Source of the DNA: Selenomonas sp. oral taxon 920
GTDB lineage: Bacteria; Bacillota; Negativicutes; Selenomonadales; Selenomonadaceae
Assembly (NCBI RefSeq): GCF_001717585.1
Contig: NZ_CP017042.1
Coordinates: 124,001-188,000, forward strand
DNA: 64,000 nt
Direction: 5' to 3'
Below, piece after piece: positions 1 through 64,000 of the stretch (its first letter is position 1; each line of letters begins with the position of its first letter). Under the pieces are notes generated by a model. The model did no database searches and was not told the DNA's origin. It saw only the letters and a program-made list of their open reading frames with translations. Made by a program: the position numbers and the translations under genes.

Positions 1-1252
1 CGTTCTCGATGTCACCCGAGACGATGCCGATGTTCTTCTTTGCCTCAGCGAGGCTCTCAAGCTGTGCATCCGTGCCCTCGGCGACGTTTGCGACCGTCCC
101 CGCGATCTCGGTGGCGGACTCTGCCATCTGATGTGCGCCTGCGGTGAGCTGTTCGGAGGCGGCGGCAAGCTGTTCTGCCGTACCCGCGACCTGTCGGATG
201 ACATCGCGGATGTTTTTCATCATCGTGTTGAAGTTCGCGGCGAGCTGTCCGAGCTCATCCCTGGAGGTGACAGGGAGATCCGACTGACTGAGGTCGCCCC
301 GTGCGAGTGCGTCGACATGATGCATGAGGCGCTCGGTCGCACCCGTGATGGTCGCGGCGAAGCGAAGGAGGGCAAAGATGATGCCCGCAACGAGCAGGAT
401 GCCGAGGGCCGTCAACCCTGCGTAGGTCACTTTGAGACTTGCAAGCTGTGCAAAGGCGATGCGCTCGGGGACGGCGATGGCGACGATCCAGCCTGTGGAC
501 GGGACAGTTGCGTAGGCGATGATCTGCTCCTCGCCGTCCTTCTCCATGGCGAAGTAGCCCTGCTTTTTCTGCAGCATTTCAGAGAAATGTGCTTTGAGCA
601 CGGGATTCTCCTCGACCTTGTGCATTGCCATGCCTTCGGTGGAGGCGATGATGAGACCGTCCTGCTCGACAACAATGCCCGCGCCCTCACCGTGGAATTT
701 CACTTCCTTGACACGGTCAGAAAGCGCATCGAGTGCGATATCGGAGACAACGACACCGCGGAATGCGCCGTCCGCACCCTGATATGGGGCCGCGATGGAG
801 ACAACGGTCTTCTTGGAGATGGCATCCTGATAGACAGGGGTAATGATGGTCTTGCCCGCCGCTTTGGCATCCCGATACCACGGGCGGTCGAGCGGGTTGA
901 ACTCGCCCGTGAGGTTGCCGTCCGAGTAGCTGATGAAGCGCGCGTCTTCCGCACCGTAAGCAAGGTCGATCAGTTCCTTGTCCCCTGCGGCAAGGCTCAT
1001 GATCGACGGGTTCATCTCGATGGGATTACCGTCGAGTGCGGACACCAGATTTGCAGCACTCTCTGTACGCTGCACCTTGCGCGACATCCATGCGTCCATC
1101 TTCTCTGACTCGACGTGCAGCGCGGCGTTGATCTCTCCTGATACGCTCTCCTCAAGTGCGGTCTGTGCCTTGTAGTAGCCGATGCCGCAGATCGCTGCAA
1201 CGAGCAGCGCCATGAGCGTTCCCATCAGGAGCAGCTTTTGTTTAATACCCAA
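1..1252 (-). CDS. Methyl-accepting chemotaxis protein (partial, C-terminus beyond window)
   Basis: Transmembrane chemoreceptor that would signal to CheA/CheW. About 417 residues are visible. A first membrane segment (about residues 7-25) is followed by a roughly 240-residue extracytoplasmic dCache-like sensor with FNPLDRPWY and a ligand-pocket-like DAISKKTVVS stretch. A second membrane segment and a HAMP region (DELGQLAANFNTMMKN) come next, then the start of the helical signalling domain (AASEQLTAGAHQMAESA). I chose the TTG at 1252 because GAAAGGAAG lies upstream and the sequence begins with a typical GIKQKLLL membrane start; no ATG fits. The ligand is not predictable. The highly conserved MCP hairpin lies outside the window. 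Confidence 0.92.
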   Translation of the reverse strand, partial: MGIKQKLLLMGTLMALLVAAICGIGYYKAQTALEESVSGEINAALHVESEKMDAWMSRKVQRTESAANLVSALDGNPIEMNPSIMSLAAGDKELIDLAYGAEDARFISYSDGNLTGEFNPLDRPWYRDAKAAGKTIITPVYQDAISKKTVVSIAAPYQGADGAFRGVVVSDIALDALSDRVKEVKFHGEGAGIVVEQDGLIIASTEGMAMHKVEENPVLKAHFSEMLQKKQGYFAMEKDGEEQIIAYATVPSTGWIVAIAVPERIAFAQLASLKVTYAGLTALGILLVAGIIFALLRFAATITGATERLMHHVDALARGDLSQSDLPVTSRDELGQLAANFNTMMKNIRDVIRQVAGTAEQLAAASEQLTAGAHQMAESATEIAGTVANVAEGTDAQLESLAEAKKNIGIVSGDIEN

Positions 1253-1392
1253 ATTCCGATCTTCCTTTCATAGTTTTTTTTGTTAACTATAATATTATAC
1301 TTTTTTAAGATAGGAATCAAGGAATTTTGTTGCGCGATATCAAAAATATAAAGAAACCTGCCTATAATAAAGAAAATTTTGAAAAACTATGA

Positions 1393-1421
1393 TTGCATCG
1401 CGTGGGAAGATGTGGTAGGAT
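1393..1421 (+). promoter_or_regulatory. Putative promoter of yhdT-panF
   Basis: TTGCAT, 17 bases, TAGGAT; start of transcription expected near 1428. The roughly 95-base leader before 1524 can form a GGAAC/GTTCC hairpin (about 1439-1471). I do not recognise it as a known riboswitch. Confidence 0.45.
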
Positions 1422-1523
1422 GGGGCGGTATTTGCAGAGGAACAGTGCGCTGGTGCGGCGGTTCCGATGATGCCGCGGAGAATCATTGACCTCCGACGGT
1501 GAAAATGGTATAGGAGGTTCATC

Positions 1524-1784
1524 ATGCAGGATGAAAGCAAGGCGGCGGACGCCATCGCCCGTGAGGCGAGGCGTACCGCTGCGGCAGGTGTTCTCTTCGC
1601 CGTGCTTTGGACGGCGCTTGGCTTCGGGCTCGCAGAGGTCGATGTGACGATCGCGGGCTTCCCGCTCTGGGCAGTCACGTCGACGGTCGGCGTACTGATC
1701 GTGGGGGCGGTGCTCGCCGTGTACCTCGCGTGCACGGCGGAGGACGTTCCCCTCGATGAACGCGGAGAGGGGGCGGCGCGATGA
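1524..1784 (+). CDS. yhdT: YhdT family membrane protein (DUF997)
   Basis: Small protein of 86 residues with two hydrophobic segments (about residues 22-42 and 48-70) and charged ends, as in the YhdT/DUF997 family. That family is almost always encoded just before the sodium/pantothenate symporter, and here its stop overlaps the panF start by four bases (ATGA). A role as accessory subunit or stabiliser of PanF is inferred from this linkage. The ribosome binding site TAGGAGG, six bases before ATG, supports the start. Confidence 0.85.
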   Translation: MQDESKAADAIAREARRTAAAGVLFAVLWTALGFGLAEVDVTIAGFPLWAVTSTVGVLIVGAVLAVYLACTAEDVPLDERGEGAAR

Positions 1785-3229
1785 GCGGCAATCTCATGGT
1801 GCTCTTGCCGCTTCTCGGCTTCATGGCGGCGATGCTGGCACTCGGTGTCTATGTGCGGCGGCAGAGCCACGCGGGCGGATTCCTCGCGGGGTACTTCGTC
1901 GGCGGGCAGTCGCTCGGCGCATTCGTGCTCGCAATGACAATGGTTGCGACGTACAGTTCCGTCAGTTCCTTTGTCGGCGGGCCCGGCATGGCGTACGAGA
2001 TCGGCTTCGGCTGGATCTATATGGCAGTCATTCAGACCATGACGATCTTCCTCGTGCTCGGCATCTTCGGCAAGAAGGTTGCTCGGCTCGCGCGGCGCAT
2101 TCACGCCGTCACGATTGTCGATATCATCCGCTGCCGCTATCGCTCGGACGCGCTCGCAGCGCTCGCGGCATTTGCCATTGTGATTTTCTTTGCCGCGTCG
2201 ATGGTCGCGCAGTTTGTCGGCGGGGCACAGCTCTTTGCCGCCGTCACGGGCTACAGCTATGAACTCGGACTGGTGCTCTTCGGAATCGTAGTTGTTGTTT
2301 ATACGTCGATAGGCGGATTTCGTGCTGTTGCATTGACGGATACCTGCTGTGCGATTGTCATGATGCTCGGCATCGTCCTGCTCTTTTACTACGTGCTCGA
2401 GGCGGGGGGAGGGCTCGCGGCGATCCTCACTGAACTGCGCAGTGTACATCCCGAGATGCTGACACCGACGGCGGCGGGGCGCATGCCCGTCTCGCTCTAC
2501 ATCTCGCAGTGGCTGCTTGTGGGCGCGCTCACGATTGCGCTGCCGCAGTCGGTGGTGCGCGGGATCAGCTACCGGAGCAGCCGCGATATGCACCGCGCCA
2601 TGATCATTGGCACGGTTGTCATTGCCTTTATGAATATTGCCGTGAATCTCGTGGGGGTGCTCGGGCGCGGCGTGCTCGGCGTGGATGCGAAGACGCTCGG
2701 GGGCGTGGACAGCGTCATTCCGCAGCTGATGGCGCAGGTGATGCCGCCCGAACTGCTCGGATTTGCGATCATCGGCCCGCTCGCGGCGTCGATCTCGACG
2801 ATCTCCGGCGTGCTCATTGTCGCCTCGTCGGCGGTGGTAAAGGATGTCTACCTCCACCATCAGCAGCAGCGCGGCAGATTCGTTCCCGAGCAGACGCTGC
2901 GCCGTCTCTCCATGGGCGTGACCGCCGCACTCGGCATCATCGTGTTCGTCCTTGCGATTGCGCCGCCGTCGCTCATCTGGCTCATCAATATGTTCGCGTT
3001 CGGGGGGCTCGAGACGGCATTCTTCTGGGTCCTTGTCTTTGGTCTCTTCACCACATGGGCGCGGCGCACGGGCGCACTCGCCGCGATGGGCGGCGGCACG
3101 CTCATCTACTGCACGGCGATGGCGGCGGGATTTAAGCCCCTCGGGCTGCATCCGATCGCTGTCGGCATCACCGCCTCCTTGGTCCTCTTCCTCGCGGGGT
3201 GTTGGTGGGAGCGGCGCAGAGAGGCTTGA
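1781..3229 (+). CDS. panF: Sodium/pantothenate symporter
   Basis: Sodium:solute symporter (SSS family) of 482 residues, the normal length for PanF. It has about 13 hydrophobic segments and the family segment around residues 30-65 (VGGQSLGAFVLAM, ATYSSVSSFVGGPG), where PanF-type carriers bind sodium and substrate. It probably imports pantothenate for coenzyme A synthesis. It is translationally coupled to yhdT. The stop codon lies inside the -35 hexamer of the downstream antisense RNA (3226-3231), so the two transcription units are packed with no spacer. The substrate is assigned from family and from the yhdT neighbour. Confidence 0.9.
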   Translation: MSGNLMVLLPLLGFMAAMLALGVYVRRQSHAGGFLAGYFVGGQSLGAFVLAMTMVATYSSVSSFVGGPGMAYEIGFGWIYMAVIQTMTIFLVLGIFGKKVARLARRIHAVTIVDIIRCRYRSDALAALAAFAIVIFFAASMVAQFVGGAQLFAAVTGYSYELGLVLFGIVVVVYTSIGGFRAVALTDTCCAIVMMLGIVLLFYYVLEAGGGLAAILTELRSVHPEMLTPTAAGRMPVSLYISQWLLVGALTIALPQSVVRGISYRSSRDMHRAMIIGTVVIAFMNIAVNLVGVLGRGVLGVDAKTLGGVDSVIPQLMAQVMPPELLGFAIIGPLAASISTISGVLIVASSAVVKDVYLHHQQQRGRFVPEQTLRRLSMGVTAALGIIVFVLAIAPPSLIWLINMFAFGGLETAFFWVLVFGLFTTWARRTGALAAMGGGTLIYCTAMAAGFKPLGLHPIAVGITASLVLFLAGCWWERRREA

Positions 3230-3260
3230 CAAGGTTTTTCAGTGTGAGTATAATAAAGAC

Positions 3261-3357
3261 ACGAAAGAGTGACTGACGAGTGGGTACGTCGGTCTCTCCC
3301 TAGAATTGAAATATTCTTGAAGAAGGAGCCGACGTGAACCGCGGACGGTTCTTTTTT
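3261..3357 (+). ncRNA. Antitoxin RNA of type I toxin-antitoxin locus 1 (predicted)
   Basis: A perfect consensus promoter (TTGACA 3226-3231, 17 bases, TATAAT 3249-3254) drives an RNA of about 97 bases with no convincing reading frame. It begins with a hairpin (GACTGACG/CGTCGGTC), has a linker with GGAGCCGACGTGA, and ends in a terminator (GAACCG/CGGTTC then six T, 3336-3357). It converges on the small toxin gene ending at 3362. Two further copies are at 47283 and 48198; hairpin bases differ between copies but pairing is kept. Confidence 0.72.
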
Positions 3358-3361
3358 CTGC

Positions 3362-3445
3362 CTACAATTGAAGCAGATTGAAAATGATGCTGGTTAGGAG
3401 TGTCAACACTGCAACCAGAAGCGACAGCTTTTCATAAAGTGTCAC
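3362..3445 (-). CDS. Small hydrophobic toxin peptide, type I TA locus 1
   Basis: A 27-residue peptide, (M)TLYEKLSLLVAVLTLLTS followed by IIFNLLQL: a short polar start and then one membrane-spanning helix. This resembles the putative holin-like toxins of Firmicutes, which also begin MT-[VL]-[YF]-E. I prefer the GTG at 3445 over the ATG at 3451, because GGGAGG lies eight bases before the GTG but almost touches the ATG. The Shine-Dalgarno is the right arm of a perfect CCTCCC/GGGAGG hairpin and should be closed in the free mRNA. The promoter has an extended -10 (TGC then TATACT, 3501-3496). Membrane toxicity is inferred from the family. Confidence 0.7.
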   Translation of the reverse strand: MTLYEKLSLLVAVLTLLTSIIFNLLQL

Positions 3446-3557
3446 ACGCATCACCTCCCACGAGGGAGGCCGAACCTCATCAGTCACCTATTGTTAGTAT
3501 AGCACAAAGTTTCGAAAGACGGAAGAGACGCACAGCCTTTTTCGTCTTTTTGTTCGT

Positions 3558-4862
3558 CTATGACTCCTCAACCACAAGCGGCAGAAAGTACGCCTCCGTG
3601 CCCGCGATCTCGGCGGGGGAGAAGCGTGCGCCGACAGCGGAGGGCGTGTCAAAGAGCATGAAGCACGAGAGCGTCAGAAAGCCCTCGATTGTACCCGAGT
3701 CGACCGTATGGACGAAGCGGGGCTGACGGACGAAGTCCTGATACATCGCAGCGCGGCTTGTGCGGCAGATGATCTCGTCCGCGTTGTCGGGCCGCTTCTC
3801 ATGCACTGTCGCCGCGCGTTCCCCGCACTTCTCAACCAGGCGGACATTCTTCCCCTCGCGCCCCCAGATCTCCTTGCGGATGTATGTGCCGTCACGGAGC
3901 GCATCGAAATCCTCCTCGAAGTACGATGGCACGAGATAGCCCTCCACGAGTGCACACTCAGCGGGTGTAAAGAACTGTCCCGTCCGCGCGAGCGCATAGA
4001 CGAGCGCCATGAAGGACTTGTTCTGCAGGAGGATCGCCTCGGGCGGATTCATCAGCGCGAATTTCCCTGCCTTATACAGATCCAGAAACATTGTTCCGAG
4101 CGGTTCCCCGTCTGCCGTTCGCTCGTCGATCAGAATCTCCATCGGGTGCAGTCGATAGAGCGCAGATGTATATAAATTGTCTGCAAGCGGAATGCCGTGC
4201 GCGTCAAGCTCCATCTCATAGAACGAGAGGAAGCGGATATCGCCGTGCGGCGTGCCTTCCTGCATCAGATGCAGGAGAAACAGCGTCGTTGCCAGATCCT
4301 CGGGGTAGTCGTCAAAGCAGCTGAACACGAAGGGACGGTGCGTGAGTGTACGGCAGCCGAGATTGGCGACGGGGGCGGCGAGACGGCTGTGGATGCGCGC
4401 GAGGAAATCCCGCAGCTGTGCCTGCATCCCTGCGTTCGGGTTGCGCCGGCCGTGATACTCTGCCGCGACGCCGTTTGCATAGAACGATTCCACAATAAAA
4501 CAGGGCGTATCCGCATTGATCTCGACCATGCGGATACGCCCTTTCGCATCGAGGACAAAGTCGAAGCGCGAGAGCCATGTCGGAAGCCCGAACGCATTCG
4601 GTACGCGCAGATAGGGGACCAGCTCACGCGGCAGATCCATCGCGCGCGCGAAATCGTCGGGCGCATTTTGCAGCACCTGCGCGGCCTTGCAGAAGACGCG
4701 GAACAGGCCTGTCGATGCCGCGCGCATCTCGTCGTAGAACTCCTGCGGAAATGTCTGCACGGTATGCGTCGGGTAGCGGTCGGCATAGTCACCGTATTGG
4801 ATGTAGGTGAAGATCGTCGGATCAAGTGCGTCGATGTAGCTTTCTTTGGTCATGCGATTCAC
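3558..4862 (-). CDS. Glutathionylspermidine synthase-like ATP-grasp ligase (YgiC/YjfC type)
   Basis: 434 residues of the GSP_synth family, an ATP-grasp fold that makes amide bonds between a carboxylate and an amine. The family signature MVEINADTP is at residues 112-120. The protein has only the synthetase half, without the amidase domain of E. coli Gsp, as in YgiC and YjfC whose natural substrates are uncertain. The GTG start has GGGAGG nine bases upstream. It is the last gene of a leftward four-gene operon and begins two bases after the stop of the preceding gene, so the two are probably translationally coupled. It may ligate a peptide or polyamine onto that neighbour (see findings). Confidence 0.85.
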   Translation of the reverse strand: MNRMTKESYIDALDPTIFTYIQYGDYADRYPTHTVQTFPQEFYDEMRAASTGLFRVFCKAAQVLQNAPDDFARAMDLPRELVPYLRVPNAFGLPTWLSRFDFVLDAKGRIRMVEINADTPCFIVESFYANGVAAEYHGRRNPNAGMQAQLRDFLARIHSRLAAPVANLGCRTLTHRPFVFSCFDDYPEDLATTLFLLHLMQEGTPHGDIRFLSFYEMELDAHGIPLADNLYTSALYRLHPMEILIDERTADGEPLGTMFLDLYKAGKFALMNPPEAILLQNKSFMALVYALARTGQFFTPAECALVEGYLVPSYFEEDFDALRDGTYIRKEIWGREGKNVRLVEKCGERAATVHEKRPDNADEIICRTSRAAMYQDFVRQPRFVHTVDSGTIEGFLTLSCFMLFDTPSAVGARFSPAEIAGTEAYFLPLVVEES

Positions 4863-4864
4863 CG

Positions 4865-5428
4865 TTATGATCCTCCCGAGGAGCGGATGCCCGCCTGCCC
4901 AAAGCCGGATCTGCGGCTCACTTCGCCCGACTTCCCGCTTTTCTTTTCGTTGTATCTGCGCCCCGCATAGCCGTGATTTACCACATGTGTATGTGCGCCT
5001 GTGCCGGATACGGTATATTTTTCGGGAAGCGGCGAGAGCGGCGTGTTTGCGCGGTAGGTCATGTGCGCGAGGTCCATCGTGCCGCCCGCGTAGGAAAATC
5101 CGTGAAATGCGAAATAGTTCGGTGCGAGGGGCGCGAGGAGGCTCGCCGTGCCGAAGAGCCAGACGAGATCGCCCGCGCCGTTGTGACGGAAGGTGACGGC
5201 GGTGCTGTCATCGTAGAGCGCCGTCTCCGTCCCGTCACCGTTGTTGAGCAGGGTATAGCGGCGGTCACAGGAATCGGCAAGCCGCGCCTCGCCTGCATTC
5301 CACTCGGGATGTACAGCCTCGGCGATGGAAAATGCAATGTCGTGACGATAGACATACGCTGCACCGAGTGCTCCGACCGAGGCAAATGCAGCGGCGAGGA
5401 TGGCGGCCTTGCGCCCCATGTTTTCCAT
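4865..5428 (-). CDS. Secreted or anchored protein with Gly/Ser/Arg-rich tail
   Basis: 187 residues, not assigned to a family with confidence. A hydrophobic segment (about residues 7-25) suggests a signal anchor. The middle is rich in Tyr, Phe and Gly. The last 30 residues are basic and small (KKSGKSGEVSRRSGF, then GIRSSGGS). It sits directly before the ATP-grasp gene, the position occupied by YgiB/YjfM (DUF1190) in the E. coli ygiBC and yjfMC pairs, and those proteins also end in Gly/Ser/Arg-rich tails. The likeness is one of position and composition, not demonstrated homology. GAGGAGG before the ATG supports the start. Confidence 0.7.
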   Translation of the reverse strand: MENMGRKAAILAAAFASVGALGAAYVYRHDIAFSIAEAVHPEWNAGEARLADSCDRRYTLLNNGDGTETALYDDSTAVTFRHNGAGDLVWLFGTASLLAPLAPNYFAFHGFSYAGGTMDLAHMTYRANTPLSPLPEKYTVSGTGAHTHVVNHGYAGRRYNEKKSGKSGEVSRRSGFGQAGIRSSGGS

Positions 5429-5439
5429 GCAGAGCCTCC

Positions 5440-5871
5440 TCAGTGCACCGCGCCGCTGATGACAAGCGACAGTCCGACGAAGATGCCGAACACGAAGATG
5501 CCTGCCGCCGTATTGCCGCGCCGGATCTCGGCGGCAAGCTTATATTTGCGGTGCCAGGCGTTGATGACAAAGAAGCCGATGATAAAGAAGAGGATGCCGG
5601 CAGCAGCGTAGACGACGCTCGCGACAACGCCCTGCACAAAGTCCAATGCCATTGCATCGGACGCGGGGGATATGATGACGGCGCGCAGGATCTCGCCGAT
5701 GCCGATGAACGAGCCTGCAGAGAGCCACGCGACCGCGCGGTTGCCTCGCCGAATCTCCTCGGCGAAGTCGCCGGGGATGAAGAAGTCAATCACGATGTTG
5801 GCGAGGATCATAAGCAGGATGCCGAATGCGGCGTAGAATACGGTGAGCATGAGATCGGGCAGGTAGATCAT
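5440..5871 (-). CDS. DUF350 family membrane protein (YjfL-like)
   Basis: 143 residues with four hydrophobic segments in two repeated halves. Each half carries the motif AEEIRRGN or AAEIRRGN after a membrane pair, the hallmark of the DUF350/YjfL family. The family is found in operons with GSP_synth ATP-grasp proteins, as here, and its molecular role is unknown. The start at 5871 is set by TAGGAG nine bases upstream; the longer frame would run back into the preceding gene. Confidence 0.85.
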   Translation of the reverse strand: MIYLPDLMLTVFYAAFGILLMILANIVIDFFIPGDFAEEIRRGNRAVAWLSAGSFIGIGEILRAVIISPASDAMALDFVQGVVASVVYAAAGILFFIIGFFVINAWHRKYKLAAEIRRGNTAAGIFVFGIFVGLSLVISGAVH

Positions 5872-5887
5872 GAGTGTTCTCCTATCG

Positions 5888-6994
5888 TCAGTTGGCAAGA
5901 TGAAGATTGCGGCGCAGCGCACCATCCGTCGCGTGCGGCACGCTCTCTGTAGGCGCTGGGGTCACGGGTGCAGCAGTTGGGGTAGGCGTGGGAATGGGCG
6001 ACGCCGCCTCATCCTCTGCCACCACTGCCGTCCGCCCACGCTCATTGCCTGAGCGAACCAGCGCGGCGTAGCGGAGCAGCACTGCATCCCGGTCACGGTA
6101 GGTCTCTGCGGGCGGCGGAATGGGGATAGGCGCGGAAGGGGCGCGCACATCGCTCAGAACGATGCGTGTCGTGCCATCGGGCGCGGGCACAATATGCGCG
6201 ATCTCCATCCGTGCGCGCAGGACAAGTGCGACCTCTGCGTCCACAGTATCGAGCGTCACATCCTGTACCTCACCGTCGAGTCCCTCGATGAGGTCGAGGG
6301 CGATCGTGCCCGCATCCATCTGCGCCGTATAGATGCGTGCAGCGCCCTCATCCTGCTCCTCTGTATAGTAGGGCGCATCCGAGAGGCGCTCATGCAGGGC
6401 GTAGGGCACGCCGACGAAGCTGCGGAAATTGTGCCAGCTGCGCGCATCGAGGTCGGTTACACCGTCGAAGAGGCTGAGGACACAGAAGACCCCAAAAACG
6501 ATAGCGACATATCCAGCGGCTTTGGAAAGCACCTGTTTCATGGAAAACGTAAGATTGCGCAGACGTGCGACGGTGCTCGTCTCATCGGCAGCGATGTCAG
6601 TAGCGGCTATCTTTCGCCCCGCAGAGCAGCTTTTCGTGCCGCTCCAGTTCTCGACAAAGAATGTTGCAGTCCCGTCCGCGCTTTCGTACTGTTCGTACTT
6701 CGCCTCATCGCCGACCGAGGCATCCGTATCACCCCACACGCCCGTCACAACCTGCGTGCCGGAGTCGTGCAGATAGTAGCCGCGCGGCGGCTTGCTCCCC
6801 ACAGCAGCGGTGGAGAGACTGCACGACAGTCCGCCGTCCGAGATACTCAGCCATGTGCGGGCATTGCTCTCCGTCGTGATAAGACCGTACTCCGTCCATA
6901 CATCGTCGGATGTTTTCTCCTTGTAGTGGATCTTCTCTGCGACGATATAGGATTTCCCCTCGATTCGCAGCCCCGTCCAACAGTCGAAATCCAT
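5888..6994 (-). CDS. DUF4178 domain protein with C-terminal membrane anchor
   Basis: 368 residues. The first 135 look like DUF4178: beta-rich, with KSYIVAEKIHYKE, VWTEYGLIT and ARTWLSISDG. A hydrophobic segment (about 168-190) is followed by a soluble region and a Pro/Thr/Ala-rich stretch (PIPTPTPTAAPVTPAPT) near the C-terminus. DUF4178 proteins occur with DUF350 and ATP-grasp ligases in membrane-linked operons. This is the first gene of the leftward operon 6994-3558. The start has GGGAGG eight bases upstream. The operon lacks the PspA-like gene often seen in relatives. Confidence 0.75.
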   Translation of the reverse strand: MDFDCWTGLRIEGKSYIVAEKIHYKEKTSDDVWTEYGLITTESNARTWLSISDGGLSCSLSTAAVGSKPPRGYYLHDSGTQVVTGVWGDTDASVGDEAKYEQYESADGTATFFVENWSGTKSCSAGRKIAATDIAADETSTVARLRNLTFSMKQVLSKAAGYVAIVFGVFCVLSLFDGVTDLDARSWHNFRSFVGVPYALHERLSDAPYYTEEQDEGAARIYTAQMDAGTIALDLIEGLDGEVQDVTLDTVDAEVALVLRARMEIAHIVPAPDGTTRIVLSDVRAPSAPIPIPPPAETYRDRDAVLLRYAALVRSGNERGRTAVVAEDEAASPIPTPTPTAAPVTPAPTESVPHATDGALRRNLHLAN

Positions 6995-7084
6995 GCACGC
7001 ACCTCCCTTTATTATTTTACTATAGCTTAGTTTTTTTACAAGAAGATAAGGAAATGCGGGCGAAAAAGATTGTGGGACTAAATT

Positions 7085-7149
7085 CACAAGCGTTTCTTTA
7101 AAAAACATTAAAGAAATGCTTGTGATGTGCGTGCAATTCATGGTAAAAT
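7085..7149 (+). promoter_or_regulatory. Promoter of the CsgG-like operon with overlapping inverted repeat
   Basis: TTGTGA (7120-7125), 18 bases, TAAAAT (7144-7149) precedes the gene at 7188. A 17-base inverted repeat with one mismatch (7085-7101 and 7108-7124, loop of six) covers the -35 box. It lies between divergent operons, so an operator is more likely than a terminator. The regulator is unknown. Confidence 0.5.
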
Positions 7150-7187
7150 AGTTCGGAAAAAGCGCTTCCATACAAAGGAGGAATTGT

Positions 7188-7865
7188 ATGTTTCGGAAAA
7201 TCGCGCTCATCTGCGCACTCGTCCTCGGCATGGGCATGAGCCCCGTCTGCCACGCGGGGCTGCACGATCATCCCGTGGTCGCCGTCATGTCGTTCAAGAA
7301 CAAGGCCCCGGATGTCGGTTGGGACAGCTTCGGTGACTACTCGGGGAAAGCGATGGAGGACTTGGTCAAGACGCTCAGCTCGCGCTACGATGTATTCACC
7401 GTTGTTGACCGCGAGTATCTGCAGGATCTCCTCGATGAGCAGAGCATGGGACTCGCCGGCGTGACGGAGGATGCTCCCGGCGTCGGTCAGCTGAAGGGGG
7501 CGGAATACAAGATCTACGGGAGCGTCACGGGGCTGACGACGAAGGAGAATCATATCGCCGCTGTCTCCTACGAGCATGACGCTCAGGTGCGCAACGATCA
7601 GCACCGCGTCTTTGCCCATGTCTCGCTCAAGATGGTCGAAGTGGCGACGGGGCGCATCGTTCTTGCCGCGCAGGGGGACGGTGCCTCCACGAGCACGAAC
7701 ACAGCCGTTGGTACGCATCAGGGCTTCATCTCTCTCGGTACGGCATTTGTCAGCCCTGAGCAGGCGTATAATGCCATCGAAAAGGCAATCCAGGATGCCG
7801 TCTACGGAAAGGACGGGCTTCTCACGCAGCTCGGCTACGGAGAGAACAAGGGAGGAAGAAAATGA
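7188..7865 (+). CDS. CsgG-like secreted protein
   Basis: 225 residues. A signal peptide (about 1-23, ending CHA-G) is followed by a CsgG/LpoB-type alpha-beta domain: VVAVMSFKNKAPD near the N-terminus, DVFTVVDREYLQDLLDEQ, GAEYKIYGSVTGL, then VSLKMVEVATGRIVLAAQG. CsgG-type proteins assemble at the outer membrane. There is no lipobox cysteine at the cleavage site, so it is probably soluble in the periplasm or part of a complex. It is closely similar to the product at 29469-30140, down to the ribosome-binding region. First gene of a five-gene operon with overlapping or touching ends. Confidence 0.8.
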   Translation: MFRKIALICALVLGMGMSPVCHAGLHDHPVVAVMSFKNKAPDVGWDSFGDYSGKAMEDLVKTLSSRYDVFTVVDREYLQDLLDEQSMGLAGVTEDAPGVGQLKGAEYKIYGSVTGLTTKENHIAAVSYEHDAQVRNDQHRVFAHVSLKMVEVATGRIVLAAQGDGASTSTNTAVGTHQGFISLGTAFVSPEQAYNAIEKAIQDAVYGKDGLLTQLGYGENKGGRK

Positions 7866-8722
7866 ACGCAAGCAAGATTCTCGCGCTCGTGGGATGCGCG
7901 GCGCTGCTGACCCTGCCCGCTCCGGCAGAGGTGTATGCAGCTGCGGCCCCTGCGGCTGCGGGCGAGAGCGTCGTGGGTGCAGGGGAGCAGGCAGCCGCGG
8001 CGGAGATCCGTACGCGGCTCGCCTCGGGCACGTTCTGCGTGGCCTATGTCCGCGACGGCGAGCCGCAGCGCCTCATCGCGCAGGCCGGCAGCCGTCTCGC
8101 ACAGACGGGACGCGAGGGCGGCAAGAAGGCAAACGCCATTCAATACAAGGCGATGTATAAGGACGGCAGCTACTACCAGTTCGACTACGATGGCAGCAAG
8201 CCCTTTGCACGTGTCCTGCCGGCAGATATGCTCACGAGTCCTGCACTGAACCCCGAGGAGAACTGGCTGGACGTGCCGGACGATCTCGCGCTTCCGGAGG
8301 AGCTGCGCATCTTCTTTGCCGACGAGCAATTTGCCCGCCGTGCGCCGAGCGTGACGGCCCCCGCGTACGAGACCTCAAAGGAGCTCACCGTCGGCGGAAA
8401 GACCTACACCGCCGATGTCTACAAGAGCTCGATTCGCACACAGGCGGGCACGCCTGCAGGATACCTTGTCTATCATGCGCTCTACAGCGGCGGACAGCTC
8501 GCACGCATTCAGAAGCTTCTCGTCATGGAGAAGAACGGCACGGCAGAGACCACCGAACTCAGCAGCATCGAGATCGAGGGCATCAGCGGGCAGATTCCCG
8601 TCGATGTCTTTGCGCCGAAATTTGAGATTCCTGTCTACGCCGCAGGGACGGGCGGGATGAATGACCTGCTCGGCAGCCCTGCGCGCGTTGCTACGATTGG
8701 AGGCAAGGCAGATGCAAAGTAA
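7862..8722 (+). CDS. Secreted protein of unknown function
   Basis: 286 residues with a signal peptide (about 1-27, ending VYA-A). No family recognised. The mature part is mixed alpha/beta with a repeated theme of charged strands (FCVAYVRDGEPQRLIAQ; TYTADVYKS; RIQKLLVMEKNGTAETTEL), which could fit an LolA-like or DcrB-like periplasmic fold, but I cannot show this. It overlaps the preceding gene by four bases and the next gene by eleven, so it belongs to the CsgG-like operon. Confidence 0.65.
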   Translation: MNASKILALVGCAALLTLPAPAEVYAAAAPAAAGESVVGAGEQAAAAEIRTRLASGTFCVAYVRDGEPQRLIAQAGSRLAQTGREGGKKANAIQYKAMYKDGSYYQFDYDGSKPFARVLPADMLTSPALNPEENWLDVPDDLALPEELRIFFADEQFARRAPSVTAPAYETSKELTVGGKTYTADVYKSSIRTQAGTPAGYLVYHALYSGGQLARIQKLLVMEKNGTAETTELSSIEIEGISGQIPVDVFAPKFEIPVYAAGTGGMNDLLGSPARVATIGGKADAK

Positions 8723-9491
8723 GATCATCGCAGCACTCCTCATGGGGGCGGCACTGACCGTCGCCTCGATTTCGCCTGCGGCAGCCGCGAAGCTTGACGC
8801 CTACCGCACAATGATGGAGAACCGCAGCTGTACCATCCTCTACGAGAACCTCACGCCGCCCGAGCGACTGCACAACAGCGACAAGATCACGCTCTCCATG
8901 TGGGCGAAGGAAGACATGGCAGCCGCACCCGAGTACGTCAGCCGCGCCTATCGCGGCGTGCTCGTCCTCAGCGGCGCGGACAAATACGAGGAGCGTTCCT
9001 ACGACGACTATGCTAAGAGTCTCCTCACGAAGGACGGCAGGGAGTTCCTCTTTACGCGCGATCTCGAGAAGAAAAAGCCCGTCTACTACGGCAACTACGG
9101 CAAGGGCAAAGTACAGGGCAAGCGTGAGGCGGTCGAGGATCGCCTCATCTACGGCGAGCGCTTCGGCGATGCGGATGTCACGCGCCTCCTCTCCATTCTC
9201 CTGCCGCCCGAGCGGAAGCCGCAGGGCGCACCGCGCTACGAGGCGGTCGGTGCGGGCACACTCACTGGCGGCACGAGTTATGAGGACTACCGTCGGCAGG
9301 ATGCGGACGAGCTCGAGGCGGTGCGGTTCTACTTCGACGGTACGCGCCTCTCGCGCATTGCCTCCATCACCTACCGCACAGAGGGCGGCAAGGTGCACGC
9401 ACGCAAGTGCATCCTGCGCATTGACCGCTTTGATGCCGTGCCCGATGCCGCGTATCTGAGTCTGCCCCAGGGCTTGAAAGAGGTGAAATAA
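8712..9491 (+). CDS. Secreted protein of unknown function
   Basis: 259 residues with a signal peptide (about 1-24, ending AAA-K). No family recognised. It shares features with the preceding product: a region of Tyr/Asp-rich strands (YEERSYDDYAKSLL), a KKKPVYYGNYGKGK segment, and a C-terminal SRIASITYRTEGGKVHAR. The start at 8712 lies inside the end of the upstream gene and has GGAGG eight bases before it. Part of the five-gene operon. Confidence 0.65.
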   Translation: MQSKIIAALLMGAALTVASISPAAAAKLDAYRTMMENRSCTILYENLTPPERLHNSDKITLSMWAKEDMAAAPEYVSRAYRGVLVLSGADKYEERSYDDYAKSLLTKDGREFLFTRDLEKKKPVYYGNYGKGKVQGKREAVEDRLIYGERFGDADVTRLLSILLPPERKPQGAPRYEAVGAGTLTGGTSYEDYRRQDADELEAVRFYFDGTRLSRIASITYRTEGGKVHARKCILRIDRFDAVPDAAYLSLPQGLKEVK

Positions 9492-10340
9492 ATGCGTCGT
9501 CTGCATCTGAAAAAAAGTCTGCTTGCCGCATTGATTGCTGCGGGCGCACTCACGGGACACTGCTTTGCCGCCGAGTCGCCCGCAGCCGCCGTGACTGCGA
9601 CAAAGCCGACCTGCGTCCTGATGGAGTTCACGGACAACACGCGTTTCGCAGGTCTTGATACGAGCCAGCGCCTCTCGGAGAATCTCATGGTGAAGCTCCT
9701 CGAGAGCGGGCGGTTCAACCTGCGCGAGACGAACTATGTCAGCGGCAATCTCGAACAGCTCATGGCGGACGATAACTACCCCGCCGTGCTCGCGGGCAAG
9801 GCGGCAATCGAGGGCGGCGACTACAACGCCGTCTTTGAGAGCCCCTCCTTTGGTGACGGAGCCGCGCAGGATCTCGCGACCGCACAGGTCGGGCAGATCC
9901 TCACGCCCGCAGTCACTGCACGCATCGGCAAGGAGCAGGGCGCGGACTACCTCATCCAGTGTACCGTCCAGAGCATCGGTGTCGGACAGTGGGAGGATCT
10001 GAATTTCCAGACCACCATGAACATCGCCGGGAACCTTCTGAGCCTCGCGGGGCCGTTCGGCAGCCTCCTCGGCTCTGCGATCAGCAACGCCTCCAACAAG
10101 ACCGACGGCGGCTTTGGGCTCCTCACCGACGTGCGCGTAATCAAGGCGGCGACGGGCGAGGTCGTCTGGTCGCAGCGCGTCTTTGAGAAGGCGACCACGT
10201 CCAAGCTCTGGCTCGCGGGCATCCACTCCGGCACAGACAACCCGAGTGCAAAGACCTACGAAAAGGTCATCGAGAAGTCCTCAACCAAGATCTGTCAGGC
10301 AATGCTCGCGGATATGGACGCGGGCAAACTCTTCCGATGA
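9492..10340 (+). CDS. CsgG-like secreted protein
   Basis: 282 residues with a signal peptide (about 1-26, ending CFA-A). The mature part has the CsgG-type order: CVLMEFTDNTRF, LSENLMVKLLESGRFNLRE, GADYLIQCTVQSIG, a hydrophobic insert (NIAGNLLSLAGPFGSLLGSA) and DVRVIKAATGEVVWSQRV. The insert could enter a membrane. It starts directly after the preceding stop. Role in an outer-membrane assembly is inferred from family and neighbours. Confidence 0.75.
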   Translation: MRRLHLKKSLLAALIAAGALTGHCFAAESPAAAVTATKPTCVLMEFTDNTRFAGLDTSQRLSENLMVKLLESGRFNLRETNYVSGNLEQLMADDNYPAVLAGKAAIEGGDYNAVFESPSFGDGAAQDLATAQVGQILTPAVTARIGKEQGADYLIQCTVQSIGVGQWEDLNFQTTMNIAGNLLSLAGPFGSLLGSAISNASNKTDGGFGLLTDVRVIKAATGEVVWSQRVFEKATTSKLWLAGIHSGTDNPSAKTYEKVIEKSSTKICQAMLADMDAGKLFR

Positions 10341-11047
10341 GGACGTGCAGCGCAGTGCTGCGCCTTCTCCTCCTCGCCCTCTGCATCCTCCTGCCGACAT
10401 CGGCGGCGAGTGCGCTTGCGAAGATCCCGGCGGGGGCAAAGGTGGCAGTCATGCCCATCGGCGCGTATGGGGATGCCAGCGTCTACGATGCAGGCAGGGC
10501 AGCGAGCGAGTATGTTACGGCGGTGCTGCGGAAGGAGAGCAGCTACACACTCTACGACTGCGACCCTGAGATCGTTGCCGACCGTCTTGCTGAGCTGGGG
10601 CTGTCGCTTGCGGGCCTCACAGAGAACGAAGCTGCGATGGAGACGGCAAAACTCTTTGATGCGGACTACGTCGTGCGCGGCAATATTCTCAGCCTCGGCG
10701 ATTCGCACCGCAGCAGCGGCTTCCTCCTGATCGGGCAGGAGCAGCACACGATGACTGCGCACATCAGCCTGCGCATCGTGGATGTCCGTACGGGCGCCAT
10801 CGTCATGGCGGCAAAGGGCGAGGGGGACTCCACCACCACCGTCAATGAGATCGACCTGCAGAGTGCGAGCGCCATCGCATCGTACGCGAGCGGCGGCGTG
10901 CAGAGCGTGGGCCTTGGCTTTGACAACGTCATGTGGGGCGGAGAGAATGTCTCCACCGAGAATCTCGACAAGGCGCTCCGCGCGGCGGCGAGCGATGCCG
11001 TTCGGCGGCTCCTCACGAACATCGACGGTAAGGATCGGACCAAATAG
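10337..11047 (+). CDS. CsgG-like secreted protein
   Basis: 236 residues with a signal peptide (about 1-27, ending ALA-K). CsgG-type segments are KVAVMPIGAYGDAS, YTLYDCDPEIVADRLAELGL, DADYVVRGNILSLG and ISLRIVDVRTGAIVMAAKG, followed by ALRAAASDAVRRLLTNI. Third CsgG-like member and last gene of the operon. It overlaps the preceding gene by four bases. A terminator follows at 11064. Confidence 0.78.
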   Translation: MRTCSAVLRLLLLALCILLPTSAASALAKIPAGAKVAVMPIGAYGDASVYDAGRAASEYVTAVLRKESSYTLYDCDPEIVADRLAELGLSLAGLTENEAAMETAKLFDADYVVRGNILSLGDSHRSSGFLLIGQEQHTMTAHISLRIVDVRTGAIVMAAKGEGDSTTTVNEIDLQSASAIASYASGGVQSVGLGFDNVMWGGENVSTENLDKALRAAASDAVRRLLTNIDGKDRTK

Positions 11048-11063
11048 GGCATACTTTCCCACA

Positions 11064-11097
11064 AAAAAGTTCGGGTGCAGCAGCATCCGAACTTTTT
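11064..11097. terminator. Bidirectional terminator
   Basis: Fifteen-base arms (AAAAAGTTCGGGTGC and complement, one mismatch) around a four-base loop, with A and T runs on both sides. Serves the CsgG-like operon and the convergent azlCD operon. Confidence 0.85.
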
Positions 11098-11115
11098 ATA
11101 TGGGCAAGAAAACAT

Positions 11116-11427
11116 TTACAGCGAAAATACGATCTCCTCCACGATCAGCACAATGACGCTTGCGCCTGCCGCGCAGCGGAAGAGGCTTGCGCCGTGCCAC
11201 GCGAGGTAGAGGGCAAAGACAAACGCGGCTGCGCCCGCGAGCGGGGTGCGCGTTGCCAGGGCGATGGCGGGGAAGGTCATGACAGCGAGGGTCACATAGG
11301 GGACGTAGAAGAGGAAGGAGCGGACAAAGCGGTTCTTGATGGCGCTTCGCAGGAGGAGCGCAGGTGTGAGGCGGATCGTGACCGTTACCGCACTCATGAC
11401 GGCAATGTAGAGCCAGATATCAGTCAT
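11116..11427 (-). CDS. azlD: AzlD-type branched-chain amino acid transporter subunit
   Basis: 103 residues with three to four membrane segments and the AzlD-typical TIRLTPALLL and FLFYVPYVTLAVMTFP stretches. AzlC and AzlD together export branched-chain amino acids in Bacillus. The start at 11427, inside the end of azlC, has GGAGG before it. The overlapping ends imply coupled translation with azlC. Confidence 0.88.
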   Translation of the reverse strand: MTDIWLYIAVMSAVTVTIRLTPALLLRSAIKNRFVRSFLFYVPYVTLAVMTFPAIALATRTPLAGAAAFVFALYLAWHGASLFRCAAGASVIVLIVEEIVFSL

Positions 11428-12160
11428 GAGCCCCCTCCTGTTCCTCATCGACGGGGAAGAGCGCCGCACCGATTCCCGCAACCAGGAGCGTGAGGAGGAT
11501 CGTGCGCGTTCCGCCGGAGAGCTCACCCGTCACGGGCGCGTACGTCGCAATGAGCGAGAGCACGCAGCTCGCGAGCACCATGCCGCCGATCGGGCGGCTC
11601 TTCTTCGCAGCGGGGAGGACGACCCAGACGAACATCCCGTAGAGCGCGACCGAGAGCGCCGAGACGACGGCGGCGGGGAGAATGCCGCCTGCGAGGATGC
11701 CCGCCGATGTACCCGCCGCCCACGCGGGCACGGAGATCGCCATCGCACCGTAATTGTAGTACGGGTTCAGCATGCCGCCGCGTGCGACCGTGATGCCGAA
11801 GATCTCGTCCGTCACACCGAAACTCACGGCAAGGCGGTGCAGGAGCGGCGTCTCGGGTGCAAACCGCTGCGTGAGTGCCGCCGCCATGAGGAAGTAGCGT
11901 GCGTTCGCGACAAGCGTCAGCACGGCGATCTCGAGATAGGGCGCCTGCGCTGCGATCACCGTAAACCCTGCATACTCGCCCGCCGAGGCGATGTTGACCG
12001 CGCTTGTTACGAAACCCTGCCACGGGGTCAGCCCCGCCGTCTTGGCGAGAATCCCCAGCGTGAACGCCACCACGAAATACCCGAGCGCAATCGGCACACC
12101 GTCGTGCATACCCTCTATGAACACCGCGCGCCGTGATGTGCCGAGCTGTTCTTCGATCAT
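11420..12160 (-). CDS. azlC: AzlC-type branched-chain amino acid exporter
   Basis: 246 residues, normal for AzlC, with the family start GMHDGVPIALGYFVVAFTLG and about seven membrane segments. It forms the large subunit of the branched-chain amino acid exporter with AzlD. I chose the ATG at 12160 (MIEEQLG) because GAGG lies eight bases upstream; a GTG nine bases earlier sits inside that ribosome binding site. Confidence 0.88.
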   Translation of the reverse strand: MIEEQLGTSRRAVFIEGMHDGVPIALGYFVVAFTLGILAKTAGLTPWQGFVTSAVNIASAGEYAGFTVIAAQAPYLEIAVLTLVANARYFLMAAALTQRFAPETPLLHRLAVSFGVTDEIFGITVARGGMLNPYYNYGAMAISVPAWAAGTSAGILAGGILPAAVVSALSVALYGMFVWVVLPAAKKSRPIGGMVLASCVLSLIATYAPVTGELSGGTRTILLTLLVAGIGAALFPVDEEQEGAHD

Positions 12161-12254
12161 ACGAACCACCTCACAAATATGATTTTCTTATTGTAGGATA
12201 AATCTGTCATTTTGTAAATCAAATATGTGCGGTATACTTTGCAGCAGCCCATAC

Positions 12255-12286
12255 AAAAACTCCCATGCGGATGTTCAACATGGGAG
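12255..12286 (-). terminator. Terminator of the gene 12304-12828
   Basis: CTCCCATG/CATGGGAG stem followed on the minus strand by five T. Confidence 0.7.
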
Positions 12287-12303
12287 CATTCGTGTCGGAC
12301 AGA

Positions 12304-12828
12304 TCAGTTTGGCGAGGCGGAGAGCACGACGGTGCTTTTCGTGCCATCCAGAACCGTGCGCGATGTAATCATGCGCTGTGCGGCAGAGCAGTAGATGCTG
12401 TCGGTAAAGGTGTTGCCCTCCTGCACGCTCTCCATATCAATGATCGCATCGATTTCGGACTCACTCATGTCGCATGCGATGTAGGTCGCTACACTCAGAC
12501 TTGAGACATCGTGGACTGCGTCGTCATTGTCCTCGTTGAACGTGATGTTCAGATAGGAAATGTTCTCTCCCTCTGCATGCAGCTGCACAATGGTGCCATT
12601 TTGCGTGCGTGACGTATAGACATCGTGACCTGCGAGACGGGATGCACCCGAATCATATGTCGGGGCACCCATAAAGGTCGGGTTTTCCAAAAACGTATTG
12701 ACAAATTCTACATATTCGGCAGGGCTTACGTTGTCAATGAGCGGCATCGCGGCAAATGCCTGCGCTGTGCGTCCGCCGCAGAGGGCGAGGAGCATGGCAC
12801 AGATGAGGGGGAGGAGAAGTTTTTTCAT
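12304..12828 (-). CDS. Secreted protein of unknown function
   Basis: 174 residues with a signal peptide (about 1-26, ending AQA-F). The mature part is acidic and Asn/Asp rich (ITFNEDNDDAVHD). It contains VSPAEYVEFVNTFLENPTF at its start and a Cys pair further on (IACDMSE, YCSAAQ). No family recognised. It stands alone between azlC and copA and has its own terminator. The start at 12828 has AAAGGTG eight bases upstream. Confidence 0.7.
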   Translation of the reverse strand: MKKLLLPLICAMLLALCGGRTAQAFAAMPLIDNVSPAEYVEFVNTFLENPTFMGAPTYDSGASRLAGHDVYTSRTQNGTIVQLHAEGENISYLNITFNEDNDDAVHDVSSLSVATYIACDMSESEIDAIIDMESVQEGNTFTDSIYCSAAQRMITSRTVLDGTKSTVVLSASPN

Positions 12829-12970
12829 CGGAGACACACCTTTCTGTATTCTTTCAAAAAATTATTATCATTTGGTATATTCGACGCACCGAGAGATTTT
12901 CCTGTTTTTGCCGCAAATAAACGGTCATGCAGGAGCGTTCCCGCATGACCGTTTTCCTATGTTCGGAGTC

Positions 12971-13171
12971 TCAGCTAAGTTCGTAACCCGCATCATCGAG
13001 AACAGCGGCGAGCTCATTGTTTGGAATCTCGCGCGCGGCGCTGAAGGTCGCTGTACCCGCTTCGAGGTCGACGACGACATCCGAGACGCCGTCCATGCCG
13101 CTGAGGGCTTTCGTGACGTGCTTGACGCAGTGGGGGCAGGTCATGCCCTTGACGTGAATGGTCTTTTCCAT
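12971..13171 (-). other. Possible internal start giving a free CopZ-like chaperone
   Basis: Inside copA and in frame, GAAAGGAAG lies nine bases before an ATG at 13171. Translation from there would give a 66-residue stand-alone HMA protein (MEKTIHVKGMTCPHC...), the length and start of a typical CopZ. This is either a functional second start or the relic of a copA-copZ fusion. Confidence 0.5.
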
Positions 13172-15610
13172 GGTAAAATCTTCCTTTCTCTGTGCGGCGG
13201 CAGTGTCCGCCGTTTCTTCATGTATGTCATCCATCGCGGGTGCGATGGGGCTTACCGTTATCTCATGGCGCGTGTGCTCCGTTTCCGCCGCAGGCTCGTG
13301 CACGATGGTGAACAGGCGCAGACGCAGGGCGTTCAGCACGACGCAGACGCTCGACAGGCTCATCGCCGCCGCACCGATCATGGGCGAGAGCTTGATGCCA
13401 AAGGCGGGATAGAGCACACCCGCCGCGAGCGGGATGCCGATGACATTGTAGAAAAATGCCCAAAAGAGGTTTTGCTTGATGTTCCGCATGACACTGCGCG
13501 ACAGACGGATGGCACTCACGGCATCGAGGAGATCGCTCCGCACGAGCACCGCGTCTGCGCTGTCGATGGCGACATCCGTGCCCGCGCCGATGGCGATGCC
13601 GAGATCCGCCTGCACAAGTGCGGGCGCGTCGTTCACGCCGTCACCGATCATGGCAACGCGGTGTCCCTCGCGCTGCAGACGCTCCACATGGGCGCGTTTG
13701 TCCGCAGGGAGAACGCCCGCAATCACCTCCGTGATGCCGAGTCGTGCGGCAATCGCCCGTGCCGTGCGCTCGTCGTCACCCGTCAGCATGACGGGTGTGA
13801 GGTTCATCGCCTTCATCTGCGCGACCGCCGCCGCACTCGTCGGCTTCTCCGCATCGCGCACACCGAGAAGGCCGACGACGCGCCCCGCACGCACGACAAT
13901 GAGTGCCGTCTCTCCGCGCTCTGCCATCTCCGCCCGCGCCGTCTCAACCGCGTCCGTGAGCGGGATGCCGAGCTCTGCGAGGAGAGCCGCATTGCCCGCC
14001 GCACAGTCCACGCCCGCCACACGCGCACGCACACCCTTGCCGAACACCGCCGCGAAATCCGCAGCGGCGGGGACGGTCAGCCCCTTTTCCGCAGCATAGG
14101 CCGTAATCGCCGCTGCAATCGGGTGCTCGCTGCCCTGCTCAAGCGCGGCCGCCAGTGCGGCAAGCGCGTCGGCATCCATCCCGACGGGACGGATGCTGAC
14201 GAGCTGCGGGCGACCCTCGGTGAGCGTGCCCGTCTTGTCCATCAGCACCGCGCTGATGTTCCCCGCCGTCTCCAATGCCTCGCCCGACTTGATAAGGATG
14301 CCGTGCGCCGCGCCGCGCCCCGTACCGACCATGATCGCAACGGGGGTTGCAAGCCCGAGTGCACAGGGGCAGGAGATGACGAGAATCGAGATCGTGATGG
14401 AAAATGCGAACTCCACCGTCGCACCCATCATGAGCCAGATCGCGCCCGCCGTGAGGGCAATCACAATCACGACGGGGACAAAGACCGCCGAGACGCGGTC
14501 GGCAAGGCGTGCGATCGGTGCCTTTGACCCGCTCGCATCGTCCACCAGACGGATGAGCTGACGGATCGTCGTATCCTCACCGACGCGCGTTGCGGTGAAG
14601 CGAATCGTCCCCTCGACGTTCAGCGTGCCCGATGTCACGGTGTCGCCCGCCGTTTTCGGAACGGGCATGGATTCGCCCGTCACGGCGGATTCGTCGATGC
14701 TCGTCGCACCGTCCGTCACCGTTCCGTCCACGGGGATACGTGCGCCGGGACGCACGATGACCGTATCGCCGAGGACGAGCGTCGCCACAGGCACGACCTG
14801 CTCCACGCCGCCGCGCACGACCGTCGCTTCCTCGGGCGCAAGCTGCATAAGGGCGCGGAGTGCGCCCGTCGTCTGCCCCTTTGCCCGCGCTTCGAGGTAT
14901 TTACCGACCGTAATAAGCGTCACGATCATACCCGCCGACTCGAAATAGAGGTTCGTACTGTACTCCGCCGCGAGCGCGAGATCGCCGTGCCCCAACCCCC
15001 AGCTCATGCGGAACATCGCGAACACACCGAACAGCGCGGATGCCATCGAGCCGATCCCGACGAGCGTATCCATATTCGGCGCACCGTGCAGGAGATTGCG
15101 GAATCCATTGACATAGTATAGACGATTCACATACATGATCGGCAGGATGAGGATAAACTGTGCGAGGGCGAACGTCAGTGCATTCTCCGCGCCCCAGAAA
15201 ATTTCCTTGAATCCTGCCGCGTAGGGAACGCCCCACATTGAAAGCATCGGGCTCATCGCGATATACATCGTCGGCAGGAGGAAGAGAATGGAGATGAGGA
15301 GACGGCGGCGCATGGCACGCGTTTCCTTCTCTGCTGCATCCGTGCCTGTGGGCACTTCGGCCGCCCCGCGTTCCGCAGTGCCCTGCGCGGCGAGCGCGCC
15401 CTTCACGCTCGCGCCGTACCCCGCGTCCTCGACCACGGCGATGATCGCGGCGGGGCTTGTGACGGCTGCGTCGTAGGCAAGTGTCATGGTATTCGTGAGG
15501 AGATTGACGGAGACAGCCGCCGTTCCCTCCATCTTCTTTACGGCGCGTTCCACCCGCGCCGAACACGCCGAGCAGGTCATGCCCGTTACGTTGAATGTTT
15601 CTTTTTGCAT
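12971..15610 (-). CDS. copA: Copper-exporting P1B ATPase with an additional C-terminal HMA domain
   Basis: 879 residues. An N-terminal heavy-metal domain (GMTCSAC, Cys13 and Cys16) is followed by the usual membrane and catalytic parts: CPC in the metal-transport helix (SCPCALGLATP), the DKTGTLTEG phosphorylation loop, HP in the nucleotide domain (GSEHPIAAA) and GDGVNDAPAL. After the last membrane segments come a linker of about 40 residues and a second complete HMA domain (residues 814-879, GMTCPHC, Cys825 and Cys828). Most CopA proteins carry HMA domains only at the N-terminus. It probably exports Cu(I). A ribosome binding site before residue 814 is noted separately. No CopY or CsoR gene is in view. 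Confidence 0.92.
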   Translation of the reverse strand: MQKETFNVTGMTCSACSARVERAVKKMEGTAAVSVNLLTNTMTLAYDAAVTSPAAIIAVVEDAGYGASVKGALAAQGTAERGAAEVPTGTDAAEKETRAMRRRLLISILFLLPTMYIAMSPMLSMWGVPYAAGFKEIFWGAENALTFALAQFILILPIMYVNRLYYVNGFRNLLHGAPNMDTLVGIGSMASALFGVFAMFRMSWGLGHGDLALAAEYSTNLYFESAGMIVTLITVGKYLEARAKGQTTGALRALMQLAPEEATVVRGGVEQVVPVATLVLGDTVIVRPGARIPVDGTVTDGATSIDESAVTGESMPVPKTAGDTVTSGTLNVEGTIRFTATRVGEDTTIRQLIRLVDDASGSKAPIARLADRVSAVFVPVVIVIALTAGAIWLMMGATVEFAFSITISILVISCPCALGLATPVAIMVGTGRGAAHGILIKSGEALETAGNISAVLMDKTGTLTEGRPQLVSIRPVGMDADALAALAAALEQGSEHPIAAAITAYAAEKGLTVPAAADFAAVFGKGVRARVAGVDCAAGNAALLAELGIPLTDAVETARAEMAERGETALIVVRAGRVVGLLGVRDAEKPTSAAAVAQMKAMNLTPVMLTGDDERTARAIAARLGITEVIAGVLPADKRAHVERLQREGHRVAMIGDGVNDAPALVQADLGIAIGAGTDVAIDSADAVLVRSDLLDAVSAIRLSRSVMRNIKQNLFWAFFYNVIGIPLAAGVLYPAFGIKLSPMIGAAAMSLSSVCVVLNALRLRLFTIVHEPAAETEHTRHEITVSPIAPAMDDIHEETADTAAAQRKEDFTMEKTIHVKGMTCPHCVKHVTKALSGMDGVSDVVVDLEAGTATFSAAREIPNNELAAVLDDAGYELS

Positions 15611-15700
15611 AGAGATTCCTTCTATATATGGAAGCCTTTTTGTTACAGTATAACATTTCTGTCAAGTATAAATCATAATGAGAAAAAAATTCAAAAATCA

Positions 15701-15729
15701 TTGCATGAAATCATGAGAAATGCTATCAT
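15701..15729 (+). promoter_or_regulatory. Promoter of the flavodoxin gene
   Basis: TTGCAT, 17 bases ending TGC (extended -10), TATCAT. Transcription is expected from about 15736. Confidence 0.6.
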
Positions 15730-15769
15730 TTGTTTATCATATAAACGTAGTCCAAAGGAGGATTTTGAC

Positions 15770-16204
15770 ATGGCAAAGATTGCTGTTGTGTTTTGGAGTG
15801 GATCGGGGAATACGGAGGCAATGGCGAATGCGGTCATGGAAGGGGTCACGAAGGGCAGTGCAGAGGGCGAACTCATCCGTGTCGGCGATTTCTCTGCCGA
15901 TCGGATCGCGGATTACGATGGCATCCTGATGGGCTGCCCTGCCTGTGGCGTGGAGGAGCTCGATGAGGGCGAGTTTGAGCCGTTCTTCGCCGAGGCGGAG
16001 AGCCAGCTGAAGGGCGTGAAGGTCGGACTGTTCGGCTCGTACGGCTGGGGCGGCGGTGCGTTTATGGAGACGTGGACGAACCGCACGAAGGATGCAGGGG
16101 CAACGATGGTCGCGGACGGTGTGACCTGTGAGAACGAACCCGATGATGATGCGCTCGCTGCATGCACGACACTCGGTGAGGCGATGGCAAAGGCGGTCGG
16201 CTGA
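15770..16204 (+). CDS. Flavodoxin
   Basis: 144-residue short-chain flavodoxin. The FMN phosphate loop is at the N-terminus (FWSGSGNTEAMA, residues 8-19). The 50s loop has GCPACGVEELDEG, and FGSYGWGGGAFMETW gives the second isoalloxazine-contacting loop. It carries low-potential electrons in the cytoplasm. Transcribed alone: promoter 15701-15729, AAAGGAGG before the ATG, terminator at 16220. Confidence 0.93.
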   Translation: MAKIAVVFWSGSGNTEAMANAVMEGVTKGSAEGELIRVGDFSADRIADYDGILMGCPACGVEELDEGEFEPFFAEAESQLKGVKVGLFGSYGWGGGAFMETWTNRTKDAGATMVADGVTCENEPDDDALAACTTLGEAMAKAVG

Positions 16205-16219
16205 AAAGAATAAACGCTG

Positions 16220-16263
16220 AAAAAACGAGACTGCTGCACGGTTATGCAGTAGTCTCGTTTTTT
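16220..16263. terminator. Terminator after the flavodoxin gene
   Basis: AAAAAACGAGACT-type stem with a CTGCA/TGCAG inner part and T runs on both strands; also serves the convergent gene 16280-16555. Confidence 0.85.
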
Positions 16264-16279
16264 GTCGAATGGATTCCGC

Positions 16280-16555
16280 TCAGTCTGCAAGCACGTCGGT
16301 GTATTCCTCCTTGCCGCGCATCATCTTCTCCGCGTAGGAGCAGACGGGAACGATCTTTGCCCCGCTGCTGCGTGCCGCCTCAATGAGCGCCTCGATTAGT
16401 TTGCGTGCGATCCCCTGACCGCCGTAGACGGGATCGACCTCTGTATGGGTGATTCTCCAACGTCCGTCCTGCACGTCGAATTCCGCAACGCCGACGCGTG
16501 TTTCGCCGTCATAGGCCGCGCTGCGGAAATGTTCGGGTTCAAATACGATCTGCAT
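16280..16555 (-). CDS. GNAT family N-acetyltransferase (YjdJ-like)
   Basis: 91 residues, the size of the minimal Gcn5-related acetyltransferases of the YjdJ class. The acetyl-CoA loop is visible as VYGGQGIARKLIEALI. The strand before it (RWRITHTEVDP) and the C-terminal KIVPVCSYAEKMM match the family. The substrate is unknown. Monocistronic. Confidence 0.85.
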   Translation of the reverse strand: MQIVFEPEHFRSAAYDGETRVGVAEFDVQDGRWRITHTEVDPVYGGQGIARKLIEALIEAARSSGAKIVPVCSYAEKMMRGKEEYTDVLAD

Positions 16556-16705
16556 GGTGATTCCTCCTTTGTCCCGTATTGTAACGCATGAGGAATGTGC
16601 CTGTCCAGTATGCGGCAGCAGATTATAAATTGTGCACAGCAGGAAATCGGAGGGCTTTTCTCGAATACCGAATGCAGGTAAATTTTGTCAGCGAAAGGAG
16701 AAAAT

Positions 16706-18334
16706 ATGGACAAGAAAGGGTATGCTCTGCTGAGCGATCCGTTCCAAAACAAGGGGACGGCGTTCAGTGCCGACGAGCGCGTACAGTTTGGACTTACGGG
16801 CCTCCTGCCGCCGCATGTTGACACGATTGCGGAGCAGGCGCAGCGCATCTATCAGCAGATGGAACGCAAGAGCTCGGGGATCGAGAAGCGCCGCTTCCTG
16901 ATGGATGTGTTCAACCGCAACCGCCGTCTGTTCTACTATGTGTTCCGTCAGCATATCGCAGAGCTCATGCCGATCGTCTACGATCCCGTGATCGCTGAGA
17001 GCATCGAGCAGTACAGCGAGCAGTTTATCAATCCGCAGGAGACGGCGTATCTCTCGATCGATCATCCGGAGGAGGTCGAGACGACGCTGCGGCAGGCGGC
17101 GGGCGACCGGGAGATCCGTCTCATCGTTGCAACGGACGCAGAGGGCATTCTCGGCATCGGCGACTGGGGGACGAACGGTGCCGATATCGCCGTCGGGAAG
17201 CTGATGGTCTATACCGCGGCGGCGGGGATTGATCCCGCGTCGGTACTGCCGGTCATGCTCGACTGCGGGACGAACCGCGCGAGCCTCCTGCAGGATCCGC
17301 TCTACCTCGGCAATCGCCACGAACGCGTGCGGGGCAAGGCATACGACGACTTCATCGATGCCTTTGTGCAGACGGCAGAGCGGCTTTTCCCCCGTCTCTA
17401 TCTCCACTTCGAGGACTTTGGACGCTCGAACGCGGCACCGATCCTGCGCCGGTACCAAAAGACCTATCCCGTCTTCAACGACGACTGCCAGGGGACGGGC
17501 ATCATCACGCTCGCAGGGCTCCTTGGCGCGATGAAGATCACGGGGCAGAGGCTCACAGAGCAGAGATACATGTGCTTCGGCGCGGGCACGGCGGGTGCGG
17601 GCATCACAAGCCGCATCTGCCGCGAGATGGCCGAGCAGGGCCTCAGCGAGGAGGAGGCGCGCGGGCATTTCTACCTCGTGGACAAGCAGGGACTCCTCTT
17701 TGACGACATGGGCGACCTGACGCCGGAGCAAAAGCCGTTCGCGCGAAAACGCAGCGAGTTCGACCATGCGGATTCCCTCACGACGCTTACGGCTGCCGTG
17801 ATGGCGGTAAAGCCGACCATCCTTGTCGGAACGTCGACAATGCCGGGCGCGTTCACAGAGACGATTGTGCGAGCGATGGCATCGTGGTGTGATCGTCCGA
17901 TCATCTTCCCACTGAGCAATCCGACGGAGCTTGCCGAGGCGACGGCGGAGGACCTCATCCGCTGGTCGGATGGGCGTGCGATGGTTGCGACCGGCGTTCC
18001 GCGTGATCCGGTCTCCTACCGGGGCACGACCTACGAGATCGGGCAGGCGAACAACGCACTGATCTATCCGGGACTCGGCCTCGGCAGCATGGCGGTCGAC
18101 GCGAAGCTCGTGACCGATGAGATGATCTCGGCTGCGGCGCATTCACTCGGCGCATTCCTTACGCCTGAGAAAAAGGGCGCTGCCGTCATCCCGCCCGTCA
18201 CGCGTCTCACCGAGTTCTCTGCCGCTGTCGCTGTCGCCGTCGCGGAGTGTGCCGTGAAGCAGGGACTGAACCGACGCGCGGTCGCGGATGTAAAGGCCGC
18301 TGTCGAGGAAATGGTCTGGAAGGCGGAATACTGA
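16706..18334 (+). CDS. NAD-dependent malic enzyme / malolactic enzyme
   Basis: 542 residues of the large-type malic enzyme family. It carries [10 protein letters not shown]-like [28 protein letters not shown] and the cofactor motif [11 protein letters not shown], with FEDFGRSNA and FNDDCQGTG near the metal site. The sequence opening resembles malolactic enzymes, but sequence alone does not separate decarboxylation to pyruvate from conversion to lactate. Cytoplasmic, C4 metabolism. The start at 16706 (MDKKGYALL) has AAAGGAG before it. Confidence 0.9.
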
Positions 18335-18343
18335 CGCATTGAG

Positions 18344-18383
18344 AAATCCCCCTGCATCCCAAATATGGATGCAGGGGGATTTT
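18344..18383. terminator. Bidirectional terminator
   Basis: Long stem AAATCCCCCTGCATCC and complement, with A/T runs at both ends, between the convergent malic enzyme and SLH porin genes. Confidence 0.9.
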
Positions 18384-18404
18384 GCCGTTCCGATGCCGTA
18401 AAGA

Positions 18405-19730
18405 TCAGAAGAAGAACTCAACGCGGCCGAAGAATTTGTTCATGCCGGTCTTGCCCTCGGGTTCTGCCGAGAAGATCTGCTTGCCGTGGAAGTAAATGAG
18501 AGAGCCGACGATATTCTTCCGCAGGGTGTACTGACCGCCGAACTCCCAGCCCTTCGTATTCCACATCGCACCGTCGAAGGTCGGTGCAAACGTTCCTGCG
18601 CCGCCGACGTAGCGATAGGCGGCGTAGATGCCGAATGAGCCGGGGTCTGCCTCATCTGCCCCTTTGTAGCCAAGCTCAATGTTGTAGGACTTCAGGTGCT
18701 CCTTCTTGATCTCTGCCGTTTCGTTGCTGTTGTTCTTCCAGTAGCCGCCCGAAAGGTAGACTGTCTGCGTGGGACGGTAGGTGATGCCTGCGCCATACAT
18801 CGAGAGCGGGTTCTTCATCCCGATGACGTCATGAATGAGCGCCTTGTTGCCTGCGCGCATATAGTCCAAACCGAGGTGGAATTTTTCCGAGGGATCCCAG
18901 TTCAGAGTCGCGCCCTGAATGCTGGCGGCTGTAGCCCCTTTGTAGCCGCTTTTGACAGCGTCTTCGACTTCGTCGCCCCATGCGGCATTGAGGAGGTTGT
19001 AGCGTCCTGCGTAGATCGTGCCCGAGACCTGCTTGTCCTTGCCGAATGTCAGGGCTGCACCCGAGATATTGTCATCGAACAGCATCCCTTGCTCCGTAAA
19101 GATAGGGAACTTACCGAGCTGGATCACAGTCGAACCGTACTTGCCCTCTGCATAGGCGCGTTTAAGGGTTACCCTGTCGCTGTCATCCTCGCCTGCATCT
19201 TTGTCCATCTTGGTCTTGGCATCCAGACGTGCCTTGACCGACCAGTGATCGTTCACCTCTGCTGTCGGCTCGAGACGGAAGAGCAGCTCGTTGTTTGTCT
19301 TTGTGCCGCCCATGTACTTGTTCATGAACTCGCCGCTCGTGCGCTCGTAGGTGTACTGGAGTTTTCCGTTCCACTTCACCATATCCGCGTGCTTCTCGAG
19401 ATTCGACACGCGTACGCCGAGGTTGTTGAGCTCATCCGCGAACTCCGCAGCCAGACGGTCGACGAGTGCGCGATCCGAGGCGGACATATCGCCCTTTGCC
19501 ATTGCCTTTGCCGTCATCTGCGCCATCTCATAGCGCGTGATGTTCCGATCACCGCGATACGTGCCGTCGCCGTAGCCCTCGATGATGCCGTCACTGGCGA
19601 GCTGCGACACCGCATCGTATGCCCAGTGGTCGCGTGGGACATCGCTGAACGGGTTCGCCGCCGCGAATGTCGTCGATGCCGCACCGATGACGAGTGCCGC
19701 ACTGAGCGCGGATACCAGAGTTTTCTTCAT
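18405..19730 (-). CDS. SLH-domain outer membrane porin (OmpM-like)
   Basis: 441 residues. Signal peptide (about 1-24, ending AAA-N), one S-layer homology domain (NPFSDVPRDHWAYDAVSQLA through RNITRYEMAQMTA, about 26-80), a short coiled coil (DRLAAEFADELNNLGVRVSNLE), then a C-terminal beta barrel ending in aromatic FFGRVEFFF. In Negativicutes such proteins tie the outer membrane to polyaminated peptidoglycan through the SLH domain and act as porins. The final Phe is the usual barrel-assembly signal. GGAGG lies eight bases before the ATG. This gene is the best single sign of a diderm Firmicute. Confidence 0.92.
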   Translation of the reverse strand: MKKTLVSALSAALVIGAASTTFAAANPFSDVPRDHWAYDAVSQLASDGIIEGYGDGTYRGDRNITRYEMAQMTAKAMAKGDMSASDRALVDRLAAEFADELNNLGVRVSNLEKHADMVKWNGKLQYTYERTSGEFMNKYMGGTKTNNELLFRLEPTAEVNDHWSVKARLDAKTKMDKDAGEDDSDRVTLKRAYAEGKYGSTVIQLGKFPIFTEQGMLFDDNISGAALTFGKDKQVSGTIYAGRYNLLNAAWGDEVEDAVKSGYKGATAASIQGATLNWDPSEKFHLGLDYMRAGNKALIHDVIGMKNPLSMYGAGITYRPTQTVYLSGGYWKNNSNETAEIKKEHLKSYNIELGYKGADEADPGSFGIYAAYRYVGGAGTFAPTFDGAMWNTKGWEFGGQYTLRKNIVGSLIYFHGKQIFSAEPEGKTGMNKFFGRVEFFF

Positions 19731-19874
19731 GAGAATGCCTCCTTCTGAACGCGCGGAGTAACTCCGTGCCTTCTTACACCTGCGGGAGGGAGCGGGTTGC
19801 CTGTGTTTCCAATGGGGTATTGTGTCTGCGGCCATCGTGCGCCCTATTCCCGCAAAACAATGAGATTGCTTCTT

Positions 19875-19904
19875 ATTATATAAGTATATGAGAAAATTTG
19901 TCAA
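19875..19904 (-). promoter_or_regulatory. Promoter of the SLH porin
   Basis: TTGACA (19904-19899), 18 bases, TATAAT (19880-19875). The resulting leader is about 140 bases and contains a small CGGAG/CTCCG hairpin close to the ribosome binding site. Confidence 0.7.
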
Positions 19905-19958
19905 GCAGAAATTTCAGAAAAATGGGAAGAAAATAGACAGGAATATCATTTGTTGTTC

Positions 19959-19987
19959 TTACAAGCGGAGATGAACTGTGCTATAAT
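19959..19987 (+). promoter_or_regulatory. Promoter of the diaminopropionate ammonia-lyase gene
   Basis: TTACAA, 17 bases ending TGC (extended -10), TATAAT. Confidence 0.7.
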
Positions 19988-20033
19988 GAAGGAAATCAAC
20001 GGACGACCATGGTAAATTGAGAGGAAGGGTAAT

Positions 20034-21233
20034 ATGAACGAAAGTATCAAGGCTGTGCATCTCGCGCATACGGACGGCGAACTCTCGGATGTCTCCGCGT
20101 TTGGTTCGGGTGCGACGGCACGCGCGGCAACGTTTCATCGGAGTCTGCCGACGTATGAGCCGACACCGCTCGCCGATCTCCGGCGCCTCTCGGCGGTGCT
20201 TGGCCTTTCGCGGCTCGCGGTGAAGGATGAGAGCGGGCGGTTCGGGCTGAATGCGTTCAAGGGGCTTGGGACAAGTTATGCGGTTGCACGTTATCTCGCG
20301 CAATATCTCGGGCTCGCAGAGAGCGAGATGACCTATGAGAACCTCACGAAGTCGGAGTACCGTGACCGGCTGCGCAAGGTCACACTCGTCACGGCGACGG
20401 ACGGCAATCATGGGCGCGGAATCGCGTGGGCGGCGAAGCTGTTCGGGCTTTTTGCCCATGTCTTTATGCCCAAGGGGAGCTCGACGGAGCGCCTTGCAAA
20501 TATCCGCGGACTCGGCGCGGAGGCATCGTTCACCACCTACAACTATGACGACACGGTGCGCCATGCGGCGAATCTTGCGAAGGAGAAGGGCTGGGTGCTC
20601 GTGCAGGACACGGCGTTCGAGGGCTACACCGAGCGTCCGCTCTGGATCATGCAGGGCTATACAACCCTCGCGCATGAGGCGGTGGAGCAGTACGATGAGG
20701 TGCCAACGCATATCTTTTTGCAGGCAGGCGTCGGCTCGCTGCCGGGGGCAATCGCAGGCTACTTTGCGGCGCATTACGGGGCGAAGCGTCCCGTCATCAC
20801 CATTGTCGAGCCGAACCGTGCGGACTGTATCTATCGGACCGCTGCGGCAAACGATGGGAAGCCGCATATCGTGACGGGGGAGATTAGCTCGATCATGGCG
20901 GGTCTTTCCTGCGGCGAGCCGAACCCGATCGCATGGGAGATTCTGCGGGATCACGCCGATCACTTTGTCTCCGTCCCCGAGTGGGTCGCGGCGAAGGGCA
21001 TGCGTATCCTCGGCAATCCATTGGACGACGACCCGCGCGTCGTTTCAGGCGAGAGCGGCGCGGTCACCACGGGGCTTGTCGCCGAGCTCATGCAGAACCG
21101 CAGCCTCGACTACCTGCGCGATGCCATCGGTCTCGGCAAGGACTCCCGCATCCTCTGCATCTCCACCGAGGGCGACACCGACCGCGCGAACTACCGCCGT
21201 GTGGTGTGGGACGGGCTGTATCCGAGCTATTGA
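20034..21233 (+). CDS. dpaL: Diaminopropionate ammonia-lyase
   Basis: 399 residues of the PLP fold-type II family (YgeX/DpaL). It converts 2,3-diaminopropionate to pyruvate and ammonia in the cytoplasm. The PLP lysine is in FGLNAFKGLGTSY (Lys76), the substrate loop is TATDGNHGRGIAWAA, and the phosphate-binding loop is AGVGSLPGAIAGY. GAGGAAGG precedes the ATG. A small gene of unknown function follows 81 bases downstream and may be cotranscribed. Confidence 0.92.
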   Translation: MNESIKAVHLAHTDGELSDVSAFGSGATARAATFHRSLPTYEPTPLADLRRLSAVLGLSRLAVKDESGRFGLNAFKGLGTSYAVARYLAQYLGLAESEMTYENLTKSEYRDRLRKVTLVTATDGNHGRGIAWAAKLFGLFAHVFMPKGSSTERLANIRGLGAEASFTTYNYDDTVRHAANLAKEKGWVLVQDTAFEGYTERPLWIMQGYTTLAHEAVEQYDEVPTHIFLQAGVGSLPGAIAGYFAAHYGAKRPVITIVEPNRADCIYRTAAANDGKPHIVTGEISSIMAGLSCGEPNPIAWEILRDHADHFVSVPEWVAAKGMRILGNPLDDDPRVVSGESGAVTTGLVAELMQNRSLDYLRDAIGLGKDSRILCISTEGDTDRANYRRVVWDGLYPSY

Positions 21234-21314
21234 GCGATGCCCGGCTGTCCGCTGCGGCAGTGCATGGAGAACCGCATTGCACCCCGAAGGGGCGCCATGA
21301 TCGGAGGGATCCGA

Positions 21315-21887
21315 ATGACGGAAAATGAACGCTATATTGCGGCACTGACTGTGAATGATGTGCCGTGGCACCGACTAACGACACCCTATGGGCGTGCAGC
21401 GGAGTTTCCTCGGTACTTTGCTGTGTTGGAGACCATGGACGACCTTGCTGCGGCGGAGGATGCCCTCTGCGAACTGACCATCAACACGGAGCATCAGGGC
21501 ACGTTTTGGCACGCAACGCCGTTTGCGCTCGTCTTTCTCGTGCGGATCTTTCGGTGCGCACTTGCCGCGCAGACAGACAATGAAATCGCACGCAGGATTG
21601 CGGAGCGGCTCTTGGAGCACTTCCTGCTGATTGCCGAATGCATCCGTATGGGTGATTCGATAGAGCATGCCGCGTCCTTACCTCACTTCTCCGATCTGCT
21701 TCGGGAGGAATACCTCTGGTCGGAGGTCTACGACGAGGAGGAGGACGAACTGCGCTGGGAGGACGATGATGTTTTCCCCGCGGAACTCTTCTATAGCTTT
21801 TACTACTACTCTGCTCAGGTACTTGCTTCGTGCGAGGCTGAACTCAAACAAGAAACCTTGGACAGCGAGATGATGAATCGCATATAA
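21315..21887 (+). CDS. Acidic protein of unknown function
   Basis: 190 residues with no signal peptide and no membrane segment. It is strongly acidic near the C-terminus (YDEEEDELRWEDDDVF) and has helical, Leu/Ala-rich repeats before it. No family recognised; composition is compatible with a small immunity- or chaperone-like helical protein, which is a guess. GGAGGG lies seven bases before the chosen ATG at 21315. It follows dpaL without an evident promoter and ends at a GC-rich hairpin. Confidence 0.65.
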   Translation: MTENERYIAALTVNDVPWHRLTTPYGRAAEFPRYFAVLETMDDLAAAEDALCELTINTEHQGTFWHATPFALVFLVRIFRCALAAQTDNEIARRIAERLLEHFLLIAECIRMGDSIEHAASLPHFSDLLREEYLWSEVYDEEEDELRWEDDDVFPAELFYSFYYYSAQVLASCEAELKQETLDSEMMNRI

Positions 21888-21893
21888 AACGTG

Positions 21894-21930
21894 CAACCCC
21901 CTCTGTACGATAAACGTGCAGAGGGGGTTG
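21894..21930. terminator. Terminator-like hairpin
   Basis: CAACCCCCTCTG paired with CAGAGGGGGTTG. The T run on either side is weak. Confidence 0.55.
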
Positions 21931-21954
21931 TATAATGCTATAGTATTTTATCTT

Positions 21955-22292
21955 CCTGTTTTTTGCGCACACCAATATTTTCTCGCGACCAGAGACGAAG
22001 CGCGGATTCGGTGTATTAATCGCTTTGCTGAATAAGCTCGGAACAGCGCTGTATTTTTGAAGAATTTGCGTATCCTGCGTCGACAAAATACACTCGTTTG
22101 GAAGGTCGCTTATCCATGCGGAAAGCTCGGCTGTTCGCTTTAGAACCTCCCGTACCTTATCCAGAACGGCTATTTTATCCAGTGAAATTTTGGGCCGTAA
22201 CTGCTGCCAAAAAGATGGGGCGAAATCAAACGGATAGTATGCACGGGCAGGGCATATCAGACTATTGGCATCGATGAGGTATTTTTGCTCAA
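21955..22292 (-). pseudogene. DUF4411 (PIN-like) toxin remnant
   Basis: The frame YLIDANSLICPARAYYPFDF, then PSFWQQL, KIAVLDKV and LSAWISDLP matches the N-terminal half of the DUF4411 family, including the first PIN aspartate (IDAN). The probable TTG start at 22292 is out of frame with the body because the A run after it is one base short (TTG AGC then five A). The second half is missing: after about 100 residues the match is lost. It follows the ImmA-like pseudogene directly, the usual gene order of this pair. Confidence 0.7.
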
Positions 22293-22293
22293 C

Positions 22294-23245
22294 TCAGACG
22301 CCTCCCATCCGCTCAAGTGCACCTCTGTAGGTTCTGCGATTTGTTGCTGTCAGCCGGTAGGCATCTGTATCCTGTGTGTTTCCTTGAATCACACTCCGTT
22401 CAAGGGCGGCGAGGAAACGATGATCAAGGTTTGAGAGCAGAGTGTTGTAGAAATCTCCGCCACTGCTTTTCTTTTTTTTGTGCCTTTGCACGCTCCCAAC
22501 GCTCCTTTTGCAGAGCGAGCATACGCGCATATACATCTCGTGGTATTCTTTTCATCTCATAGGCGCGCCGCAGAATTACGGCTTCACTGCATCGGAAATG
22601 ACGTGCGGCCCGTTCTATCATATCTTTAACAGGAATGGACGACTCCCATACTTCGGAAAAATCTGCTGCAGGGACGAGCAGTTCTGTTGCAACGGCATTG
22701 CACTTCTGTTCGAGCAGACTTACGTGTTCATCCGACCATTCGGGGTTGTTGAAGAGGCTGTTTTTGCCGAGCCATACATGAACGTTTCGTGTAGGAGAGA
22801 GAAGAGGCGTCCGTTTGCTGTGTCTGTTGTGTTTACAAAGATGAGCGGCGCATGGGTATCAATCAGGGTAAACGCACGAAATTCCTTCACATCGAGTGGA
22901 CGATGTGTATTTGCTCCGATCTTTCCACCCGTAAAGATGAGAAACCCATGCTGTGCGAGTGTGTTACGGAGGCGATTGAAATTATCTTCTGCATTTTTTA
23001 CTTCCTACGGTGCGGTATTCGGCAAGTGCGATATCCTCGTCAGGCGGTGTCTGTAGAAGGAAATAGCCGAATGGAATACGCGTCTTCCTGCTCATCGCTT
23101 CCAGCTGTTTCAGTGTCGGCTGCTTTTCTCCGGTCTTCCATGCGTTCAGCTGGTCGAGTACATCGGGAGCGACCTGATCTTCATGGACATTCTGCATGAT
23201 CCAGTCGATCACGGGCGCATGAATCGGTACCGTGACGGTTGCCAT
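22294..23245 (-). pseudogene. XRE/ImmA-IrrE metallopeptidase, decayed
   Basis: Partner of the DUF4411 remnant. The first 75 residues (IDWIMQNVHEDQVAPDVLDQ, LKQLEAMSRKTRIPFGYFLL) are the helix-turn-helix part and are intact. The frame then shifts at a six-A run (about 23001) and much of the central domain appears deleted. It shifts again inside the zinc site: CTACACGAAACGTTCAT reads LHE then loses frame, where HETVH is expected. A third shift lies at an eight-A run near 22475, before the C-terminal SGGDFYNTLLSNLDHRF. AGGAGG precedes the ATG. Not functional as read. Confidence 0.8.
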
Positions 23246-23350
23246 TCGAACCACCTCCTTCTGGCTGTTTCTTTCATGATAGCATATTTATGGAGTGAGT
23301 TCTATAGAAAACAACCTACCGGCTGCCGAAATGCAGAGTTTATCAGGCCT

Positions 23351-23418
23351 GTATTTCCGTTTTTGTTGAAAAACGGAAATACAAAAGGTATAATGGGCAT
23401 AGAAATTTCCGTTTGTAT
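23351..23418 (+). promoter_or_regulatory. Operator and promoter of the Fic gene
   Basis: A perfect 14-base inverted repeat (23351-23364 and 23369-23382, core TATTTCCGTTTTT, loop GTTG) occupies the -35 region. The -10 TATAAT is at 23389-23394. A further half site (ATTTCCGTTTGTAT) lies at 23405-23418, near the transcription start. The layout suggests repression, probably autoregulation by the winged helix of the Fic protein. Confidence 0.75.
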
Positions 23419-23432
23419 GGGAGGGGAGCGGT

Positions 23433-24581
23433 ATGAACACGCGTGCAGGATACGAGCGACAGAATCTGACAGGAGAGTTTGCCTATTCTTCCTTTGTTCC
23501 AAGTTCCTTGCCGCCCAACCCGTCCGTCGTGCTTGATGCGGAGGGGGTGGAACTCCTGGTTGCGGCGCATCGTCAGCTCGCATTGCTTGAGGGGCTTGCG
23601 GCGCGTATTCCAAATATGGAGCTGTTTGTCTCCATGTACGTTCGTAAGGAAGCACTGCTCTCCTCCCAGATTGAGGGGACACAGGCGACACTTGAGGATG
23701 TGCTCGACCCGCTCGTGGATGTAAATGTCAATCGGGATGTTGCGGATGTCGTGAACTACATCCGAGCAACGGAGTTCGCACTGCGCCGCCGCAGAGAGCT
23801 GCCGCTCTGCAGTCGTCTGATTCGTGAGATGCATGGTGTTCTGATGGAGGGAGTGCGCGGGCAGGAGAAATATCCCGGCGAGTTTCGGCGCACACAGAAC
23901 TGGATCGGCGGGGCGGGCAGCACGCTGAAGAACGCACGCTATATTCCGCCGAATGTAGAGGATATGAATGCGGCGATGTCCGCACTTGAGACGTATATGA
24001 ACGCAGAGGACACACTCGATCCACTGATTCGTACGGCACTCGTTCACTATCAGTTCGAGACGATTCACCCCTTTCTTGATGGGAATGGACGCATCGGACG
24101 GCTGTTGATTACGCTATTCCTGATGGAGCAAAATCTCCTGAGCACGCCTGCACTCTACATCTCCTATTTCCTGAAGCAAAACCGTATCGAATACTATGAT
24201 CGTATGACGGAGGTGCGGCGCACTGGGAATTATGAGCAGTGGATCCTGTTCTTTCTGCGTGCGGTTGCGGTGTCAGCAGCGGATGCTGTAGCGGCGATCG
24301 ACTGCCTGCACGCGCTTCATGAAAAGAATGTGGGCGTGCTCACGGATGGGACGAATAAAAAGCAGCGTACCACCCTGACGAAACTCTTTTCCTACCTCGA
24401 AGCACATCCCATGATCGAAGTGAAAAAGACCGCCGAGGCACTGGGAACATCCTATAACGCCGTCTCACGTGCCGTTGCGGTACTGATCGAAAAGGGGATC
24501 TTGGAGCAGCAGGCGCAGGTCGGCAAAACACGGATTTATTCGTATGCAGAGTACTTGGAGATTTTGCGGGGGGATACGTGA
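23433..24581 (+). CDS. Fic family protein with N-terminal inhibitory motif and C-terminal winged helix
   Basis: 382 residues. The Fic motif HPFLDGNGRIGR is complete (residues 212-223; His212 is the catalytic base), so AMP transfer from ATP to a target hydroxyl is expected. The inhibitory motif (S/T)xxxE(G/N) is present in the N-terminal part as SSQIEG (Ser77, Glu81), making this a class II, self-inhibited Fic. The C-terminal region (about 310-365, MIEVKKTAEALGTSYNAVSR) is a winged helix for DNA binding. GGGAGGGGAG precedes the ATG. Targets are unknown. Confidence 0.93.
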   Translation: MNTRAGYERQNLTGEFAYSSFVPSSLPPNPSVVLDAEGVELLVAAHRQLALLEGLAARIPNMELFVSMYVRKEALLSSQIEGTQATLEDVLDPLVDVNVNRDVADVVNYIRATEFALRRRRELPLCSRLIREMHGVLMEGVRGQEKYPGEFRRTQNWIGGAGSTLKNARYIPPNVEDMNAAMSALETYMNAEDTLDPLIRTALVHYQFETIHPFLDGNGRIGRLLITLFLMEQNLLSTPALYISYFLKQNRIEYYDRMTEVRRTGNYEQWILFFLRAVAVSAADAVAAIDCLHALHEKNVGVLTDGTNKKQRTTLTKLFSYLEAHPMIEVKKTAEALGTSYNAVSRAVAVLIEKGILEQQAQVGKTRIYSYAEYLEILRGDT

Positions 24582-24746
24582 TCTGTCAGCGCGATTCGAT
24601 CAGCTTAAACGGTGTGAAGAGGCATACACTTCTGTCATGGTTTTTATGATACATCAAAGCAATGATATGCAGGATTTTTGGTAACGGACGAGAATATTTA
24701 TTTATGCCATACATCCCCTTTTTGGATGTTTCAAATGGTATCAAAA

Positions 24747-24880
24747 GCACGGATAAATTCAGCACCGCCATCATGGCGCATTTTTTCGCCCTGTCTGCGT
24801 CAATAAATCCTTCACAGAGCCCCGCTATGCGACCGATTTAATTCCCTGACAGGACAAAAATTTGCACAAATCATCGGCGA
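24747..24880. repeat. Interspersed repeat, copy 1
   Basis: About 130 bases beginning GCACGGATAAATTCAGCACC and containing CGTCAATAAATCCTTCACAG, CCCCGCTATGC and GACAGGACAAAAATTTGC. The same order of motifs occurs at 58545-58680 and, shortened, at 58204-58272. It lies directly upstream of the restriction-modification genes. It may be the end of an insertion sequence or a non-autonomous element; no transposase is in the window. The stretch 24582-24746 before it holds nothing I recognise. Confidence 0.65.
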
Positions 24881-24915
24881 CTCCTATGAGGGTGCATGAA
24901 ACGGAGAACATATCA

Positions 24916-26937
24916 ATGGCTGAGAAGAAAGTTATCGTCATCCCCGATGGGAAAATCTGTGACTACATTGACGGGAAACAACGCAACGATACGCCCGAAG
25001 AATATGTCCGACAGACAATCGAAAAACGTCTTGTGAACGAACATAAGTACAGACCGGGGCAAATCAAAATCGAATACACCTTACACGTCGGCGCAAACAA
25101 GCCACGTGCAGATATTGTCATCTGGGAAAAGGAGGATGACGAAAAGACGCAGGCAAATGTGAAACTGATTATCGAGTGTAAAAAAGAAACCGTCGATGCG
25201 CGAAATACGAAAGATGGCATAGCACAGCTCCAGTCGTACATGTCCGTGTGCCCCAACTGCGATTGGGGCATGTGGACCAACAGTGTCCAAAAGTATGTCT
25301 TTCGCAAAGTCGTTGATGAGGCAGGGAACATCTCCTTTATGGAATACAATGACATTCCTGCGGCGGACGGCAATTTGGACGAGGTCAATCGTCCGAGTCG
25401 GACAGGGCTGAAGAATGCCTATGACGACAACCTCCTTTTTGTTTTCAAGACCTGCCACAACCACATATATGTCAACGATGGATTCCAGAAACAACCGGCA
25501 TTTTTTGAGCTGCTCAAAGTCATATTCTGCAAAATAGAGGATGAGCGGAACATCCCGAGCCCCTTGGAGTTTTACACGACCTCCGAGGAGCGTTCCAATC
25601 CGGACGGACAGCTGACCGTACAGAAGCGCATTCGTAAAATATTTGAGCGTGTGAAGAAACGGCATGGGAAGATATTCGATGTGAACGACGAGGTAAAACT
25701 CAGTCCGCGCAGCCTCGCCTATATCGTCAGTGAACTCCAGCGGTACAGCCTACTCAATACCCAAATTGACATCAAGGGAAAAGCCTACGAAGAGATCGTG
25801 GGAGCCAATCTGCGCGGTGATCGCGGCGAGTTTTTCACGCCACGCAACGTCATGAAGATGACCGTTGAAATGATTCACCCACAAATCGGCGAACGTGTCC
25901 TCGACAGCTCCTGCGGTACGGGTGGCTTTCTCGTCACCGCGATGACGCACGTCATAGCGCAGTTGGAACAGCAGATGGAGTTGTCATTAAAGACCAAGCG
26001 CTCCCAATGGGACATGGATACCGTTCGGGCATACCAGGATAAAATTGCCGAAATGGCAGCGAGTGACTACTTTGGTTTCGACCTGAATCCGGATCTCGTC
26101 AAAGCCACAAAGATGAATATGGTCATGAACAACGACGGCAGCGGAAATATCCTGCAAACGAACTCACTCCTTCCGCCGCATGAATGGACGGCAGACTTCC
26201 GTGCGCGGCTCGCCGTCGCACTCGGCATTGACAAGAATGCGCTCCGCAATCATGACACCATAGCATACTTCAATGTGATTGTTACGAACCCGCCCTTCGG
26301 GATCAAACTCCCGATCAAGGATAAACACATCCTCGAACAGTTTGACCTTGCCCACGTTTGGGTGTGTGACAAAGAAACCGGCGGATGGGAGAAAACAGAA
26401 CGTCTCCAATCCTCCGTGCCGCCGGAGATTCTCTTCATCGAACGCTGCACACAGTTCCTCGTTCCGGGCGGACGCATGGGCATCGTGCTTCCCGACTCCA
26501 TCCTTGGCGCACCGGGTCTTGGCTATATCCGTGAATGGCTCATCCAAAATCATCGCATTATCGCAAGCGTTGATCTCCATGCGGACACCTTCCAGCCGAA
26601 GAACGGAACGCAGACATCTGTCCTCATCCTGCAAAAGAAGAAGCAGGAGGAGAAGGACAAAGAGGAAAAGAGCGGTATCATCGCCGACTACAACATATTT
26701 ATGACCATGGTGGAAAAGGTCGGACATGACAAACGCGGCAATCCTCTGTTTGTGAGAGATAAGGACGGGAACGAAATCCTCATCCCGGATACGAACAGCG
26801 TGCTTGTCCATGCAACAACGAGCACGGGAGAGCATACGGTTTCGCATGAGCAAAGAGTAAAAGTGCGGGACGATCAGACTGTGCTTGTTCCTGCAATTTT
26901 TGCGCGGTGGAAGCAGGAGGAGGGAATCGGATGGTAA
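24916..26937 (+). CDS. Restriction-modification protein: PD-(D/E)XK nuclease fused to N6-adenine methylase
   Basis: 673 residues. The N-terminal 150 residues have a nuclease-like core (RADIVIWEK with Asp66, then LIIECKKE with Glu87 and Lys89), as in HsdR_N-type domains. A linker leads to an HsdM-type methylase: motif X GEFFTPR (304-310), AdoMet motif I LDSSCGTGGF (329-338) and catalytic motif IV NPPF (458-461). Nuclease and methylase in one chain with a separate specificity gene is the BcgI-type (IIB) layout. A type I methylase with a degenerate N-terminal domain is the alternative. The start at 24916 has ACGGAG upstream; the longer frame would start inside the repeat. Confidence 0.88.
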   Translation: MAEKKVIVIPDGKICDYIDGKQRNDTPEEYVRQTIEKRLVNEHKYRPGQIKIEYTLHVGANKPRADIVIWEKEDDEKTQANVKLIIECKKETVDARNTKDGIAQLQSYMSVCPNCDWGMWTNSVQKYVFRKVVDEAGNISFMEYNDIPAADGNLDEVNRPSRTGLKNAYDDNLLFVFKTCHNHIYVNDGFQKQPAFFELLKVIFCKIEDERNIPSPLEFYTTSEERSNPDGQLTVQKRIRKIFERVKKRHGKIFDVNDEVKLSPRSLAYIVSELQRYSLLNTQIDIKGKAYEEIVGANLRGDRGEFFTPRNVMKMTVEMIHPQIGERVLDSSCGTGGFLVTAMTHVIAQLEQQMELSLKTKRSQWDMDTVRAYQDKIAEMAASDYFGFDLNPDLVKATKMNMVMNNDGSGNILQTNSLLPPHEWTADFRARLAVALGIDKNALRNHDTIAYFNVIVTNPPFGIKLPIKDKHILEQFDLAHVWVCDKETGGWEKTERLQSSVPPEILFIERCTQFLVPGGRMGIVLPDSILGAPGLGYIREWLIQNHRIIASVDLHADTFQPKNGTQTSVLILQKKKQEEKDKEEKSGIIADYNIFMTMVEKVGHDKRGNPLFVRDKDGNEILIPDTNSVLVHATTSTGEHTVSHEQRVKVRDDQTVLVPAIFARWKQEEGIGW

Positions 26938-28409
26938 CCTCGAATCTCGCCCACAGGATAGAGGAACATGACGAGGAGAAAATCGTTGCCCATGAAAGCC
27001 CCGTCAAGTATAGCTCCGTTGCTCTAAGCGATGTCATTGCGCGGGGGAATCGGCTTGAGGCAAGCGTATTCGATGTGGAAGCAATGCAGGCACGGATGTA
27101 TGTCTTAAACGGGAAATATGGTGCCGGCATACTTGGTGGTGATTTCGGTCTTATTAAATCTGCATATTATCCAGGAAGATTTAAGCGTGTTTACTGCGAT
27201 CGAACCAATGGGAAGGCCTTCTTTCTTCCATCCCAAATGACGGATGTCTATCCAAAAGCTGAAAAATATATTTCGGCTATCACAAAATGTGATATAAAAG
27301 AATTGGAACTAAAGCCGAATACACTTCTTCTTACTCGCTCCGGAACGATTGGAACGGTTTCTTTGGTGTCAAAAACAACACAGGGAAAAGTATATTCTGA
27401 TGATGTCATACGGGTGCAGTTCAAAGAACGTTATGACCTGGGATTTGTTTATGCTTTTTTTAAGACAAGTGTTGGAAATAAAATTCTAACGAGGAATGGC
27501 TACGGTGCGGTCATTACGCATATTGAGCCCGAACATCTCGCTACCATCCCCATCCCGGATGCACCTGCGATGCTGAAGAACACGATTCACCATCTCATTG
27601 AGCAGTCGTATGCACTACGGGATGCCTCCAACGATTTGATCGATGAGGCGACCGCCCTGCTGGTGAAGGCGTTGAACCTTCCTCCCATGGATGACATTGC
27701 GCCGAGTTTCTACGAAAAGGCTACAGAAGTCGATACGTTCAGCGTGCCGCTGAGTAGACTGGCAGGTCGTCTGGAAGCTTCCTATCATGTGCCTGTCGTG
27801 GATGCCGTCATGGAGTATCTGAGGCAAAACGCCGCCGAAGTCACGACGATCGGCGATCCCCGCATCAGTCGGGAGGTCATCCTGCCGGGCAGATTCAAGC
27901 GCGTATATGTTGATGAGAGGCATGGGCGCGTGTTGATCGGAGGGAAACAGCTCTATGAGCTTGACCCTGCGGCAAAGAAATATATATCCGGCAGAAAGCA
28001 TGAACAAATTCTCAAAAAACTTGAAGTACATGAGAATACCATTCTCTTGACGCGTAGTGGCACAATCGGCAAGGTTTCTCTTGTCCCAAGACATTGGGAA
28101 CATTATATTCCCTCGGATCATATTATCCGTATTGTCCCAGTGGGGCGCGATATGGCAGGATATCTGTATATTTTCCTCGCCTCAGATTACGCCCAACCGC
28201 TCATCCGGCGATTCACCTATGGCTCTGTTGTCGATGAGGTTGACGATCATCATGTCCGCAGCATTGCAGTTCCACTGCTAAAAGATTGTGCAGCGCAGAA
28301 GAAGATCAATGATCTCGCGCTTGCAGCCAACGAGAAACGATACGAAGCATATTGTCTGGAACAAGACGCGCTGAAGATGTTAAATGAGCAAATTATCTTT
28401 GCAAAATAG
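26931..28409 (+). CDS. Specificity subunit (HsdS-like) of the restriction-modification system
   Basis: 492 residues with two target-recognition domains, each followed by a helical spacer. Both halves repeat the same pattern: PGRFKRVY, a KYIS segment, then LLLTRSGTIG or ILLTRSGTIG. Each half-site of a bipartite DNA target would be read by one domain. It overlaps the methylase gene by seven bases and AGGAGGAGGG precedes the ATG. The first recognition domain (about 27120-27530) is visibly richer in A and T than the rest, a sign of domain exchange. Confidence 0.9.
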   Translation: MVTSNLAHRIEEHDEEKIVAHESPVKYSSVALSDVIARGNRLEASVFDVEAMQARMYVLNGKYGAGILGGDFGLIKSAYYPGRFKRVYCDRTNGKAFFLPSQMTDVYPKAEKYISAITKCDIKELELKPNTLLLTRSGTIGTVSLVSKTTQGKVYSDDVIRVQFKERYDLGFVYAFFKTSVGNKILTRNGYGAVITHIEPEHLATIPIPDAPAMLKNTIHHLIEQSYALRDASNDLIDEATALLVKALNLPPMDDIAPSFYEKATEVDTFSVPLSRLAGRLEASYHVPVVDAVMEYLRQNAAEVTTIGDPRISREVILPGRFKRVYVDERHGRVLIGGKQLYELDPAAKKYISGRKHEQILKKLEVHENTILLTRSGTIGKVSLVPRHWEHYIPSDHIIRIVPVGRDMAGYLYIFLASDYAQPLIRRFTYGSVVDEVDDHHVRSIAVPLLKDCAAQKKINDLALAANEKRYEAYCLEQDALKMLNEQIIFAK

Positions 28410-28447
28410 GAAAGATGAACAGGGCTGTAGAGATCGTTGCCTAACAC

Positions 28448-28481
28448 AAAAACCCCGAGGATTTGTCCCTCGGGGGTTTTT
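28448..28481. terminator. Bidirectional terminator
   Basis: AAAAACCCCGAGG paired with CCTCGGGGGTTTTT between the specificity gene and the convergent LPP20-like gene. Confidence 0.9.
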
Positions 28482-28508
28482 GGTTATTCTTTGTATCGCT
28501 TGCCGCTG

Positions 28509-29411
28509 TTAGCGCACAAACACGACGGAGCCGTTCATGAGCATCTGGCTCTGCGCATTCGCCGCGAGGATGCGGTCACCGTCGTCAACGGAGACGACGA
28601 CGTTGACGGGGTTCGTGGAGTTATTGCCGCCGCGCACCTGCACCGCCTTCACGACGAGCGGGCTGCGTCCGGCACGCGGGAGTGCCTGTGCGGAGGAGAC
28701 GCTGCTGGAGTAGCCGACCATACCCTGCGAGATCGCCTGATCGTAGTTGATGTTGCTGACACCGTAGATGGCTCTGCCGTTCGTGTCATAGATGACGGGC
28801 GAGAAGCTGGGCTTGAGGCCCATGCCGCCCGCATCCACGATGACGCCCGTATAGCCGACGCCTCTCGTCTGGACCTGCGTCGTAATCTCAGCCGTAATGG
28901 TGGCGGAGATGACCGGCGGAGGCGGCGTGGGCGGCGTGTTGTCACGGATGGCGGGCATGATCGCGGAGGCAAGACCCTGCGTACCGTACATCGGCATGGA
29001 CATGACGACGCGGTACGCACCGTCCGGCATCATCTGCTCCTCGACGACGACGGCACCCTTGATGAGCGCGCTGACCTTGGTCTTTACGAGGTCGCTGCTG
29101 ATGACGTAGTTCTCAACGGTCGTCTCGGCATCAACCTGTACGCCGCTCACCTGCTCGGCGAGGTTGCGCTGTGCGTCAACGATGGCGGCACGGCGTGCCA
29201 TGATGCTTGCCTTGGAGCCGTAGGTACCCATCGGCGGTGTGCCGAAGCCCTCTGCCGTGATCGTGCCCTGTTCCCACTGTGCGGCTGCCTCGGCTGCCTG
29301 CATTAGGGTCAGCGTGGGGATGTCGGAATTCGGCGCCATATAGAAGCCGCCTCCGAACGCAAATACGCCTGCGAGGGCGCTGATGAGAGCTTTTTTCTTC
29401 AGATTCTTCAT
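28509..29411 (-). CDS. LPP20-like secreted protein
   Basis: 300 residues with a signal peptide (about 1-25) but no lipobox cysteine. The N-terminal half has the LPP20/FlgP-like pattern: ARRAAIVDAQRNLAEQVSGV, VSALIKGAVVVEEQ, then MPDGAYRVVMSMPMYG. A Pro-rich linker (NTPPTPPPPVIS) leads to a C-terminal beta domain (GYTGVIVDAGGMGLKPSFSP) that resembles other LPP20-family C-termini. In Vibrio the LPP20 protein FlgP builds an outer-membrane flagellar ring. It follows the CsgG-like gene by 57 bases and is probably cotranscribed. Confidence 0.75.
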   Translation of the reverse strand: MKNLKKKALISALAGVFAFGGGFYMAPNSDIPTLTLMQAAEAAAQWEQGTITAEGFGTPPMGTYGSKASIMARRAAIVDAQRNLAEQVSGVQVDAETTVENYVISSDLVKTKVSALIKGAVVVEEQMMPDGAYRVVMSMPMYGTQGLASAIMPAIRDNTPPTPPPPVISATITAEITTQVQTRGVGYTGVIVDAGGMGLKPSFSPVIYDTNGRAIYGVSNINYDQAISQGMVGYSSSVSSAQALPRAGRSPLVVKAVQVRGGNNSTNPVNVVVSVDDGDRILAANAQSQMLMNGSVVFVR

Positions 29412-29468
29412 AGTCGTCTCTCCTTTGGAGCGGAAAGCACTGATATCTTCAGCGATTCCGTTGCTTTC

Positions 29469-30140
29469 TTACTTTTTCTTGCCCTTGTTGTTGACACCCA
29501 TCTTCGTAAAGATGCCCTCTTTTCCGTTCACGGCATCCTTGGTCGCCTTTACGACGGCGTTGAACGCCATCTCTTCGGTGACGCTCGCGGAACCGAGCAT
29601 GAACGCACCGCCCTCTGCGGACATGCCGCCCGATACGCGGTTCGAGCTGCCCTTGCCCTGTCCGACGAGGACGATGCGTCCTGTCGAGACCTCAACGACG
29701 CGGATCGTGACATTTGCCACGACACTTGCCTGGCTGCCGACCAGTCCGCCCGTGAGGCCGGCGAGCCCGAAGGAGTCCTCCTTCGCCGAGAGATTTGTGA
29801 GTGCACCGAAGATCTTGTACTCTGCACCGCTGAGGTTGCCGGCCTCGACTGCGGTGTCAGCACTCACGAGACCGGTCATGCCGAGACTCTGCTCGTCCAC
29901 GAGCCCCTGGAGCTCGATACGCTCGACGACTTGGAACACATCGGGGCGATCACAGATGAGGGCAGTGAGCGCTTCGTTTGCGATGCCTGCGCGGTCCCCG
30001 AAGCCCTCCCATTTGTCGGGCACCTTGTTCTGGAAGGGCATGATTGCGACCGTGGGGTTGTCGTACAGACCTGCCTGACAGACGGAACCCATCATCAACC
30101 CTCCGAGAAGGACAAGTACGCCCATCATTTTTCTAAACAT
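29469..30140 (-). CDS. CsgG-like secreted protein
   Basis: 223 residues with a signal peptide (about 1-22, ending CQA-G). CsgG-type core: PTVAIMPFQNKVPDK, VFQVVERIELQGLVDEQSLG, GAEYKIFGALTNL and VTIRVVEVSTGRIVLVGQG. It is the close paralogue of the product at 7188-7865 (same AGLYDNP-type start, same DEQSLG/DEQSMG element). TAAGGAGG precedes the ATG at 30140. Upstream of LPP20 here, it could form part of a FlgO/FlgP-like or curli-like outer-membrane complex. Confidence 0.8.
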   Translation of the reverse strand: MFRKMMGVLVLLGGLMMGSVCQAGLYDNPTVAIMPFQNKVPDKWEGFGDRAGIANEALTALICDRPDVFQVVERIELQGLVDEQSLGMTGLVSADTAVEAGNLSGAEYKIFGALTNLSAKEDSFGLAGLTGGLVGSQASVVANVTIRVVEVSTGRIVLVGQGKGSSNRVSGGMSAEGGAFMLGSASVTEEMAFNAVVKATKDAVNGKEGIFTKMGVNNKGKKK

Positions 30141-30428
30141 AGAATTCCTCCTTACGTCTGATCTCATGCTCCTTGCGCGCACCGCACGGGCGGGCGAATG
30201 GTGGGGACTATGCAGAAAACACGAATGGAGCCCGCCGCGGGTGCATGAGTGCTGACATATTTGATGTCGCTTGTTATTTTATCACAAATTAAAAGAGATG
30301 AAAACTGTAGTATATGACAGGTGAAAAAGTCCTATTTCCTGAATAGTTTGGCGTAATTGCACGTATGACAAGGATGTTTCAGTTCTGTGGGATGAATGTG
30401 CTGAAAAATTTTTGAAAAATAATGAACA
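30141..30428. other. Intergenic region, nothing assigned
   Basis: AT-rich spacer between two leftward genes. It contains a plausible -10 (TAAAAT, about 30281, minus strand) for the CsgG-like gene but no good -35. No small gene or stable RNA is evident. Confidence 0.4.
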
Positions 30429-30462
30429 AACTGCCGCGCGAAAATGAACTCGTGCGGCAGTT
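30429..30462 (-). terminator. Terminator of the FlgT_N-like gene
   Basis: AACTGCCGC/GCGGCAGTT stem followed on the minus strand by TGTTC and an AT-rich tail. Confidence 0.65.
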
Positions 30463-30475
30463 CGTTGGTGCGTGA

Positions 30476-31600
30476 TTAGCGGATGGTGATGTTGATCTCG
30501 TTGGCGCTGGTACTCTCGATGAAGATGGAGAGATTGGTGCTGCGCTGGAGCATTTGGAGGATGGTGAACGGCTGCTGTGAGGAGGCGATGTCGATGGTCG
30601 TCTTGCCTGCATTCGTGCCGCGCACGTAGACGTCCTGCACGCCGCGCAGTTCTTTCAGCTCCCGTACGAGCTGCTCAACGAGGGAGAAGTCATTCGCACG
30701 GACGGTGAGCTGGATGCCTGAGAAGGCGCTTGCCGCAGCCTTCAGGAACTGCTGCTCGAGCTTCTCCGCTGCCTTGACGGCTGCCGTCTGACGCGACTTG
30801 CGGCGTGCGAGGTTTTCACTGTTCTCGACGCCCTGACCGTCGACGGAGTAGGTGCCGATGATGGTGCCCGTGCCGAAGGAGATGATCTTGAGGTCGAGAT
30901 GGGTACGCGCCGAGGACATGGGCGACGTGATGTAGCCGCCATGGTTGTTCGGGAGCTTGATATCGTAGCCCTCTGCGTGGCTGCGGCCGATGACGAGGTA
31001 GTCAATCGGGCGTGCGGAGGCATCACCGCTGTATGGGAGGCCGCTGTCACCGCGGTAGACGGCATTCAGAACCGCAGAGTCCTGCAGCTGCGAGACGAGG
31101 TTCACGTCGACGACGTGCTTGAAGCCGACCTCGAGCAGACGCTCGTTAAGTGCGGTCTCGAGGATCGTGTCATGACCGGGGAGACCGTTGTAGTTGTTGT
31201 CGAGATCCGAATCGTCGGAGAGGATGACGACGCCGATGCGCGGATCCTGGAGGCGCATGACGGCATCAAGCCGCTTCATGAACGCGGAGTTCGGGTCGGT
31301 GTTCACGTCGACGCTCGCGCGGATGCGGTACTCGCCGCCGTTCATGGACTCGTTGATGACCTGAATGTTCTGGACGTAGCCCTGCGCATGGGAGAGGATC
31401 TCGTCCATCTCCACGGAGGTGTTCGACACCACTGTGTTGGAGTTGATATACATGCCGGCAACCTGCTCGACTGCCATGCGTGCCGCGTCACGCATCGCTG
31501 CATCGCGGTCAACGCCGACACCGTCGACGGTGACGGTCTGGGCAAATGCGGTCTGAACCATTGCCAGAGCAAGGCAGAGCGCGATGAATAACTTCTTCAT
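30476..31600 (-). CDS. FlgT_N-like secreted protein
   Basis: 374 residues with a signal peptide (about 1-20, ending AFA-Q). Residues 23-110 have the FlgT N-terminal/LPP20-like pattern: VDGVGVDRDAAMRDAARMAVEQ, GMYINSNTVVSN, ILSHAQGYVQN, YRIRASVDV. A second alpha/beta domain (PRIGVVILSDDSD to LDLKIISFGTGTIIGTYS) resembles the middle domain of FlgT and TolB-like folds. The C-terminal 90 residues (FSGIQLTVRANDFSLVEQLV) look like a small ferredoxin-like domain. FlgT is part of the flagellar H-ring in Vibrio; transfer of that role here is inference. AAAGGAG precedes the ATG. Confidence 0.75.
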   Translation of the reverse strand: MKKLFIALCLALAMVQTAFAQTVTVDGVGVDRDAAMRDAARMAVEQVAGMYINSNTVVSNTSVEMDEILSHAQGYVQNIQVINESMNGGEYRIRASVDVNTDPNSAFMKRLDAVMRLQDPRIGVVILSDDSDLDNNYNGLPGHDTILETALNERLLEVGFKHVVDVNLVSQLQDSAVLNAVYRGDSGLPYSGDASARPIDYLVIGRSHAEGYDIKLPNNHGGYITSPMSSARTHLDLKIISFGTGTIIGTYSVDGQGVENSENLARRKSRQTAAVKAAEKLEQQFLKAAASAFSGIQLTVRANDFSLVEQLVRELKELRGVQDVYVRGTNAGKTTIDIASSQQPFTILQMLQRSTNLSIFIESTSANEINITIR

Positions 31601-31708
31601 AACGTGTGAATCTCCTTTCGTTTGTCAAAGGAATGCACGTGTTTTCTGCATTTTTATCATACCATAAATTTCTGTGCACGTATAGGGGGCTATTGCGGAT
31701 GAACTATA

Positions 31709-31741
31709 AAAAGTGCCGCAGCACGGAGCTGCGGCACTTTT
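31709..31741 (-). terminator. Terminator of the DUF3829 lipoprotein gene
   Basis: AAAAGTGCCGCAGC paired with GCTGCGGCACTTTTT, T run on the minus strand. Confidence 0.85.
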
Positions 31742-31760
31742 GTTCGATGAGGACGGTCTG

Positions 31761-32684
31761 TTATTTCTTCTTGTCGAGCTCGCCGAGATCGAGGTTCTGG
31801 GAGGAGCGAACGACGCTGTTGAAGTTGTCGATGACATCGTTGGGATCCTCCGTACCGGCGACGTAGCTGCGGAACGAGCCGATGAAACGGTTGAGATTCG
31901 GCTTGTAGGAAGCGAGAGCGGGGATATCCGGCAGCTTTGCCGCGAGTTCGTTGATTTCGGTGATCTTCGCCTCGGCGGCAGCCTTGTCGATGTTCTCATT
32001 GTCGAGCATATCCGCGAGATCGCGCGTCTTGATCGAGAGCTCGAGGAAGTTGGCAGCGTTCGTGCGGCCCTCTTTTCGCATATCCTCGAGCTGGGCGAGG
32101 CGCACTTCCTTGAAGCGTGCCGTGACAACGGCGTCGAACTTGTCATAGGCGGGCTCGAACTTGTCATAGAGCGGGAGGTACTGTGCAGTCATCTGCGCAG
32201 CGGCGGCATAGTCGTCCGTCAGGTAGCCCTTCGAGGAGTAGTAGCTCTCCATCTTTTCCGCGAGCGGTGCGAGGTCATTCAGGATCTTCAGTACTTCATC
32301 CGCCTCCGCGTCGATGTCCTGGAAGACGCCCGCCGACTTCGGGTTGGCGCGCGCTTCCTCAAGATCCTTTTTCAGAGCGGCGAAATGCGGGAGAGAGATG
32401 CTCGTCTGCCGTTCACCGCTGCGCATCTTTTCGAGCGAGGGGGAGATCGCGAAATCGAACGTGACAATGACGTGATTGTAGTTGTTGGTCGCGTCGAGGT
32501 AGGGCGAGATGGCATCAATCTTGTCCTCGGTCGTGTTGCCGGCGAGTATGCTCGTGACAGCCGAAGCGGCATCCTCCCCCTTCATGTCGCTGCCGCCAAA
32601 GCAGCCAGACAGGAGCGCGGCAGGCGCGCAGAGAAGTCCGCCGACCACGAGGACGGAGAGTGCACGGCGCATAGGTTGGTACAT
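31761..32684 (-). CDS. DUF3829-like lipoprotein
   Basis: 307 residues. The signal peptide ends in a clear lipobox (LLSGC, Cys28), so the mature protein is lipid-anchored. The rest is almost entirely helical and charged, with VIVTFDF, YLPLYDKFEPAYDKFDAVVT and DVIDNFNSVV, as in DUF3829 proteins. Function is unknown. AAAGGAGG lies before the ATG at 32684. It sits between secreted FlgT_N-like and TPR genes, and a terminator follows, so it may be transcribed alone. Confidence 0.8.
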   Translation of the reverse strand: MYQPMRRALSVLVVGGLLCAPAALLSGCFGGSDMKGEDAASAVTSILAGNTTEDKIDAISPYLDATNNYNHVIVTFDFAISPSLEKMRSGERQTSISLPHFAALKKDLEEARANPKSAGVFQDIDAEADEVLKILNDLAPLAEKMESYYSSKGYLTDDYAAAAQMTAQYLPLYDKFEPAYDKFDAVVTARFKEVRLAQLEDMRKEGRTNAANFLELSIKTRDLADMLDNENIDKAAAEAKITEINELAAKLPDIPALASYKPNLNRFIGSFRSYVAGTEDPNDVIDNFNSVVRSSQNLDLGELDKKK

Positions 32685-32802
32685 GAAAATCCTCCTTTGA
32701 TAGCAGGGCCGGATGTGATATATGCCACTCCGGCACAATGAACGGGAATGTATATCGTAACTGCAGTCCGCCGCCAGAACATGGGCAGTGGACATACAGC
32801 AG

Positions 32803-33795
32803 TTAGCCAATGCCGACGAGAGCGCCCGCGACACTGAGCACGCCGTTCACAATGCCGCCGAGAAACGAGCCGATGCCGCCGCGCTTCTTTCCAACACGCT
32901 CTTCGGCGCGCTCAAGCTGCTCCGCAAGCTGCTTGTCTGTCTTGTCCGATGCCTCCCACGCGAGGCGAAAGAACTTTGCGGCCTCCTTCCAGCGTTTCTG
33001 TCGTTCACAGATGAGCGCGTAGTACTGATCGCCGCGCCAGAGCGGATAGAGCTCGTTCGAGCGCGAGATCTCATCCGCGCTGCGCAGGTTCTGGATGGCG
33101 GTCTTGTCCTCGCCCATCTCGTAGTAGGCGATGCCGCGCAGACAGTAGGCATAGGCGAGCGCATCGCCTGTGACGCGCGGGTCGCCGATGAGGCGTGTGA
33201 CCTCGAGTGCTCCTTCCCTTGCCTGTCCGCTTCGGATGAGGCGCAGTGTCTCGTCAAAGATCGCCGTATAGGGGAGGGCGTCCGCGAGCCGCGTGCCGCG
33301 TGCCGCCTCGGCTGCCTTTTGCCGCTGCACATCGCGCAGACGCAGGGCGTTGTTCTGCGCCTCCAGCGTGTCGCGCTCCTTTTGAAGGCGTGCAATCTCT
33401 GCCTTTTTCTCCGCGAGGGCAGCGACATCAACTTCGGAGGTGTCTACCTCGCATGTGAGACGGACGCGGTACCGCCATGTTCCGTTGACAACCTCGGGAA
33501 TTGCCTCCTCCTTGATGATGTGGAGGATGGAGCCCGCAATCGTGCGCACCTCGTCCTTCGTCAGGGTGAAGTCCTGCGTTTCGGCAGAACTTTCGACGTA
33601 GACCCCCGCCTGCTCCGTTGCCGCACGCATCGCCTCGCGCCGCGCGGCTGCACGCACGTCCTTCGGCATGTCGCTCTCGCCCATGATGGCGACGCCCTCG
33701 GCAGTGATGATCTGTGGGGCGGCATTTGCTGTCTGTCCAAAAAGCGGAAGGACGAGCAGCGCGGCAAGGAGTGCTGTATAGACTCGTATGTGCAT
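32803..33795 (-). CDS. Secreted FlgT_N-like/TPR protein (paralogue 1)
   Basis: 330 residues with a signal peptide (about 1-25, ending ANA-A). Residues 30-120 are FlgT_N/LPP20-like (ARREAMRAATEQAGVYVESS, LTKDEVRTIAGSIL, WRYRVRLTCEVDTS). A coiled coil follows (EKKAEIARLQKERDTLEAQN), then TPR-like helices (YAYCLRGIAYYEMGEDKTAI). The end is glycine-rich and hydrophobic (IGSFLGGIVNGVLSVAGALV), which could insert in a membrane. It begins 18 bases after the stop of its paralogue at 33814-34785. Confidence 0.75.
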   Translation of the reverse strand: MHIRVYTALLAALLVLPLFGQTANAAPQIITAEGVAIMGESDMPKDVRAAARREAMRAATEQAGVYVESSAETQDFTLTKDEVRTIAGSILHIIKEEAIPEVVNGTWRYRVRLTCEVDTSEVDVAALAEKKAEIARLQKERDTLEAQNNALRLRDVQRQKAAEAARGTRLADALPYTAIFDETLRLIRSGQAREGALEVTRLIGDPRVTGDALAYAYCLRGIAYYEMGEDKTAIQNLRSADEISRSNELYPLWRGDQYYALICERQKRWKEAAKFFRLAWEASDKTDKQLAEQLERAEERVGKKRGGIGSFLGGIVNGVLSVAGALVGIG

Positions 33796-33813
33796 CGTGT
33801 GTCCTCCCCGCAT

Positions 33814-34785
33814 CTATGGGACGATGACAACGCCCCAGCTCCGCGCACCGCCGTCACCGCGCACGGCATGGCGGCGCTCCTGCTCCGCCTTTCGTTCGGC
33901 GCGGCGCAGCCGCATCCAGAGGTCGTTGTCCGTCTTGTCCGAGGCGTCCCACGCACTCATGAGATCGTTCACCGCGTCCTCGTAGTCTCCTGCAGCGTAG
34001 TGGATCATGCCGCGGTACTCGTAGAGACGCCAGATGGGATAGGTACTGTTCGTGTGCGGTGTGCGCTCCGCCGCCGTGAAGTCCGCGAGGGCGAGCGCAC
34101 TGCTGTGCTGATCGTAGTAAGCGCGGCCGCGCAGCACGTACGCGTAGGCGCGTACATCACCCGTGACGCTCGGGTCTTGGAGGAGCAGCGAGAGATCGGC
34201 AATGGCGTGGTCGGTCTCGCCGCGCAGGATCATTGCCGCCGTATCGTCGAAGATGGCATTCTGCTTGTATGTCTCTGCAAGCTGTGCGCCGATCGCAGAT
34301 TTCTCCGCAGCATCTGCCCGCTCATAGCGTGCGAGGAGGGCATCGTTTTGCTGCTTCAGCTCGTCGCGCTCCTTCTGGAGACGCGCGATCTCAGCCTTGT
34401 TCTGGGCGAGCGCTCTGAGGTCGATCCCCTCCGCATCCACCGCGCAGACGAGGTGAACCCGGTAGCGCCATGCACCCCCAACGAGCTCGGGCGTTACCTC
34501 CTCGTGCAGGACGCGCAGGATGGCGGCGGCGACCGTGCGGATCTCATCGCGCGTCAGTGCCCAGCCCTGCACCTCGCTCGTACTCTCGATGTAGACACCT
34601 GCCTGCTCCGTCGCCGCACGCATTGCTTCGTTTCGTGCCGCATCACGGGCACTTTTCGGCGTGTCGTTGTCGCCCATCATATAGACGCCGTCCGCCTCGA
34701 TGATCTCGGGCGCGGCATATGCACCGCCGGGGACGACGGCGAGCATCAGCGCGCAGAGAGCTGCGCGCAGGATTTGTTTTAACAT
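33814..34785 (-). CDS. Secreted FlgT_N-like/TPR protein (paralogue 2)
   Basis: 323 residues, same architecture as the next gene: signal peptide, FlgT_N/LPP20-like domain (ARNEAMRAATEQAGVYIEST, LTRDEIRTVAAAIL), coiled coil (NKAEIARLQKERDELKQQN) and TPR-like helices (YAYVLRGRAYYDQHSSALA). It lacks the glycine-rich hydrophobic tail. The two arose by tandem duplication. The ATG at 34785 has GGGAG eight bases upstream. First gene of the leftward group. Confidence 0.75.
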   Translation of the reverse strand: MLKQILRAALCALMLAVVPGGAYAAPEIIEADGVYMMGDNDTPKSARDAARNEAMRAATEQAGVYIESTSEVQGWALTRDEIRTVAAAILRVLHEEVTPELVGGAWRYRVHLVCAVDAEGIDLRALAQNKAEIARLQKERDELKQQNDALLARYERADAAEKSAIGAQLAETYKQNAIFDDTAAMILRGETDHAIADLSLLLQDPSVTGDVRAYAYVLRGRAYYDQHSSALALADFTAAERTPHTNSTYPIWRLYEYRGMIHYAAGDYEDAVNDLMSAWDASDKTDNDLWMRLRRAERKAEQERRHAVRGDGGARSWGVVIVP

Positions 34786-34938
34786 TGCATTCACTCCCGT
34801 CCGTATTGTTCCAAAATGTGATTAAAGTACAGTGAAAAAAGGATTAGGCAGACGTTGAATTTATAGAGAAGAAAGAAGGAGTTTGCGAATGAAAATAGAA
34901 TTGTTAAAAGAGTGAGAGAGTTTGTGGAGGTGTATATA

Positions 34939-35463
34939 ATGAAACGGATTGCAGTACTGCTCCTCGGGCTGTTCGTGTTCGCGGCGTCATCGGTCGCGTT
35001 TGCGAACTATCCAACGTATTTGAACGGAAACCGCGACCTCATCCTCTGTGACGGGCACATGGGGATGGGCTACTACGTTGACCGTACGTCGCTCGTGGTG
35101 CAGAAGTATGAGCCGCCTCAGTACATCATTGCGGTGAATGTCGTCACGGCGGTCAGTGCGATTGGAGACGAGCGCGACTTCTATGCGGGCGGCAGGGGGA
35201 CGATCACGAATGTGCGCACGATGCGGTTCTTCTACAACTGGGATTTGCGCCAGATGTATGTGGGCCCTGTGGAAAACGACAACTGGCGCTTTATCCCGCC
35301 GACCGGCTCGTGGGCGGAAAACGGTGTCTCTATGCCGGCGGGCGAGATCGCATTCTACCTTGCCTATCATATGAAGTTTTATGGCAGCAAGCCCTTTTAC
35401 AACCAGTTTCTGAAGCGCGATGAGATGGTCTACAAGGACGATTTCTATACGCGGATTCCGTGA
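34939..35463 (+). CDS. Secreted protein of unknown function
   Basis: 174 residues with a signal peptide (about 1-22, ending AFA-N). The mature protein is rich in Tyr, Trp and Gly (GMGYYVDRTSLVVQ, MRFFYNWDLRQMYVG). It has the look of small exported Veillonellaceae proteins with a beta fold, but I recognise no family. TGGAGG precedes the ATG. Transcribed away from the TPR genes. Confidence 0.7.
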   Translation: MKRIAVLLLGLFVFAASSVAFANYPTYLNGNRDLILCDGHMGMGYYVDRTSLVVQKYEPPQYIIAVNVVTAVSAIGDERDFYAGGRGTITNVRTMRFFYNWDLRQMYVGPVENDNWRFIPPTGSWAENGVSMPAGEIAFYLAYHMKFYGSKPFYNQFLKRDEMVYKDDFYTRIP

Positions 35464-35528
35464 GTGCGCTGTGCTCTGTCATCATGCGGAGATCGGGCTT
35501 TCCATATGAAAAAATATTTTTAATGGGG

Positions 35529-35557
35529 TTGACAGGAACGCCGCCCTCGGGTATAAT
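35529..35557 (+). promoter_or_regulatory. Promoter of tRNA-Thr
   Basis: Perfect consensus: TTGACA, 17 bases, TATAAT. Confidence 0.9.
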
Positions 35558-35582
35558 TCCACTATCGCTTATGAGGCGGTAT

Positions 35583-35658
35583 GCTGATTTAGCTCAGTTG
35601 GTAGAGCAGCTCATTCGTAATGAGCAGGTCGTAGGTTCAAGTCCTATAATCAGCTCCA
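35583..35658 (+). tRNA. tRNA-Thr (anticodon CGT)
   Basis: 76 bases with an encoded CCA end. Acceptor GCTGATT/AATCAGC, D arm AGCTCAGTTGGTAGAGC, anticodon loop TTCGTAA (anticodon CGT, reads ACG), T arm AGGTTCAAGTCCT. Strong promoter before it and terminator after it. Confidence 0.95.
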
Positions 35659-35666
35659 TTTGAAAT

Positions 35667-35696
35667 AAAAGACTTCCGAGTGTTCGGAAGTCTTTT
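35667..35696 (+). terminator. Terminator of tRNA-Thr
   Basis: AAAAGACTTCCGA paired with TCGGAAGTCTTTT, loop of four. Confidence 0.9.
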
Positions 35697-35780
35697 CTGT
35701 ATCTGTGTGCAGGAAACAGGCGCGTGCAGGGATGTAGGAGGCAGAGGTCAAGCGGAGTCGGCGGACGGAGGAGTTTTGCA

Positions 35781-36656
35781 ATGCAGGGGCAGGGACGTGT
35801 CTATTTCTATGCGGTCAGTGCGGTCGTGATCTGGTCGACAACGGCGGCGCTGGTAAAGAGTCTCCTCTCGACGATTCCAACGTATGAGGCGCTCTTTCTG
35901 AGCAGTTTCGCCGCAAGCTTGTTCCTGGTCGGGATGCAGCTGGTGCGCGACGGTGGGCGCGTGTTTCGCACCTATGACATACGCAGCTATGCGGCGATGG
36001 TGGGGCTGGGCTTCCTCGGGCTTTTCCTCTATTCGGGGCTTTACTACTATGGTCTGACGCAGCTGACCTCGCAGGAGGCCTGCATTCTCAACTTCCTCTG
36101 GCCGATGATGATCGTCATCTTTGCGGCACTCCTTCTCGGGGAGCGGATCACGGTGCGCATCGCCGCTGCGCTGCTCCTCTCGTTCTCCGGCGTGGTGGTA
36201 CTCACCCTCGGCGGGGAGGGCATTGCCGAGGGGAATGGGCTGTTCGGTGCCGCCGCCTGCATCCTGGCGGCGCTTTGTTACGGTCTTTTCTGCGTGCTGA
36301 ACAAGCGGCGGAACATCGACCAGACGGTGATGATGATTATGGCATGGGGAACGACGGCGTTTTGCTCCCTGCCCGTGACACTTCTCACGGAGGTGTGGGT
36401 CACGCTCTCGTGGACACAGTGGCTTGGTCTCTTGTGGCTCGGCGTATTCATTGATGCCGTGGGCTATCTCTGGTGGGCGATGGCATTACAGGGGGCGCGG
36501 AACTCGGCTATGGTCGCCAACCTCGCCTACTTCGTGCCACTCCTCTCGCTCGTCGTCTCTGCCATAACGCTTGGTGAGGAGATGAGCAGCGCGGCGTTCC
36601 TCGCCCTCGTGCTCATCATGGGCGGGATTCTGCTGCAGAATGTGCGGCGGAGGTAG
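35781..36656 (+). CDS. EamA/DMT family transporter
   Basis: 291 residues with ten membrane segments in two EamA repeats (WSTTAALVKSLL in the first, LCYGLFCVLNKRR opening the second). The drug/metabolite transporter superfamily exports amino acids and other small metabolites; the substrate cannot be read from sequence. CGGAGGAG precedes the ATG at 35781. Its last 41 bases overlap the end of the convergent gene 36616-37341. Confidence 0.88.
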   Translation: MQGQGRVYFYAVSAVVIWSTTAALVKSLLSTIPTYEALFLSSFAASLFLVGMQLVRDGGRVFRTYDIRSYAAMVGLGFLGLFLYSGLYYYGLTQLTSQEACILNFLWPMMIVIFAALLLGERITVRIAAALLLSFSGVVVLTLGGEGIAEGNGLFGAAACILAALCYGLFCVLNKRRNIDQTVMMIMAWGTTAFCSLPVTLLTEVWVTLSWTQWLGLLWLGVFIDAVGYLWWAMALQGARNSAMVANLAYFVPLLSLVVSAITLGEEMSSAAFLALVLIMGGILLQNVRRR

Positions 36657-37341
36657 GGGGTTCTTTTATGTCGGTGCTGATTTTTGCAGAGGCTAGGAGG
36701 TCATCTCCGTGATCGGCAATCGTATTGTCGTGCGCGTCATAGACCAACTGGACGAGCCAGATATTGTCTTTATCAGAGAGAAAAAGTCCGTCTGCGATTA
36801 CGTCCCGTCCGTTTTTCCGCATATACATGCTGAACCGATGTGCCGGATTGCCGCTTTGTATCAGTGATTCGTTACGGCGCACCTCCCAGACACGCGCCTT
36901 TTCCGGAGCTGTCACACTGTCCCTAAAGCCTGCAATTGTCGCGTTAAATCGCTGTTCGATGGTGGATTCCCGTTCTGCAGAAGACGGCAGGAAATGGGAG
37001 ACCGTTACAACGAGCGGCAGAGGAGCACCGTCATTTTGAAAGGAAGGGTTGATAAAAGTAGTGGGGCTTGTGTAGCTGGGATGGTAGGAGAATGGCTGCG
37101 TGTATTGCGGAAGATTCATCGTCAGGACAGCGTCGTTGTGGTGAAATTTTGTTTCTTTTACACGGAGCAGAGAACGCAACGCAGCACCATCTTCTGCTGA
37201 TGTTGCTAATAATATGGAGTCCGTATCCTGCTCTATCCGTAATCCTGCTGTATCAATATCGGGCTTCATTTCTGCCGAGACGGTCGGCATGAACAGGAGT
37301 ACGGCGCAGATGGTCAGTGCATAGATTGTTTTGATGGACAT
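36616..37341 (-). CDS. Secreted protein, member A of a local paralogue family
   Basis: 241 residues with a signal peptide (about 1-23, ending VSA-E). It has the type 2 module of the local family: a strand-rich start (AVLTMNLPQYTQPF), PLPLVVTVSHFLP, VRRNESLIQSGNPAHRFSMY and DNIWLVQLVYDA. This order resembles small DcrB/PsbP/Mog1-like folds, an inference from pattern only. Its 3' end overlaps the EamA gene by 41 bases. A paralogue fragment lies directly upstream (37455-37640). Confidence 0.7.
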   Translation of the reverse strand: MSIKTIYALTICAVLLFMPTVSAEMKPDIDTAGLRIEQDTDSILLATSAEDGAALRSLLRVKETKFHHNDAVLTMNLPQYTQPFSYHPSYTSPTTFINPSFQNDGAPLPLVVTVSHFLPSSAERESTIEQRFNATIAGFRDSVTAPEKARVWEVRRNESLIQSGNPAHRFSMYMRKNGRDVIADGLFLSDKDNIWLVQLVYDAHDNTIADHGDDLLASAKISTDIKEPPTSAAHSAAESRP

Positions 37342-37371
37342 AACAGGCTTCCTTTCGTGTGCCCCGGGAAC

Positions 37372-37430
37372 CACGGCTGAAATGAAGGCGGTTGATTGGC
37401 GCAGACTTTTTCGTCCAAATGAGGTGGGCA
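37372..37430 (-). repeat. Duplicated upstream segment, copy 1
   Basis: About 60 bases (GCTGAAATGAAGGCGGTTGA and following, through TTTTCGTCCAAATGAGGTGG) upstream of member A that recur with about 85 percent identity at 39049-39106 upstream of member C. They mark a duplication of gene plus upstream region. Confidence 0.7.
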
Positions 37431-37454
37431 ACTGGACACGTGCTTCCCTTTCGG

Positions 37455-37640
37455 TGATCCATGTATCTGTCTTGCCGCGGATGAGCAGGATCTCAGTGAT
37501 GATGTTTTGGCCATGATGGAGAGCCCGCACGGTCAGCCGCCGTGCAGGACAGCCGCTTTGATGTTGGAATTCGTCGCGGAGAATTTTTCTCGCTTCCCTG
37601 CGGGGAGGTCAGAATGCCATGGATCAGCACGGCGGCATGA
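37455..37640 (-). pseudogene. Remnant of a member-D-like paralogue
   Basis: Reading leftward, AVLIH is joined directly to GILTSPQGSEK, whereas member D has about 29 residues between them. A base is then lost in the AAAAA run (GAGAAAAATTCTCCGC), after which the frame HGQNIITEILLIRGKTDTWI matches the C-terminal part of member D. An internal deletion plus a frameshift make this a dead fragment left by recombination. Confidence 0.75.
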
Positions 37641-37671
37641 GCGCTGAGACTGCGGCGGTGGAAGCTCCTGT

Positions 37672-38304
37672 TTACTTCGATGTGCGCGGTGCGCTGAAGA
37701 TAGAGACCCTCCCGGGCGAAGCGGATGTGAGGATGGTGTCGATGCTCTCACCGAGTTCTTTCTCGCTCGGCGCGGATGTGTAGACGGCCTCGATGTTCCA
37801 CTCACCGCGGTCCGTGAGGATGATCAGCGTGTCGTAGATCGTCTGCGATGCATCGCCTTCGGTGTGGACTTGCGTCAGACGTCTTGCCAGGCGGCCGTCG
37901 ATGGTGAGTGCCTCGTCGCGTGTGGCCTGCGTGCCTGTGGGACGCGCATGCTCCTTGGTGTAGCGGGCAGCGCTCTTTTTCAGCTGTTTGGGGCTCGTCG
38001 AATCATACTGAGCGGTGCCGGTCGGGTTGGCGAAGGGAATGTGCGTGACCCGCAGCGTCAGGGTGCGATCTTTGTATGCACCTTGGAAGCGCTCGCAGGA
38101 AAAGACCTGCTGACCGGTCTCCTTCCGCTCCGATTTGAACTCGCCGGGCGGGAGCACGAGCTCCAGTGCATCACCGAGGTCCGTGAACGTTGACGTGCGC
38201 AGCTCGAGCAGCAGCGGATTGAGCGCGACCTCTGCGTGTGCCGTTCCGGCAAGCAGAAAGAGCATGAGGATCAGAATGTGTACAAGAAATTTTCGGCTGA
38301 ACAT
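37672..38304 (-). CDS. Secreted protein, member B of the local paralogue family
   Basis: 210 residues with a signal peptide (about 1-24, ending AHA-E). It carries the type 1 module: LGDALELVLPPGEFKSE, QVFSCERFQGAYKDR, LTIDGRLARRLTQVHTE, then ILTDRGEWNIEAVYTS and GESIDTILTS. The closing helix after a strand pair fits DcrB/PsbP-like periplasmic proteins. AAAGGAGG precedes the ATG. Confidence 0.7.
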   Translation of the reverse strand: MFSRKFLVHILILMLFLLAGTAHAEVALNPLLLELRTSTFTDLGDALELVLPPGEFKSERKETGQQVFSCERFQGAYKDRTLTLRVTHIPFANPTGTAQYDSTSPKQLKKSAARYTKEHARPTGTQATRDEALTIDGRLARRLTQVHTEGDASQTIYDTLIILTDRGEWNIEAVYTSAPSEKELGESIDTILTSASPGRVSIFSAPRTSK

Positions 38305-38366
38305 GGGAACGACCTCCTTTGCATATGCGTACTGCCTCCGATAGGAACAGCACGCGGATGTGGATA

Positions 38367-39023
38367 TTATTTTTCTTCGCTTTTGCTGATCGTTACGGTA
38401 GATAGAAGACTGTCTGCGTGGTAGGGGATGATCGGATCACTGGTGTCGTACATCAGCTGGATGCTCCATATGTCGTCTTTGAAGGAAAGAAACAGGGTGT
38501 CTGTGATGATTTCCCGTCCGTTTACCAATGATCGTATCGTTAGTCGTCGTACCGGAGAACCGTTTTGCTGCAGGGATTCATTGCGCTGTAGTTCCTTCTC
38601 TTGCAGCTTTGCAGATGTCATGATGCTGTCGAGAAATCCCGCAGCTATTTCGTCCAAGCATTGGTCCGCCGTTTTTGAGGCCGCGTCGCACGCAGGAAAG
38701 AAGTGGGTGAGTAACATGGCCAACGCCAGAGGCGTTTTGTAGTAGTTCGCGAATTGATTGTTGATAAAGACGGTGTCGCCGTTGCGAAGATGCTGTTGGA
38801 CGAACGGTGTATTCGTCGAGGGGATGTCCATCGTTAGGACAGAGCCGCGGTCGTGGAATTCGCCGATTTTGACGGACATAACGGGGATGGTCGGTGCAGG
38901 GAGATGACGTACCTCCTCCGATGTCGGCTCTGCACTGGCGTATGACTGGATTTCCGCATGCACCGGTGCGCAGACAAAAAAACATAGGAACGCAAGACAT
39001 AGCAGCATTATTTGTCGGAACAT
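38367..39023 (-). CDS. Secreted protein, member C of the local paralogue family
   Basis: 218 residues with a signal peptide (about 1-23, ending VHA-E). Type 2 module: FHDRGSVLTMDIPSTNTPF, KTPLALAMLLTHFFP, LQRNESLQQNGSPVRRLTI, DTLFLSFKDDIWSIQLMY. It is most like member A and the second half of member D. The upstream 60 bases match those of member A. Confidence 0.7.
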   Translation of the reverse strand: MFRQIMLLCLAFLCFFVCAPVHAEIQSYASAEPTSEEVRHLPAPTIPVMSVKIGEFHDRGSVLTMDIPSTNTPFVQQHLRNGDTVFINNQFANYYKTPLALAMLLTHFFPACDAASKTADQCLDEIAAGFLDSIMTSAKLQEKELQRNESLQQNGSPVRRLTIRSLVNGREIITDTLFLSFKDDIWSIQLMYDTSDPIIPYHADSLLSTVTISKSEEK

Positions 39024-39048
39024 TTACGATTCCTTTCTCTAACGAAAC

Positions 39049-39106
39049 GCAGCTGAAATGGCGTCGGTTGATTGGCACAGACGTTTTCGTCCGAATGAGG
39101 TGGAAA
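39049..39106 (-). repeat. Duplicated upstream segment, copy 2
   Basis: Counterpart of 37372-37430. The rest of the spacer 39024-39210 shows no gene. Confidence 0.7.
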
Positions 39107-39210
39107 AAGGGACGCACAGCAAGGGCTGTGTGGAGAATTTTCCGTCGAATCATGGAAAAACGTGTCAAGGGCGGCTGCCTAAATGTATTTGTGATTTTCT
39201 TGGCAGGTTC

Positions 39211-40392
39211 CTATGCGCCGATTTTTATGGAGGATAAGAGAACGGGGACAAGCTCCGCCAGGACCGTGTCCTCTGCATAAAAGGTCAGCTCTGCGATCCA
39301 TGTATCTGTCTTGCCGCGGATGAGCAGGATCTCGGTGATGATGTTTTGACCTTGATAGTGCGCCTGCACAGTCAGCTGCCGTGCAGGGCAGCCGTTTTGG
39401 GATTGGACGTCGTCGCGGAGGATCTTTTTCTCGCTTCCCTGCGGGGAGGTCAGGATGCCTTGGGTCAGCAGCGTCGTTTGTTCGTTCAGGCGCTCCTCCA
39501 TGGATCCGCTCGTTTGCTCTGCGTCCGTATCGGGCGTATGGATCAGCACGGCGGACAGGGCAAGAGGCGTGTCATCGTGTGAGAAGCGGTTGCTGGTGAA
39601 GAATGTGCCCTCCGTGCGCGAGGTGTCGACGGAAAACGGCACCCCAGAGCTTGGCAGCTGCATTGTGAGAGTGCTGCCGCGGTCGCGGAGTGTTGTCGTA
39701 CTGAGCGCGGGGGAAGATACATCGCCGTTCTCAGCGGCTCTCTTTGTGAACTCGACGGGCTGTATGCCGTCCATGTGAACGCGAGGCACTGTCGCCTCGG
39801 CAGAGCTGAGTTTGACAGAGGTCAGTATTGTGTCGATACGCCTTTCCTGCTGTGCGCTCGGGGCGTGGCACAATATACTGATGCGCCAGATCCTCCCCTC
39901 GTCGGCAATGAAGAGAAAGTCACGCCGCGCAGCACCCCCGTTATAGGAGAGGCTGATCATCCATGCAGGATGTTTGTCCTGTGGGAGCAAATATTCACGG
40001 ATGATGCGGGGGGCGGAATTGGACGCGGGGATGGTGGAAATAAAATTATGCGCATAGTCGGAGAGCTGATTTATCGTATCGCCGTCCTTGGAAAAGGCGG
40101 AATTTGCTTCGCAGGAGATTCCAATGTAGAGGGCATCACGGGCATCCCCTGACGAGAATGTGTTTCCGACAAATCCAAAATCGTTTCCCTCCGATTTCGT
40201 CGAAAAACGTCCCAGCTGGCAGTATTCGAGCGGCGGCAGCTCGATTGTGAGGCATGTGCCGAATCCCTCCAGTGTCGTTGCCTGCAGAGATGCTGCCCCC
40301 GGGGTGGTCTCTGTCTTTTCCTGTGCCGAGACCGTTGCCGCAGCGAGGAGAAGAGCGCAGACGGTCACTGCGAGAATCTTTCTGATGGACAT
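39211..40392 (-). CDS. Secreted two-module protein, member D of the local paralogue family
   Basis: 393 residues with a signal peptide (about 1-23, ending VSA-Q). It joins both modules found singly in its neighbours: type 1 (LEGFGTCLTIELPPLEYCQL, FGFVGNTFSSGD, IDTILTSVKL; about 35-205) and type 2 (LRDRGSTLTMQLPSSGVPF, ALSAVLIHTPD, QAHYQGQNIITEILLIRGK; about 230-393). It is either the ancestor split into single-module genes or a fusion of them. AAGGTGG precedes the ATG at 40392. Confidence 0.72.
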   Translation of the reverse strand: MSIRKILAVTVCALLLAAATVSAQEKTETTPGAASLQATTLEGFGTCLTIELPPLEYCQLGRFSTKSEGNDFGFVGNTFSSGDARDALYIGISCEANSAFSKDGDTINQLSDYAHNFISTIPASNSAPRIIREYLLPQDKHPAWMISLSYNGGAARRDFLFIADEGRIWRISILCHAPSAQQERRIDTILTSVKLSSAEATVPRVHMDGIQPVEFTKRAAENGDVSSPALSTTTLRDRGSTLTMQLPSSGVPFSVDTSRTEGTFFTSNRFSHDDTPLALSAVLIHTPDTDAEQTSGSMEERLNEQTTLLTQGILTSPQGSEKKILRDDVQSQNGCPARQLTVQAHYQGQNIITEILLIRGKTDTWIAELTFYAEDTVLAELVPVLLSSIKIGA

Positions 40393-40453
40393 GGAAACCA
40401 CCTTGTTTTGTGTCTGATGATGCTGTGCGCGCGCCGTACGCTTGGTGTTCGAA

Positions 40454-41188
40454 TCAGTGTACCTCCGGCAGCGCCGCATGCAGCACATCACCGATCGGCT
40501 CGCGGATGACGAGCTCGGCACGGCTGTCTGCACGCGTCTCGCTCTTGTTGATGAGGATGAGATGTTCGCCGCGGAAGTAGTCGATCAGCCCCGCTGCGGG
40601 ATAGACAATGAGGGACGTGCCGCCGATGATGAGCGTGTCCGCCGCGCGGATCGCCGTGACCGCGCCCTCGATGGTGTCATTGTCGAGACTCTCCTCGTAT
40701 AAGACCACATCGGGACGAACCATGCCCCCGCAGCTGCAGTGCGGGATGGGGCGATGGTGGAGGATGTAGTCGAGCTCGTAATGTGCTCCGCAGTCCATGC
40801 AGTGAGCACGGCGGATCGAGCCGTGCAGCTCGTAGACCGTCTGTGAGCCCGCCGCCTGATGGAGTCCGTCGATGTTCTGTGTCACCACCGCCGCGAGAAT
40901 GCCGCGCCGCTCCAACTCAGCGAGCGCATAGTGCCCCGGATTCGGATCCGCTGCGAGGTAGACAAAGCGCCGCCGGTAGAAGTCGAAGAACTCCTCCGGA
41001 TGCGCCATGAGAAAGCTGTGCGACGCCATCTGCTCGGGACTGAACTCCTGATGCAGCGTCTCGCTGTATATTCCGCCCGCGCTGCGAAAGTCGGGAATGC
41101 CCGACTCGGTTGACATGCCCGCCCCGCCGAAAAAGACCGCGTGGCGGCTGTTCTCTAGGATTTCTTTGAGTCTTGCGATCTTGTCCAT
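40454..41188 (-). CDS. cobB: Sir2-family NAD-dependent protein deacylase
   Basis: 244 residues. NAD site GAGMSTESGIPDFRS (about 22-36), TQNIDGLHQAAG, the catalytic His in ELHGS, and a four-cysteine zinc site (CMDCG and CSCGG). It removes acyl groups from lysines and yields nicotinamide. It lacks the Tyr/Arg pair (AXXXXYXXR) of desuccinylases as far as I can see, so deacetylase activity is the simplest reading. AGGAGG precedes the ATG. It is placed inside the paralogue family but is not related to it. Confidence 0.92.
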   Translation of the reverse strand: MDKIARLKEILENSRHAVFFGGAGMSTESGIPDFRSAGGIYSETLHQEFSPEQMASHSFLMAHPEEFFDFYRRRFVYLAADPNPGHYALAELERRGILAAVVTQNIDGLHQAAGSQTVYELHGSIRRAHCMDCGAHYELDYILHHRPIPHCSCGGMVRPDVVLYEESLDNDTIEGAVTAIRAADTLIIGGTSLIVYPAAGLIDYFRGEHLILINKSETRADSRAELVIREPIGDVLHAALPEVH

Positions 41189-41301
41189 GGGAGGCCTCCT
41201 TTTATTTTGCAGAATTATGGTTCAAAATCCTTGATGGGATGAAATCCCTCAAAGCGCATGGCGGCTTTTTCATCCGATGCGCGCGGGGGGCGATGGGCGA
41301 A

Positions 41302-41958
41302 TTATTCCTCGAAAGATTTTGTCGGCTGGAATCCGTCGAAGTGGATCACGGGCTCTGTTGCATTTGAACGATCAATTTTTATGGAGGAGAATATCGTATC
41401 GATACGTGTACTCTGTTGTGGTTCCAGGATATAATAGAGGATGTCAATGCGCCACTCCCTGTTGTCGGCAGCAACAAAGAGAAGGTCGCGTCGAATGGCT
41501 TCGTTTTCATGTGTGATTCGAATCAGTCGTGCAGGGTGTCCGTCCTGTGACAGGGATATATCTTGGGAGATATGAGAGGATTTTGATTTGAGCATAGGCA
41601 TGTTGGCAATAAAGCGGTCCACATTTTCATTGAGACGGTCGACGGCAGTTTTATGTGCAGACGATGCTGGGAAATTCTCGCTTGTGATGCCGAGGTAGAG
41701 TTCTCTTGTGCTGTCTGAGGCGGGGAATGTGTTCCCGATAAATCCAAACCCGTCACCGGGGGACGGCGAAAATACGCCAATGCGATAGGCTTCGATCGGC
41801 GGCAGTAATATTGTGAATCGTGTGCCGAACCCTTCAAGTATTGCCGCCTCCAGCGGTGCTGTCCAGGGCTCTGTGTTCTCTTTGTTTTCTGCCGATGCTG
41901 TCGATACCAGAAGGGAAACCGTGCATATGGCTGACATGAGAATCTTTTTGATGGACAT
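41302..41958 (-). CDS. Secreted protein, member E of the local paralogue family
   Basis: 218 residues with a signal peptide (about 1-23, ending ASA-E). Type 1 module close to the first half of member D: LEGFGTRFTILLPPIEAYRI, FGFIGNTFPASD, LYLGITSEN, ILYYILEP and IDTIFSSIKI. GAGGAGG precedes the ATG at 41958. It has its own promoter on the minus strand (TTGCAT 42045-42040, 17 bases, TAGAAT 42022-42017), which occupies the place where an antitoxin RNA would lie beside the orphan toxin gene. Confidence 0.72.
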   Translation of the reverse strand: MSIKKILMSAICTVSLLVSTASAENKENTEPWTAPLEAAILEGFGTRFTILLPPIEAYRIGVFSPSPGDGFGFIGNTFPASDSTRELYLGITSENFPASSAHKTAVDRLNENVDRFIANMPMLKSKSSHISQDISLSQDGHPARLIRITHENEAIRRDLLFVAADNREWRIDILYYILEPQQSTRIDTIFSSIKIDRSNATEPVIHFDGFQPTKSFEE

Positions 41959-42063
41959 GAAATCCTCCTCTGATACACTTCCATGTGTGTTATTTTCCTG
42001 CACCCTTACCATATACATTCTACCGAAAGTAGGGGCGAAATGCAATGCGCTCATGCAGCAGAA

Positions 42064-42153
42064 TCAAAAACGGCGCATCTCCACGATGAGACACGCTGTT
42101 CCTACGAGCATTATTGCCGCAATCAAAAGTGACAGCCTTTCAAAAAGCGTCAC
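42064..42153 (-). CDS. Orphan small hydrophobic toxin-like peptide (TA family member 2)
   Basis: 29 residues, (M)TLFERLSLLIAAIMLVG and then TACLIVEMRRF. The N-terminus matches the other three members; the C-terminus is different and basic. The GTG start at 42153 is set by GGGAGG eight bases before it, again inside a CTCCC/GGGAG hairpin. Extended -10-like TATAAT at 42213-42208. Unlike the others, no consensus promoter or GAACCG/CGGTTC terminator faces it, so no antitoxin RNA is visible. Perhaps inactive or domesticated. Confidence 0.6.
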   Translation of the reverse strand: MTLFERLSLLIAAIMLVGTACLIVEMRRF

Positions 42154-42240
42154 GTGCATCACCTCCCTAAAGGGAGCCCCCCCAACATTCATCAGCCGCT
42201 GGGTAATATTATAGTACATACTTTTGCTGCTTGGAAGCAC

Positions 42241-42277
42241 AAAAGAAGAGCAGACAGATTTTGTCTGCTCTTCTTTT
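42241..42277. terminator. Terminator of the TonB receptor operon
   Basis: AAAAGAAGAGCAGACA paired with TGTCTGCTCTTCTTTT; works on both strands. Confidence 0.9.
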
Positions 42278-42291
42278 ATTGCTGCGTATGG

Positions 42292-44211
42292 TTAGAAGTT
42301 ATACGTCCCGCCGAGGATGAAGTGGCGACTCGGTGCCGCATAGCCGCCCAGGGGCGACCAAATAGACGGTGTTGCACCCATGGATTCATACGATTCATCG
42401 GTGAGGTTGACGCCCTTCAAGTAGATCTTGAAATCCTTCGTCACATGATAATTTACGCCGAGATCAAGCGTCAGATAGCGAGAGTCGGTATAGTGTACCG
42501 TGCTGCGTCCTGTCACATAGTTGAGGTCGAGATCCGCATCCCATTTTCCCTGCGTGTAGGAGACACCGAGATTGTAGCCGTTCGGGCGTGTATTCGTCCG
42601 AAGGAAGTCCTTGGCGGGATCGGTGGAATCGACATGCGCATAGCTGTATGCCGTGCGGATTGTCCAGTGATCGTCGGCGCGATAGCGCGTGCTGAGTTCG
42701 AGTCCGCGGCGGTATTCCGTATCGACGTTCTCGTAGTGACCCGGATTACCGCCCGTTCCGTTCACCCAGTTGAGCGCATTCTTTAGCTTGCTCCAGTAGA
42801 TGCTGGCAGAGACGTTCCACTTGCGCGTGATTTGACTGTCCGCGCCAATGGTGAAGGTGTGGGATTTCTCCTGTTTGAGATCAGGATTCCCAATCCAGAA
42901 GGGCGTTCTTGCATAGCGCATCTTGAGGGACGGATTGTTGACCGCCTGCCCCCATGAGATATAGGCGTGCGTTTTGCGGTCGAACTTCTTGTTGAGGCTG
43001 ATGTGCGAGGTGACATCCGTGCCGAAGTCGTTGTGATGTTCGAGGCGCGAGCCGAGCTTCAGCGAGTAACCGCGCCCGAGCTGCCAGTCATCTTCGAGAA
43101 AGAGCGCCTTTGTGACGGCGGATACATCCATCGGGACATTGCCGCTCATCTCATGAATTTTCTCCTGCGACCAGAGGAAGCCGCCGATGAGCATATTTTT
43201 ATCGTTCAGCATCCACAGCTTTTGCCCCTCAAAGGCGTTGCGGCGCAGGTGGTGATCGTACTGCGAATTGAATCCGCCGATCGCAGTTGCTTCATTTCGA
43301 TAGAAACGCAGGAAGGTGCCCTCGCCCTCCTTCTCCGAGCCGAACATATAAGTGATGCCGTAGCCCGTATCGACGATGTCTGTGCGTCCTTGATACATGG
43401 ATGCACCGGTTCGCGGATTGCTCAAAAGAACGCCGTAGCCGTCGTCCGCCTCGTGGCGGCTGAACTCGAGGCGCAGGCGGTCATTGCCAAGGATGCGGTC
43501 AAATCCGACGTTGTAGTCCGTGCGGTTGATGTCACTGTTCTCAAAGGTGCGCTTTTCGCCATAGGCGTTCTTATATTGGAAGTCCCTGCGGCGCTCATGC
43601 GCGATGCCGACCTTGATGGTGTTCTTTTCATCGCCGCCGCTGACGTTCACCCCCGCACGCTTTTCGCCCCACGAGCCAAGCTGCATGTTGAAACTGCCGG
43701 ACGGTTTCCCTGCCGTCGGACGCTTCGTGATGATGTTGATGACGCCCGAGACGGCGCGCTCACCGTATAGAGAGGAGTTCGGCCCGCGCACGATCTCGAT
43801 GCGCTCCACATCGCCGATAGCGATCTGATCGACGTTGACGGCGTTCGTGTCACCGCTGACGACGAGATGATCCCAGTTGACCTTCTTGCCGTCTACCATG
43901 ACGAGGACGCGTGAGTCACCGTTGATCACGGGATAGGCGGCAAAGCCCTTCTGCACGACGTTGATATTCGCGCCCTTCAGTGCATCGGAGACGCTCTTGT
44001 AGTTGCCGCGCTCGATCTGCTCCTCCGAGATTAGCGTGACATCCGCCGGCACATCGCTGATCGCGGTATCGCTGCGGCTTGCCGTGACCACGATCGCCTC
44101 GGTCTCATAGGTCTGCGTGCTGTCGTCTGCTGCCTCTGCGGCATGTGCGGGATAGCCCATCCCAACGGTGAGCGCCCCTGCAATGAGACCGCTCAATACA
44201 CTTTTCTTCAT
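42292..44211 (-). CDS. TonB-dependent outer membrane receptor
   Basis: 639 residues. Signal peptide (about 1-24, ending AHA-A), a TonB box-like EAIVVTAS, the plug domain (SDVPADVTLISEEQIERGNY, VERIEIVRGPNSSLYGERAV, GVINIITKRP) and a 22-strand-type barrel ending in FILGGTYNF. It takes up a metal complex such as a siderophore, haem or cobalamin. Size and plug sequence are BtuB/CirA-like. It is the last gene of an operon with an ABC importer, beginning 14 bases after the binding-protein gene. TonB and ExbBD are not in the window. Confidence 0.93.
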   Translation of the reverse strand: MKKSVLSGLIAGALTVGMGYPAHAAEAADDSTQTYETEAIVVTASRSDTAISDVPADVTLISEEQIERGNYKSVSDALKGANINVVQKGFAAYPVINGDSRVLVMVDGKKVNWDHLVVSGDTNAVNVDQIAIGDVERIEIVRGPNSSLYGERAVSGVINIITKRPTAGKPSGSFNMQLGSWGEKRAGVNVSGGDEKNTIKVGIAHERRRDFQYKNAYGEKRTFENSDINRTDYNVGFDRILGNDRLRLEFSRHEADDGYGVLLSNPRTGASMYQGRTDIVDTGYGITYMFGSEKEGEGTFLRFYRNEATAIGGFNSQYDHHLRRNAFEGQKLWMLNDKNMLIGGFLWSQEKIHEMSGNVPMDVSAVTKALFLEDDWQLGRGYSLKLGSRLEHHNDFGTDVTSHISLNKKFDRKTHAYISWGQAVNNPSLKMRYARTPFWIGNPDLKQEKSHTFTIGADSQITRKWNVSASIYWSKLKNALNWVNGTGGNPGHYENVDTEYRRGLELSTRYRADDHWTIRTAYSYAHVDSTDPAKDFLRTNTRPNGYNLGVSYTQGKWDADLDLNYVTGRSTVHYTDSRYLTLDLGVNYHVTKDFKIYLKGVNLTDESYESMGATPSIWSPLGGYAAPSRHFILGGTYNF

Positions 44212-44225
44212 CCTTTTTGTCCTTT

Positions 44226-45260
44226 CTATTCATCCCTGAGGGCATCCAGCCCCGCGGATATATCCTCAAGCGCCGTGATACAGCGCCCGTTCCCGTTGTT
44301 GACGTCGGAAAAATTCACGATGATGATGCGGTTTTCCCGTACGGCTTTCATATTTTGGAGGTTTGGGTCGCCGCGCAGCTCTGCGCGTGCCTCCTCCTCC
44401 GTGCGATCCTTCGCATTCACATAGATGATGACCTCGGGCGCAAAGCCAAGGACGCGCTCGGGACCGACCGAACGCATCTGACGGTCGATGATGTTGTCCG
44501 CGCCCGCCTTGCGCGCGATGTCGTCGATGATGTAGGCGGGGCCGTACATACTGTAGAGACTGCTGCCATGCGACTGCAATATCATGGCAGAGTATCGTCG
44601 TTTGCGTGCGGTCGACCGTTTTTCCACGGCGGCAACGCGCTCTTGTAAACCTCTTGTATATTCGGCTGCGCGCTCCTCCGTGCCGAAGAGATGTCCCATA
44701 TCGGCGATAAACGGATAGACGGTTTCCTCCAATGTCGGACGCCCCTTGCGCACGGTGGCGGGTACGATGTACGCACCCACGCTGCGGTCAAAGTATGAAT
44801 ACACATCGCCAAGTGCCTCGGGGGTAAAGTGGTGCGACCACCCGATGATGAGATCGGGACGGAGTGCCACGACCTCTTCGCGGCTCGGCACATAGGGCGC
44901 GGCTAGAATGGGGAGCGCAGTGTAGGCGTCCGCATACGAGGGCGGCTCCGCGCCGTAGGGCGCGATCGTGCCGATAATGCGGCTCTCAAGACTGAGGTCG
45001 ATCAGCAGCTCCGTCGCGCCGGGATAGGAGATAAGCACGCGCTCCGGCGGATGGGCGAGCGTGAACGTGGCGGGGCGTCCCTCGCTGTCCGCGGTCGTGT
45101 AGGTGATGCCGTCCACGGGCTGCTCCGATGGTGCGTGTGAGCCGCGACCGTCCGTCGCGGAGAGCAAGAGGATGAGGGCGGAGAGTGCGAGCAGGGGGAG
45201 GAGACTCAGCATATGAGAGATGCGGCGAAGCATTCTGCCCTTTGTCTGCGTGCCCTTCAT
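44226..45260 (-). CDS. FecB/BtuF-type substrate-binding protein of an iron-complex ABC transporter
   Basis: 344 residues. A single membrane segment (about 15-35) without lipobox Cys suggests an uncleaved anchor or unusual signal. The mature part is a cluster A-II binding protein: PPERVLISYPGATELLIDL, LRPDLIIGWSHHFTPEALGD, a long spine helix (ERAAEYTRGLQERVAAVEKR) and FAPEVIIYVNAKD. It captures the imported chelate in the periplasm. Four-base overlap (ATGA) with the ATPase gene. Confidence 0.88.
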   Translation of the reverse strand: MKGTQTKGRMLRRISHMLSLLPLLALSALILLLSATDGRGSHAPSEQPVDGITYTTADSEGRPATFTLAHPPERVLISYPGATELLIDLSLESRIIGTIAPYGAEPPSYADAYTALPILAAPYVPSREEVVALRPDLIIGWSHHFTPEALGDVYSYFDRSVGAYIVPATVRKGRPTLEETVYPFIADMGHLFGTEERAAEYTRGLQERVAAVEKRSTARKRRYSAMILQSHGSSLYSMYGPAYIIDDIARKAGADNIIDRQMRSVGPERVLGFAPEVIIYVNAKDRTEEEARAELRGDPNLQNMKAVRENRIIIVNFSDVNNGNGRCITALEDISAGLDALRDE

Positions 45261-46030
45261 AGCGTCTGCTCCGTGCGGTAGTCGACGAGCGGCAGTCCCG
45301 CCGCATCATAGCTGACATTTGCGCGCACGCCGTAGATCGCAGCGAGCATCTCCTCCGTGATGATCTCGCGCGGCGTTCCGATGCGCTCGATGCGTCCCGC
45401 CTTCATCACGACGAGGAGATCGGCGTACATTGCAGCGAGGTTCAGATCGTGGAGGGCGGCAATGACGCCGATGCCGAGTCCCTTGACCAGTTCAAGTATA
45501 TGCAGCTGATATTTGATGTCGAGATGATTCGTCGGCTCGTCGAGGATGAGCAGCTGCGGCTCCTGTACGAGACAGCGCGCGAGCATGACGCGCTGCTGCT
45601 CGCCGCCCGAGAGCTCGTTGAAGCTGCGCTGTGCCGCGTCCGCCATGCCGACGCGTTCCAGTGCCGCGCGGACAAGCGCGAGATCCTCCTCTGTGTCCTC
45701 CTCGAAGCTCTCCTTGTACGGAGCACGCCCCATGAGGGCAATCTCCTCGACCGTGAAGTCGAAGTCAACGGCGTGGAACTGCCCCATGACGCCGATCTCC
45801 TGTGCCGCGGCACGCAGGGGAATCTCTGCGATCGGCGTGCCGTCCATTGTGACCTGCCCCTCCTGTACGCGATGGACGCGGTAGAGATGCTTGAGCAGGG
45901 TGGACTTTCCGCAGCCGTTCGGCCCGAGCAGGGCGACGAAGCGGTCGGCGGGGAGATCGGCGGTAATGCCGTGCAGGATCTCCTTTGCACCGATGCGGAA
46001 TTTCAGATGTTCGATATGGATGTTTTTCAT
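45257..46030 (-). CDS. FecE/FhuC-type ABC transporter ATPase
   Basis: 257 residues. Walker A GPNGCGKST (36-44), Q loop in VMGQFHAVDFDF, signature LSGGEQQR, Walker B LLILDEPTNHLD and the H loop in ALHDLNLAA. It energises import of the iron complex. It overlaps both neighbours by four bases, so the transporter genes are translationally coupled. Confidence 0.94.
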   Translation of the reverse strand: MKNIHIEHLKFRIGAKEILHGITADLPADRFVALLGPNGCGKSTLLKHLYRVHRVQEGQVTMDGTPIAEIPLRAAAQEIGVMGQFHAVDFDFTVEEIALMGRAPYKESFEEDTEEDLALVRAALERVGMADAAQRSFNELSGGEQQRVMLARCLVQEPQLLILDEPTNHLDIKYQLHILELVKGLGIGVIAALHDLNLAAMYADLLVVMKAGRIERIGTPREIITEEMLAAIYGVRANVSYDAAGLPLVDYRTEQTL

Positions 46031-47058
46031 TTCCCGCCTCCGAAATTTCCGCCGCTGCCAAAGAGCAGCTTCATGAAGAGCGGTGCACCGATGAGTGCCG
46101 TGATGATGCCGATGGGCAGATCGCCCGCAGGGAGCAGCGTGCGCGCGAGGAGATCCGCGACGACGAGGAAGATCGCACCGACGAGAAGGGCGGCGGGCAG
46201 CAGCCGTCGATGGGATGCGCCCGTAAACGCGCGTACGAGATGTGGGACGACAAGACCGACGAAGCCGATGATGCCGCAGGTCGCGACAAGGACACCCGTC
46301 AGCAGTGCGAGGAGTCCCATGTAGAGGCGGCGCTTTGCACTTGCGTCGATGCCGAGCGTTACGGCAAGCTCCTCACCGAGGAGCAGCACGTCGAGCGTGC
46401 GCAGCTGGGAGAGAAAGTAGACGGCGAGCGCGGTGACAATGAGGACGGGCAGGAAAAGGCTGTGCCACTTCGCGTCGGCAAGGCTGCCCATCGTCCAGAA
46501 CGCGGCGGACTGCATGCCCTCCGCATCCGCCGCCATGTAGACGATGAAGTTCGTCGCCGCGACGCACAGAGCGCTGATCGCTGCGCCCGCGAGCACAAGC
46601 TTTACCGTTGAGACGCGCCGATGAATCCCCGCGAGCATGAGCACGGCGAGTGTCGCGAGAATCGCGCCGAGGAAGGCGCAGCCGGGCACGCCGAACGGGA
46701 TCGCTGCCGACCCAATGAGAATGGCAAGCGTTGCGCCGACGGACGCGCCCGAGGCGATGCCGAGGATGAACGGCTCCGCGAGCGGGTTCTGTACGCTCGC
46801 CTGCATGACGACACCTGCAAGCGCAAGTCCCGCCCCTGCGGTCATCGCGAGCAGGACGCGCGGCACGCGCAGCGACCAGATGATGTCTGTGACGGCGGGA
46901 TCGACGGCGGGGACATTGCCCGTCAGTTTCGCCGTGATGATGGCAAGCGTATCGCCCGCAGGGACCGAGACGCTGCCCGCCGATACCGCACAGACAGCGA
47001 TGAGGGCGAGCAGGATGGAGAGTGCGAACGGCGATGCGAGCAAAGTTTTGATGCGCAA
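46027..47058 (-). CDS. FecCD/BtuC-type ABC transporter permease
   Basis: 343 residues with about ten membrane helices and the FecCD marks RVPRVLLAMTAGAGLALAGV, NPLAEPFILGIASGASVGA and GIIGFVGLVVPHLVR (the ATPase-contact loop). As the only permease gene it would form a homodimer. It is the first gene of the operon 47058-42292, behind a promoter with an iron-box-like repeat. Confidence 0.94.
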   Translation of the reverse strand: MRIKTLLASPFALSILLALIAVCAVSAGSVSVPAGDTLAIITAKLTGNVPAVDPAVTDIIWSLRVPRVLLAMTAGAGLALAGVVMQASVQNPLAEPFILGIASGASVGATLAILIGSAAIPFGVPGCAFLGAILATLAVLMLAGIHRRVSTVKLVLAGAAISALCVAATNFIVYMAADAEGMQSAAFWTMGSLADAKWHSLFLPVLIVTALAVYFLSQLRTLDVLLLGEELAVTLGIDASAKRRLYMGLLALLTGVLVATCGIIGFVGLVVPHLVRAFTGASHRRLLPAALLVGAIFLVVADLLARTLLPAGDLPIGIITALIGAPLFMKLLFGSGGNFGGGK

Positions 47059-47100
47059 GGAAAATCCTTTCTGTGAATACGCCGATATGTTCTTAAACGC

Positions 47101-47146
47101 GAATAATATTCATGTTGAGAATACGGTATTTTATGGTTACTGTCAA
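47101..47146 (-). promoter_or_regulatory. Promoter of the iron-transport operon with a Fur-box-like repeat
   Basis: TTGACA (47146-47141), 17 bases, TATTCT (47123-47118). Directly after the -10 is an inverted repeat GAATAATATTC (47101-47111) next to GTTGAGAAT, similar to half-sites of Fur boxes. Iron repression is inferred. Confidence 0.6.
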
Positions 47147-47282
47147 TGAAAATCTGTCGCAGTTTATAGAATAGATATATTCACGCAGATTAGGGAGAAG
47201 GATGGCATAAGAAAACGACACATCTCATCGAGCGGGATGTGCCGTGCTTGACATTTGTAGAATATTTTTCTATAATAACAGC

Positions 47283-47380
47283 ATAAAAGGACGACCGGTG
47301 TGTGGTAGCGCCGGTCTCTCCACAGAATTTTATGTTCTTGAAGAAGGAGCCGACGTGAACCGCGCGTACGGTTCTTTTTT
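47283..47380 (+). ncRNA. Antitoxin RNA of type I toxin-antitoxin locus 3 (predicted)
   Basis: Perfect promoter (TTGACA 47248-47253, 17 bases, TATAAT 47271-47276). RNA of about 98 bases: hairpin GACCGG/CCGGTC (47293-47316), linker with GGAGCCGACGTGA, terminator GAACCG/CGGTTC with six T (47357-47380). Convergent with the toxin gene ending at 47385. Confidence 0.75.
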
Positions 47381-47384
47381 CTGT

Positions 47385-47465
47385 TTACCTAGTAATCAGA
47401 AATATGATGTTGAATGCGAGCGTTGCCGCCGCAATCAGGAGCGATAGCTTTTCGTAAAGCGTCAC
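47385..47465 (-). CDS. Small hydrophobic toxin peptide, type I TA locus 3
   Basis: 26 residues, (M)TLYEKLSLLIAAATL and then AFNIIFLITR. One membrane helix with a charged N-terminal motif shared by the family. The GTG at 47465 is favoured over the ATG at 47471 because the G-rich Shine-Dalgarno (GGGGG) has proper spacing only to the GTG. That site is paired with the CTCCC before it. Extended -10 (TGC then TATACT, 47524-47519). Confidence 0.7.
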   Translation of the reverse strand: MTLYEKLSLLIAAATLAFNIIFLITR

Positions 47466-47578
47466 GCACATCACCCCCACAAAGGGAGTAAACCGACATT
47501 CACCGGTCGCTTGCTGTGAGTATAGCATATAATTCCTGCGATAGAAAGCACGAAGATAAGCGGATGGGAGTTTTGTGC

Positions 47579-48094
47579 ATGGAGCCGTTGTTTTTTATCC
47601 GCCGGCCGAATGAAATTCTGGGTCTATGGGGGCATAAGCCCACGACATTGTCCCTTTATGCGCAAAAGAAGCTATCCTTATACAAACAAAATGACATGCC
47701 CTATGTTTCCGATGCGCTACAGCGGCTTACAGGCTGTCAAATCTCGGCAGAGGCTCTGTTTTTCAGCGACAACGGACAGGAACTCTATATGGAGTTCCCT
47801 GAACTCGCGGAACAGTATATAGCGATTGCCGATGATGGTCAGGGGGATCTTTGGCTGATGAACCTGCAAAATGGGGAGATGTGCTTCTTTGACCATGGAG
47901 AATGGGAACATCCTCTGACAGAGCTGCACATTGATTTTAAGAAATTCGTTCAACTCGCAGATTTGATTGCCCAATGGGAGTGCTTTTTGAATACGGATGC
48001 ACAGGATACGTCAAGGCAGGAGGAGCTCATATGGGACGAGATGAGAAAATTGGATAAAGAGCTTCCGGAGAAGTATCCGTTTTCCCTGAAATAA
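47579..48094 (+). CDS. SMI1/KNR4 (SUKH)-like protein
   Basis: 171 residues. The segment ISAEALFFSDNGQELYMEFP, then YIAIADDGQGDLWLMN and CFFDHGEWEHPL has the SUKH order (Gly-containing turn, acidic loop, His near the strand end), followed by FKKFVQLADLI. SUKH proteins often act as immunity proteins of polymorphic toxins; no such toxin is nearby. The gene is clearly more AT-rich than the chromosome and lies between two near-identical toxin-antitoxin units, suggesting recent arrival. GGGAG lies eight bases before the ATG at 47579. Confidence 0.7.
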   Translation: MEPLFFIRRPNEILGLWGHKPTTLSLYAQKKLSLYKQNDMPYVSDALQRLTGCQISAEALFFSDNGQELYMEFPELAEQYIAIADDGQGDLWLMNLQNGEMCFFDHGEWEHPLTELHIDFKKFVQLADLIAQWECFLNTDAQDTSRQEELIWDEMRKLDKELPEKYPFSLK

Positions 48095-48197
48095 ATCATC
48101 TGAACAACGGTCCTGCAGACGAACGCACATGAGGGATATATGTTCGCAAACATGCGCCGTGCTTGACATTTGTAGAATATTTTTCTATAATAACAGC

Positions 48198-48295
48198 ATA
48201 AAAGGACGACCGGTGTGTGGTTACGTCGGTCACTCCTGCGAAATTAGATTTCTTGAAAGAGGAGCCGACGTGAGCCGCACGTACGGCTCTTCTTT
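48198..48295 (+). ncRNA. Antitoxin RNA of type I toxin-antitoxin locus 4 (predicted)
   Basis: Perfect promoter (TTGACA 48163-48168, 17 bases, TATAAT 48186-48191). Hairpin GACCG/CGGTC, linker GGAGCCGACGTGA, terminator GAGCCG/CGGCTC (48272-48289) with a T run interrupted by one C. The terminator stem changed on both sides relative to locus 3 (AACCG to AGCCG, CGGTT to CGGCT), which supports pairing. Confidence 0.75.
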
Positions 48296-48299
48296 CTGC

Positions 48300-48380
48300 C
48301 TACTTAGAGATCAGAAATATGATGTTGAATGCGAGCGTTGCCGCCGCAATCAGGAGCGATAGCTTTTCGGAAAGCGTCAC
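48300..48380 (-). CDS. Small hydrophobic toxin peptide, type I TA locus 4
   Basis: 26 residues, (M)TLSEKLSLLIAAATL and then AFNIIFLISK. It differs from locus 3 at three positions. GTG start at 48380 by the same Shine-Dalgarno spacing argument (GGGGGGG upstream, opposed by CTCCC). Extended -10 (TGC then TATAAT, 48438-48433). The -35 region overlaps the terminator hairpin at 48460-48505. Confidence 0.7.
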   Translation of the reverse strand: MTLSEKLSLLIAAATLAFNIIFLISK

Positions 48381-48459
48381 GCACATCCCCCCCACAAAGG
48401 GAGTAAACCGACATTCACCGGTCGCCGAATTTATTATAGCACATCGTTTTTTTCCGGGG

Positions 48460-48505
48460 AAGTGCCAAAAGGAGCAGACAAACGTGTCTGCTCCTTTTGG
48501 CACTT
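48460..48505. terminator. Strong bidirectional hairpin
   Basis: About 21-base perfect stem (AAGTGCCAAAAGGAGCAGAC and complement) between the toxin promoter and the aldehyde dehydrogenase promoter; it separates the two transcription units. Confidence 0.8.
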
Positions 48506-48518
48506 TCCTGTATTTCAC

Positions 48519-48547
48519 TTGCGAGTTTCGCGCGTGCGTCGTATAAT
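48519..48547 (+). promoter_or_regulatory. Promoter of the aldehyde dehydrogenase gene
   Basis: TTGCGA, 17 bases, TATAAT. Confidence 0.7.
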
Positions 48548-48581
48548 TGAGAAAAAACAGACACGCAAGGAGGACGATACC

Positions 48582-50009
48582 ATGCAGTCGATTCATATGC
48601 TGATTGGCGGCAGGCGCGTCGCGGGCGAGGAGACGATGCCCGTCCATAACAAGGCGACGGGCGAGATGATTGCCGAGATTTGGACGGCAGATGAAAAGCA
48701 GGTGCGCGCGGCGGTGGACGCGGCAGAGCGCGCCTTTCGTGAAGTGCAGCTCAGCCCCTACGAGCGCTACGAGATCATCATGCGTGCGGCGAACCTTATG
48801 CACGAGCGGCGCGAGGAGTTTGCAACGGCACTGTCTGCCGAGGCGGGAAAACCCATACGCGATGCGCGCGGCGAGATTGACCGCGCCTACCAGACGCTGA
48901 TCCTCTCGGCAGAGGAGGCGAAGCGCCTGCGCGGAGATACGGTACCACTCGCGGGTGCACCGGGCTGCGCGGGGCACATGGCGTTCACCATCCGCCGTCC
49001 GCTCGGTGTTGTCTGCGCGATCACGCCGTTCAACTTCCCCGTGAATCTCGCTGCGCACAAGATCGGTCCTGCGCTTGCGGCGGGCAATACCGTCGTCTAC
49101 AAGCCCGCCTCTGCAACGCCGCTCACAGCGTCCCTGCTGTGCGAAGTCTTTCAGGAGGCGGGACTTCCTGCGGGCTGTCTCAACCTCGTCTACGGCGCGG
49201 GCAGCAAGATCGGGCGTCTGCTCACGGCGGATGAGCGCATTCGGATGTTCTCGTTTACAGGCAGCGTTCCCGTCGGCAAGGCACTCCACGAGGCAGTGGG
49301 CTTTCGCCGCATCTCCTTGGAGCTTGGCTCGAACTCTGCGAATATCGTGCACGAGGATGTGGATGATGTCACATGGGTCGCCGAGCACTGCGCGCGCCAT
49401 GCGTTTGTGAATGCGGGGCAGGTCTGCATCTCCTGTCAGCGTGTCTACGTATCGCGCAGCATCTATGAGGAATTCTGTCAGGCGGCAGTGGAGGCAGCGC
49501 GGAATTTCCAAAGCGGTGATCTCATGGATGTGCACACGCAGATCGGACCGATGATCTCCGAGCGTGAGGCGGAGCGCATCGAGGAGTGGGTGGATGAGGC
49601 AGAGGATGAGGGCGCACGTGTCCTCACGGGCGGAAATCGTACGGGTGCATTCTACGAGCCGACCGTGCTCACGGATGTCACGCCTGCGATGAAGGTCGTC
49701 TCGGCGGAGACCTTTGCGCCCGTATTCAGCATCATCCCCTATGATACCATCGAGGAAGCAGTCGCGGCGGTCAACGATACGCGATACGGACTGCAGGCCG
49801 GTGTCTTCACGCACTCCCTCGCCGTCGCGAACTACTGCGCCGAGAATCTGGAAGTAGGCGGCGTGATCATCGGCGACGGCGCGACCTTCCGCATGGACAA
49901 TATGCCCTATGGCGGCGTCAAGGACAGCGGCATCGGCCGCGAGGGGCCCGCCTACGCCATCCGCGAGCTCACCGAGGAGAAGCTGATCGTGCTGAATGTT
50001 AAGGGCTGA
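48582..50009 (+). CDS. NAD(P)-dependent aldehyde dehydrogenase
   Basis: 475 residues of the ALDH superfamily. Cofactor region TPFNFPVNLAAHKIGPALAA, catalytic Glu in SLELGSNSANIV, catalytic Cys in NAGQVCISCQR, and the C-terminal MPYGGVKDSGIGREG. It oxidises an aldehyde to an acid or acyl product. The sequence is near the lactaldehyde, succinate-semialdehyde and phosphonoacetaldehyde branches, but the substrate is not certain. Own promoter and terminator. AAGGAGG precedes the ATG. Confidence 0.9.
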   Translation: MQSIHMLIGGRRVAGEETMPVHNKATGEMIAEIWTADEKQVRAAVDAAERAFREVQLSPYERYEIIMRAANLMHERREEFATALSAEAGKPIRDARGEIDRAYQTLILSAEEAKRLRGDTVPLAGAPGCAGHMAFTIRRPLGVVCAITPFNFPVNLAAHKIGPALAAGNTVVYKPASATPLTASLLCEVFQEAGLPAGCLNLVYGAGSKIGRLLTADERIRMFSFTGSVPVGKALHEAVGFRRISLELGSNSANIVHEDVDDVTWVAEHCARHAFVNAGQVCISCQRVYVSRSIYEEFCQAAVEAARNFQSGDLMDVHTQIGPMISEREAERIEEWVDEAEDEGARVLTGGNRTGAFYEPTVLTDVTPAMKVVSAETFAPVFSIIPYDTIEEAVAAVNDTRYGLQAGVFTHSLAVANYCAENLEVGGVIIGDGATFRMDNMPYGGVKDSGIGREGPAYAIRELTEEKLIVLNVKG

Positions 50010-50064
50010 GGGAACGGATAAATTTTATCAAGTGATTACCGCAGCAGCGCAGGGAAACCCTGAG

Positions 50065-50112
50065 AAAAGAATCCCCCGTCTGAGTCCCTGAACTCAGGCG
50101 GGGGATTCTTTT
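50065..50112. terminator. Terminator after the aldehyde dehydrogenase gene
   Basis: AAAAGAATCCCCCG(TC)TGAGT and complement, T run on both strands. Confidence 0.9.
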
Positions 50113-50166
50113 GCATTCATGGCGGCGAGAATGAACAGCGCCGGCAGAACAAACATGTATGCGCGT

Positions 50167-50655
50167 TTATCGCTTCTCTGCGAGGACGCGCCCCTCTTTG
50201 CCAGTCATGTGTGCGATGCTCATCTCGAGCATACAGAAGCGATCCCATTGGCGTTCGATCTCGTCTGTGTGGCGCTGCTCGGTATTGTTGGGCGCGTAGC
50301 GGACAGCAAGCTTTCGGATCGAGGCGAGTTTCTCCTCCTCGTCCTCGATGATGCGGACGCTGCCAAAGACGATGACGCTGCGGTAGGCACTCGTGTATTT
50401 CTCGGGAATGACCTCGTCCTGATCGATGACGGCGAAGGAGGCGTTCGGGTTTTGACGGATCGCGTCGATCTTATGCCCCGTGAGCGCGCTGTGGAAATAG
50501 ATGTGCTCGCCGTCGTAGACGTAGCTGAGGGGAACGGCGTAGGGGAACGCCTTGTCGCCTGCAAGCGCCAGGATGCCCGACGTTCCGCGCAGAAGCACGG
50601 CCTCGGTCTCCTCGAATGAAAGTTCCTGTGCCTTGCGGCGCATCTTGTAGAACAT
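50167..50655 (-). CDS. Pyridoxamine 5'-phosphate oxidase family protein (NimA-like)
   Basis: 162 residues of the split-barrel flavin fold. The start MRRKAQELS, the flavin-site stretch PYAVPLSYVYDGEHIYFHSA, and the conserved FGSVRIIED strand match the PPOX/NimA group, which includes nitroimidazole-resistance and general flavin reductases. Two ATG codons lie in tandem; I chose 50655 because GGAGG is then six further bases away. A read-through of the upstream tRNA is not a coding extension. Confidence 0.85.
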   Translation of the reverse strand: MFYKMRRKAQELSFEETEAVLLRGTSGILALAGDKAFPYAVPLSYVYDGEHIYFHSALTGHKIDAIRQNPNASFAVIDQDEVIPEKYTSAYRSVIVFGSVRIIEDEEEKLASIRKLAVRYAPNNTEQRHTDEIERQWDRFCMLEMSIAHMTGKEGRVLAEKR

Positions 50656-50716
50656 CATGTACCTCCATATCAAAAACGGAGGAGATCCGAATGGATTCCT
50701 CCGCGAAAGATCAAGA

Positions 50717-50792
50717 TGGTGGAGACGAAGAGGATTGAACTCTCGACCCCCAGATTGCGAACCTGGTGCTCTCCCAGCTGAGCTACGTCCCC
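50717..50792 (-). tRNA. tRNA-Ala (anticodon CGC)
   Basis: 76 bases with an encoded CCA. Acceptor GGGGACG/CGTCTCC (one G-U), D arm AGCTCAGCTGGGAGAGC, anticodon loop TTCGCAA (CGC, reads GCG), T arm with GTTCAAT. Promoter upstream on the minus strand: TTGCAT (50837-50832), 17 bases, TATAAT (50814-50809). Confidence 0.94.
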
Positions 50793-50846
50793 GTGACTGA
50801 CATGGGACATTATAACGCGCCGATGAGAAAAATGCAAGCGGTTTTT

Positions 50847-52604
50847 TCACCGCATCTCCCGCAGTACATCTGCCGCGATCTGAGGCGCGGTGAGGTGATA
50901 CGTGCGTGCAAGCTCATCGGGTTTGTAACGGTTGAAGAACTGTTTCGGCAGCCCGTAGTTCATGACGCGTACGCCTCCCTTCTCTCCATAGAAGGACGAC
51001 ACCTTCTGACCAAAACCGCCCTCTACAATCCCGTCCTCGAGGGTGAGGATGAGGCTGTGGTTCTTGGCGAGGGAGTTGAGCAGCGCCGTGTCCAGTCCCG
51101 AGAGGTAGAGAGGGTTCACGACGGTCGCGCGGATTCCCTTGCGTGCGAGTTCGTCTGCCGCCTCGGATGCGAGTACGGCGAAGTTGCCGACGCCGATGAG
51201 AAGGACGTCCGCCCCCTCGCGCACAACGATGGACTTGTTCAGATCGCCGTAGTCCGTACGTACGGGATAGGGGTTTTCTGTGCAGCCTGAGAAGGGCATG
51301 CGAATCATGACAGGGTGCTCGGTTTGCTCCACCGCCCACCGCAGGACGGCGATGTGCTCCTCCACGCTCGTCGGCGCAAGGTAGACGAGATTCGGGATGT
51401 TTGAGAAGATTGAGATATCGTAGAAGCCGAGGTGCGTCACGTCGGTCGAGCGGTAGAGCGACGTGCCCGTTGCGAGAAAGACGGCGGGGCTGCGGTTGAC
51501 ACAGACATCCTGCGCCATCTGGTCATAGGTGCGCTGAAAGAAGCTGCTGTACGTGCCGAAGATCGGCCGCGCACCGCCGCGCGCCAGTCCCGATGCCATC
51601 GCGACGGCGTGTTCCTCGGCGATGCCTACGTCGACGTACTGCCTGCCGAGCGCGGTACGGTCGGCAGGCGAGAGGTTGATGCCGCCGACAATGCCCGCCG
51701 AGAGATAGACGAAGTTCGGATTCTTCCGCGCGGTTTCGAGCACAAAGTCAACCGTTGCGGCAGCATACGGATCGGGTACAGTGGCCTTCTTGGCGATGCC
51801 GCTCTCGATATGAAAGGGGGCGTGACGGTGCCAGCCCTCAGGATCGTCCTCGGCGAAGGAGAGCCCCTTTCCCTTGTGCGTGACGATATGAACGACAACG
51901 GGCTTTGTCGTATCCTTGACCTCGGAGAACGCGGCGATCAGTGCCTCCGTGTCATTGCCGTCTGCGACGTAGCGGTAGGAGAGACCCATTGCGCGAAAGA
52001 GATTGTCGGGGGCTGTCCCGCCCGTCTCGCGCAGCTCTCTGAATTTACGGTACATCCCGCCGTGGTTCTCGGAGATGGACTGGTCGTTGTCGTTGAACAC
52101 GATGATAAAGTTCGTCCCAAGCTCGCCGACGGTATTCAGCCCCTCGAGTGCCTCGCCGCCCGACATGGAGCCGTCGCCGATCAGGGCGACGATATTTTCT
52201 GAGCCGCCCGCAAGATCGCGTGCCTTCGCAAGTCCGGAGGCGAGGCTGATCGCGGTCGATGTGTGCCCGATGTTGAAGATGTCGTGTGTGCTTTCGTCTG
52301 TATTTGTAAAGCCGGAGACATCGCTGTACTGCGCCTCGTCTATGTACGCATGGGCGCGTCCTGTGAGCATTTTGTGCGGGTAGCACTGGTGGGACACATC
52401 GAAGACGATCTTGTCGCGCGGGGAATCAAAGACCGTGTGGAGTGCGATGGTCGCCTCGATGATGCCGAGGTTCGGACCGATGTGCCCGCCGATACAGCTC
52501 GTGCGCCGGATGAGCGCATCGCGCATCTCGCGGGCGAGGGCGCGGCGCTGCTCCGCCGTGTAGCCTCGCATGTCCGCAGGTTCGTGGATCGTTTCAAGAT
52601 ACAA
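50847..52604 (-). CDS. 1-Deoxy-D-xylulose-5-phosphate synthase-like protein (copy 1)
   Basis: 585 residues, about 40 shorter than standard DXS. It has the DXS order: GGHIGPNLGIIEATIALH, DVSHQCYPHKMLTGR (standard DXS has VGHQAYPHK), thiamine-diphosphate motif GDGSMSGGEALEGLN to NDNDQSI, and the catalytic Glu in VGIAEEHAVAMASGLA. The changed residues suggest a paralogous group whose reaction may differ. It starts at a TTG (52604), chosen because GGAGGG lies eight bases upstream. An extended -10 (TGTTATAAT) is further up. Confidence 0.85.
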   Translation of the reverse strand: MYLETIHEPADMRGYTAEQRRALAREMRDALIRRTSCIGGHIGPNLGIIEATIALHTVFDSPRDKIVFDVSHQCYPHKMLTGRAHAYIDEAQYSDVSGFTNTDESTHDIFNIGHTSTAISLASGLAKARDLAGGSENIVALIGDGSMSGGEALEGLNTVGELGTNFIIVFNDNDQSISENHGGMYRKFRELRETGGTAPDNLFRAMGLSYRYVADGNDTEALIAAFSEVKDTTKPVVVHIVTHKGKGLSFAEDDPEGWHRHAPFHIESGIAKKATVPDPYAAATVDFVLETARKNPNFVYLSAGIVGGINLSPADRTALGRQYVDVGIAEEHAVAMASGLARGGARPIFGTYSSFFQRTYDQMAQDVCVNRSPAVFLATGTSLYRSTDVTHLGFYDISIFSNIPNLVYLAPTSVEEHIAVLRWAVEQTEHPVMIRMPFSGCTENPYPVRTDYGDLNKSIVVREGADVLLIGVGNFAVLASEAADELARKGIRATVVNPLYLSGLDTALLNSLAKNHSLILTLEDGIVEGGFGQKVSSFYGEKGGVRVMNYGLPKQFFNRYKPDELARTYHLTAPQIAADVLREMR

Positions 52605-52711
52605 GGGGAAAGCCCTCCATTGACATATGATAATACTCGGGTCTCATTATAACATAAATTCTAACAAAACGCCGATAAAATTCAAAACGTTCCGCACATA
52701 GGCAGACAAAA

Positions 52712-52736
52712 ACCTCGGAGCGCGTGGCTCCGAGGT
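52712..52736 (-). terminator. Terminator of the quinone reductase gene
   Basis: ACCTCGGAG paired with CTCCGAGGT, followed on the minus strand by TTTTTG. Confidence 0.85.
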
Positions 52737-52752
52737 CTGTGAAACAGCGAAA

Positions 52753-53304
52753 CTACATCAGGGAGGCAATCTTTTCCGCGAGGCGTTTTGCATGCGCGTG
52801 CGACACGGCTGTCATATCGGCGGCGCGCGCGGGATCGGTGCGGTCGGCGTAGGAGACACCGCCCGTGTAGACATAGCCCTCGTAGATCATGCCCGTGAGC
52901 CCTGCCGTCTGAACAAAGCGTCCCGTCAGCGCATCCACGGGGAATGCCGCGTCATATGCGCTCTCAGGTGCGCCCGTGGTAAAGGACAGCACGAGTTTCT
53001 TGCCCACGAGTGCCTTGCCCTGCGAGCCGTGCGAGAAGCCGCGCACGAAGACATCCTCCATCCACTTTGCGAGCAGTGCCGGCATGCTGTACCAGAAGAT
53101 CGGGAACTGCAGAACGATGATGTCCGCATTCCGGAGTTTGTCCTGCTCCGCCGGAACGTCGATGCGGTAGTCCGGATAGAGCGCACTGAGGTCGTCGATG
53201 ACGGCGCTTGGCAGCTGCTTCGCCAGATCGGCGAGGATGATCTTGTTCGCGAATGAGTCGCTTGCGAGGTCGGGATGTCCTGAGACGATGAGAACGTTTT
53301 TCAT
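52753..53304 (-). CDS. NAD(P)H-quinone oxidoreductase, flavodoxin fold
   Basis: 183 residues of the KefF/MdaB type. VLIVSGHPDLASDSFANK at the N-terminus binds the flavin phosphate, IVLQFPIFWYSMPALLAKW is the conserved family core, and LSFTTGAPESAY follows. It would reduce quinones or other acceptors by two electrons. It begins three bases after the stop of DXS-like copy 2, so it is cotranscribed with it. AAAGGA precedes the ATG. Confidence 0.88.
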   Translation of the reverse strand: MKNVLIVSGHPDLASDSFANKIILADLAKQLPSAVIDDLSALYPDYRIDVPAEQDKLRNADIIVLQFPIFWYSMPALLAKWMEDVFVRGFSHGSQGKALVGKKLVLSFTTGAPESAYDAAFPVDALTGRFVQTAGLTGMIYEGYVYTGGVSYADRTDPARAADMTAVSHAHAKRLAEKIASLM

Positions 53305-53307
53305 AGA

Positions 53308-55065
53308 TTATCCTTTCAATGCAAAGAGCGTATCCGCTGCGATCTGTTCGGCAGTGAGGTGATACTCCCGTGCGAGTTCGGATGCACTGTAGCGGTCGTG
53401 GAACTCCTTTGAGAGCCCGCAGCAGCGTACCCGGATATGTGCGTTCATGCCGTAGTACGCGGCGATCTTCTGCCCGAAGCCGCCGTCGAGGATGCCGTCC
53501 TCGAGTGTGAGGATGAGGCGGTGCTTTTCCTTGAGACGGTCAAGGAGGATGGTGTCGAGACCCGAGAGAAAGATCGGATTGACGACGGTCGCGTGAATGC
53601 CCTCCGCCTCGAGCTGTACGGCGGCAGCGCTTGCAAGAGCTGCAAAATTGCCGGCCCCGATCAGTGCGACCTCCGCGCCCTCCTGTACGACCTGATACTT
53701 GTTGAGGTCGCTGTAGTCTGTGCGCACGGCATAGGGGCTCTCCTCATACCCGCCGACCGGCATGCGGATCATAACGGGATGCGCCGTCTGCGTGACCGAC
53801 CAGCGCAGTACCTCCTTGTACTCGTCGAGGCTCGCGGGTGCGAGGAAGACGAGGTTCGGGATGTTCGCAAAGATGGGGATGTCGAAGAAGCCGAGGTGCG
53901 TCACATCGTTCATATAGTAGAGCGACGCGCCGACGGAGAGGAAGACAGCGGGGCTGTTGTTGATCGCGACATCCTGCGCCATCTGATCGTAGACGCGCTG
54001 AAAGAATGTGCTGTACGTGCCGAAGATCGGGCGTGCGCCGCCGCGTGCGAGCCCAGATGCCATTGCGACCGCGTGCTCCTCGGCGATGCCCACATCGACA
54101 TAGTGACTGCCGAGCTCCGCGCGATCCTTGGGTGAGAGTCCGATGCCGCCCATCGTGCCGGCCGCGAGAAAGACGAAGTTCGGATTCGTCTTTGCCTGCT
54201 CTTTGAGGAAGTCCTTGGTCGCCTCCTGATACGGGTCGGTGTACGGATGCTTCAGCGCACCCGTCTCAATGTCGAATGCGGACCGATAGTGCCACGTCTC
54301 TGGGTCTTCCTCGGCGAACTTGTAACCCTTGCCCTTCTGCGTTACGATGTGGACGACAACGGGCTTCGCCGTATCCTTGACCTCAGAGAATGCCGCGATC
54401 AGTGCCTCGCAGTCGTTGCCGTCTGCGACGCAGCGGTAGTCGAGGCCCATCGCGCGGAAGAGGTTGTCGCCCTCCTTGCCGCCGCTCTCGCGCAGCTCTT
54501 TGAACGCGCGATACATCCCACCGTGGTTCTCCGCAATCGATCGATCGTTGTCGTTGAACACGATGATGAAGTTCGTGCCCATCTCGCCGACGACGTTCAG
54601 TCCCTCGAGCGCCTCACCGCCCGAGAGGGAGCCGTCGCCGATGAGCGCAATGATATTCTCCCTGCGTCCCGCGAGGTCGCGTGCCTTGGCGAGTCCCGAG
54701 GCAAGGCTGATCGAGGTGGACGTGTGCCCGACGTTGAAGAAGTCGTGCGGGCTCTCCTCTGGATTCGTGTAGCCCGACACCTCGCCGTATTTGTCCTCGT
54801 CGATGTATGCCTCCACGCGCCCCGTCAGCATCTTGTGCGGGTAGCACTGGTGCGACACATCGTAGACGATCTTGTCCGTGGGCGAGTCAAAGACCGTATG
54901 CAGCGCGATGATCGTCTCGACGATGCCGAAGTCCGGGCCGAAGTGCCCGCCGTGAACGCTCGCGCGTTTGAGGAGTGCGCCGCGCATCTCCTCGGCGAGC
55001 GCCTTGCGCTCCGCTGCGCCGTACCCCTTGATATCGGCGGGTGATGTGATTTTTTCCAGATACAT
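53308..55065 (-). CDS. 1-Deoxy-D-xylulose-5-phosphate synthase-like protein (copy 2)
   Basis: 585 residues, exactly the length of copy 1 and alike throughout: GGHFGPDFGIVETIIALH, DVSHQCYPHKMLTGR, GDGSLSGGEALEGLN, NDNDRSIAENHGGMY, VGIAEEHAVAMASGLA. It shares the VSHQCY variant. Tandem duplication followed by divergence is likely. The ATG at 55065 has AAAGGGGG upstream. First gene of the operon 55065-52753. Confidence 0.86.
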   Translation of the reverse strand: MYLEKITSPADIKGYGAAERKALAEEMRGALLKRASVHGGHFGPDFGIVETIIALHTVFDSPTDKIVYDVSHQCYPHKMLTGRVEAYIDEDKYGEVSGYTNPEESPHDFFNVGHTSTSISLASGLAKARDLAGRRENIIALIGDGSLSGGEALEGLNVVGEMGTNFIIVFNDNDRSIAENHGGMYRAFKELRESGGKEGDNLFRAMGLDYRCVADGNDCEALIAAFSEVKDTAKPVVVHIVTQKGKGYKFAEEDPETWHYRSAFDIETGALKHPYTDPYQEATKDFLKEQAKTNPNFVFLAAGTMGGIGLSPKDRAELGSHYVDVGIAEEHAVAMASGLARGGARPIFGTYSTFFQRVYDQMAQDVAINNSPAVFLSVGASLYYMNDVTHLGFFDIPIFANIPNLVFLAPASLDEYKEVLRWSVTQTAHPVMIRMPVGGYEESPYAVRTDYSDLNKYQVVQEGAEVALIGAGNFAALASAAAVQLEAEGIHATVVNPIFLSGLDTILLDRLKEKHRLILTLEDGILDGGFGQKIAAYYGMNAHIRVRCCGLSKEFHDRYSASELAREYHLTAEQIAADTLFALKG

Positions 55066-55107
55066 AGAGATCCCCCTTTGCCGTATGCTTTCCATTTCCC
55101 TAAGCGA

Positions 55108-55138
55108 ATTATATCACCGAAATATATGTGAATGTCAA
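55108..55138 (-). promoter_or_regulatory. Promoter of the DXS-like operon
   Basis: TTGACA (55138-55133), 19 bases with TGA before the -10 (extended), TATAAT (55113-55108). Confidence 0.6.
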
Positions 55139-55225
55139 GGAGCGTAGCAAATGCAACGGATTATTTTCAGCAAAGCGTGGTAGAGTAGGTGCTCCGATAA
55201 AAAACATTTTGATGGGGGATATATA

Positions 55226-55789
55226 ATGAAGGAATGCAAGATGAAGGACAGCCGCATCGTCATCAGTGAGGTCATGATGCCGAGTCAGGCGAACCCGAAC
55301 GGGAACGTGCACGGCGGCGAGATTATGAAGCTGATGGACTCAGCGGCGTACGCGGCGGCGCGGCGCTATGCGCGCTCGAACGTCGTCACAGCGCGCGTGG
55401 ACGAGCTCGAGTTCCACCTGCCGATCCGCATCGGCGACCTTGTCGTTGTGACGGCAGACATTGTCTATGTCGGACACAGCTCGATGGAGGTCGCCGTCAA
55501 CGTCATCGTCGAGGATCTGGACGACGGCGGCGATCCGCAGCTCGGCCTCTCGGCGTACTTCACCATGGTCGCGCTGGACCGCAACGCACGGCCGAAGTCC
55601 GTGCCGCCGCTCACGCTCAATACCGAGGAGGCACGCGCCGCGTTCGAGGAGGGCAAACGCCGCTACGAGGCGCACAAGGCACGCAAGCGCGGTACCGTTA
55701 CGCCCACGGGCGGCTGCGTCTGTGATGCCATTGCGCAGCAGACAAAGGCGGCGCACACTGCACATACGGCAAAAGAAGTGAAGAAGTAG
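55226..55789 (+). CDS. Acyl-CoA thioesterase, hotdog fold
   Basis: 187 residues of the YciA/BFIT group. NPNGNVHGGEIMKLMDSAA is the active-site helix (catalytic Asp in the MDSAA turn), followed by VTARVDELEFHLPIRIGDLV and VYVGHSSMEVAVNV. It hydrolyses acyl-CoA in the cytoplasm. The last 40 residues are basic and carry a CVC motif, beyond the usual domain. GGGGGA precedes the ATG. Confidence 0.9.
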   Translation: MKECKMKDSRIVISEVMMPSQANPNGNVHGGEIMKLMDSAAYAAARRYARSNVVTARVDELEFHLPIRIGDLVVVTADIVYVGHSSMEVAVNVIVEDLDDGGDPQLGLSAYFTMVALDRNARPKSVPPLTLNTEEARAAFEEGKRRYEAHKARKRGTVTPTGGCVCDAIAQQTKAAHTAHTAKEVKK

Positions 55790-55830
55790 AAGCGTTCCTT
55801 GAAATAAGGGGGTGTTTATGCTACAATAAG

Positions 55831-56035
55831 TGCAAGACATGAACAGCAATGTGCGGAACAACGAAGGGATTCCCTATGGGGATCGTCGGCGTGCAATCGT
55901 GTCTTGCAAAAGATGCCAACAGCAATTTACCTGTCTCTTAAACAGCAGCGGGGTTCGACGACCCCGCAGGACGGGGCGGCGCGTCGCTTCCGTCCGCGGC
56001 ATCTTGTCCGTATATGTTCGCGGCTTGCCGCGGTG
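55831..56035 (+). ncRNA. Structured leader, possible Y-RNA-like RNA (predicted)
   Basis: Promoter TTGAAA (55799-55804), 17 bases, TACAAT (55822-55827). The RNA start pairs with a downstream segment in a 12-base stem with one G-U pair (55831-55842 with 55897-55908). Inside is the hairpin GATTCCC-TAT-GGGGATC (55868-55884). Next comes a T-arm-like hairpin, GCGGGG/CCCCGC around TTCGACGA (55948-55967), then CGCGG-CTTG-CCGCG (56019-56032). A closed terminal stem plus tRNA-like arms is typical of bacterial Y RNAs, and the next gene is Ro60-like. Short frames in it lack ribosome binding sites. Confidence 0.45.
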
Positions 56036-56092
56036 AATGAATTTGTCCGACACAGTGCATCTGGGTCGGGCATTTTGCGCGAAGGAGGGAGA

Positions 56093-57568
56093 ATGATGCT
56101 GGACGCGCTGAAAGAGGAGAGCAACCGAACCTATACGCGGACGGAGAACGATGCCGCGACGTATGCAAGCTCCGGTTCAGACACACTTGACTTCTTTGCG
56201 GCGGCAGGCGCGCTCCGGGAGGCAGGCGAGGCAGAGATCATCGTGCGCTTCACGCGCGCCTTTGCCGAGCATCCGACTTATGCGCTGCGCACACTCTTCT
56301 ACGCGCGTGACGTGCGCGGGGGACTCGGCGAGCGGCGGCTCTTTCGCTTGCTGCTGCGCCATCTCGCCTTCGCTGCGCCCGCATCTCTCGAAAAGAATCT
56401 GAAATTCGTTCCGGGATACGGTCGCTGGGACGATCTGCTCGTCCTCCTCGATACGCCATTGGAGGCTGCCGCTGTTCGCCTCATTCGCGCGCAGCTTGAA
56501 AAAGACCTGCGTGCCGCATGGGAGGAAAAGCCGGTCTCCCTCCTCGCGAAGTGGCTGCCGTCCGTCAATACCTCCTCGCGTGCGGCGCGTGCACAGGCGC
56601 GGCGGCTCGCGGTCCTGTTCGGGATGAGGGAGGCGGACTACCGCAGGATGCTTGTCCGTCTGCGCCGCCGCATTGCACTCATCGAGAATGCCCTGCGCAC
56701 GAGGGACTATACCTTTGACTACGCAAAGCAGCCGTCGAAGGCGATGTTCAAGTACCGCGCGGCGTTCTGGCGCAACGACGTGGAGCGGTACAAGGCGTTT
56801 CTGTCACGCGTGGAGCATGGTGAGGAGCATCTGCATACGGGAACGCTCTATCCCTATGAGATCATCCGTCCGCTCAGTGCAGCAGTGACACCGCAAATCT
56901 CGAAAGAGGAGGCGCGTACCCTTGATGTCACATGGAGTGCACTGTCCGACTATACGCATGGAGAGAATGCGCTCGTCGTGCTCGACGGCTCCGGCTCGAT
57001 GTACTGGGGCGGGAACCCCCTGCCGAGCAGCGTCGCGCTCTCGCTTGCCATCTACTTCGCCGAGCGCAATACGGGCGCGTTTCATGGGCACTTTATCACA
57101 TTTTCCCAGAACCCGCGGCTTGTCGAGATCAAGGGCGCGACGATTGTGGAGCGTGTGCACTACTGCAAAAGCTTTAACGAGGTGGCAAACACAAACCTCG
57201 AAGCTGTGTTCCGTCTCCTCCTGCGCGCAGCGGTGAAGAACCGTGTGCCGCAGGAGGAACTGCCCTCCGTGCTCTACATCATCACGGACATGGAGTTCGA
57301 TGCCTGTACCGTAGACGCGGACGTGACGAATTTTGAGCGGGCAAAGGAACTGTTCGCGGAGGCGGGCTATGCGCTGCCGCGCATCGTGTTTTGGAACGTC
57401 CAGAGCCGCAGCCGTCAACAGCCCGTCACGATGAACGAGCAGGGCGTCATGCTCGTCTCTGGCTGCAGTCCGAGCATCTTCTCTATGGTCGTCGATGGGC
57501 GCATTACCCCGTACGAGTACATGAAGCAGGTGCTGTGCGGTGAACGGTATGCGGTGATTGAGGCATAG
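56093..57568 (+). CDS. DUF2828 protein (TROVE-like helical repeats plus von Willebrand A domain)
   Basis: 491 residues. The first 270 are helical repeats (NLKFVPGYGRWDDLLVLL, VSLLAKWLPSVNTSS, AKQPSKAMFKYRAAFWRND). The C-terminal part is a vWA domain with an intact metal site (LDGSGSM, residues 297-303, NTN, and ITDMEFD) and the DUF2828 ending YALPRIVFWNVQ. The same order of domains is found in Ro60/Rsr, which binds Y RNAs and misfolded RNAs in RNA quality control. AAGGAGG lies before two ATG codons (56093 and 56096). It is preceded by a long structured leader. Confidence 0.85.
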   Translation: MMLDALKEESNRTYTRTENDAATYASSGSDTLDFFAAAGALREAGEAEIIVRFTRAFAEHPTYALRTLFYARDVRGGLGERRLFRLLLRHLAFAAPASLEKNLKFVPGYGRWDDLLVLLDTPLEAAAVRLIRAQLEKDLRAAWEEKPVSLLAKWLPSVNTSSRAARAQARRLAVLFGMREADYRRMLVRLRRRIALIENALRTRDYTFDYAKQPSKAMFKYRAAFWRNDVERYKAFLSRVEHGEEHLHTGTLYPYEIIRPLSAAVTPQISKEEARTLDVTWSALSDYTHGENALVVLDGSGSMYWGGNPLPSSVALSLAIYFAERNTGAFHGHFITFSQNPRLVEIKGATIVERVHYCKSFNEVANTNLEAVFRLLLRAAVKNRVPQEELPSVLYIITDMEFDACTVDADVTNFERAKELFAEAGYALPRIVFWNVQSRSRQQPVTMNEQGVMLVSGCSPSIFSMVVDGRITPYEYMKQVLCGERYAVIEA

Positions 57569-57578
57569 AGACGAAAGA

Positions 57579-57610
57579 AACGCAGTTCCGCGCGGGGCTG
57601 CGTTTTCTTG
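57579..57610 (+). terminator. Terminator of the DUF2828 gene
   Basis: AAACGCAG paired with CTGCGTTT, GC-rich loop, then TTCTT. Confidence 0.7.
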
Positions 57611-57620
57611 TGTGGGAAAC

Positions 57621-58109
57621 TTATTCGATTACTCCTTCGAGCGCTAGCAAATACTCCTTTTTGTCCAGTCCGCCCGCATAGCCCGTGAGGCTGCCGTCCG
57701 CTCCGATGACGCGGTGGCAGGGGATGAGGATGGAGATCGGGTTGCGTCCGACTGCGCCGCCGACCGCCTGTGCAGACATGCGTTTCCCCGTGTCTTCTTC
57801 GAGGCGGTGTGCGATCGCGCCATAGGTCGTCGTCTCGCCGTACGGGATCGTCCGCAGGATCGCCCACACCGCCTGTTGGAACGCCGTGCCTGTAGGATTG
57901 AGCGCAGGGCTGAAGTCCGGCTCCCTGCCGGCGAAATACAAATCGAGCCAACGCATGGCCTCTCCAAATACGGGGAGGTCTTTTTTGCGTGCCGTCGAAA
58001 GATCGGGGAAATCCCTCTCCCCGTCGAAGTACAGCCCCGCGAGTGCCATGCCGTCACTCGCGAGCGTGATCCCGCCGAGCGGGGAGGCGTAGTGTGCTGT
58101 GTAGATCAT
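57621..58109 (-). CDS. ogt: Methylated-DNA--protein-cysteine methyltransferase
   Basis: 162 residues. The methyl acceptor is Cys131 in IPCHRVIG; AFQQAVWAILRTIPYGETTTYG is the DNA-binding helix region and AQAVGGAVGRNPI the recognition loop. It repairs O6-methylguanine by irreversible transfer to itself. ACAGGAG precedes the ATG at 58109. Confidence 0.95.
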   Translation of the reverse strand: MIYTAHYASPLGGITLASDGMALAGLYFDGERDFPDLSTARKKDLPVFGEAMRWLDLYFAGREPDFSPALNPTGTAFQQAVWAILRTIPYGETTTYGAIAHRLEEDTGKRMSAQAVGGAVGRNPISILIPCHRVIGADGSLTGYAGGLDKKEYLLALEGVIE

Positions 58110-58203
58110 GGGCGTTCTCCTGTCAGTTGATGTAGTTCTATTATAAAGGAAATCATTGTGCTGTGATAGTCCCCCGTGTGGTTTCAATCAAAATATGATA
58201 TAG

Positions 58204-58272
58204 TTAAGGAGGCACTGATAAATTCGGCCGCACCATCTTAGCGTATCTTTTTTGCCTGCTTTTTGTCGGCAA
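58204..58272. repeat. Interspersed repeat, copy 2 (truncated)
   Basis: TTAAGGAGGCACTGATAAAT and the following TCGGCCGCACCATCTTAGCG match the first half of the 58545 copy. The likeness ends near 58272. Confidence 0.6.
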
Positions 58273-58322
58273 ATATGAGATCAGGAGCGATGGGCAGCGC
58301 GTGCCTATACGGGTGAGATACG

Positions 58323-58415
58323 ATGAAAAACGTGCAGAAGAAGCCTGAAATCATCGTTTTTGCGGGACCAAACGGTTCGGGCAAGAGCACGTTTACATGG
58401 AACGCAGAGATTTGA
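58323..58415 (+). pseudogene. Zeta-toxin-like P-loop fragment
   Basis: A 30-residue frame, MKNVQKKPEIIVFAGPNGSG then KSTFTWNAEI, ends at a stop. The opening and the GPNGSGKST Walker A loop match the zeta-toxin/ATPase family, but everything after the P loop is missing. It lies between two copies of an interspersed repeat, so deletion by recombination is likely. Confidence 0.7.
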
Positions 58416-58498
58416 ATCATCGCGGGTAATTTGTGCTTTCACAGCAAGGCGTGGGCGTTTTGCCTGCGCTTTTTCAATGGTCGGCGACCATCAAGCAT

Positions 58499-58530
58499 GA
58501 AAAAGCCACCCGCATTTGGGTGGCTTTTCG
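58499..58530. terminator. Terminator-like hairpin
   Basis: AAAAGCCACCC paired with GGGTGGCTTTT, loop of six; may be the terminator of the lost zeta-like gene. Confidence 0.7.
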
Positions 58531-58544
58531 TGTGTACAAATACC

Positions 58545-58680
58545 CAAGGAAGCACTGGATAAATTCAGTCCCGTCGTCTTGGTGCATCTTTTCGATCTGC
58601 CATCGTCAATAAATCCTCCACAGAGCACCACTATGCATTCGGTTTATTTCCTTGGCAGAACAAAAAATCTGCGGCCAATC
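58545..58680. repeat. Interspersed repeat, copy 3
   Basis: AAGGAAGCACTGGATAAATT begins a 135-base unit that parallels the copy at 24747: CGTCAATAAATCCTCCACAG, ACCACTATGC, TTTATTTCCTTGGCAGAACA. Confidence 0.7.
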
Positions 58681-58708
58681 CGGAGAATTTCGTTTTATCA
58701 GAGATTCC

Positions 58709-59281
58709 TCAGATCTCAGTGCGGAAGTGGATTGCCTGGATGATGCCAGCGTCGTCGATGTCGAAGGTGAGTTCGGCGGCTTTGTCATCAAATGCGTATG
58801 TGCAGGCGGTGAGCCCGTCCTCGTTTGTCTTGGAGGAGGAGGGTTCGCCGTACATCTCTTCGATGTCCTCGTAGCTCTTTCCGACGCAGAGACCGCCGAG
58901 GGTGCGGACGCTCTTGCCCATGACATCGTAGCTCGTCACGGTCAGCGCATCGGCGTCGCGCGTGTCCTTCGCTCCTGTGACGGCGCGGAAGACGAAGGGT
59001 TCGGCACCGTTGAAGGTAAAGGTGACGAAGCGCATCCCGTCGCCTGTGAAGTCTTTCTTCTGGTAGTCGTCGGCAAGTCCTGCGCGGACGATAGCCCTGC
59101 GGGCATCAGCGAGTGTAGCTTTGCGCGGTTCCAGTCGATTCTGCTCGCCCGTAGCCGTATCATCCAGGACAAGTGTCGCTTCCCAATAGGTCATGCCGTG
59201 GGCCGATGCTGTCGCTGCGCCGAGGAGGATGCCTGCGGCAAACAGGGCGGTGCAGAGAAGACTGAGGAATCGTGTTTTCAT
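58709..59281 (-). CDS. Secreted protein of unknown function
   Basis: 190 residues with a signal peptide (about 1-27, ending ASA-H). The mature part has GMRFVTFTFNGAEPFVFRAV and a C-terminal GLCVGKSYEDIEEMYGEPSS followed by ACTYAFDDKAAELTFDIDD. The latter resembles the small BLIP/SmpA-like repeat in which a conserved G-x-s-x-x-d-v-e-x-x-[YF]-G-x-P turn occurs. Function unknown. AAAGGAG precedes the ATG. Last of a leftward run of TPM/zinc-ribbon genes, 13 bases after the TPM gene. Confidence 0.72.
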   Translation of the reverse strand: MKTRFLSLLCTALFAAGILLGAATASAHGMTYWEATLVLDDTATGEQNRLEPRKATLADARRAIVRAGLADDYQKKDFTGDGMRFVTFTFNGAEPFVFRAVTGAKDTRDADALTVTSYDVMGKSVRTLGGLCVGKSYEDIEEMYGEPSSSKTNEDGLTACTYAFDDKAAELTFDIDDAGIIQAIHFRTEI

Positions 59282-59294
59282 GATAATCACTCCT

Positions 59295-60116
59295 TTAGTA
59301 TTTTCCACCGCCGCCGCCGTGATCGCTGTCACTGCTGGAGGTGGTGATGTGAGAACCGGAGGACGAGGTTCTTTTCTCGTATTTTGCCCGCCGGGATTCT
59401 GAGGTGCGGATGTAGATGTCTTTGCTGTAGGTGAGATGGACACTGCTGTATGAGAGGTAGTCATCTGCCCCGGCAGCATCCCCGGTGGTCTCCATTCCCT
59501 CCTCGAGGTGAGAGGAGATGGCGTGGTGGACGACCGCTGCGAGGAGAAGAGCCGTGCCGAGAATCCCGACGATCGCCCACGGATCGAGGGGGATGTAGGG
59601 TTTGCCCTTCCTTTCGTAGTAGGTCAGCATCTCGTCCACGGTGACGGCAAATGCGGTGTATGCCTTGCCGTATTCATTGTCCTTGAGCTCGGGAACGAAG
59701 TTGTCTGCGAGGTGCTCGATGCCGTACTCATCGGTGATGCGCTGGCGCATCTTGTTGTCGGTGGAGATGTAGAAGTTGCGGTCTTTCGGCGTGAGGAGGA
59801 AGACGATCGTGCCGTTTGCACCGCCGTCCGCGATGCGGTCGACGACCGCATTGGCGATCTCGCCGAGCACCTGTCCGTGCGTGTCCTTGATGTTGCCGAC
59901 GAGGATGCGCACGCCGTGTGCTTTCTCAAACGCGGCGATCCTGGCATCGAGTTCCTGCTCCTCGGCATCGGTGAGGAGATCCGCCTCGTCGATCACGCGT
60001 GCGTTTCCGATGTCAGAGGCATCCGCCGCCCTTGGTACGGTGAGGATGAAAAGGCTGAGGCAGAGGAGGAGCAGGACGAGAATGGGGCTGTATCGTGATT
60101 TTTTTTCGATTGTCAT
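59295..60116 (-). CDS. TPM-domain membrane protein (copy 1)
   Basis: 273 residues. Signal or anchor segment (about 10-30, LVLLLLCLSLFILTV), TPM domain (ARVIDEADLLTDAEEQELDA to EMLTYYERKGKPY, about 40-180), a membrane helix (WAIVGILGTALLLAAVVHHA), then a cytoplasmic or stalk part ending SSSDSDHGGGGGKY. TPM domains occur in photosystem II repair proteins and membrane-bound putative phosphatases. The Ser-rich, Gly5-Lys-aromatic tail is shared by all three TPM genes here. GGAGG precedes the ATG. Confidence 0.87.
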   Translation of the reverse strand: MTIEKKSRYSPILVLLLLCLSLFILTVPRAADASDIGNARVIDEADLLTDAEEQELDARIAAFEKAHGVRILVGNIKDTHGQVLGEIANAVVDRIADGGANGTIVFLLTPKDRNFYISTDNKMRQRITDEYGIEHLADNFVPELKDNEYGKAYTAFAVTVDEMLTYYERKGKPYIPLDPWAIVGILGTALLLAAVVHHAISSHLEEGMETTGDAAGADDYLSYSSVHLTYSKDIYIRTSESRRAKYEKRTSSSGSHITTSSSDSDHGGGGGKY

Positions 60117-60128
60117 GTGCCGCACCTC

Positions 60129-61247
60129 CTACCAGTCCAAGATCAGCCAGCCGATGTAGCAGGTGATGAGAAAGACGAGGACGGCGGGCACGAGGGGGTA
60201 ATAGCGTTCCTTGAACTCGTCCCGCGGCAGCGAGGAGCTGACGACTTTGCCGGTCTGTCCGTTCATCATGAAGGTGTAGGGCTTGCCTTTGTAATTCGTG
60301 GTGAGGATCCAGACGGGCAGCATCGCATAGCGGACATTCCCCTCTTCCTTGCGGATCAGCGGCGCGCCCTCGGGGGTGACGTTGCTGTAGTCTTTGACGC
60401 TGGTGGAGAGCACCCAGGAGGCACTCGCGGCGAGACGGCTGTCCGCACGCGGCAGGGATTCCTTCACGTCGACATCGTACTTGTCCGCGAGATGCCCTGT
60501 GAAATATGCGGCGGAGAAGGGAACGAGCTCCTTGTAGTCGAACGGCTCGATGCTGTCCATGAAGGAATCGTCCATGCGCTTGCTGGCATCGACGGGGATT
60601 CCGTCGAATGTCATCTCGCCGCTGCGCTCGCAGCGGTAGTGGGATGTTTCGGTGACGGTCTCATTCGTTGTTTCGCGGGTGCTCCTGCGCTCCGCATTGA
60701 AATTTGCATCGACGCTCACATGTGCGTCGAACAGCCAGAAGGGGACGTACATGGACTGGATTTCTTTGACGCGGTTTTCGTCGCGGAATTCCTTCGGGAG
60801 CAGACGCTTTCCCTTGTAGAACTCCGTGAGTGCGGCGATTGCCTCCTCCTTCGTCTTCTTGAATGGAATGACGAAGTCGGGGCGCAGCATGCCGTCGAAG
60901 CGGCGCGGGATCATGTTCGGGCTGCCGCAGTAGGCGCACTCGGTCGCCATGGTGTTGCCGTCAGAGACGAGCTCTGCACCGCAGGAGGAGCAGGTCTGGA
61001 TCATCATGTGTGCCGTTTCGGCATCATCCCATGTGCTGCGTTCTCTCTCGGTGTTCCACTGCGCCTCTTTTTTCTCGGCCGCATCCACTGCCTTTTCCTG
61101 CTTCTGCGCAAAGAGGGCATCCATCTCTGCGATGCTGATCTTGGCATCGCAGAATTCGCAGGTGACGTGGCTCCGTCCGGGGAGGAAGGTGAGCGGCGCA
61201 CCGCATTTGGGGCATTTGCAGCTGACGCTTGTATCGGGCATAGGCAT
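60129..61247 (-). CDS. Zinc-ribbon membrane protein (copy 1)
   Basis: 372 residues. Two zinc ribbons at the N-terminus (CKCPKCG with CEFCD; CSSCGAEL with CAYCGSPN), a central soluble domain (MYVPFWLFDAHVSVD, SYRCERSG-like SHYRCERSGEM) and a C-terminal membrane helix (LVPAVLVFLITCYIGWLILD). Homologues are annotated as TFIIB-type zinc ribbon proteins of unknown function. It follows the TPM gene 61250-62566 by two bases, and the pair repeats upstream. Confidence 0.85.
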   Translation of the reverse strand: MPMPDTSVSCKCPKCGAPLTFLPGRSHVTCEFCDAKISIAEMDALFAQKQEKAVDAAEKKEAQWNTERERSTWDDAETAHMMIQTCSSCGAELVSDGNTMATECAYCGSPNMIPRRFDGMLRPDFVIPFKKTKEEAIAALTEFYKGKRLLPKEFRDENRVKEIQSMYVPFWLFDAHVSVDANFNAERRSTRETTNETVTETSHYRCERSGEMTFDGIPVDASKRMDDSFMDSIEPFDYKELVPFSAAYFTGHLADKYDVDVKESLPRADSRLAASASWVLSTSVKDYSNVTPEGAPLIRKEEGNVRYAMLPVWILTTNYKGKPYTFMMNGQTGKVVSSSLPRDEFKERYYPLVPAVLVFLITCYIGWLILDW

Positions 61248-61249
61248 CT

Positions 61250-62566
61250 CTAGTACTTCCCGCCGCCGCCGCCGTGGCTTTCGTCGCGGCTGGAGGTGGA
61301 GATATAGGAACCCGAGGAGGACGAGGAGGAGGATGTCTCCTTGTGCTTCGTCTCACGGGACTCTGTGGTGCGGAGGAAGACGTCCTCTCGGTGTGTGAGG
61401 CGGAAGCTGCCGCGCTCGACGTAGTCGTCTGCCTCGTGGGCACTTCGGACACTGAACATGCTGTCCGAGAGATTGGCAAGGATGAACCAGTAAACGATGG
61501 CAGCAGGGATCAGCGCACCGACGAGGGTGACGATGGTGAGCAGGAAGGCATCGGGATTGAATGGTTTGCCTTCCTTCTCGTAGTAGGTCACCATCTCATC
61601 CACGGCGGCGGCAAATGCGGTGAATCCCTCGGCGTATTTGTTCTCCTTCAGGGAGGGGACGAACTTGTCGGCGAGGTGTTCGATGCCTCTGTCGTCGGTG
61701 ATGCGCACGCGCATCTTGTTGTCAGTGGAGATGTAGAAGTCGCGCTCCTTCGGTGCGAGGAGGAGGACGATGGTGCCGTTTGCGCCGCCGTCCGCGATGC
61801 GGTCGACAACGGCATTGGCGACCTTGCCAAGCACCTGTTTGTGTGTGTTTTTGACCGTGCCGATGAGGATGCGAATGCCGTGCGCCTGTTCATATGCGGC
61901 GAGCTTCGCGTCGAGTGCCTGCTCCTCGGCATCGGTGATGAGGTCGGACTCGTCGATCACGCGCAAAGCACCCAGTCCCGCATCCCCTGTCTGTGTCCCC
62001 CCAGCTGCGACTGCACGTGCAACGGCACTGAGTGCGCCGCCCGTGGTGAAGGGCTTGCCTTCCTTCTCGTAGTAGGTGAGCATTTCGCCCGCGACTTGAC
62101 CAAATGCCGTGAACATATCGGCGTATTTCTTGCTCTCGAAGGCGGGCAGGAATTTCTCCGTGAGGTGCTCAATGCCCTCGTCGGTAATGCGCGTGGCGAG
62201 CCTTGTATCCGTGGCGACGTAGTAGGTGTTGTTTTCGGGCGAAAGGAGGAGCAGGACTGCGCCGCGTTCACCGCCGGGGGCGATGGTCTTGATGATGTTC
62301 TCCGCGAGCGGCTTCAGCGGTTTGTCTTTCCAATCACCGACGATTGCCGCGAGGATGCGGATGCGGTGTGTCCGTTCCACTGCCGCGAGCTGCGCATCGA
62401 GTTTTTGCACCTCGGCATCGGAGAGGAGGTTCATCTCGTCGATGACGCGTGCGTTTCCGATGCCCGCTGCATCTGCCGCTTTGGGGACGGCGAGGACAAA
62501 GATGCTGAGGCAGAGGAGGAGCACGGCGAGGAGTGTGCTGCGTCCATATTTCATTTCGTTTATCAT
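61250..62566 (-). CDS. Tandem TPM-domain membrane protein (copy 2)
   Basis: 438 residues with a signal or anchor segment and two TPM domains in series: the first opens NARVIDEMNLLSDAEVQKL, the second LRVIDESDLITDAEEQALDA. The second is the closer match to copy 1. A membrane helix (LLTIVTLVGALIPAAIVYWF) and the same tail (SSSSGSYIS..., GGGGGKY) follow. The extra domain probably arose by internal duplication. GGGGGGG precedes the ATG at 62566. Confidence 0.87.
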   Translation of the reverse strand: MINEMKYGRSTLLAVLLLCLSIFVLAVPKAADAAGIGNARVIDEMNLLSDAEVQKLDAQLAAVERTHRIRILAAIVGDWKDKPLKPLAENIIKTIAPGGERGAVLLLLSPENNTYYVATDTRLATRITDEGIEHLTEKFLPAFESKKYADMFTAFGQVAGEMLTYYEKEGKPFTTGGALSAVARAVAAGGTQTGDAGLGALRVIDESDLITDAEEQALDAKLAAYEQAHGIRILIGTVKNTHKQVLGKVANAVVDRIADGGANGTIVLLLAPKERDFYISTDNKMRVRITDDRGIEHLADKFVPSLKENKYAEGFTAFAAAVDEMVTYYEKEGKPFNPDAFLLTIVTLVGALIPAAIVYWFILANLSDSMFSVRSAHEADDYVERGSFRLTHREDVFLRTTESRETKHKETSSSSSSSGSYISTSSRDESHGGGGGKY

Positions 62567-62579
62567 TATGCCGCCCCCC

Positions 62580-63692
62580 CTATAGATCAAACATGAGCCA
62601 GCCGAGCCAGAAGAGGACGGCGAAGACGAGGGCGGACGGGATGAGCGGGTAGACGTACTCCTTGAATGTATCCTTGGGGAGATCCGCACCGACGAATTTG
62701 CCGGTCTGTCCGTTCATCATGAAGGTGTAGGGCTTGCCCTGATAGTTCGTGGTGAGGATCCAGACGGGCATCATGGCGTAGCAGACATCGCCCGACTGCT
62801 TTCGGATCTTCGAGCTGCCGCTCGGGGCGGTGCAGGTATAGCCGCTGACGGTTTTGCTCAGCGCGTGGATGACGCTCGCCGTGAGGCGCGTGTCGGCGCG
62901 CGGCAGGGATTCCTTGACATCGACATCGAATTTGTCGGCGAGGTGTCCCGTGAAATACGCAGCGGAGAAGGGGCGGAGGTCGCTGTAGTCGAACGGCTCG
63001 ATGCTGTCCATGTACTTGTCGTCCATGCGTTTGCTCGCGTCGACGGGGATGCCGCGGAACGTCATCTCGCCGCTGCGCTCGCAGCGGTAGTGGCTGGTCT
63101 CGATGATGATCTCGTCCGCCGTATCGCGCCGACTCCTCGTTTCCGCGCTGAAGTCCATGCTGGCGCTTACCTGCGCGTCGAAGAGCCAGAAGGGGACGTA
63201 CATGGACTGGATCTCCTTGATGCGGTTCTCGTCGCGGAACGCCTTCGGGAGCAGTTTTTTCCCCTTGTAGAACTCCTTGAGCGCAGCGACGGCGTCTTCC
63301 TTCGTCTTCTTGAATGGAATGACATAGTCGGGGCGCAGCATGCCGTCGAAGCGGCGCGGGATCATGTTCGGGCTGCCGCAGTAGGCGCACTGGGTCGCCA
63401 TGGTGTTGCCGTCGGAGACGAGCTCCGCACCGCAGGAGGAGCAGGTCTGGATCATCATGTTCGCCGTTTCGGCTCCGTCCCATGCGCTGCCTGCGTTCTC
63501 GGTGTTCCACTGCGCTTCTTTTTCCTCCGCCTTCTCTGCCGTCTGCGCCTCTTTCTGTGCATAGAGGGCATCCATCTCGGCAATGCTGATCTTGGCATCG
63601 CAAAACGCGCAGGTCACATGATTGTGCCCCGGGAGGAAGGTGAGCGGGGCACCGCATTTGGGACATTTGTAGCTGACGCTTGTATCTGCCAT
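62580..63692 (-). CDS. Zinc-ribbon membrane protein (copy 2)
   Basis: 370 residues, colinear with the product at 60129-61247: KCPKCGAPLTFLPGHNHVTC, CSSCGAELVSDGNTMA, MYVPFWLFDAQVSAS, SRRDTADEIIIETSHYRCER and a C-terminal helix (LVFAVLFWLGWLMFD). The N-terminal ribbons are almost identical between copies, the middle less so. It starts 11 bases after the stop of the third TPM gene. Confidence 0.85.
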   Translation of the reverse strand: MADTSVSYKCPKCGAPLTFLPGHNHVTCAFCDAKISIAEMDALYAQKEAQTAEKAEEKEAQWNTENAGSAWDGAETANMMIQTCSSCGAELVSDGNTMATQCAYCGSPNMIPRRFDGMLRPDYVIPFKKTKEDAVAALKEFYKGKKLLPKAFRDENRIKEIQSMYVPFWLFDAQVSASMDFSAETRSRRDTADEIIIETSHYRCERSGEMTFRGIPVDASKRMDDKYMDSIEPFDYSDLRPFSAAYFTGHLADKFDVDVKESLPRADTRLTASVIHALSKTVSGYTCTAPSGSSKIRKQSGDVCYAMMPVWILTTNYQGKPYTFMMNGQTGKFVGADLPKDTFKEYVYPLIPSALVFAVLFWLGWLMFDL

Positions 63693-63703
63693 AGGGTTGC
63701 ATC

Positions 63704-64000
63704 CTAAAACTTTCCGCCGCCGCCGCCGTGGCTCGAGTCGCTGCTGGAGGTGCTGACATTGGAGCCAGAGGAGGATTCCTTCTTTTCCTTGGTCCGACGT
63801 GTGACGGTGGTATAGAGGAAGTTGTCCTCGTCCTGCGTGAGCCGGAAGCTGTCGTGGTTCAGGTAGGCATCCGCCTCGGCGGCGGACCTGACGTTGCTCT
63901 CATACTCGTACAGCACATAGTAGATGGTGCCGCCGAGGATGAGCGCACACGCGAGAGCGATGCCGAGTGCCATGAGGTTAAAGGCATTGGCGGGATCGTA
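63704..64000 (-). CDS. TPM-domain membrane protein (copy 3, partial)
   Basis: The visible 98 residues are the C-terminal part: a membrane helix (ALGIALACALILGGTIYYVL), a segment EADAYLNHDSFRLTQDEDNF like those of copies 1 and 2, and the tail SSSDSSHGGGGGKF. The TPM domain itself lies beyond the window. It begins the third repeat of the TPM/zinc-ribbon unit. Confidence 0.8.
   Translation of the reverse strand, partial: YDPANAFNLMALGIALACALILGGTIYYVLYEYESNVRSAAEADAYLNHDSFRLTQDEDNFLYTTVTRRTKEKKESSSGSNVSTSSSDSSHGGGGGKF

What the first reader, a model, noticed from the sequence alone, without database searches (positions are those of the whole stretch)
55799..57568. Possible Y RNA encoded as the leader of a Ro60-like (DUF2828) gene
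A separate promoter gives a leader of about 260 bases. Its 5' end forms a 12-base stem closing a hairpin domain, and it is followed by a T-arm-like hairpin with TTCGA in the loop. Bacterial Y RNAs have a terminal stem and tRNA-like arms and are encoded next to rsr. DUF2828 proteins share the helical-repeat plus vWA plan of Ro60, but I know of no described Y RNA partner for this family.
Basis: partly seen in the sequence, partly recalled or inferred. Interest (0 to 1): 0.75.

Follow-up and report, generated by a model that had tools for sequence, protein, structure and literature searches.

The report
tRNA-mimic RNA arrays beside Ro60-like gene
Next to a bacterial gene for a Ro60-like protein lie two small structured RNAs that belong to a large, apparently undescribed family of tandemly arrayed RNAs, many of which display copies of tRNA arms, in bacteria and phages, probably as part of a machine that handles damaged tRNA.

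Summary
The leader of the DUF2828 gene holds two tandem units. Each has a terminal stem, an ACAGCAA just inside its 5' strand, and a variable interior. A covariance model built from such units matches 79 of the 80 closest bacterial DUF2828 loci and 68 of the 80 closest viral ones, every match on the gene's strand. Without asking for structure, 73% of ACAGCAA sites have the exact complement of their own 5' strand downstream; strands swapped between units fit in 1.9%. Interiors mimic tRNA arms far beyond chance: 54 of 333 carry a 5-bp hairpin whose loop equals the anticodon loop of an intact tRNA (shuffled mean 0.7), 59 a T-arm (0.35). The window's second unit shows the anticodon loop of the host's own tRNA-Lys(CUU). 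The protein is predicted to have the full-length Ro60 fold (Z 24). In bacteria the gene often neighbours RtcB RNA ligase (40 of 80 loci), though not here. The RNAs do not match Rfam's YrlA model, which does match beside 7 of 9 TROVE genes tested. Best reading: a second, Y-RNA-like RNP system for tRNA damage or quality control. Binding, processing and function are untested.

The parts
55799..55827 (+). sigma-70-type promoter, TTGAAA-17-TACAAT with TG before the -10
   Evidence: same element in L004-L006 and L015. In bacterial loci -10-like boxes cluster 8-12 nt before the first unit of an array (31 boxes in 85 stretches) and not before later units (4 in 123)
55831..55908 (+). unit 1: 12-bp terminal stem (55831-55842 / 55897-55908) closing a variable interior
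   Evidence: model R1 match 55833-55906, 22.7 bits, E 0.098 in the genome
55843..55849 (+). ACAGCAA of unit 1, directly inside the 5' strand; supposed protein-recognition element
   Evidence: the family's motif (rows there were chosen by it)
55909..56006 (+). unit 2: terminal stem AAGATGC (55910-55916) / GCATCTT (55999-56005) closing a hairpin-rich interior
   Evidence: model R1 match 55909-56006, 27.6 bits, E 0.006 in the genome
55919..55925 (+). ACAGCAA of unit 2
55931..55945 (+). anticodon-arm-like hairpin CTGT-CTCTTAA-ACAG (4 bp); loop identical to that of the host's tRNA-Lys(CUU); CTGTAAA (tRNA-Tyr loop) in L004, L006 and L015
56093..57568 (+). DUF2828/DUF7788 protein (491 aa), predicted Ro60 fold with complete MIDAS residues

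Best explanation
The leader encodes two members of a widespread family of small RNAs that partner DUF2828 proteins, a Ro60-fold family distinct in sequence from TROVE/Rsr. Shown by computation: each RNA has a covarying terminal stem of about 7-8 bp with ACAGCAA inside its 5' strand; units come in tandem on the gene's strand; the interior often displays an anticodon arm, a T arm or a nearly whole tRNA body; promoter-like sites sit so that transcription would start at the first unit. Inferred: transcripts are cut into single units, the protein grips stem plus ACAGCAA, and the displayed tRNA arm recruits or occupies tRNA-acting enzymes (nucleases, modification or repair enzymes), so that the RNP works like Ro60-Y RNA complexes in handling damaged or faulty tRNA. 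In many bacteria RtcB, sometimes RlaP, and WYL-type regulators are the neighbours; in the window's genome the RNA pair and the protein must act without RtcB.
For: Presence: R1 matches in 79 of 80 bacterial and 68 of 80 viral DUF2828 loci, 244 + 210 matches, all on the gene's strand though both were searched (these are the closest relatives kept, some viral ones near-identical, and 72 of the 75 training units lie in them). Simple scan: 69 of 79 upstream regions against 0 of 80 gene interiors, 1 of 78 downstream regions, 1 of 395 shuffles. Co-occurrence: in 380 Negativicutes genomes R1 rings in 18, 17 of them with the protein (Fisher p 1.4e-22). Covariation: own strand 244 of 335 against swapped 295 of 15871. 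tRNA mimicry. Fold: Ro60 1yvr Z 24.1, 415 residues aligned; Foldseek's 13 matches with E under 0.001 are all Ro60/TROVE. RNA-repair neighbours: RtcB 40 of 80, RlaP 7 of 80, two kinds of regulators 48 and 51 of 80; a Listeria phage has an annotated tRNA-splicing ligase 1.3 kb downstream of the gene. 14 of 20 viral loci scanned hold tRNA matches beside the gene, and PHROG 850 is labelled RNA-binding protein.
Against: The host genome has no RtcB, and the RtcB probe finds nothing in the flanks of the 80 viral loci, so the repair link is not universal. 212 of 333 units lack an anticodon- or T-arm-like hairpin by the strict patterns, and unit 1 of the window shows none. 12 of 80 viral loci, G022 among Negativicutes, and the second paralogue in G469 show no unit; Vibrio phage D481 has none in its whole record. 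R1 is weak for distant members: it scored nothing at E 0.001 in a phylum draw of 309 genomes that held 5 with the protein.
Confidence: 0.62

Rival explanations
1. The units act in cis, as a leader that controls DUF2828 expression: the protein binds the last unit and blocks its own translation, or tRNA-binding factors compete for the mimic.
For: In bacterial loci the last unit ends a median of 39 nt before the gene, 40 nt or less in 40 of 76; a strict terminator pattern was found in none of these 76 gaps, so gene and units are probably one transcript there. Later units lack their own promoters.
Against: Units lie downstream of the gene in phages Zakai, EC6 and S-CoN_Ph8 and in 26 of 210 viral matches, up to 3 kb upstream among tRNA genes in Bacillus phage vB_BcoS-136, and 1.3-1.8 kb upstream in a Subdoligranulum plasmid. 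By eye a terminator-like hairpin stands between array and gene in L016 and its relatives. Arrays of several units with different interiors are not needed for one switch. Autoregulation could coexist with action in trans.
Confidence: 0.15
2. The units bait tRNA-modifying enzymes, or sequester RNA-processing factors, as structural Y-like RNAs with no part in damage repair; the tRNA look serves recognition by TruB- or TrmA-like enzymes, as recalled for YrlA.
For: T-loops TTCRANN with 5-bp stems in 59 of 333 units against 0.35; YrlA beside TROVE genes also shows T-loop-like sequence.
Against: Anticodon-arm-like hairpins are at least as frequent as T arms (85 against 59 units), many with genuine loops, and RtcB is a same-strand neighbour in half of the bacterial loci.
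Confidence: 0.13
3. The interiors are remnants of tRNA genes that jumped into a repeat array, without function of their own.
For: Many viral copies lie among tRNA genes and some units still pass tRNA models.
Against: Stems covary in most units, loops keep real anticodons and avoid A34 (5 of 85 against 29% in shuffles), most arm-bearing units hold one arm rather than both, and sister genomes keep the hairpin of unit 2 while switching between two genuine anticodon loops.
Confidence: 0.05

Closest known systems
Ro60/Rsr (TROVE) with bacterial Y RNAs, including YrlA (RF02553)
   Same: Ro60 fold over the whole protein; small RNAs encoded beside the gene, 5' and 3' ends paired in a terminal stem, tRNA-like arms; RNA-repair neighbourhood as in the rsr-yrlBA-rtcBA operon described in PMC7790460 (passages read).
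   Different: Protein matches DUF2828/DUF7788 and not TROVE in Pfam. TROVE loci match YrlA in 7 of 9 (all below its curated cut-off) and R1 in 0 of 9 up to E 0.5; the simple stem scan gives two weak candidates there. DUF2828 loci scanned do not match YrlA, apart from one chance-level match over two tRNA genes in L086 (E 1.1). ACAGCAA and arrays of up to nine dissimilar units mark the DUF2828 loci.
Rtc RNA-repair operons (RtcB, RtcA, RtcR)
   Same: RtcB on the same strand in 40 of 80 bacterial loci, RlaP in 7.
   Different: The recurrent upstream regulators are WYL/WCX-type (2 of 4 representatives matched Pfam); RtcA and RtcR were not searched for. No RtcB in the window's genome.
Phage 'Ro-like RNA binding protein' (PHROG 850)
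   Same: Same protein family: tblastn finds it in 664 phage records; P0001 matches PHROG 850 at 7e-133.
   Different: No RNA partner is annotated in the stretches opened of 8 phage records (gene plus 2.5 kb each side); 7 of these 8 records carry units.
skipping-rope RNA (RF02924)
   Same: Small RNA with a terminal stem in the same viral tRNA arrays, 2 of 20 loci.
   Different: No ACAGCAA, other conserved sequence, no overlap with R1 matches.

Membership tests
bacterial Y RNA (YrlA, RF02553) | match to the Rfam covariance model | tested here: not met
   No YrlA match up to E 10 in 55700-56200 nor to E 5 in nine related loci; the model does match 7 of 9 TROVE loci at E 1e-5 to 0.035
bacterial Y RNA (YrlA, RF02553) | terminal stem formed by 5' and 3' ends | tested here: met
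   that the stem ends are the RNA's ends is inferred
bacterial Y RNA (YrlA, RF02553) | tRNA-like arms | tested here: met
   Family level. In the window only unit 2 shows an anticodon-arm-like hairpin (4 bp) and a loose T-arm-like one
bacterial Y RNA (YrlA, RF02553) | gene beside a TROVE-family Ro60 gene | tested here: not met
   Neighbour is DUF2828/DUF7788; no TROVE match in Pfam scan to E 1; no TROVE in the genome (G000 row)
bacterial Y RNA (YrlA, RF02553) | bound by the Ro protein in the cell | not testable with these tools
   needs pull-down or CLIP
Ro60 fold proteins | helical-repeat ring plus vWA domain in the Ro60 arrangement | tested here: met
   AlphaFold2 pLDDT 89.5; 1yvr Z 24.1, rmsd 4.0, 415 aligned, residues 11-471
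Ro60 fold proteins | metal-binding (MIDAS) residues DxSxS...T...D | tested here: met
   D298, S300, S302, T367, D399 invariant in 60 sequences
Ro60 fold proteins | TROVE sequence family | tested here: not met
   profile search of PDB sequences found no Ro60 up to E 1
Rtc-type RNA-repair operon | RtcB in the same operon | tested here: not met
   Not met for the window: genome has no RtcB. RtcB near the gene in 40 of 80 bacterial relatives

The most novel reading that the evidence does not exclude
DUF2828 loci are arrays of tRNA decoys: each unit holds out one part of a particular tRNA (an anticodon loop, T arm, D arm or whole body) on a common handle gripped by a Ro60-like ring. The set of baits is matched to the anticodon nucleases and other tRNA-attacking toxins that the cell or phage meets, and is reshuffled as these change; RtcB and RlaP reseal what is cut. 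This would be a modular RNA-displayed defence (bacteria) and counter-defence (phages) against tRNA cleavage, with no described counterpart known to me.
Probability: 0.25. Interest if true: 0.96.

Novelty: new variant of a known kind. Interest (0 to 1): 0.88.

Why it matters
DUF2828/DUF7788 is a large family of unknown function in bacteria, phages and (recalled) plants and fungi. Finding its RNA partner would give it a testable function. By the titles of the records (many are MAGs) the RNA family spans Bacillota, Synergistota, Planctomycetes and Desulfovibrionaceae, and it occurs in phages of many hosts; yet in the window and 37 related loci scanned no Rfam family other than tRNA matched the units above chance, and parts of it are called as tRNA genes by ARAGORN. 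It suggests that the Ro-type RNP with tRNA-mimic RNAs exists in a second, much more modular form, and the array layout makes specific tRNAs and cleavage sites predictable.

Tried and rejected
T-arm of the window hairpin as the conserved feature: rejected, it is replaced by another hairpin in L006 and L015. Coding leader: the frame is open into unit 2 here but not in L004 and L006 (open frames 491 and 492 aa). Membership in skipping-rope RNA: rejected. R1 hit in G150 (L240): read as chance because by eye it lies across a coding region. G294 hit for DUF7788 (under cut-off, E 8.7e-4): left out of the count of 25 because its reading frame looks like an unrelated helix-turn-helix protein (my reading); with it the table would be 17/1/9/353. 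Conserved neighbour clusters include antisense reading frames, so I counted neighbours anew by tblastn. Two of four regulator representatives (from L053 and L089) had no Pfam match, and WCX in L123 is just under its cut-off. Alignment A3 was chosen from units that already pair, so its 100% pairing is by construction; one search is the unbiased test. The first tally of real anticodon loops (63 of 333) could have included tRNA calls inside units not on my list; repeated with intact tRNAs away from ACAGC it is 54, and with the own genome's tRNAs only 37. MAFFT of unoriented upstream regions was useless for minus-strand loci and was redone. The shown rows of the fold search end at Z 10.9, so other folds were not excluded by it.

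No literature source for a DUF2828 RNA partner was found in ten searches, seen as listings: 'DUF2828' (4 papers, plant subjects by title), Y RNA/Ro60/YrlA combinations, RNA-repair terms, 'Ro-like RNA binding protein' (6 papers), tRNA-mimic/decoy terms, 'skipping-rope'. Passages only were read in PMC7765460, PMC7824862, PMC7790460, PMC8058203 and PMC4012209. The library lacks most subscription papers, so absence there is weak evidence.

Full report
WHAT IS IN THE WINDOW. The DUF2828 gene is 56093-57568 (+), 491 aa, with Pfam matches DUF7788 1.6e-41 and DUF2828 5.9e-29 and no TROVE match. Upstream are a promoter (55799-55827), unit 1 (55831-55908) and unit 2 (55909-56006). Both units have a terminal stem and ACAGCAA directly inside its 5' strand: TGCAAGACATGA/TCGTGTCTTGCA and AAGATGC/GCATCTT. 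In the whole genome the unit model finds these two places and no others at E 1.

THE FAMILY. In four sister copies (L004-L006, L015), in L007-L009 and in L011 the same layout occurs, with other stem sequences in the more distant ones, and likewise in two further families of the class. All counts below are for these closest relatives, some of the viral ones near-identical to each other. With the strict motif ACAGCAA plus stem, 69 of 79 bacterial upstream regions hold units against 0 of 80 gene interiors, 1 of 78 downstream regions and 1 of 395 shuffles; for viral loci 47 of 79 upstream, 3 of 80 gene, 6 of 79 downstream, 1 of 395 shuffles. The covariance model R1, built on 75 units, 72 of them from these 160 loci, matches 79 of 80 bacterial loci (244 matches; the one miss, L101, has 48 nt of upstream sequence) and 68 of 80 viral loci (210 matches), all 454 on the gene's strand, 26 of the viral ones downstream of the gene. 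In ten whole phage or plasmid records R1 gives 31 matches in nine, all but two (W07 26332; W06 102089, 3.9 kb away) within about 3.1 kb of the gene.

CO-OCCURRENCE. Of 380 Negativicutes genomes 26 ring for DUF7788; I set one weak match aside. R1 at E 0.01 rings in 18: 17 have the protein, one is read as chance. Fisher p 1.4e-22. Of the eight protein carriers that R1 missed genome-wide, five (G192, G358, G364, G369, G372) do hold units by local search; G013 and G248 are cut by contig ends; G022 has none in about 300 nt. In a phylum draw of 309 genomes R1 at E 0.001 rings in none while five have the protein: G528 and G554 hold three units each, G469 has variant units at one of two paralogues, G671 has a broken gene without units, and G000 scores 0.006.

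STRUCTURE EVIDENCE. Taking all 335 distinct ACAGCAA sites upstream (1200 nt, 120 loci) without asking for structure, the 7-nt strand before the motif has its exact Watson-Crick complement 25-140 nt downstream in 244 (73%); other units' strands fit in 295 of 15871 trials (1.9%). With G-U pairs allowed it is 268 of 335 against 2637 of 15873. All seven pairs change on both sides (on rows chosen because they pair). Just outside the stem an A opposite G is found in 188 of 268.

tRNA MIMICRY. Among 333 distinct units, 5-bp hairpins with 7-nt loops number 260 against 67 in shuffles; other loop sizes exceed shuffles at most 1.9-fold. Anticodon-arm-like hairpins (YTNNNRN, T loops excluded) occur in 85 units against a mean of 4.8 and a maximum of 11 in 100 shuffles; T arms in 59 against 0.35; both in one unit in 23 against at most 1. 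Position 34 is A in 5 of 85, against 29% in shuffles, as expected of real bacterial anticodons. In 54 units the loop equals an anticodon loop of an intact tRNA (309 distinct tRNA sequences with a fully paired acceptor stem, 113 loops); shuffles give 0.7, at most 3 of 200. With the own genome's tRNAs only (30 loops) it is 37 against 0.18, at most 2. Units of 88-100 nt often look like nearly whole tRNA bodies with the acceptor stem largely replaced by the terminal stem; 26 of 55 carry a T arm. Rfam's tRNA model passes its cut-off inside units of seven of eight loci searched and ARAGORN tRNAs inside 24 units. In the window, unit 2 has CTGT-CTCTTAA-ACAG, the loop of the genome's own tRNA-Lys(CUU); L005 shares it, while L004, L006 and L015 have CTGTAAA, the loop of the genome's tRNA-Tyr. 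Unit 1 shows no such arm.

TRANSCRIPTION. Near-consensus -10 boxes sit 8-12 nt before the first unit of an array (31 boxes in 85 bacterial stretches) and rarely before later units at those distances (4 in 123). So the first RNA probably begins at its own stem and the others come from the same transcript; processing is inferred.

THE PROTEIN. The AlphaFold2 model (60-sequence alignment) has mean pLDDT 89.5. Foldseek's 13 matches below E 0.001 are all Ro60/TROVE entries; VIA-align gives 1yvr Z 24.1 over 415 residues spanning 11-471, well above vWA-only matches at Z 12. MIDAS residues are invariant. PHROG 850, 'RNA-binding protein', matches at 7e-133, and 664 phage records encode relatives.

CONTEXT. 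In 80 bacterial loci RtcB lies on the same strand in 40, RlaP in 7, and two kinds of upstream regulators in 48 and 51; Pfam confirms RtcB, RlaP and WYL on representatives, WCX just under cut-off, and finds nothing in two further regulator representatives. Twenty viral loci hold 128 Rfam matches, 125 of them tRNA, in 14 of the 20 loci; some of these are the units themselves. The window's genome lacks RtcB.

COMPARISON WITH Y RNAs. At nine TROVE loci of the same phylum, Rfam's YrlA matches seven (E 1e-5 to 0.035, all below its curated cut-off), R1 none up to E 0.5, though the simple scan gives two weak candidates. The DUF2828 RNAs thus work like Y RNAs in plan but are a separate sequence family with a separate protein family. 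What I recall of bacterial Y RNAs beyond the passages read was not checked: the primary papers are not held.

VERDICT. Reality of the RNA family and its link to the protein: about 0.97. Direct binding: about 0.8. Role in tRNA damage or quality control: about 0.6. Decoy array against tRNA-cleaving toxins: about 0.25.

Noticed in passing
50847-55095 (-): Two paralogous genes that look like 1-deoxyxylulose-5-phosphate synthase/transketolase (585 and 595 aa), separated by an NAD(P)H dehydrogenase-like gene; by eye from the ORF list.
   Followed up: no
59295-63973 (-): A tandemly duplicated block: zinc-ribbon-like proteins alternating with proteins ending in GGGGGKY/KF (TPM-domain-like by eye).
   Followed up: no
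L051 2789-2862, L077 2893-2967, L082 2885-2958, L087 2691-2763, L111 2244-2309 and others: ARAGORN calls tRNA genes inside the units; such 'tRNAs' in public annotation may be these RNAs instead.
   Followed up: partly
L010, L014, L015 / G035:C1:652680-654572: The orthologue in G035 is matched in three pieces with a run of N in between, so broken, misassembled or masked there.
   Followed up: no
L202 7126-7209, L151 6185-6281: skipping-rope RNAs (RF02924) in the same viral tRNA arrays, not overlapping the units.
   Followed up: partly
L283 256-411: Units with ACAGCCA or CCAGCCA instead of ACAGCAA upstream of one of two DUF2828 paralogues in genome G469; no unit found at the other (L285).
   Followed up: no
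L213 (Bacillus phage vB_BcoS-136): Units interleaved with annotated tRNA genes upstream of the DUF2828 gene, suggesting shared processing with tRNAs.
   Followed up: partly
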